DNA of 23,138 nt from a virus. The stretch covers positions 1 through 23,138 of IMG/VR virus record IMGVR_UViG_3300028608_000084. One strand, written 5' to 3'. The notes beneath the pieces were generated by a model. That model saw only the letters and a list, made by a program, of their open reading frames with translations. It was not told the DNA's origin and searched no databases. Position 1 is the first letter of the stretch; every line of letters begins with the position of its first letter. A program made the translations under genes and the position numbers. Below, piece by piece: positions 1 to 23,138 of this stretch.

Positions 1-64
1 CCTACGCTTCGTACCGGGGGGTTCCGTTCGGGGTGGCACGGAACCCCCCGGTACGAAGCGTAGG
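1..64. repeat. Perfect 27-bp inverted repeat with 10-base loop
   Basis: Positions 1-27 and 38-64 are exact reverse complements, separated by 10 bases (28-37). Each arm contains a run of six G or C and the word GTACGAAGCG or its complement. No T-tract follows, so it is not a textbook intrinsic terminator. The stem would be extremely stable as RNA or as a cruciform. It lies downstream of the leftward genes that end at 253, so a bidirectional terminator is one reading; a recombination, packaging or replication site is another. The window starts exactly at its first base, so the repeat may extend further left. Confidence 0.9.
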
Positions 65-80
65 CGACAGCCGAAGCTTC

Positions 81-130
81 GCCCCGTACCGTAACCTCCG
101 CTTCGCTACGGTTACGGGTGACAAGCGGAA
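81..130. repeat. Hairpin module, copy 1
   Basis: This module begins with GCCCCGTACCGTA (81-93) and ends with CGGGTGACAAGCGGAA (115-130). Both words recur at 188-200 and 228-243. Between them is a hairpin with stem CCGTAACC (89-96) and GGTTACGG (110-117) around a 13-base loop. The conserved flanks around a changed hairpin suggest a duplicated regulatory or structural element. Its function is not known from the sequence. Confidence 0.7.
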
Positions 131-154
131 ATCGGGGGCTCTAAGGCCCCCGAT
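131..154. terminator. Terminator-like GC hairpin
   Basis: The arms ATCGGGGGC (131-139) and GCCCCCGAT (146-154) are perfectly complementary around the 6-base loop TCTAAG. The stem is strong but no U-tract follows on either strand, so termination is plausible but not shown. It would lie at the 3' end of the leftward transcript from the genes at 253-1256. Confidence 0.45.
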
Positions 155-155
155 G

Positions 156-172
156 TGACAACCGGGTTGTCA
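156..172. promoter_or_regulatory. 17-bp operator-like palindrome
   Basis: TGACAACCGGGTTGTCA has two perfect 8-bp half-sites around a single central G. Size and symmetry match binding sites of dimeric helix-turn-helix repressors. I noticed no second full copy in the window. A near-repeat of one half-site follows: GGTTGTCAA (165-173) and GGTTGGTCAA (177-186). The repressor reading is inference. Confidence 0.45.
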
Positions 173-187
173 ATTCGGTTGGTCAAG

Positions 188-243
188 GCCCCGTACCGTA
201 CCGTGCCTCGGGGGGCTCCGCCCCCCTCGGGTGACAAGCGGAA
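188..243. repeat. Hairpin module, copy 2
   Basis: This copy repeats GCCCCGTACCGTA (188-200) and CGGGTGACAAGCGGAA (228-243) from the module at 81-130. Its internal hairpin is different: GGGGGGC (210-216) and GCCCCCC (220-226) around a 3-base loop. The module ends 9 bases before the stop codon of the leftward gene at 253. Confidence 0.7.
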
Positions 244-252
244 TTTACCGCG

Positions 253-474
253 TCAAGGCTTCCGTCCGTTGTGCAGGATCTGCAAGCAGATCGGCCGTAT
301 CGGCATGTCCAGGACATCGCGGGCGAAAGCCCGCTGGCTGCGCCAGTCTTCGCTGGCCCGCATCACATAGGTGTACCTGTCCAGGCCCCCGTGCTGGGGC
401 CGTAGCGGGATCATCTCCCGCGGGTAGCCGCGCTCGATCCAGTGCCGCTGCGCCCTCGTCCGCTTCGTCATCAT
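253..474 (-). CDS. Small hypothetical protein
   Basis: This leftward gene encodes 73 residues, starting with tandem methionine codons (ATG at 474 and 471). I do not recognise the family. The protein is basic and soluble-looking, rich in Arg, with aromatic residues and a core reading DRYTYVMRASEDWRSQRAF. There is no signal peptide or membrane segment. The frame stays open upstream to a GTG at 588, but that extension is Arg/Gly-rich and low in complexity, so I prefer the ATG pair. GGGA lies just upstream of the start. It is the last gene of a leftward group with two membrane-protein genes, and palindromes lie just beyond it. Role unknown. Confidence 0.55.
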   Translation of the reverse strand: MMTKRTRAQRHWIERGYPREMIPLRPQHGGLDRYTYVMRASEDWRSQRAFARDVLDMPIRPICLQILHNGRKP

Positions 475-617
475 TTTCCCAAAATTTTCCGTTCTTCCGC
501 CCCGGTGGCTCCCACGCTCGCGCCGGTCCTTCCCCCTCCTTCCGGCCGCTGCGCTTGCAGCTGGTTCTGACGCCCTGGGGCGGAACACCTTACCCGCCGG
601 ATACCGGCGCGGCCGTG

Positions 618-923
618 CTAACCCCTTGTGGACCCCCGGCCCGGCGGGCCGGCGTCGATGACCGCATCAGCGAAGAGGCCGTACCACGCGTTCTTCTCCT
701 GGTTGACGTCCCGCCGGTGCATGGTCGTCCACCTGCGCAGGTACAGGGGTTCAGGGGCGGGCTCGTCGGCGGCCACACGATTGCAGTAGCCCCTGCAAAT
801 AGCCACCAGCAGCCAAACGACGGCTACGGTCGCGGCAAGAACCATGAAAAAGGTTGCCATCATCACGACCACCATGAAGACCGCGATGAAAGCCGCCATG
901 CCCGATACCAGCAATTTCTCCAT
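618..923 (-). CDS. Small membrane protein, hypothetical
   Basis: This leftward gene encodes 101 residues from ATG 923; a TTG two codons upstream is an alternative. Residues about 4-44 are almost wholly hydrophobic (runs such as FMVVVMMATFFMVLAA), enough for one long or two closely packed membrane helices. A hydrophilic tail rich in Arg, Asp and Pro follows. The predicted place is the cytoplasmic membrane. No family is recognised. It lies 27 bases downstream of another membrane-protein gene (951-1256), so the two are probably co-transcribed. Small phage membrane proteins often act in superinfection exclusion or lysis control, but nothing here shows which, if either. No strong SD is visible. 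Confidence 0.55.
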   Translation of the reverse strand: MEKLLVSGMAAFIAVFMVVVMMATFFMVLAATVAVVWLLVAICRGYCNRVAADEPAPEPLYLRRWTTMHRRDVNQEKNAWYGLFADAVIDAGPPGRGSTRG

Positions 924-950
924 GGCCAAGATTAACCGGCCCGGTTCCGC

Positions 951-1256
951 TTAGGGAAGGGCCCTATGGCGGGTCTTGCCCCGCCGTGAACGGCGGTAGC
1001 CGATCCCGAGGATCGAGAGGCGCAGCATGTAGGCGTCCAGGACCAGGATCGCGGAGTTCATCCACAAGAAGAACGACCCGTAGTCCCGGTCCCAGAGGTA
1101 CATCCCGACGGACCAGACCGCCAGCAGCAGGGCCAGCGCCCACATGAACGTCATGTTCCTGCTGGATTTGTCGGTGCGCGGGTAGCGCGTCACGAGCATC
1201 ATCCCCCGGATGGTGCCGGCCAGAGCGGCCCAAAACCGCTGTATCCCCTTTTTCAT
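951..1256 (-). CDS. Two-helix membrane protein, hypothetical
   Basis: This leftward gene encodes 101 residues. It has a basic N-terminus (MKKGIQRFWAALAG), two likely membrane helices near residues 37-57 and 62-84, and a very basic C-tail (RRSRRGKTRH). Positive charges at both ends suggest that both termini face the cytoplasm. ATG 1256 is preferred over GTG 1262 because TACGAT sits 6 bases upstream of it, the geometry of a leaderless promoter, and there is no SD. It is divergent from the methyltransferase, with only 32 bases between start codons. It leads the leftward group. The family is not recognised. Confidence 0.6.
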   Translation of the reverse strand: MKKGIQRFWAALAGTIRGMMLVTRYPRTDKSSRNMTFMWALALLLAVWSVGMYLWDRDYGSFFLWMNSAILVLDAYMLRLSILGIGYRRSRRGKTRHRALP

Positions 1257-1262
1257 TAGCAC

Positions 1263-1268
1263 ATCGTA
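1263..1268 (-). promoter_or_regulatory. Candidate -10 box, leaderless start
   Basis: Read leftward, TACGAT is followed by 6 bases (GTGCTA) and then ATG at 1256. A -10 box at -12 to -7 puts transcription start on the A of ATG, as in actinobacterial leaderless mRNAs. No good -35 is visible. The same geometry occurs at 2951-2965. Confidence 0.35.
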
Positions 1269-1288
1269 GCCAACTGGAAAGGCCCCCC

Positions 1289-2239
1289 TTGACCACGGTG
1301 CGCTACATGTCGCTGTTCTCCGGCGTCGGGGGCTTCGAGCTGGGCCTGGAGGGCGCCGGCGAAAAGCTCGGCATCGACTTCCGGTGCGTGGGCTACTCCG
1401 AGATCGACAAGTGGGCCATCAAGACCTATGACAGACACTTCAGCCACCGAGCCTTCGGGGACGTCACGGCGATCGAACCGGCCACGCTGCCGGATTTCGA
1501 CCTGCTCGTCGCAGGGTTCCCCTGCCAGCCCTTTTCTACAGCGGGAGACCGCCTTGGATTTGATGATGAACGGGGGTCCCTGTTCTTCGACGTCGCCAGG
1601 ATTCTGCAGCACGCACGACCCCGACATTTTCTACTCGAAAACGTCGCGGGCCTACTGGGGCACGGATCTGGAGAAACTTTCAAGGCAATCATTAGGGTTC
1701 TCACCCGAATGGGGTATTGCTGTGAATGGCAGGTTCTTGACAGCCAGGACCACGGCGTTCCGCAGTCCCGGGAGCGGATCTTCATTGTCGGACATCTGGG
1801 AGGGATCCCCGGACGACTGGTCTTTCCCCTGGGAAACAACGTTGGCCGGATCGTGGACGGGGACCCGACGAGGAGTCGGTACGGTGACCGAGTTTTTAGC
1901 GGCACCGTCGAAGACTCCCCCGCCGGAGAGCTGATGGGCCTGGTCCGGTCCAAGGCCCCGGGCGTGACCGCCTGGGCCACCCGCACGATCGCCACCACCA
2001 TTGACGCCAACTACGGCTCCGGTCCCGGCTACGGCGGGAACCGCACACATGTCGGCCGCGTGGACAACGGCGTCCTCCGGCTGCGCAAGCTCACTCCCGT
2101 GGAGGCCGAGCGGTGCATGGCGTTCCCGGACAACTGGACCGCCGGCCACTCCAACACCCAGAGGTACCGGCAGATGGGGAACGCCGTAGTCCCCAACGTG
2201 GTGGAGGCCATCGCCATGGAGCTGTACCAAGCACGCTAA
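1289..2239 (+). CDS. DNA (cytosine-5) methyltransferase
   Basis: This 316-residue enzyme transfers a methyl group from S-adenosylmethionine to carbon 5 of cytosine in a specific DNA site. All key family motifs are visible: cofactor loop SLFSGVGG (8-15), catalytic FPCQPFS with Cys79, ENV (117-119), the QSRERIF block (159-165), and the C-terminal YRQMGNAVVP block. The target-recognition region lies between about 175 and 260. Length is normal for a complete single-domain M.HhaI-type enzyme. TTG at 1289 is preferred because GGAAAGG (1276-1282) lies 6 bases upstream; ATG 1307 would cut into motif I. No restriction enzyme gene is next to it, so it is an orphan, probably protecting phage DNA from host restriction. 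Its target site cannot be read from the sequence. Confidence 0.95.
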   Translation: MTTVRYMSLFSGVGGFELGLEGAGEKLGIDFRCVGYSEIDKWAIKTYDRHFSHRAFGDVTAIEPATLPDFDLLVAGFPCQPFSTAGDRLGFDDERGSLFFDVARILQHARPRHFLLENVAGLLGHGSGETFKAIIRVLTRMGYCCEWQVLDSQDHGVPQSRERIFIVGHLGGIPGRLVFPLGNNVGRIVDGDPTRSRYGDRVFSGTVEDSPAGELMGLVRSKAPGVTAWATRTIATTIDANYGSGPGYGGNRTHVGRVDNGVLRLRKLTPVEAERCMAFPDNWTAGHSNTQRYRQMGNAVVPNVVEAIAMELYQAR

Positions 2240-2435
2240 GTCAACCTGCACCGGGGTATCGCTACCGAAGTGGGGTTTGAAAAGAGGGGAAGTTATAGCC
2301 CCCCTCGCCAAGATAGGAAAACTGACACCTTTGTCGAGAGGAGAAACCTATCTCCCGTGCAGGGTTACGCACGCCCGCCGGGGCGGGGAGGCCAGGGCCT
2401 CCCCGCTCGGGCTCCAACTTCCTGGAGGGGAACCA
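2240..2435 (+). other. Intergenic leader with hairpins
   Basis: These 196 bases lie between the methyltransferase and the small gene at 2436. Two structures are clear. AGATAGG (2312-2318) pairs with CCTATCT (2347-2353) around a 28-base loop holding the SD-like GAGAGGAG. A 10-bp perfect stem GCGGGGAGGC (2383-2392) with GCCTCCCCGC (2397-2406) has a 4-base loop and no T-tract. The frame of the next gene stays open back to a TTG at 2277, but the SD at 2423-2429 favours the start at 2436. This may be a structured 5' leader. Confidence 0.4.
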
Positions 2436-2663
2436 ATGAGGCTTTACAACGCGATCTGCACCTGGCTGGAAGCCACGGCTTTCGAGAAGCTGGCATCCGC
2501 CGGCGCCTCCGAAGAGCCCCGCCCGGAAGGCAACAACTTTTCCCACGTCGAGCACGCCCACAGCTTCAGCACCGAGCCGGAGCTGCACAACGGCTGGCGG
2601 CCCTCACACTTTGGCTGGGACGACACGGCCCACATCAGTCTTCGCTGGCACCCGGAGGGGTGA
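2436..2663 (+). CDS. Small hypothetical protein
   Basis: This gene encodes 75 residues from ATG 2436, with a strong SD GGAGGGG (2423-2429) 6 bases upstream. The protein is acidic and His-rich (HVEHAHSF near residue 37) and rich in Trp, with no membrane segment or signal peptide. I do not recognise the family. It stands alone between a structured leader and a 299-base gene-free region, so it may form its own short transcription unit or be the tail of the methyltransferase transcript. The clear SD is the main support that it is real. Confidence 0.6.
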   Translation: MRLYNAICTWLEATAFEKLASAGASEEPRPEGNNFSHVEHAHSFSTEPELHNGWRPSHFGWDDTAHISLRWHPEG

Positions 2664-2950
2664 TAGCGTAAGCGGGTTGCTGCGGGCCGCAAACCCAAAG
2701 CATCAGAGGGTGACAGAGATAGGGCGAGTGGCGTCTGGAGTGGACGTACATAGCCTGAATGTGCACATGTGACGGGTAATCGACGGACATAGGTCCCAAT
2801 GGCAAATGCTGAGGGCGGTCGCAGTAGACCTGGTTAGCGCCAGGAAAAACCCGACGGGCCCAGCCGGCCCCCGTGTGGCCCGGCATTAACTCATTGGATG
2901 AAGCTCCAATGCCGGCGGACGGTTCATCGCCTCCCCCTCACCCCCACACT
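2664..2950. other. Gene-free region upstream of packaging genes
   Basis: This stretch, running on to the start at 2963, has no convincing gene on either strand. Base composition looks less GC-rich than its surroundings. It contains an imperfect hairpin around GGGTTGC (2674-2680) and GCAAACCC; a direct repeat GACGTACATAG (2743-2753) and GACGGACATAG (2782-2792), 39 bases apart; and the palindrome CACATGTG (2764-2771). Two competing inverted repeats lie at 2880-2915. I could not fold a tRNA on either strand. Its place ahead of the HNH and terminase genes makes a cos site or terminase-binding site possible, but this is inference. Confidence 0.45.
2880..2915. repeat. Two mutually exclusive inverted repeats
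   Basis: CCGGCATT (2880-2887) can pair with AATGCCGG (2908-2915). CATTGGA (2892-2898) can pair with TCCAATG (2905-2911). Both stems need bases 2908-2911, so only one can form at a time. This could be an operator pair or a conformational switch. The candidate -10 box of the next gene lies 36 bases downstream. Confidence 0.5.
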
Positions 2951-2956
2951 TATGAT
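2951..2956 (+). promoter_or_regulatory. Candidate -10 box, leaderless start
   Basis: TATGAT matches the sigma-70 -10 consensus at 5 of 6 positions. It ends 6 bases before ATG 2963, so transcription would start at or next to the start codon, as in actinobacterial leaderless genes. There is no SD before this ATG, which fits. A -35 box is not evident. Confidence 0.5.
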
Positions 2957-2962
2957 GGGCCC

Positions 2963-3190
2963 ATGCTCAAGACTCCCTGGCACGACGCCAAGACGTCGAC
3001 CGGCCTGCCCCGCATGGCCTTCACCCTCGAAGAGGTGGCCGAGATGCTGGCCGAGCCGGTTCAATCAATCAAACGCCACTGCCAGACGCAGGCCCTCCGG
3101 GGCGCGTACAAGACCGGCGGCAAGACCAGCCCGTGGCGGATCCCGCCGAAGGCCATTGACTACTACCAGGCCACGCGGCCGAACCAGTAG
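2963..3190 (+). CDS. Helix-turn-helix DNA-binding protein
   Basis: This gene encodes 75 residues. FTLEEVAEMLAEPVQSIKRH (20-39) followed by an aromatic and basic wing (GAYKTGGKTSPWRIPP) matches the excisionase/MerR-like helix-turn-helix fold often annotated as HTH_17. It should bind DNA as a small regulator or as an excisionase-type accessory factor; no integrase is visible to support the latter. ATG 2963 is chosen because it falls just after TATGAT with leaderless spacing. The frame stays open upstream to GTG 2873, but that part is Pro-rich and unconvincing. An intrinsic terminator follows 19 bases after the stop codon, so this is a one-gene transcription unit and may control the genes beside it. 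Confidence 0.8.
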   Translation: MLKTPWHDAKTSTGLPRMAFTLEEVAEMLAEPVQSIKRHCQTQALRGAYKTGGKTSPWRIPPKAIDYYQATRPNQ

Positions 3191-3209
3191 CCAACCGCGT
3201 CCAAGCCCA

Positions 3210-3234
3210 AGCCGTCCCACCGGGCGGCTTTTTT
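3210..3234 (+). terminator. Intrinsic terminator after the HTH gene
   Basis: AGCCGTCC (3210-3217) pairs with GGGCGGCT (3222-3229), with one G-T wobble, around a CACC loop. A TTTTTT run follows at 3229-3234. This is a complete Rho-independent terminator. Confidence 0.85.
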
Positions 3235-3271
3235 CGTGCCCAGATTCACCCACTTTCACCCGAAGGAACCC

Positions 3272-3505
3272 TTGAAAATCACCGTCTGGACCAAGTCCAA
3301 CTGCAGCCAGTGCACGATGACCAAGAGCCAGCTGCGGCGCAAGGGCCTGGAGTACGACGAGGCGGACCTGGAGACCAACCCGGAGCAGCTGCAGAAGTTC
3401 AAGGACGCCGGCCTCCTGCAGGCCCCCATCGTGGTCCTGGGCAATGACGGCCGCAGCTGGGCCGGCTTCCGGCCGGATCTCATTGACGAGCTGGCGGCGG
3501 AATGA
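3272..3505 (+). CDS. nrdH: NrdH-like glutaredoxin
   Basis: This 77-residue thioredoxin-fold protein has the redox motif CSQC (Cys11, Cys14), the cis-proline segment QAPIVV (50-55) and the NrdH hallmark WAGFRPD (63-69). NrdH proteins supply electrons to class Ib ribonucleotide reductase and are reduced by thioredoxin reductase. In a phage this would support deoxynucleotide supply, with the host reductase as probable partner, since no nrdEF is visible. TTG 3272 is chosen because GAAGGA (3262-3267) precedes it and the fold begins at once with KITVWTK; GTG 3236 would add an unlikely tail. It is the first gene after the terminator at 3210-3234 and overlaps the HNH gene. Confidence 0.88.
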   Translation: MKITVWTKSNCSQCTMTKSQLRRKGLEYDEADLETNPEQLQKFKDAGLLQAPIVVLGNDGRSWAGFRPDLIDELAAE

Positions 3506-3851
3506 CCGCAGCCGGCCCGCCTGGGAAGGATCCACCCGGAAGAGCCGGCTGCCCGCCGACTGGGAACGCCTGCGAATCGTCGTGCTGCGGCGGTGCGGGA
3601 TGCGGTGCGAATGGGTCGAGGACGGATTCCGCTGCCACAACGCCGCCACCGATGTCGATCACATTATTCCCGGAGACGATAGTTCTCTCTCGAATCTGCA
3701 GGGACTCTGCAACCCCCACCACTTAACCAAGACCGGCCGCGAGAATGCCGCAGCCAGGGCCGAGATCAAGAAACTCGGCCGGCTCCCCGAGGAGCCCCAG
3801 CCTGGGCTCATCGCCGGCCCCCCGCAGCCCACCGAACGTAAAGGCTTCTGA
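3483..3851 (+). CDS. HNH endonuclease
   Basis: This 122-residue protein has an HNH nuclease core: DVDHIIPGDD with His60, then SLSNLQGLC with Asn71 and Cys76, then NPHHLTK with His79 and His80. Cys42 and Cys51 upstream complete probable zinc ligands. HNH proteins of this kind, coded beside terminase genes, are known to act with the terminase in cutting phage DNA at cos sites. That role is favoured here because it directly precedes the terminase genes and overlaps the small subunit start (TGATG). A free-standing homing nuclease is the alternative. The start is uncertain: TTG 3483 overlaps nrdH by 23 bases and begins where family similarity (WRRNDRSRPAW) begins; ATG 3444 is the other choice. Confidence 0.85.
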   Translation: MTSWRRNDRSRPAWEGSTRKSRLPADWERLRIVVLRRCGMRCEWVEDGFRCHNAATDVDHIIPGDDSSLSNLQGLCNPHHLTKTGRENAAARAEIKKLGRLPEEPQPGLIAGPPQPTERKGF

Positions 3852-4279
3852 TGCCCGGACCAGTCCCCAAGCGGAGCGAAGAGCGCACCCGGAGGAACAA
3901 ACCCGAGAACGAAGGCGGCGTATCCCTGTCCAAGGGCGAACGCGTCCCGTACCGGGTCCCCCCGGTCGACAGCGCCTGGCACCCGCGAGCCAAGCAGTGG
4001 TACCGCTCGCTTTCCCGTTCCGGGATGCGCGAGTACTACGAGCTTTCCGACTACGAAATGGCCCGCCTCCTCTGTGACGCGTTGACCGAATACTACAAAC
4101 GCCCGACCGCGATGATGCTCGCCACCATCCTGCAGGGCATGACCTCCCTCGGAGTGACCGAGGGTGAGCGCCGCCGGATGCGGATCGAGCTTGAGAACCC
4201 CAAGGAACTCGAAACGTCGGCATCCGTCACCGCGATTGACACATACCGAGCGCAGCTGCTGGGGGTCCCGGAGACCTAA
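3851..4279 (+). CDS. Terminase small subunit
   Basis: This gene encodes 142 residues. The opening MPGPVPKRSEERTRRNK, the central helical region (AKQWYRSLSRSG ... YYELSDYEMARLLCDAL) and the position between HNH and large terminase genes match the actinophage terminase small subunit (P27/phiE125 gp8-like). It recognises phage DNA and delivers it to the large subunit and portal in the infected cell. The start ATG overlaps the HNH stop codon by one base, implying translational coupling. Length is typical. After it come 62 bases before the large subunit frame opens. Assignment rests on sequence style and gene order. Confidence 0.8.
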   Translation: MPGPVPKRSEERTRRNKPENEGGVSLSKGERVPYRVPPVDSAWHPRAKQWYRSLSRSGMREYYELSDYEMARLLCDALTEYYKRPTAMMLATILQGMTSLGVTEGERRRMRIELENPKELETSASVTAIDTYRAQLLGVPET

Positions 4280-4328
4280 GCCTGCCCGGTCGAAAGGGTG
4301 GGGCCAGGTGCCCAACGCTTCACTGAAA

Positions 4329-4342
4329 CCCCCGATCGGGGG
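4329..4342 (+). promoter_or_regulatory. Palindrome over the terminase start codon
   Basis: CCCCCGATCGGGGG is a perfect 14-base palindrome. Its last G is the first base of the GTG start at 4342. The only SD-like bases (the G run) form its right arm. Pairing within or between transcripts could hide the start. It also contains a GATC site. Confidence 0.5.
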
Positions 4343-4659
4343 TGATTAACATTCCTTCACTCACGCAAGAAGAGATCGAGGCGCTGGAGCCCACGGCGGA
4401 GAACGCCATGCTCCACTTCCCGCCGTCGTTCATCGGGCCGACATGGCAGAAGGACGAGAAGGGCCAGTGGCTGCTCCCCGAGCACACGCTTGGCTGGGAG
4501 ATCCTGGGCTGGGTTGCCGAATGGCTGACCTTTTCCGATGGCCGGCCTTTTATGTGTACCCCGGAGCAGGCAAGATTTGTGCTCTGGTTCTACGCCATTG
4601 ACCACCGCGGTAAGTTCTCCTACCGCAAGGCCGTTCTTCAGCGCATGAAGGGATGGTAG
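4342..4659 (+). CDS. Terminase large subunit, N-terminal fragment
   Basis: This frame encodes 105 residues ending in YRKAVLQRMKGW and a TAG stop. It is the start of a phage terminase large subunit, the packaging motor. The end, RMKGW, is the first half of the ATP-binding P-loop; the second half (GKDPLAAVL) lies in the next frame at 4665 onward. GTG 4342 is the only start after the preceding in-frame stop. The gene should normally continue as one protein of about 560 residues. Removing 8 bases between TGG (4654-4656) and GGC (4665-4667) restores KGWGKDPLAA. It overlaps the second part by 7 bases (ATGGTAG), which would allow reinitiation. See the findings for possible explanations. Confidence 0.8.
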   Translation: MINIPSLTQEEIEALEPTAENAMLHFPPSFIGPTWQKDEKGQWLLPEHTLGWEILGWVAEWLTFSDGRPFMCTPEQARFVLWFYAIDHRGKFSYRKAVLQRMKGW

Positions 4660-6041
4660 CCAGGGGCAAAGACCCCCTGGCGGCCGTGCTGTCGATCGTT
4701 GAACTGATCGGCCCCAGCCAGTTCTCGCACTGGGATGCCGACGGCAATCCCGTCGCCAAGCCCCACCCGGATGCCTACGTCCAGGTCACGGCGGTATCGG
4801 AGCAGCAGACCGAGAACACAAGGGATGTGTTCCCCGGGCTGATCCCCCCACGCACGCGTGCGGCCTTTTCCATGGATGTCCAGAAGGAGATCATCTACGC
4901 CAACGGCGGCAAGCAGAAGCTCCGCACAATGTCGGCTAACTTCCGTTCCGCCGAAGGTGGGCGTGTAACCTTCGCCATCGCTAACGAGACCCACCACTGG
5001 GTTCCGTCCCAACGCGGGCCTGCCTTCTACGAAGTCATCACGAACAACCTGACCAAGGTCCAGGGCCGGCTGCTGTGCATCACCAACGCCTACGAACCCG
5101 GCGAAGAATCTGTCGCACAGATTATCCGCGAGGAACAGGAACGCGTCTGGGCCGGCATCAGCCAGCCCTCGGGCTGGCTGTATGACTCCCTGGAAGCGCA
5201 CCCCGACTCGCCGCTGAGCAAAGAGTGGGCCCCGTTCATCGTGGCCACCATCCGCGGTGACGCCACCTGGCTCAATGTCGAAGACATCGTCTCGGAAATC
5301 CAGGACGGTTCCAAGGCCGTCGCCGGCAAGCGCCGGATGTGGTTTAACCAAATAGTTGCTTCTGGAGATTCCCTCCTGAAACCCGGGGACTGGGACGGCA
5401 TCCTGCAGCCCGGCTGCTACGGCGACAAGCGCGACCTCAAGCCCGGCGACCACATCGTCATGGGCTTCGACGGGTCGAAGACTGATGACGCAACCGCACT
5501 GGTTGCCATCCGCATCGAGGACAACCTGATTGTCCCGCTCGGCATCTGGCAGAACCCGGACCCCTCCGTGGAGTGGCACGTCCCGGTCGAGGAGGTCGAG
5601 TCCGAAGTCCACCTCGCCTTCAAAATGTTCCGGGTGCTCGCGTTCTTCAGTGACACCGCCTACTGGGAATCACAGGTGGACGGCTGGGCTGACACCTACC
5701 GCGAACAGCTGCTCATCAAGGCCAGCGCCCGCTCCACGGTCGGCTTCGACATGCGCGGCAACAAGGCCAAGATCTCCCAGACCACCGAGGCTTTCGTCGG
5801 CTCCATCATCGACAAGCGCCTCCGCCAGAACGGCGACCGCCTCATGCGCGTCCACGTCCTCAACACCAAGCGGAGAACTAATTCCTACGGGCTCTACTTT
5901 GGAAAAGAGAGTCGTGAATCACTTAGGAAAATCGACGGTTTCGCTGCCGGCTTCCTCGCCTACATGGCCCTGGTCGCCCTCGCCGAGTCCGGGAAGAAGA
6001 TCCCCAAGGAATACTCCCGCCGGCTCTACCAATTCAACTAG
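4653..6041 (+). CDS. Terminase large subunit, ATPase remainder and nuclease
   Basis: This frame encodes 462 residues from ATG 4653 and carries most of the packaging motor. Visible parts are the second half of the P-loop (GKDPLAA, 5-11), a Walker B-like strand with catalytic Glu (VTFAIANETHHW, Glu112), a coupling motif (LLCITNAYEPGE) and an RNase H-like nuclease with acidic residues in GFDGSKTDD (Asp273) and FFSDTAYW (Asp334), plus a C-terminal KIDGFAAGF. The motor translocates DNA into the prohead and the nuclease makes the genome ends. As coded, residues 1-4 (MVAR) replace the normal KGW, so this chain alone lacks a complete P-loop. GAAGGG directly abuts the ATG, too close for a good SD, so coupling to the upstream stop is the likeliest initiation. 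Confidence 0.88.
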   Translation: MVARGKDPLAAVLSIVELIGPSQFSHWDADGNPVAKPHPDAYVQVTAVSEQQTENTRDVFPGLIPPRTRAAFSMDVQKEIIYANGGKQKLRTMSANFRSAEGGRVTFAIANETHHWVPSQRGPAFYEVITNNLTKVQGRLLCITNAYEPGEESVAQIIREEQERVWAGISQPSGWLYDSLEAHPDSPLSKEWAPFIVATIRGDATWLNVEDIVSEIQDGSKAVAGKRRMWFNQIVASGDSLLKPGDWDGILQPGCYGDKRDLKPGDHIVMGFDGSKTDDATALVAIRIEDNLIVPLGIWQNPDPSVEWHVPVEEVESEVHLAFKMFRVLAFFSDTAYWESQVDGWADTYREQLLIKASARSTVGFDMRGNKAKISQTTEAFVGSIIDKRLRQNGDRLMRVHVLNTKRRTNSYGLYFGKESRESLRKIDGFAAGFLAYMALVALAESGKKIPKEYSRRLYQFN

Positions 6042-6049
6042 GAGAACCC

Positions 6050-7606
6050 TTGCCCACCTTTGACGAATTTGCCAAGGGGCAGCGGGACCAGGTCTATGCC
6101 AACCCCGATGTCAAGGCCGGGAACTTCGATCTGAAGCTCGTCGAGGACATGTTCCTCACCCTCCAGCATGACCGGGCCGAGTACGACCTGTGCCATGACT
6201 ACTTCGAGGGCAAGCACCTGCTCCCCTACGCCCCCCGCAACGCCACCGAACAGATCCGCGACCTGCAGAAGCGGTCCATCGCCAACTGGATCCCCCTGCT
6301 GGTGAACTTGCCCAGCCAGATGTCCTTCGTGGACGACTACCGCCGGCGCACCGCCGGCAAGCTGGACCGCAGGGACACCACCACCGCGGAGAACTCCAAT
6401 ACGGAGTGGACCCAGTGGCAGAAAAATCGCATGGACGGGCGCCAAGGAACGGTGTACCGCTCGGTGCTGACCTACGGTCACGCCTTCGTCGCGGTGAACA
6501 ACCTGGACCCGAAGGACATCAAGTTCGACATCCTGTCCACCAGGAACACCGTGGCGTACTTCCGGGATCCGGTCAACGACATCCGCCCGTCCCACGTCCT
6601 GACGATCAAGAGCTACCCGCGCAACGAGAAGGTCCCCGGCCTGGCCATCCTTTGGGATGACGTCTACCGCTGGGAGATGACCTACTCGGTCGACGGCAAG
6701 TTCGTGGTCAAGGGCAAGCCCTTCGCGCACAAGCTGGAGAAGTGCCCGGTCGTCCGGTACACCTGCTTCGTCGACGACGAGGGCCGCACCCGCGGCGTGG
6801 TCAAGGCAGCCATCCCGCTGCAGGACCGCCTCAACCAGGCCACCTTCAGCACCAACGTGACCGCTGATTTCGGCGCATTCAAAATCCGCTTCGCCGCCGG
6901 CCTGATGCCCTCCTTCCGCAAGGACGAGGACGGCAACCCGGTCCTGGATGCCAACGGCGAGCCGATCCCGGAACCGATCGAGATCAGCCAGGCCTCACTC
7001 CTGCTGAGCGATGATCCGGCGACGAAATTTGGACAGCTGGAGGAGACTCCCCTGGACGGCTACATCCGCCAGGAAGAGCAGGCCGCCAGGAACTTCACGA
7101 CCATTTCGCAGTTCCCGCCGCTGGCCTCCATCTCCAACCTGGCCAACCTGTCCGCGGAAGCGTGGGCCGCCGCCGAAGCCCAGTTCATCCGTTGGATCGA
7201 GTCCTTCCACATCACCCTGGGCGAGTCCCACGAGGAACTGTTTCGGCTCGGCGCACTGGCCGCCGGCGACTCCGAGGGTGCACAGTCCTACGGCGGAGAA
7301 GTCCGCTGGCGGGACCAGACCACCAAGACGGTTGCCGTCATGATGGACGCCCTGGGCAAGGCCGCGCAGATGCTCGACGTCCCGCGCAAGGGCCTGTGGC
7401 CCATGATCCCCGGCGTCACCAACGGGATGCTGGACGACTGGGACCAGCTGCACGAGAAGCAGGTCGAGGAGCAGGAGGCCATGGACACCCGCATCGCCCA
7501 GGCCACCGCGGCCCGGGCGCAGAGAGTATCCGGGACTGACGGTATCAAGAAACCCACCTCCCCCAATGGCACCCAGCCCAAGCCGGTAGTGAATGGCAAG
7601 GGCTGA
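6050..7606 (+). CDS. Portal protein
   Basis: This 518-residue protein matches the SPP1 gp6-like portal family in size, position and style: an N-terminal helical part (YDLCHDYFEGKHLLPYAP), a central region around NNLDPKDIKFDIL and RYTCFVDDEGRTRG, and a helical C-terminal half. Twelve copies form the ring at one capsid vertex through which the terminase pumps DNA and to which the tail joins. The start is TTG 6050, with AGGAG (6040-6044) overlapping the terminase stop codon at good spacing; no better start exists nearby. Its 3' end overlaps the MuF-like gene by 14 bases, so expression is coupled. Confidence 0.92.
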   Translation: MPTFDEFAKGQRDQVYANPDVKAGNFDLKLVEDMFLTLQHDRAEYDLCHDYFEGKHLLPYAPRNATEQIRDLQKRSIANWIPLLVNLPSQMSFVDDYRRRTAGKLDRRDTTTAENSNTEWTQWQKNRMDGRQGTVYRSVLTYGHAFVAVNNLDPKDIKFDILSTRNTVAYFRDPVNDIRPSHVLTIKSYPRNEKVPGLAILWDDVYRWEMTYSVDGKFVVKGKPFAHKLEKCPVVRYTCFVDDEGRTRGVVKAAIPLQDRLNQATFSTNVTADFGAFKIRFAAGLMPSFRKDEDGNPVLDANGEPIPEPIEISQASLLLSDDPATKFGQLEETPLDGYIRQEEQAARNFTTISQFPPLASISNLANLSAEAWAAAEAQFIRWIESFHITLGESHEELFRLGALAAGDSEGAQSYGGEVRWRDQTTKTVAVMMDALGKAAQMLDVPRKGLWPMIPGVTNGMLDDWDQLHEKQVEEQEAMDTRIAQATAARAQRVSGTDGIKKPTSPNGTQPKPVVNGKG

Positions 7607-8705
7607 GGAGGTCCAGGCGATTGATCAGCTGCACCAGGCGGCCCAGGCACGCCTGGGTTTCGCTGCAGCCTTCGTCGCGCTGGCCGAATGGCAGGCCGTG
7701 TCCAAGCTCAACCCGAACGACACCGCCGCCTCATGGCTGACGAACTCCATCCTGGTGATCGTCGCCATCCGCAAGATGTCCCGACGGCTGGCAGTCGCGC
7801 ACTACCAGCTGGTCAGGGCCCTGGAGACCGGGCGCACGCTGGGCGTGCCGGAAGGATCTCCTGACAGCACCACCTCCACCACACTGGGCAGCCTCCGGAA
7901 TAACTTCCGCAGGGCTGCCATCGACATCGCAGCCCTCCCGTCCACGCGCACGCGCAGCGACGACCCCGACATCCGGTGGTTCGAGGAGAAGCTGGCCGCC
8001 ACCCCTCCGGACATCGTGCCGGATGCGGTCCACCTGGACGACGTCGAGGTCGACCCCCTGATCCAGAAACTCCTGGACCGGGAAGGCACCAACGACAGCG
8101 AGCCCATCAAGGTCGACCGGTACGAATGGCCGGACGACTGGGACGTCCAGGACGTCGACGAAACGTTCCGTGCCCTGCTCAGGAAGCAGATCAAGGACGC
8201 CGCCGACAAGGTCAAGGACCTGCGCTCCAGCCCGGACATCACGCCGGACGAAGCCCTCAGCGGCATCGAGGAAGTGCACTCGGTGCACGGATCCATCGGG
8301 TCCGGCACCGTCGACGCAGCCGGCATCAGCGCCGGCCGGGACGCCGTCAACGGCGCCATCAAGAACGACAGGCTCGTTCTGGCGGTGGCCCGCGGCACCG
8401 GGCCGGATCCCTGCTCATTCTGCGCGTTCCTCGCGGCGCGAGGCTTTGTCTTCGCCAGCGAGAACAGCGCCGGCTTCAGCGACACCGACGTGACCAGGGT
8501 CTTTCACAATCACTGCCACTGCTTTCCGATTTACAAATTCGTGAAGGATTCACAGCTCCCCCCGCTGAGCCAGTACTTCAAGAGCATGTGGCCCAGGGTC
8601 ACTGCAGGGTACTCCGGCAGGGACGCCCGCAACGCCTGGCGCCGCTGGATCTACGCCCAGCGGAAGGCGAACCCCGACAACCCCCACGGTTTGTCCAATA
8701 CCTAA
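7593..8705 (+). CDS. MuF-like minor head protein
   Basis: This 370-residue protein begins inside the end of the portal gene. The C-terminal half has a probable metal-binding cluster: CSFC (Cys274, Cys277) and HNHCHC (305-310), typical of the phage head morphogenesis proteins (Mu gpF/SPP1 gp7 type) that follow portal genes. These proteins sit inside the head, bind the portal and may be injected with DNA. Many actinophages fuse a capsid maturation protease to this domain, but I see no clear protease active site here. The N-terminal 120 residues are helical. ATG 7593 overlaps the portal frame by 14 bases. Confidence 0.82.
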   Translation: MARAEEVQAIDQLHQAAQARLGFAAAFVALAEWQAVSKLNPNDTAASWLTNSILVIVAIRKMSRRLAVAHYQLVRALETGRTLGVPEGSPDSTTSTTLGSLRNNFRRAAIDIAALPSTRTRSDDPDIRWFEEKLAATPPDIVPDAVHLDDVEVDPLIQKLLDREGTNDSEPIKVDRYEWPDDWDVQDVDETFRALLRKQIKDAADKVKDLRSSPDITPDEALSGIEEVHSVHGSIGSGTVDAAGISAGRDAVNGAIKNDRLVLAVARGTGPDPCSFCAFLAARGFVFASENSAGFSDTDVTRVFHNHCHCFPIYKFVKDSQLPPLSQYFKSMWPRVTAGYSGRDARNAWRRWIYAQRKANPDNPHGLSNT

Positions 8706-8722
8706 GTCCCAGGAGGACAGAA

Positions 8723-9232
8723 TTGTCTGAGCAGCAGACACAGGGCCAGGAGCCCGCAGCAACCCCCGTCGTCATCGAATCCACTACGGCCCCGGATCCC
8801 TGGGCCGCATTCCCCGCCGAGTTTAATTGGGTCCGCAAGGAACTGGAAGACACCCGCAAAGAGGCCGCCGACAAGCGCGTCCTCGCCCGGGAACTCCAGG
8901 ACAAGCTGGCCGCGGCGAAGACGCCGGAGGAAGTGCAGCAGATCACTGCTGCTTACGACACCAAGACCAACGACCTCGAAGTCGCCCTCGCCCGGGAACG
9001 GGTGGCCCGCAAGACCGGGCTGAGCGATGACCTGGTGGAGTTCCTGACCGGCAAGTCCGAAGAAGAACTCACCGCCCAGGCAGCGAAGCTGGCCGGCCTG
9101 AAGCCGGCGGCCGACGCTGACCCCGTGGTTGTCACGGTCCAGGAACCCCGTGGCGGGCTTGACCCCACGATCAACCCGAACGAGCAGTCCGGGTTTGACG
9201 CGTGGGAAGCCTACAAGCGGAACCGTCACTAG
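8723..9232 (+). CDS. Capsid scaffold protein
   Basis: This gene encodes 169 residues, starting at TTG 8723 with a strong SD AGGAGGA (8711-8717). Residues about 38-80 are a charged helix suited to a coiled coil (RKELEDTRKEAADKR, then ARELQDKLAAAKTPEE), and the C-terminus is short and basic (WEAYKRNRH). This matches phage scaffolds, which fill the prohead, direct major capsid assembly and then leave. It lies between the MuF-like and major capsid genes as expected. The frame is open far upstream through the MuF-like gene, but that extension is a shadow of it. An intrinsic terminator follows within 20 bases. Confidence 0.86.
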   Translation: MSEQQTQGQEPAATPVVIESTTAPDPWAAFPAEFNWVRKELEDTRKEAADKRVLARELQDKLAAAKTPEEVQQITAAYDTKTNDLEVALARERVARKTGLSDDLVEFLTGKSEEELTAQAAKLAGLKPAADADPVVVTVQEPRGGLDPTINPNEQSGFDAWEAYKRNRH

Positions 9233-9248
9233 CACCTTCCCCACTCCT

Positions 9249-9270
9249 AAGCGCCTCCGGGCGCTTTTTT
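9249..9270 (+). terminator. Intrinsic terminator before the major capsid gene
   Basis: AAGCGCC (9249-9255) pairs with GGCGCTT (9260-9266) around a TCCG loop, followed by TTTTTT (9265-9270). It lies between scaffold and capsid genes, only 25 bases before the capsid start, with no clear promoter between. It may be partly read through, limiting or tuning transcription, or it may mark a processed 3' end. Confidence 0.85.
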
Positions 9271-9295
9271 CATGCCCCCTGAAAGGGACTACACC

Positions 9296-10669
9296 ATGAC
9301 TTATGCACCACACCTGAAGGTGAAGCCCGAGGTCCTTATCCAGGCCGCGGTCTCCGCCCTCAAGGACCAGCTCGTCATCTCCAACACGGTGACCAAGCGC
9401 AACGACCTCGCCACCTTCTTCAAGGCCGAAGGCGACACGATCAGCCAGCGCGTCAAGGGCACCGTTCCGGTGCGTACCTACACGCCGCGCAACGATCGCT
9501 CGCAGCCCATCCTGACAGATACGTACTCCGAGTCAGTCGTGACCGTGACTATCTCTGCCGACCGGCCGTACTCAGCCATCAAGATGACCGACGAGCAGGC
9601 CGACTGGGATTTCACGGATGGCTGGGGCGACATCATCGACGCCCAGACTTCCTCCATCGCGTCCTATCTCGAACACGGTGTTCTCAACCAGATCCTGAAG
9701 GCTCCCTACGAGCGCGTGATCCTGGTCAAGGATGACTCCGCCGGCATCACCGCCGCGCAGGGCTCCAACCAAGATGTCTTTTACAACGCGGTCGTGGAAG
9801 CGAAGAAGGCCCTCCGCCTGATGCGTACCCCGAACGACACGCTGTACTGCATCTGCGGCGTCGACTTCGAGGAAAAGATCCTCAAGTCCAACCGGTTCCT
9901 CAAGGACGAGGGCACGGGCGATGCCGCCCTGACCACGGCCACCCTCGGCACCATCGCCGGCGTGAAGTTCGTGTCCACCACGCACATCCCCGCCGACGAA
10001 GCGTACATGTACGCCAGCTCCGGCTTCCTCGCCTTCACCGGCGTGCCGCGTATCCCCCGCTCCGTGCCGTTCGGCGCTTCCGCCTCCGCCGGCGGATGGG
10101 CCTTGCGTTTTTTGATGGACTATGATACCGCCTACTTAACTGATAGGTCGGTCTTCGATTGCTACGCCGGATACTCCTACGTCAAGGACCGCCTGACGGT
10201 ATTCGACGGCCGCTCCAACGAGCTGGTTTCCCCGGATGAGTACTTCGTCCGCGGCGTCAAGCTGGCCCTGAAGTCCAGCACTTCCGCCATCGAGAAGAAG
10301 CCGGGCGACGGCTCCACCACGACCCCGGGCGGCTCCGCCAGCTCCTTCCTGGCCAAGGCCTACAACCTGCAGACCATCACGGCTGCCGAGGTTCAGGGCG
10401 AGCCCTTCCCGCTGGGTGGCAACTACCCGGGCGCTAAGGCTACTGCCACGGCCGCCATCACCAAGTCCGGCTCCACCATCGGCTCCATCGCCGTTGTGGC
10501 CCAGGGCTTCGGCTACACCTCCACCCCGACCGTCACCATCTCCGGCGGCGCCGGCACCGGCGCTACCGCCGTGGCCTCCATCCGCAACGGCCAGGTTGTG
10601 TCCATCGCGGTCACCGCCGCGGGCACCGGCTACACCGGAACCCCGACCGTCACCATCGCCGCACCGTAG
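9296..10669 (+). CDS. Major capsid protein with C-terminal repeat domain
   Basis: This gene encodes 457 residues from ATG 9296, with SD GAAAGGGA just upstream. The first 370 or so residues are a HK97-fold shell protein by position and style (RVKGTVPVRTYTPRNDRSQ, an E-loop-like region; then a helical spine and YDTAYLTDRSVFDCYAGY). It forms the icosahedral head. Residues about 380-457 are an added beta-rich domain with two copies of a motif like VxxxGxGYTxTPTVTI separated by SGGAGTGA. A clearly related domain ends the major tail protein (12503-13282). Such C-terminal additions usually sit on the virion surface. Expression is probably high; a terminator-like hairpin lies just upstream. Confidence 0.92.
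   Translation: MTYAPHLKVKPEVLIQAAVSALKDQLVISNTVTKRNDLATFFKAEGDTISQRVKGTVPVRTYTPRNDRSQPILTDTYSESVVTVTISADRPYSAIKMTDEQADWDFTDGWGDIIDAQTSSIASYLEHGVLNQILKAPYERVILVKDDSAGITAAQGSNQDVFYNAVVEAKKALRLMRTPNDTLYCICGVDFEEKILKSNRFLKDEGTGDAALTTATLGTIAGVKFVSTTHIPADEAYMYASSGFLAFTGVPRIPRSVPFGASASAGGWALRFLMDYDTAYLTDRSVFDCYAGYSYVKDRLTVFDGRSNELVSPDEYFVRGVKLALKSSTSAIEKKPGDGSTTTPGGSASSFLAKAYNLQTITAAEVQGEPFPLGGNYPGAKATATAAITKSGSTIGSIAVVAQGFGYTSTPTVTISGGAGTGATAVASIRNGQVVSIAVTAAGTGYTGTPTVTIAAP
10433..10669 (+). repeat. Capsid C-terminal domain shared with tail protein
   Basis: This segment encodes residues 380-457 of the capsid protein. It shares the pattern [18 protein letters not shown], an SI-VT strand and the ending PTVTIAAP with residues 184-259 of the major tail protein (13052-13282). 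A 19-base stretch (10539-10557) is identical to 13149-13167. Two internal half-repeats end at about 10538 and 10666. Confidence 0.85.
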
Positions 10670-10678
10670 GGGTAAGCC

Positions 10679-11140
10679 ATGCCAGCACTCGCAACAGTCG
10701 GCCAGGTGGCCGCTCGCATCGGCGAGCCGATCACCGAGGCCGAAGATGTTCAGCTGGCCGTGGCCGTCCTCAACGAGGCGTCGGAGCAGATCCGGCACTA
10801 CGCCCAGCAGCCCTACTGGACCGCTGAGAGCGCCCCTGCAGTCGCCGTCACCATCGCGGTGGCGGCGGCTGCCCGGGGCTATTTGAACCCCTCAGGATTC
10901 GATTCCGAGCGGGGGGATATGGTCACATTCAACCGCCATTCCTCCTACGTTGCCGGCGCCGCGCTGACCCCCCAGGAGATCACGATCGTCCGGGCGCTCG
11001 GCCGAACCGGCAACGTCCGCTCGGTCAGCCTGCACAGCTGCGACCGGCCCGTTCCGCGGAGCCGGACCATGGCAGAGGACCGGGGCTACGCCCCGGTGGA
11101 CTGGGGCGGCAACAAGCCGTTTCCGCTCGGGTACGAATAG
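10679..11140 (+). CDS. Head-to-tail adaptor
   Basis: This gene encodes 153 residues from ATG 10679, with AGGGGTAA shortly upstream. The first part is helical (VGQVAARIGEPITEAEDVQLAVAVLNEASEQIRHY), typical of HK97 gp6/SPP1 gp15-like adaptors that bind the portal ring after packaging. The C-terminal part is extended and basic. It directly follows the major capsid gene and its stop codon overlaps the next start (TAGTG). Function comes from gene order and helical style rather than a diagnostic motif. Confidence 0.75.
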   Translation: MPALATVGQVAARIGEPITEAEDVQLAVAVLNEASEQIRHYAQQPYWTAESAPAVAVTIAVAAAARGYLNPSGFDSERGDMVTFNRHSSYVAGAALTPQEITIVRALGRTGNVRSVSLHSCDRPVPRSRTMAEDRGYAPVDWGGNKPFPLGYE

Positions 11141-11505
11141 TGGCACGCCGCTCGATCCTGCTGGACCGTGGCCGCGAGCAGATGTTCATCTACCCCGAGG
11201 TCACCGTCACCAACGCCCGCGGAGAACGCGTCCGGATCCCGGCCACTACTCCGGTCGAGATCTGGGTCACCAGCTCCACGCAGCGGCAGGGTGACGCGGA
11301 AATCGCCGGCCAGGTCTCGATCAAGTCGATGCGCTGCATCACCAGGAGCGCCCCCGTGGGCTCCTGGGCCCGGATCGTCTTCCGTGGCGAGGAGTGGGAC
11401 CTTGCGGCCCCGCCCCGATTCACGACCGGAGTGTCCAGGGCCACGCAGCACGTCGAGTTCATCATCCGCTCCCGCAACCGTCTGGACGAACCCTATGGCC
11501 CATGA
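11140..11505 (+). CDS. Head-to-tail stopper
   Basis: This gene encodes 121 residues from GTG 11140, which shares one base with the adaptor's stop codon. The protein looks like a small beta-rich fold with short strands (EIWVTSSTQ, SWARIVFRGEEWDLAAPP, HVEFIIRS). Second place after the capsid gene and this fold match SPP1 gp16-like stoppers, which close the portal channel and provide the surface for tail docking. The assignment is positional. Its end overlaps the next gene by 11 bases. Confidence 0.65.
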   Translation: MARRSILLDRGREQMFIYPEVTVTNARGERVRIPATTPVEIWVTSSTQRQGDAEIAGQVSIKSMRCITRSAPVGSWARIVFRGEEWDLAAPPRFTTGVSRATQHVEFIIRSRNRLDEPYGP

Positions 11506-11941
11506 GATTACGTGGCTGAAGCCTGACGGCAGCCCGGCTCCCGACAGGGGCAAGGGGTCCGTCGAGGACACCGTCTCCCACCTGCCGAAGGTCAAGGACG
11601 CCGTCCATAAGAAGGCCCTCACCATCGGCCGGGATGCCCACAGCAAACTCGCGGCCCACCGCCGCAAAGGCAAGGCGTACATCGAGGTCGCCCGGCACGA
11701 GAACGCCAGCGCCGACACCCCCGACTGGTACGTCTACCTCAAGGATGAAGATCCCGGTGGCGGCGACGGAGAGTACGTGCGCAAGAACCGGCTGGACCGG
11801 TCTGCGATGTCCATCGAGTTCGGCTGGGTGCAGCGAAAGGCCTTCGGCAAGAAGCTGGCGCAGCCCGTCCGGCACGAGGGTCTGCACATCCTGGGCGGCG
11901 CCATGCAGCGGGCAATCAACCGCTACCGGGGGCCGCAATGA
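11495..11941 (+). CDS. HK97 gp10-like tail completion protein
   Basis: This gene encodes 148 residues from ATG 11495, inside the end of the stopper gene. It has a long basic helical segment (DAVHKKALTIGRDAHSKLAAHRRKGKAY), then YVYLKDEDPGGG, and ends HEGLHILGGAMQRAINRY. Arg/Lys-rich 130-150 residue proteins at this position are usually HK97 gp10-like neck or tail completion proteins, often annotated DUF5403 in actinophages. The frame is open upstream to 11168, but that part is a low-complexity shadow of the stopper. The stop codon overlaps the next start (ATGA). Moderately sure. Confidence 0.7.
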   Translation: MAHEITWLKPDGSPAPDRGKGSVEDTVSHLPKVKDAVHKKALTIGRDAHSKLAAHRRKGKAYIEVARHENASADTPDWYVYLKDEDPGGGDGEYVRKNRLDRSAMSIEFGWVQRKAFGKKLAQPVRHEGLHILGGAMQRAINRYRGPQ

Positions 11942-12450
11942 CCGAGTACATCCCGTCCCCGTTCTTCGGGTCTGTGGACGAGCTGGTCCGCAAGATCTTC
12001 GAGGGATTCTTCGTAAACCAGAACGTCCACATCTACTCGCAGTTCAGCGAGAACATGCAGACGCCGGCCATCGTGGCCCGCCGCGACCGGCGCTCCGGCA
12101 CCCTGGCCCTGGCGACCAGGGATGACCGGTTCATGGAGTCGGCCATCATCATGATCTCCACCATCACCGACGGCCCCGACGCGGACGAAGAAGGCGAAGA
12201 GCTTTCCGAGATGTGCCGGTACGCGCTGCGCCAGGCGCAGCAGCAGCAGCTGTCCATCCCCGGCTGCGGCTCCATCGCCGTCATGCAGGTGTCCACCCAC
12301 CCGGCCAAAGTCTCCGACTGGCAGACATCGACTTCGGTCGTTCAATACGCGAGTTTGCCGAAAAACGCCTGTCGGTACGAAATTATCGTGCGTCTCCTGG
12401 TGAGGCCTCCGAACCAAAGCACCGTAACAAACCGCTTCATGCCCCGTTAA
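11938..12450 (+). CDS. Tail terminator
   Basis: This gene encodes 170 residues from ATG 11938 in an ATGA overlap. It has alternating strands and helices (PAIVARRDRRSGTLALATRDDRFMESAIIMI) and an acidic helical insert. Fourth place after the capsid and directly before the tail tube gene is where siphoviruses code the terminator (lambda gpU/SPP1 gp17 type), a ring that caps the tail tube once it reaches tape-measure length. The TAA stop codon falls in the loop of an intrinsic terminator hairpin (12439-12466), so translating ribosomes would cover the stem. Function comes from gene order. Confidence 0.7.
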   Translation: MTEYIPSPFFGSVDELVRKIFEGFFVNQNVHIYSQFSENMQTPAIVARRDRRSGTLALATRDDRFMESAIIMISTITDGPDADEEGEELSEMCRYALRQAQQQQLSIPGCGSIAVMQVSTHPAKVSDWQTSTSVVQYASLPKNACRYEIIVRLLVRPPNQSTVTNRFMPR

Positions 12451-12466
12451 TTCGACGGGGCATTTT
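12439..12466 (+). terminator. Intrinsic terminator overlapping a stop codon
   Basis: ATGCCCCGT (12439-12447) pairs with ACGGGGCAT (12455-12463) around TAATTCG, followed by TTTTCTTT. The stop codon TAA (12448-12450) is in the loop. A second small hairpin GGGGC/GCCCC (12471-12483) follows at once. The major tail gene starts 37 bases further on, with no visible promoter between. Confidence 0.85.
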
Positions 12467-12502
12467 CTTTGGGGCCGAGCCCCTTCCTTAGGAGAAATCT
12501 AA

Positions 12503-13282
12503 ATGGCACTGAACAACGATGCCGTACTGAAGGTTGGCGTAGGCCACTTCTACACGGCGCCGGTGGGGACCGCGCTCCCCACTGACCTCCGCAACCCGGG
12601 CGGCACCTGGACCCACATGGGCCACACGTCCGTCCAGGACATTCTGTCCGCCAGCTCCGAGGGTGGCGAAACCACGACCCTCCGGTCCCTGCAGAACAAG
12701 ACCCTTCGCACCACGACCGCGGCCCGCACTGAAGCCTTCATCATGAATCTGCTCCAGTTCGATGCTCCGAGCTTGAAGCTGTATTACGGGTCAAACGCCA
12801 CGGTTGACGGCTCCAATAACGTCACCGTCCCGGCCAGCCCGGTCCCGACCGAGGTCGCCTGGCTGGTCGTGTTCTACGACGGCCAGACCACCGCCGGCAT
12901 CTACGCCCCCAAGGTCTCGATCATCCGCTCCGACGACCTCTCCGTCTCGGACACCGAGAACCTGGTCCAGCTGCCCGTCAAGGTCACTCCGCTGCAGAAC
13001 GGCGCGAACGACTACGCCTTCCGCTGGCTGACCCCGAAGGTCATCCTCTCCACCGCCACGGCCACCGCCACCCGCACCGCCAACGCTGTCTCCAGCGTCA
13101 CGGTGGTCTCCGGCGGTTCCGGCTACACCACCGTCCCGGCGGTGACCTTCTCCGGCGGCGCCGGCACGGGTGCTGCCGCTACCGCGGTGGTCACCGGCGG
13201 TGTCGTGACCTCCATCAACGTCACCAGTGGTGGCAGCGGCTACACCACGGACCCGACCGTCACGATCGCAGCTCCGGTCTAG
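12503..13282 (+). CDS. Major tail (tube) protein with C-terminal repeat domain
   Basis: This gene encodes 259 residues from ATG 12503, with SD TAGGAG upstream. Residues 1-180 match siphovirus tail-tube proteins in size, place and style ([20 protein letters not shown], then [22 protein letters not shown]). Stacked hexamers form the tail tube. Residues about 184-259 are a separate Gly/Thr/Val-rich domain with two half-repeats ([22 protein letters not shown], then [18 protein letters not shown]), related to the end of the major capsid protein. Surface domains of this sort decorate tails and may bind cells or glycans. Hairpins lie on both sides of the gene, fitting separate control of a highly expressed product. 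Confidence 0.9.
13052..13282 (+). repeat. Tail protein C-terminal domain shared with capsid
   Basis: This segment encodes residues 184-259 of the major tail protein. It corresponds to the capsid segment 10433-10669, with common motifs GYTxxPx[10 protein letters not shown] and PTVTIAAP, and a 19-base identical stretch at 13149-13167. It starts with an alternating Thr-Ala run, as does the capsid copy. Confidence 0.85.
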
Positions 13283-13292
13283 CCCCAAGACC

Positions 13293-13325
13293 CCTGTGGG
13301 GCCGGTGCGGACCCGGCCCCACAGG
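13293..13325 (+). terminator. Strong hairpin after the major tail gene
   Basis: CCTGTGGGGCCGG (13293-13305) and CCGGCCCCACAGG (13313-13325) pair perfectly over 13 bp with a 7-base loop. Only CTTTA follows, so this is either a weak terminator or a stabilising 3' hairpin. It would let the tail-tube gene be expressed above the chaperones downstream. Confidence 0.65.
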
Positions 13326-13369
13326 CTTTACCCCCGTCCGCGCACGCATGACTACATAGGAGATCAGCA

Positions 13370-13747
13370 ATGTCCGCACTGAAGCTTGATGACCTGCGCA
13401 AAGGCGCAGCAGAGAAGTACCCCGATTTCGAGATCGAGACCGAGGACGGGAAGGTCCTCGGATTCAAACCGATCTTCCGGCTGGCCAAGGCCCGCCGCAA
13501 GCAGGTGGCCGAAGCGATGGACGTCGACCGGCGCCTCAAGGAACTTGGCGAGGACACCGACGTCGACCAGTCCGAGCTGATGATCAACATCTTCTCCGAT
13601 GCGCTGGCCGCGGCCGAGCGCGACAAGGGAGACCATGCGGCACTGGCCGAATGGGCCGGCAAGGAAGATCTCGGCATCTGGCTCTTCATCTTCCGGGCCT
13701 ACTCGGAGAAGACCGACCTGGGGGAAGCGCCGCCCTCGGAGAGCTGA
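13370..13747 (+). CDS. Tail assembly chaperone, short form (gpG-like)
   Basis: This gene encodes 125 residues from ATG 13370, with TAGGAGAT upstream. It is a helical, charged protein (KARRKQVAEAMDVDRRLKELGED) in the fixed place between tail-tube and tape-measure genes. It corresponds to lambda gpG and is a non-virion factor that keeps the tape measure soluble and recruits tube protein. Near its end, at residue 118 (GGG, 13721-13723), ribosomes can slip back one base to make the longer gpGT-like form. Only 8 codons lie between the slip site and the stop, as in other actinophages. Confidence 0.88.
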   Translation: MSALKLDDLRKGAAEKYPDFEIETEDGKVLGFKPIFRLAKARRKQVAEAMDVDRRLKELGEDTDVDQSELMINIFSDALAAAERDKGDHAALAEWAGKEDLGIWLFIFRAYSEKTDLGEAPPSES

Positions 13748-14181
13748 TCGACGAATACGGCGAAGAGATTTACCTGGATCTCAAAGAGTTCTGGGGATTT
13801 GACCTCGTCAGCTTCATTGCTGGCGAGGTCTTTTCCTCTATCCGGGTGATCCATTCCCTGATCAATAACCTCCCCGAGGGCAGCCGCTTCCGTGCGGCGC
13901 TGGCAGTCGACCACCCCGCCAAATCTGAAGACCAGCCCGAAGCCGACCCGAGGGCCGAAGCCATCATGGACCGGATGTCCTGGACCCTGGACCGGCGCCT
14001 GCAGGCCATGGAAATCAATGCCATCAACCTGAACACCGCAGTGACGGGGCACTGGAAGGACGGCCCGCCCGACTTCCCCACTATTGGCCCCGCCGACTGG
14101 CAAGGCCCGCCGGCCAGGTCAGAGCCGGTCTACAAAGACAACTTCGATCTGTTCAGAAAGATGGGATGGCCAAGTGGCTGA
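13370..14181 (+). CDS. Tail assembly chaperone, frameshifted long form (gpGT-like)
   Basis: A programmed -1 frameshift at about 13720-13726 joins the first 118 residues of the short chaperone to 152 residues read in the overlapping frame, giving about 270 residues. The second frame is open from 13651 but has no good start of its own. After the join it reads GELIDEYGEEIYLDLKEFWG, the conserved start of the T domain in such phages. The gpGT form links the tape measure to tube subunits during assembly and is lost from the virion. The frame ends 8 bases after the tape-measure start, so the two are coupled. Confidence 0.85.
13720..13726 (+). promoter_or_regulatory. Slippery site for -1 frameshift
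   Basis: The sequence CTG GGG GAA contains G GGG GAA. A peptidyl-tRNA on GGG can move back one base onto another GGG with full pairing, after which the reading continues GGA AGC GCC in the second frame. The position, just before the end of the short chaperone, fits the conserved frameshift of tail chaperone genes. No obvious downstream pseudoknot was identified by eye. Confidence 0.75.
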
Positions 14182-17100
14182 CTTCAAACTCGTAGGGTCG
14201 GTGGCAATCAAGGTCCGCCCTGATACCACCGACTTCAGAGAACAAACCCAGAAGGGCGTCAAAAGGGAACTCGCCAACTTCGATGCCGACGTCGAGGTAG
14301 ATGCCACAGTCAAGCTCGACACCGCCAAGGCCAAGTCCGACGCGAAGAAGCTGGAGAAGGATCTCGACGGTGAGTCCGTCACCTGGAAGATCAAGATCGA
14401 CCACGACTCCGTCCGTGCGGCGCAGAAGCGTTTCGAGTCCATGCTGGAGCCCACCCAGAAGATCACCTTCGAGCTGGACGACCAGGGCAGCATCGACAAG
14501 GCCCGGGAAGACCTGGCCAAGATGGCCCGGGAAGCCAAGGTCAAGATCACCTACTTCCAGGACGAGAAGGGCTACCAGTCCGTCCTGGACCGGATCGCGG
14601 CGCTGCGCCGGGAGAAGCTTGAGAAGACCATCACCCCGTCCATGGACGAGGCCGAGTGGGACGCTATCGAGCAGGAGATGCACGAGAAGCTTGCCGAGTT
14701 CGTAACACCCCCGATCAAGCAGACGTTCCACCTTTCCTACAACGAGGACCGAGCCGGCCTGGAGAAGGCCCTTGCCTCGATCAATGCTGAGCTGGCCAAG
14801 CTCGACGCCGTCCACTTCGACATCGAGGTGGACCGGGACAAGCTGCTCCGGGCCCGGGCCGCCGCGGAAGAGGCGCTGGCCAACGCCCCGCTGATCATCC
14901 AGTTCACCCCGGACGAGGACGGCTACCGGGACGTCCTCAACAAGATCAGGGCCATCCAGCGCGAACGCGTTGAGATCCCGATCGACCTGAATCTCTCCGA
15001 CGATGCCCTCCAGGCACAGGTCGAGGAGATCGAAGCGAAGCTCCGCGACCACACCACTGAGATCCCGGCAAAGGTCCGCGTCCGCTACGACCTCAACCGG
15101 GCGGCGCTGGAGTCCTCGATCGCCACGATCGAGGCCGAGCTGGCGAAGATCGGCGCCCTGGAAATGGACGTCGAGCTGAACCGGCAGAAGCTCCAGGCCG
15201 CCGGCAACTACCTCCGCGGACAGCTCACCCTGACCCCCCTCATCGTCAGGTACTCCCAGGACGCGGAGGGCTACAAGAGCGTCCTGGCCAAGATCAAGGC
15301 GATCCAGCGGGAACGCATCGAAGTCCCCATCAACCTGAACCTCCCCGACGAGGAACTGGCCGCCAAGGCCGCGGAGATCCAGGCCAAGCTGGACGCCACC
15401 GAGCCCACCAAAAAGATCAGCCTCAGCTACACCAACGACCGGGCCTCCCTGGAAAAGGTCATCGCCCAGATCAAGGCCGAACAGGAAAAGATCGACTCGA
15501 TCAAGTTCGACGTCGAGCTGAATCCGGCCGCGCTGGCCGCCAAGCGTGCCGAGATGGAGGCCATCCTGGCCGGCACCCCGGTGCAGGTGAAGGTCAACTA
15601 CGACAACACGGACTCCGTCAAGGCCGCCCGTGCCCAGCTCCAGGGAATGCTCAACGAGGTCAACGCCGCGACCATCGAGGTCAAGGTCGACAAAGAGCAC
15701 CTGGAGGCCGAGCTGGCCCAGCTCGACGCCCGAATCAAGGCCGCCGAGGAGAAGAGCAAGCTCAACGTCAAGGCCGGCATCGGCCCGGCGGACATGCTGA
15801 AAACCGCTACCGCGATCGCAGTCCTGACCAAGGACCAGGTGATCAACATCCGGATGCGGCTGGCCAACTCCACCCTCCTGCTGGCCGCCGCCAAGCTCAC
15901 CGGCCTGCGGGCCGCGGCACGCTGGACCGAGGGCTTCGGCCAGGCACTCGGCCGACTCGACCGCAACCTGCCCATCGTGGCAGCCCTCACGGTGGGGATC
16001 TCCACCCTCACCTCCGGGTTCCTGTCACTGACCGCCAACGTCTTCTCCCTCGGCAACGGACTCGGTGAAGTCCTCCGCATGGCCGGCCTGCTCGCTCCGG
16101 CGCTGCTGCTCGGCGTCGGCGCCGTGATGACCGTCTTCACCGGCGTATTCAAGGATTTCGGTGCTGCCGTGAACGGCGACACGAAGGCCATCGAGAAACT
16201 GACCGAGTCGGGCAAGCGGGCCGCCGCGGAAATCCGGGTGGTCTTCCAGGACATCCGCGAAACGGTCTCGGGGAACTTCTGGGACCGGGCCGGCGACAGC
16301 ATGTTGACCTTCACCCGGGTCGCCCTGCCGGCGATGGGTGAAGGGCTCGGGAGGCTCGCCACCTCCCTCGGCGGCATCTTCTCCGGCGTCCTCGACTCCG
16401 TCGTCAAGCTCACCGAGCAGGGCGGCACCAAGGTCTTCTTCGACAACCTGACCCGCGGCTTCGACGTCGCCCAGACGGGCATGGCGTCCTTCATGAGCGG
16501 GTTCCTTACCCTCGGCGTGGTCGGCTCAACCGTTTTCCCCCGACTGGGCCGGGCCTTCGAGGCCTGGGCCGGAAGGTTTGACGGCTGGGTCCAGCGGCTC
16601 GCCGCTGACGGCACGCTCAACCGGTGGATCGACAAGGGCATCCAGGGCATGAAGGACCTCTTCAGTGCCGGCGGATCCATCGTCAAGGTCTGGGGCAACA
16701 TCGGCCAGTCGGCCCAGGCCGCGGGTGCCGTCACCCTGCACTCGTTTTCCCTGATGATGGCACGGCTCGACGATGTCACAGCCGGCGACCGCTTCCAGAA
16801 GAACATGCAGAACATCTTCCGCGGGGCCCGCGAGGCGTCGACCTCCTTCCACGATGCCCTCGGCAATCTCGGCCCGGCAATGGATGTCTTCTCGGTCACG
16901 ATCAAGAACAGCCTCTCTGGCGCGGGCCAGGCGCTCGGGACCTTCATCGCCCTCCTCGGCGATCTCTTCTCCAGCCCCATGCTGGACAAGGGCATGTCGG
17001 CGTTTCTGACCGGGGTCACGAGCATGTTCGAGTCGCTGCGACCTGCAGCCGGCGCGATCGCAACCATCCTGCAGACTTTCGGGCAAATCCTGGGTGCGGT

Positions 17101-19543
17101 AGCCACCGATTCGGGGCCACTTTTCCGGAATCTGTTCATGCAACTCTCAACCGTCCTGACCACGGCCTGGCACGCGCTGGAGCCCTTCCTGCCCGGGCTC
17201 ATCCAGCTCGGCACGACAGTGGTCAACATTTTGGGCCCGGCCCTGGCCGCGGTGGCCGGAACGATCATTCCGGCCTTCGCCTCCGGCGTCCAGCAAATCG
17301 GTGACGGGCTCCTCCCCGTGATCCAGCTCCTCGCGGATTTCGCCATCGGCGCGGCTCTGGTGATCTCCGCCATGCCGCCCGCCCAGCTCCTCGGCATTGC
17401 AACGGCGATGCTCACGCTCGGCGGTGCGCTGAAGCTGGCGGCTCTCGCCGGCCCGCTGGCCGCCGCCGCCATGCAGGCTGTCGGTGTCCAGGCCGGGGTC
17501 GCGGCCCTCCGGGTCCAGCTCATGGTCCCGGTCATCGGTGTCGTTCTCGCCGCCCTGAGCGGCCTGATCGCCTTCGGCATCGGCTCACTTGCAACCGCCC
17601 AGAAGAGCGCAACCCCCTTCGCCAACGAGTACGCGGACGCCCTCAACGCGGATGCCCGGGCGGCCGGTGCCTTCGGTGACGCCGTGGGCAAGGCCACGAG
17701 GGAACTCGCCGCTAAGAAGGTCGTTGATTCCGGAGCCCTGGAGGCCGCGAAGAAGCTCGGCATCGGAACGCAGGAAGTCACGGACGCCATCCTCAAGGGC
17801 GGCCCTGCCCTGGACAGCCTCAACAGGAAGCTTGACGCGGTCAGTGGGACCTATGCCGAAGCCGACAGGCAGGCCCGCGCCGCGTCCCTGGGCAATGACG
17901 AGTTCGGCAGCTCCTTCGCCGGCCCCGAAGGCCCGACCCCACGCCTGAAGGAAATGAACGACGCGGTCAACGTGCTCAGGGGCTCAGTAGATGAGAACCG
18001 TGGCAGCTTCGAGGCAGGCAGCAAGCAGATCCAGGACTACGCCGAGGTGAACAAGGCAGCCGGCATCGAGACCACGGAGCACGCCAAGGCTCAGAAGAGC
18101 CTCATCGAACAGGTCCGCGAGTCGAACAAGCAGCTCGGCGCCGCAGCCGCGGCGTCCACCGTCCTGCAGGACGCCTCCGCCAGCAGCGCCTCCAAGATCG
18201 ACGCGATGCGCAAGACCTTCGAGCTGCTGGTCGGACCTAACGCCAAGCAGCAGGCGGCCGAGTCCCTGGGCGCCTACGCCAGTGGCTTCAGGAATCTCCA
18301 GGATCTGGTCACCCCGCTCGCCGGGGAAATGCAGAAACTCGGCGACTCGGTCTACGGCAGCGACGGATTCCTCAACGTCGCCAGCGGCAACAAGGCCATC
18401 ATGCAGGTCAACCAGGCCCTGGTCGATCAGGTCAATAACACCTGGGCCGGATCCAAGGCAATCTACGACGAGGCGATCAAGGCGGGCGACAACGCCGCGG
18501 TGGCCTACGGGAAGGCCAAGAAATTCGTCGACGATCACAGGGCCGACTACGACGCACTCGCCAAGGCGTCGGGCGTGTCGGCCGATATGGTCGCGGGCCA
18601 GTGGGACGCCGTCTTCGGCCACGAATGGGTCCTCAAGGTCGCCCTCTCGGGCGCCACGGAAGCGGCTGCCATCGCCCAGGCGATGGTCACCACCCTCGGC
18701 GGCACCTTCGACGGCCAGAAGTTCACAGCCCAGCTGGACGCCGACCCCACCCTGGCCATACTGGCCATCAAGGACCCCGTCGCTGCGGCCGAGGCCTTCG
18801 TCAACAAGGAATGGGTGGCGCAGCTCGACGCTCTGCCCGACCAGGCCGAGAGCAAGATCCAGTCTCTGGTCGAGAGCACCGGCGCGAAGTGGAACAGGGG
18901 CGACTTCACGTCCATCCTCAAGGTGGCCGACGGAGTTCCCGGCCTGCAGAAGGCCCTGCAGGACATCCGCAACGGTGTCGGCGTGCCGTTCTACGCCAAC
19001 ATCTTCGCGCAGCTCAACGGTGCGTCGGAGCGGGCGGTCCAGATCGCGCTCAACTCCCTGACCATGACGCGCTCGGTCGCCATCCGCGTGGCCTATGACT
19101 ACACGAATGCGGGCGACCCCACGGCCCGGGCCGGGCAGCGGGTTATCGGCAGCGCCAACGGCAACATCCTGAACGGCCGTGGCATCAAGCAGTTCGCCAA
19201 CGGCGGGATCGAGAACCACGTCGCGCAGATCACCAAGCCCGGCGGCCCGATAAGAGTGTGGGCGGAAGAAGAAACTCGGGGCGAGGCCTACGTACCTTAC
19301 GCCATGTCCAAGCGCCCGCGCTCGGTAAAGATCCTGGCCCAGGTCGCCAAGGACTTCGGCTACACCCTCACCAAGGCCACGAAGTCCTACGCCGACGGCG
19401 GCACCGTCGGCACCGCAGTTCCGACCCGGACGTCCAACACGTCCGTCACCGTCGGCGTACTCAACACCGTAGACCCGGATGCAGCCGTGAAGAAGCTGCG
19501 CGAGCTGCAGCAGGACGCACTCGCCGTGGCCGGCATCAAATAA
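14174..19543 (+). CDS. Tape measure protein
   Basis: This 1789-residue protein sets tail length and is held in the tail tube before DNA release. GTG 14174 is chosen: it overlaps the chaperone stop, GGGATGG lies just upstream, and the protein starts ADFKLVGSVAIKVRPDTTDF as in related actinophages. Residues 130-478 are three tandem 116-117 residue repeats. Hydrophobic blocks lie at about 596-660 and 1049-1139, the usual membrane-interacting parts. The C-terminal section (FANGGIENHVAQI, RVWAEEETRGEAYVPYA) is the common actinophage tape-measure ending. At about 1.5 angstrom per residue the tail would be roughly 270 nm, long for a siphovirus. No lytic domain or zinc peptidase motif was recognised. 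Confidence 0.95.
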   Translation: MADFKLVGSVAIKVRPDTTDFREQTQKGVKRELANFDADVEVDATVKLDTAKAKSDAKKLEKDLDGESVTWKIKIDHDSVRAAQKRFESMLEPTQKITFELDDQGSIDKAREDLAKMAREAKVKITYFQDEKGYQSVLDRIAALRREKLEKTITPSMDEAEWDAIEQEMHEKLAEFVTPPIKQTFHLSYNEDRAGLEKALASINAELAKLDAVHFDIEVDRDKLLRARAAAEEALANAPLIIQFTPDEDGYRDVLNKIRAIQRERVEIPIDLNLSDDALQAQVEEIEAKLRDHTTEIPAKVRVRYDLNRAALESSIATIEAELAKIGALEMDVELNRQKLQAAGNYLRGQLTLTPLIVRYSQDAEGYKSVLAKIKAIQRERIEVPINLNLPDEELAAKAAEIQAKLDATEPTKKISLSYTNDRASLEKVIAQIKAEQEKIDSIKFDVELNPAALAAKRAEMEAILAGTPVQVKVNYDNTDSVKAARAQLQGMLNEVNAATIEVKVDKEHLEAELAQLDARIKAAEEKSKLNVKAGIGPADMLKTATAIAVLTKDQVINIRMRLANSTLLLAAAKLTGLRAAARWTEGFGQALGRLDRNLPIVAALTVGISTLTSGFLSLTANVFSLGNGLGEVLRMAGLLAPALLLGVGAVMTVFTGVFKDFGAAVNGDTKAIEKLTESGKRAAAEIRVVFQDIRETVSGNFWDRAGDSMLTFTRVALPAMGEGLGRLATSLGGIFSGVLDSVVKLTEQGGTKVFFDNLTRGFDVAQTGMASFMSGFLTLGVVGSTVFPRLGRAFEAWAGRFDGWVQRLAADGTLNRWIDKGIQGMKDLFSAGGSIVKVWGNIGQSAQAAGAVTLHSFSLMMARLDDVTAGDRFQKNMQNIFRGAREASTSFHDALGNLGPAMDVFSVTIKNSLSGAGQALGTFIALLGDLFSSPMLDKGMSAFLTGVTSMFESLRPAAGAIATILQTFGQILGAVATDSGPLFRNLFMQLSTVLTTAWHALEPFLPGLIQLGTTVVNILGPALAAVAGTIIPAFASGVQQIGDGLLPVIQLLADFAIGAALVISAMPPAQLLGIATAMLTLGGALKLAALAGPLAAAAMQAVGVQAGVAALRVQLMVPVIGVVLAALSGLIAFGIGSLATAQKSATPFANEYADALNADARAAGAFGDAVGKATRELAAKKVVDSGALEAAKKLGIGTQEVTDAILKGGPALDSLNRKLDAVSGTYAEADRQARAASLGNDEFGSSFAGPEGPTPRLKEMNDAVNVLRGSVDENRGSFEAGSKQIQDYAEVNKAAGIETTEHAKAQKSLIEQVRESNKQLGAAAAASTVLQDASASSASKIDAMRKTFELLVGPNAKQQAAESLGAYASGFRNLQDLVTPLAGEMQKLGDSVYGSDGFLNVASGNKAIMQVNQALVDQVNNTWAGSKAIYDEAIKAGDNAAVAYGKAKKFVDDHRADYDALAKASGVSADMVAGQWDAVFGHEWVLKVALSGATEAAAIAQAMVTTLGGTFDGQKFTAQLDADPTLAILAIKDPVAAAEAFVNKEWVAQLDALPDQAESKIQSLVESTGAKWNRGDFTSILKVADGVPGLQKALQDIRNGVGVPFYANIFAQLNGASERAVQIALNSLTMTRSVAIRVAYDYTNAGDPTARAGQRVIGSANGNILNGRGIKQFANGGIENHVAQITKPGGPIRVWAEEETRGEAYVPYAMSKRPRSVKILAQVAKDFGYTLTKATKSYADGGTVGTAVPTRTSNTSVTVGVLNTVDPDAAVKKLRELQQDALAVAGIK
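14561..15607 (+). repeat. Three tandem 116-117 residue repeats in the tape measure
   Basis: Units begin at 14561, 14912 and 15260 with DEKGYQSVLDRIAALRRE, DEDGYRDVLNKIRAIQRE and DAEGYKSVLAKIKAIQRE. Each continues with a conserved middle such as SYNEDRAGLEKALASINAEL, RYDLNRAALESSIATIEAEL or SYTNDRASLEKVIAQIKAE, then a D-E/V-EL strand. Spacing is 117 and 116 residues. Confidence 0.85.
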
Positions 19544-19555
19544 GGAGCATAGCCC

Positions 19556-20488
19556 ATGGGCGTAGTATTTGGCGGGCTCGTCGCGCCCACCACACCCCCG
19601 GTCCTCTGGACCGGGCTGGACATGAAGTGGGTGGGGTGGGACGGCGTCGAATGGAGCCTGACCGACTCCTCCACGGGCACCGTCATGCTGCCCGGCGTCC
19701 GCGGGCTCAGTATGCCTCCTGTCATCCACCACCGGGCCGCCCACGCATCCTTGCCGGGCGCCCGGTGGCGGGGCCACACCATCGACGTGCGGGAGGTCTT
19801 CTGGCCGCTGCAGATCTATTCGGATCTGGGCAGCCAGGACTGGATCGAGCGGGACCGCGCCTTCTGGCGCACCCTCGACCCGCAGCTGACCGGTCAGTGG
19901 ATCGTGACGCTCCCGGACGGTTCGACCCGCACCCTGAAGCTGCGCTTCGTCGACGACAGCCAGTTCACCATGGAGACCGACAGTGTCTTCGCCGGCTGGT
20001 CCAACTACGGCATCACCCTCGCGGCCGAGCAGCCCTACTGGGAGGGCGCGTCGATCACGCGCCGCTGGGAAGCGGGCGGAACCTCCCCGTTCTTCCCGAT
20101 CTCCGGCGGCCCGGCGTTCACCATCTCCCCCGGCAACACCCTTACCCAGGCGACACTGGACAACCCCGGCGACGTCCCGGCGCATGTGGTGTGGAAGGTC
20201 TACGGGCCCCTCACCAGCGCCACGGTCGGCGTCAACGGGCGCACCATCAACATCCCGTTCTCCGTCGCGGCCGGCGATGTGCTGGTGATCGACACCAGCC
20301 CGGCGGCGCAGACGGCCATGATGGGGCCGGTCAACGGCCCCTGGACCACCGACAAGACGATGAACCTGGGCAGCATCGACTTCGCCCCGCTGCCGGCCGG
20401 GGCCGTGTCGAACCTGTCGCTGAACATCGCTGGCGGCACCGGCTCAATCAGCGCCACCTTCAAGCCGCTCTACTACCGGGCGTGGTGA
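19556..20488 (+). CDS. Distal tail protein (Dit-like) minor tail protein
   Basis: This gene encodes 310 residues from ATG 19556. Its SD AAGGAG overlaps the tape-measure stop codon. First place after the tape measure, and a sequence such as LPGVRGLSMPPVIHHRAAHASLPGARWRGHTIDVREV followed by WPLQIYSD and FWRTLDPQLTG, match Dit-type proteins, which form the hub at the tail tip joining tube and baseplate. The C-terminal part (TLDNPGDVPAHVVWKVYGP) looks like an added beta domain. The stop codon is followed after one base by the next start. Confidence 0.82.
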   Translation: MGVVFGGLVAPTTPPVLWTGLDMKWVGWDGVEWSLTDSSTGTVMLPGVRGLSMPPVIHHRAAHASLPGARWRGHTIDVREVFWPLQIYSDLGSQDWIERDRAFWRTLDPQLTGQWIVTLPDGSTRTLKLRFVDDSQFTMETDSVFAGWSNYGITLAAEQPYWEGASITRRWEAGGTSPFFPISGGPAFTISPGNTLTQATLDNPGDVPAHVVWKVYGPLTSATVGVNGRTINIPFSVAAGDVLVIDTSPAAQTAMMGPVNGPWTTDKTMNLGSIDFAPLPAGAVSNLSLNIAGGTGSISATFKPLYYRAW

Positions 20489-20489
20489 C

Positions 20490-21626
20490 ATGCAGGACTC
20501 CCCTTTCCTCATCAAGGTCTACGACAAGAACTTCAACTTCAAGGCATTCGTCGGCGACCCGATCTCCCTGGTGGTCACGCCCCGCTTCAACCAGACCGGC
20601 ACCGCCGCCCTGGTGGTGGACCTGGACCACCACGCCGCACCGTACCTGCTGGAGGACGGCGCCCGGCTGGTGATCTTCCTCCGCGGCCAGCAGCTGATGA
20701 GCGGCAAGATCCACCGCCGCTCCGCCGAGGGCCCCAGCGTCGACGGCACCCTGACGGTCTACCTCAGGGACGACTTCCGGCTGCTGCACCAGGTCCTGGG
20801 CTGGCCGGTGCCCGCCGCCGACATCACGGCGCAGGGCACCAGCGAGTATGCGACCTACACCGGCAACGCCGAGACCATCGCCAAGGCGGTCATTGACGCC
20901 AATATCCGGCTCCGCCTGGGGATGCCGGTCGCCATGGCGACCAACCAGAACCGGGGGGCCACCGTGCCCGACGGGGTGAAGTTCCGCTTCCACCCGCTCT
21001 ACGAGCAGCTGTTCCCCGCCATCGAGCAGGCCGGCATCGGGATCACCATGCGGCAGGGTGCCGACGGCACCGGCTACATCCTGTGCGACGTCTTCGTGCC
21101 GCCGGTGTTCAACTACACCCTCACCGAGGACTCCGGCCTGATCGCCAGCTGGTCCTGGACCGACGAGGACCCGACTGCCACCCGCGTGGTGGCCGGCGGC
21201 GGCGGGGAGGGCGTTGCCCGGATCTTCCGCCGGGCCACCAACACCACCCTGGAGACGGCCCACCGGGATGTCGTGGAGGACTTCCAGGACGCCCGTGATG
21301 CGGACACCGCCGCCCTAGTCCAGACCCGGGCCACGGAGGGCCTGACCGAGGGCGAGCCCAAGGCCGGCTTCGCCGTCCAGCTCTCCGAGTCCGCGAACTT
21401 CCAGTACGGCAAGAACGGCCTCGTCGTCGGCGCCCAGGTGACGATCAGCATCGGCGCCGTCACCCGCACCGACATCCTGCGCGAGGTCACGCTGAGCTAC
21501 ACCCGCGACCAAGGCCTCGTCACCACCCCCGTAGTGGGCGACATCAGGGACTCCCCTGACCGCACCATCGCAAACTTCCTTGCCCGGCTCAAGAAGGGCA
21601 TCAACGACCTGAAGGTGAGCAAGTAA
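20490..21626 (+). CDS. Tal-like baseplate hub protein
   Basis: This gene encodes 378 residues from ATG 20490, one base after the Dit-like stop codon. It resembles the siphovirus ReqiPepy6 Gp37-like family: an N-terminal beta part (FLIKVYDKNFNFKAFVGDPISLVV), then RLVIFLRGQQLMSGKIHRR, and a middle strand YTLTEDSGLIASWSWTDEDP. Proteins in this place form the baseplate hub below the distal tail ring and hold the tape measure until infection. No peptidoglycan-cutting domain is seen, unlike some longer Tal proteins. The next gene starts directly after the stop codon. Confidence 0.8.
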   Translation: MQDSPFLIKVYDKNFNFKAFVGDPISLVVTPRFNQTGTAALVVDLDHHAAPYLLEDGARLVIFLRGQQLMSGKIHRRSAEGPSVDGTLTVYLRDDFRLLHQVLGWPVPAADITAQGTSEYATYTGNAETIAKAVIDANIRLRLGMPVAMATNQNRGATVPDGVKFRFHPLYEQLFPAIEQAGIGITMRQGADGTGYILCDVFVPPVFNYTLTEDSGLIASWSWTDEDPTATRVVAGGGGEGVARIFRRATNTTLETAHRDVVEDFQDARDADTAALVQTRATEGLTEGEPKAGFAVQLSESANFQYGKNGLVVGAQVTISIGAVTRTDILREVTLSYTRDQGLVTTPVVGDIRDSPDRTIANFLARLKKGINDLKVSK

Positions 21627-22637
21627 ATGGCAATCACGAGTATCGGCTACGACGGCTCGGTCAATGAGGCCCAGTGGTCCAAGCTGATCCCCCTCGCGGG
21701 ATCCTCGCACTACGGCGTGGCCGCCGGCCAGGACTGGAAGGTCACCCCGCACGCCACGCTGGACCGTGGCATCACCGTCGCCACCGGCTCCGGCTGGGGC
21801 CACGGCATCCTCGACACCTCCGACACGACAGTGTCCCTGCAGGGCACGGCGGTCTCCTCCGGCTCGCGCTGGGACCTCGTCGTGGCCCGCCGCAACTGGG
21901 GCGGCGCCGGCGGTCTCACGACCTTCGTCCTGGTCACCGGCAGCTCCAGCAAGTCCCTGCCGGCCCGCAACACCACCCCCGGCACCCTGGATGACCAGCC
22001 CCTGGCCCTGGTCCAGTTCACGGCCGGGCAGACGGCCCCCACCTCCGTGGTGGACCTTCGCTGCTGGGCACGCAACGGCGGCATGACCGCCCGTGACGAC
22101 CTGGCCCTGACCTACCTGAAGATGCCCGGGGCGCAGATCATGGTCAACGGCACCCAGTGGAACTGCGAGCTGGACGCCAACGGCAACCCGTCCTGGTCCA
22201 CGTTCGTCATGGGGCGCATCCCGCTCTTTGGTGGATCGGTAGGCGCCCTGGCGGGCGCCGCCGGCTCCAACCCGCAGAACATGATCAACGGCGGCCAGCA
22301 GTTCCTTGTCCAGGCGGGCACCAACGTCAACTATTCCGACAACTCGGGCTACGCCCGGCTCACCTTCCAGAAGCCCTTCCCGAACGGCCTCCTGACCGTC
22401 ATCGCCATGGACGGCGACGACTGGGCCGGTGGCGGGTCCCTCACCTACGCCTCGGCCGGCGGCGTGGGCGGCGGCGGTGGCGTATTCGGCCAGGCAGGCT
22501 TCGGCAGCACGACCGAGTGGGTCTACGCCCTGCGCTCCCAGCCGGCATCGGTGAACGGCACCGGCAGCCTGGTCATCGGCCGGCACGGCGCCCTGAACAA
22601 AATTCACCGCATCAACTGGATTGCTATCGGCTGGTAG
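21627..22637 (+). CDS. Minor tail protein, probable receptor-binding protein
   Basis: This gene encodes 336 residues from ATG 21627, directly after the preceding stop codon, with GGTGAGC upstream as a weak SD. The N-terminal 150 residues resemble a baseplate-attachment part (SIGYDGSVNEAQWSKLIPLAG, then TVATGSGWGHGILD). The C-terminal 120 residues end LTFQKPFPNGLLTVIAM ... INWIAIGW, like the phage tail-fibre gp53-like C-terminal domain that often makes the tip of receptor-binding fibres. A Gly-rich loop (GGVGGGGG) near residue 283 is in the exposed part. Probable role: cell-surface recognition. The exact receptor cannot be read. Confidence 0.75.
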   Translation: MAITSIGYDGSVNEAQWSKLIPLAGSSHYGVAAGQDWKVTPHATLDRGITVATGSGWGHGILDTSDTTVSLQGTAVSSGSRWDLVVARRNWGGAGGLTTFVLVTGSSSKSLPARNTTPGTLDDQPLALVQFTAGQTAPTSVVDLRCWARNGGMTARDDLALTYLKMPGAQIMVNGTQWNCELDANGNPSWSTFVMGRIPLFGGSVGALAGAAGSNPQNMINGGQQFLVQAGTNVNYSDNSGYARLTFQKPFPNGLLTVIAMDGDDWAGGGSLTYASAGGVGGGGGVFGQAGFGSTTEWVYALRSQPASVNGTGSLVIGRHGALNKIHRINWIAIGW

Positions 22638-22652
22638 CGGAAAGAAACGGAC

Positions 22653-23138
22653 ATGGCACTTTACCCATACGAGACCCAACTGGCTCTCAACTCCAACGGA
22701 TCCAGCCTCCTGGTCTCCGACGCTGTTGTCACCATCTACGACGCCTCCGACACCGGCATGGTCACCCCGCTGGCGCTGGTCGACATCTCCGGCGCCCCGC
22801 TGACAAACCCCGTGCAAGTGAGCCGGCAGGGATTCCTGCCGGCCTTCCAGGCCACCACCCCGCAGGTCCTCTGGTCCGGCGGCGGGTTCGTCGGATACCT
22901 CAGCTCCTACCGTGGCCTCCTGGAGGAGGCCGCCGCAGCCGGCACCGCCGCGTCCAACGCAGCCCTCAATGCACTGAACGCCAAGGTGGCCGCCGAGGCC
23001 GCCGCAGCCTCCGCAACCGCACCGACGGATGCGTCCGTGGATGCGGGCATCATCCGCGCCGGCGCCGTGGCCGCCTGGAAGCCGGCCAAGGCCTACGCCC
23101 TCGACCAGTATGTGGTCAACCCCAGCGGAGCCCTGGTC
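22653..23138 (+). CDS. Minor tail protein, 5' part (runs off window)
   Basis: From ATG 22653 the frame is open for 162 codons to the window edge. The first 85 residues are beta-rich (MALYPYETQLALNSNGSSLL, then DAVVTIYDASDTG). Residues about 90-122 are an Ala-rich helix or linker (EEAAAAGTAASNAALNALN). Then comes AWKPAKAYALDQYVVNP, which resembles a small carbohydrate-binding module of the chitinase type (W, aromatic, GxxV spacing). This layout suits a tail fibre or lectin-like minor tail protein working with the gene upstream. GGAAAG lies 8 bases upstream of ATG as SD. The C-terminus and full function are unseen. Confidence 0.78.
   Translation, partial: MALYPYETQLALNSNGSSLLVSDAVVTIYDASDTGMVTPLALVDISGAPLTNPVQVSRQGFLPAFQATTPQVLWSGGGFVGYLSSYRGLLEEAAAAGTAASNAALNALNAKVAAEAAAASATAPTDASVDAGIIRAGAVAAWKPAKAYALDQYVVNPSGALV

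Follow-up and report, generated by a model that had tools for sequence, protein, structure and literature searches.

A perfect 27-bp palindrome at the edge of a phage contig, probably a lengthened hairpin, and a putative structured RNA beside it

In the accessible text of two reports, noncoding RNAs are abundant among phages of Actinobacteria, and their roles are described as not clear (PMC5712189, PMC10986025). The same text presents the cluster A phage RNAs (L5, D29, StarStuff, and Kampy; Rhodococcus phage WC1) as noncoding and highly expressed, with several located at the genome extremes, and the right-end RNA region of cluster A as toxic to M. smegmatis (PMC5712189, PMC10986025). By comparison, the RNA described here is predicted from sequence, with structure and covariation for this group only, and its model (R2) had no match in D29 positions 46000-49127, the part of that genome searched. 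A second point of reference is 6C RNA, a small RNA with C-rich stem-loops that is reported to belong to the C. glutamicum GlxR network (PMC4046766). The present RNA is like it in having a C-rich loop and, in all four relatives that read on to the left, an upstream TGTGA-N6-TCACA palindrome; it is unlike it in that one long hairpin and a second domain stand in place of the two C6 stem-loops, and the window has no Rfam match to 6C. We also liken it to the anti-Shine-Dalgarno sibling sRNAs SisA-D of Caulobacter, which are host encoded and come from another phylum. The openly accessible portions of the literature on phage and actinobacterial small RNAs, with subscription papers outside that scope, describe no such RNA.

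The other described system that bears on this locus is an artifact. According to the available part of the source, fold-back reads of the PDSM type form when a natural inverted repeat self-pairs in single strands, giving perfect or near-perfect inverted repeats, and fold-back chimeras at inverted repeats arise during library preparation, in sonicated libraries (PMC10908179). Such chimeras are known from human DNA reads, whereas the object here is the end of a metagenome contig. High-GC regions, in turn, lose coverage, and contig breaks at a G+C of 80% or more appear as an anecdotal remark in the text available (PMC4053816).

The phage record and its terminal repeat

The window, i.e., the whole stretch of DNA analyzed, is an entire IMG/VR virus record of 23,138 bases in the class "linear." Since the window is the complete record, base 1 is a contig edge. 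The source is a phage of Actinobacteria: its terminase is 73 to 88% identical to those of 22 uncultivated contigs and ~48% identical to those of Streptomyces phages such as Unstoppable, Bovely, and Nanodon, and one relative (47%) sits within a Rothia nasimurium genome. Nanodon (Likavirus) and Attoomi are among the nearest sequenced phages (terminase, ~48% for Nanodon; portal, ~40%). Tail genes are also present in the window; the other features are collected in Table 1.

Table 1. Coordinates of features in the window
Feature	Position	Strand	Details
Perfect 27-bp inverted repeat	1-64		Arms 1-27 and 38-64; loop 28-37
Left arm, outer part	1-15		Probable fold-back copy of 50-64
Probable natural core hairpin	16-49		Arms GGGGGGTTCCGT / ACGGAACCCCCC; partly inferred
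Right arm, outer part	50-64		Last 11 bases CGAAGCGTAGG, unchanged in L004
Array hairpin	89-117		CCGTAACC/GGTTACGG, then GGGTGACAAGCGGAA
Array hairpin	131-154		ATCGGGGGC/GCCCCCGAT
Array hairpin	210-226		GGGGGGC/GCCCCCC, then GGGTGACAAGCGGAA
Small leftward ORF, 73 aa	253-474	-	Between hairpins and RNA
Putative conserved structured RNA (model R2)	478-658	+	Seven contigs
RNA domain 1	495-585	+	P1 495-505/575-585
RNA domain 1, invariant inner pairs	510-511/569-570, 512-514/562-564	+
RNA domain 1, P2	520-523/551-554, 524-528/544-548	+	2-nt bulge 549-550
RNA domain 1, apical loop	529-543	+	CUUCCCCCUCCUUCC
RNA domain 2	593-648	+	P3 593-600/641-648; P4 607-610/615-618
C-5 cytosine methylase	1289-2239
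Candidate target, 75-aa gene	2424-2663	+	ATG 2436; ribosome-binding site GGAGGGG 2424-2430
Glutaredoxin-like gene	3236-3505
Small terminase	3851-4279
Large terminase	4653-6041 and upstream piece
Portal	6050-7606
Head protein	9272-10669

Two side observations concern the structural genes. The large terminase occupies two overlapping frames (4342-4659 and 4653-6041), the stop of the first overlapping the ATG of the second, and this arrangement represents a split gene, a frameshift, or errors. The upstream frame is closed (0 to 29 codons) in 9 of the 15 close relatives checked and open for 65 to 169 codons in L005, L006, L012, L017, L019, and L021, as well as in the distant L025 and L026. A GSGYT..PTVTI repeat ends both the head protein (10488-10669) and the protein encoded at 12503-13282 (13055-13276), as if head and tail proteins had one decoration domain in common.

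The first-pass annotation reported a perfect 27-bp inverted repeat with a 10-base loop at the very left edge of the window, and this repeat is confirmed: it is truly present in the record and greatly exceeds what chance would give. The arms are 100% complementary. Dinucleotide shuffling of the window, repeated 100 times, gave no perfect arm longer than 13 bp (mean of the longest, 10.06; loop, 3 to 30). Across 1,427,155 bases of partly redundant loci, the window included, there are five other perfect inverted repeats with arms of at least 18 bp and a loop of up to 30, all of exactly 18 bp. A search of 111 true contig ends for inverted repeats of at least 8 bp starting within the first three bases (loop of up to 100) found none; these ends come from a table of 77 loci, a subset of all loci with the window excluded, and a few contigs are counted twice. 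It was also correct that a T-tract is lacking, at least on the visible right side, where the sequence continues CGACAGCC; the left side lies outside the record. The suggestion of a DNA or RNA structure likewise agrees with the surrounding zone, whose nucleic acid structure is strong: the RNA fold of positions 1-260, repeat included, has z scores of -7.55 on the plus strand and -9.05 on the minus strand. Two descriptions hold only in part: the repeat does start at base 1, but the edge is that of a linear record, and IMG/VR records so classed are often fragments; the arms do complement each other perfectly, but the repeat is not "conserved" in the sense of being kept in relatives.

Origin of the 27-bp stem

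How did a stem of this length come to stand at base 1? The neighboring block is found in seven contigs: the window, L004, L048 (= L005), L012, L015 (= L063), L014 (= L056 and L060), and L013 (= L059). Four of the seven read through leftward (block at L004 1183, L048 2973, L015 7418, and L013 6556) and reach 1.2 to 7.4 kb beyond the RNA block on that side, while the window, L012 (RNA match from base 76), and L014 (from base 175) start within the hairpin zone. In the relatives, the hairpins run as a series into the RNA; they vary fast from one contig to another, and one of differing sequence occupies the position of the window's 131-154 hairpin. The longest perfect arms in the zone (loop, 3 to 30) are 11 bp in L012, 10 bp in L004, 9 bp in L048 and L015, and 8 bp in L013 and L014, and the longest in window positions 65-252 is 9 bp. 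A check of relatives had been proposed, with absence without consequence and assembly-end duplication named as the outcomes that would refute the reading, and the 27-bp repeat is absent from them; that the four read-through relatives reach only 8- to 10-bp perfect hairpins argues against selection on the whole repeat, which had been offered as one explanation.

The comparison with L004, which blastn aligns to window positions 29-152, separates the two arms. At the matching place (919-939), L004 has a shorter hairpin with 9-bp arms starting GGGGCGGTT, followed by TTCGGCCGAAGCGTAGG. The unchanged last 11 bases of the right arm indicate that 50-64 is natural sequence, and the right-arm end (54-64) is, by this comparison, native and kept in L004. 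The left arm, in contrast, has no matching 9-mer in L004, and to the left of the RNA all four read-through relatives lack every 9-mer contained in 1-15, which again speaks against selection on the repeat as a whole. Stray 9-mers of the right arm in L048, and of the left arm in L015 (window 11-19) and L013 (window 14-22), are of chance size.

We lean toward the reading that the hairpin is an ordinary short one at a broken assembly edge, lengthened by a sequencing or assembly artifact; duplication at the assembly end is the most economical account of the repeat, though it is not proven. The assembly would have broken at base 1, inside a GC-rich hairpin array, and no biological end would be involved. 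The natural feature would be a hairpin of ~12 bp (16-49) that opens the visible part of a noncoding array (1-252) upstream of the putative plus-strand RNA. We infer that the array and the RNA are transcribed jointly and that a fold-back step occurred in which the 3' end of a single strand would have annealed to its own hairpin and been extended, making 1-15 a copy of 50-64; by an alternative route, a few chimeric reads may have taken the assembler round the hairpin. Such a product would mirror 50-64 at 1-15, would be perfect by construction, and would always lie at a contig edge.

Several observations are consistent with this fold-back account. The repeat is an outlier that begins exactly at base 1, none of the 111 other ends carries a terminal repeat, its perfect 27-bp arms contrast with longest arms of 8 to 11 bp among six relatives and of 9 bp elsewhere in the window's zone, and one arm is missing at the place in L004 where the 11-mer of the other is found. 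That three of the seven contigs begin in the zone fits coverage or assembly being lost where hairpins are GC rich, although the number is small and the point post hoc. Against the fold-back account, there is no second fold-back end among the 111, from which it follows that fold-back is not frequent, and if a longer, genuine palindrome were cut off within its left arm by the contig edge, the contig would appear identical, with a repeat starting at its first base.

The latter is the core of the main rival, which is possible but which we favor less: the 27-bp stem may be natural, a lineage-specific and very stable hairpin of the array, perhaps a transcript 5' end that protects against decay or a bidirectional transcription block between convergent genes. 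A plain assembly break within the left arm could account for the edge, since two further contigs also start in the array, and hairpins here change quickly among relatives. Similar words flank other array hairpins (CGTACC before and AAGCGG after); CGTACC also precedes two other hairpins in the window (direct repeat 81-93/188-200), so part of the left arm resembles native array sequence. On the other side, a natural stem would be ~2.5 times the length of the longest perfect hairpin that any of six relatives has in the zone and would happen to begin at base 1, and the end of its right arm has a counterpart in L004 whereas its left arm has none.

A physical genome end had also been proposed; whether as a cos region or as a telomere with a covalently closed hairpin, read round its tip, it is very improbable. 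A closed hairpin would be expected to yield a terminal inverted repeat, and the syntenic Nanodon record starts 2.1 kb before the gene at the small-terminase position (3.85 kb in the window), a gene annotated in Nanodon as a minor tail protein. However, L004, L048, L015, and L013 read on leftward, and the remaining three contigs stop at different places, unlike a cos site or terminal repeat. A search of 11 records of unstated completeness for the telomere resolvase family PF16684 gave no match; the family rang in 2 of 14 controls and exceeded the cutoff in 1. Known resolvase sites have palindromic tips, unlike the 10-base loop here.

We give equally little credence to the idea that the leftward genes at 253-1262 simply end here in an ordinary intrinsic terminator, with nothing more to it: the hairpins do lie downstream of three leftward ORFs, and Actinobacteria reportedly have terminators without a U-tract, but the GC-rich stem is not followed by a T/U run at 64 (the left side being outside the record), a terminator scan lists none in 1-250, although that scan demands T's, and relatives show a hairpin series leading into the RNA rather than a single terminator.

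Apart from the question of origin, the array looks, from its recurring words, assembled from repeated modules. Words like GGGTGACAAGCGG follow array hairpins at window positions 116-128 and 229-241, L004 1009, L048 2766 and 2904, and L059 6380, and GGTCMAGG recurs between array hairpins; the pattern used for the module tail had no match in L012, L063, or L060. The alignment of the upstream hairpins is too poor for pair counts, and covariation in the array was judged by eye. The 15-mer of the right arm also occurs in 11 viral contigs, which were set aside: none is among the terminase relatives, none has a blastn hit to the window (E of 1e-3), and none matches R2.

A putative structured RNA and its candidate target

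Positions 478-658 look like a structured noncoding RNA of phages of Actinobacteria, as yet undescribed. Over window positions 475/494 to 648/652, blastn identity is 88% for L004, 84% for L048 and L012, and 78% for L015, which is high for noncoding DNA. The seven members were aligned with MAFFT from sequence alone, and with the structure taken from RNAalifold and by eye this alignment gives 37 pairs, with 95.3% of 254 cells paired. Changes on both sides occur in 11 of the 37 pairs (5 in P1, 4 in P2, 2 in P3, and none in P4), versus 1 to 4 for slid controls, and the covariation score is 0.286, versus at most 0.085 for slid partners; the inner pairs never vary and thus contribute no two-sided changes. 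Four of five measures were reached by none of 500 shuffles and the fifth by 48 of 500. The structure tested was derived from the same sequences, so that these figures are no independent test, and seven sequences are few. Single-sequence minimum free energy folds of domain 1 (93 to 99 bases) give the same long hairpin in all seven, with z scores of -3.1 to -5.3. Thirteen G-U pairs and no A-C pairs on the plus strand point to that strand as the RNA strand. The internal pairs CUCCCA...UGGUUCYGA are invariant, and the loop is 13 to 16 nt long and mostly pyrimidine, with CCUCCUU in six of the seven; the loop of L015 is CCCCCUUCC.

Between the hairpins and the RNA, the 73-aa ORF has no Pfam or PHROG match at an E value of 0.001, and L004 has no equivalent of it there. 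Separately, the genes at 253-474 (-) and 2873-3190 (+), which are 2.4 kb apart and on opposite strands in the window, resemble, judged by their translations, one-strand neighbors in L048 at 465-671 (-) and 241-468 (-). Small genes thus look like they have been shuffled around the RNA between the two contigs.

Searches for the RNA elsewhere covered several sets. Rfam gave no match at gathering scores over the whole window, 6C RNA included, and none of the seven subthreshold matches in 1-1300 (E of up to 5) overlaps 478-658; five fall on 1-73, one on 126-152, and one on 751-783. Blastn of 430-700 and L059:6560-6725 against 50,697 phage records found nothing, nor did blastn of 1-300 or megablast of 1-8000 against annotated phages. 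Among genomes of the family to which Rothia nasimurium belongs, 395 were searched with R2 and yielded nothing, although this search, being without a positive control, shows little; R2 found no member in 85 further loci either. Nor did a methylase scan (best 80 of 591), a small-gene scan, or pattern scans add a member. Among the 80 methylase loci, L068 and L069 are contigs of known members, and 59 of the other 78 were searched with R2, the 19 outside that search being L125-L130, L132-L136, L139-L141, and L143-L147. L065 and L066 match the loop pattern but have no R2 match, look coding by eye, and were taken as chance. Among the nearest sequenced phages, R2 had no match in the parts of Nanodon searched (1-4000 and 44000-50082) and three weak hits in the whole of Attoomi, the best with an E value of 0.036 over model positions 25-101, in domain 1 (0.0004 when only 901 bases are searched). 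That best hit (L155 40846-40918) lies in a noncoding stretch between the CDSs at 40542 and 41190, near the right end. On this evidence, a counterpart of the RNA within the parts searched is not convincing in either phage.

What might such an RNA bind? The GGAGGGG ribosome-binding site of the 75-aa gene is complementary to 7 nt of the loop. GGAGGGG precedes the start of this gene in the window, L004, L048, and L021, whereas the site is GAAGGGG in L015 and in L016/L149 (identical there), the latter a contig in which no RNA was found. The loop of L015 itself has changed to CCCCCUUCC, so that GGAGGGG with the usual loop and GAAGGGG with L015's own loop each give a perfect 7-nt pairing. We regard the potential of the loop to pair with this site, with one matched change in a relative, as a lead, not a demonstration. 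In L014 and L013, the 75-aa gene lacks complementarity to the loop, and other small rightward ORFs have it (L150:716 and 1357; L151:7498); in L012, the motif used did not pick up the gene copy, and a weak candidate at 7819 is all that the contig gives. A general effect on ribosome-binding sites was set aside: a 7-nt run precedes 1 of 19 typed starts in the window, versus 7 of 2,000 random 25-nt stretches, only 1 of 9 loop-complementary 7-mers on the plus strand of the window precedes a start, and most such 7-mers in these contigs stand away from starts. Ribosome-binding sites are purine rich anyway.

The four relatives that read on to the left have TGTGA-N6-TCACA 329 to 399 nt before the block, and three of these four palindromes are identical (TGTGACGAAGATCACA). 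We take this motif to have the form of a CRP/GlxR site. Counting these, the partly redundant loci (1.49 Mb) contain 21 copies in total; those of the relatives are at L063 2863 and 7019, L004 854, L048 2580, and L059 6194, the second palindrome of L015 standing 4.6 kb ahead of the block. The window starts past the position of the palindrome.

Taken at its fullest, the locus could be a new family of phage regulatory RNA. Transcription would proceed to the right from a promoter under a CRP/GlxR-type site, and the transcript would start with stabilizing hairpins (the 27-bp one among them, if natural) and end in the covarying hairpin, whose exposed CCCCCUCCUUCC loop would bind one or a few small phage genes at their ribosome-binding sites and couple their translation to the cAMP/carbon state of the host. 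We speculate along these lines while judging the full scheme unlikely.

For metagenomic phage contigs, a perfect palindrome at base 1 calls for caution against a telomere or packaging reading before relatives and reads have been checked. The part of this locus that deserves a second look is the putative RNA at 478-658, which compensatory changes across seven phage contigs support and which suggests a concrete pairing with a candidate target.
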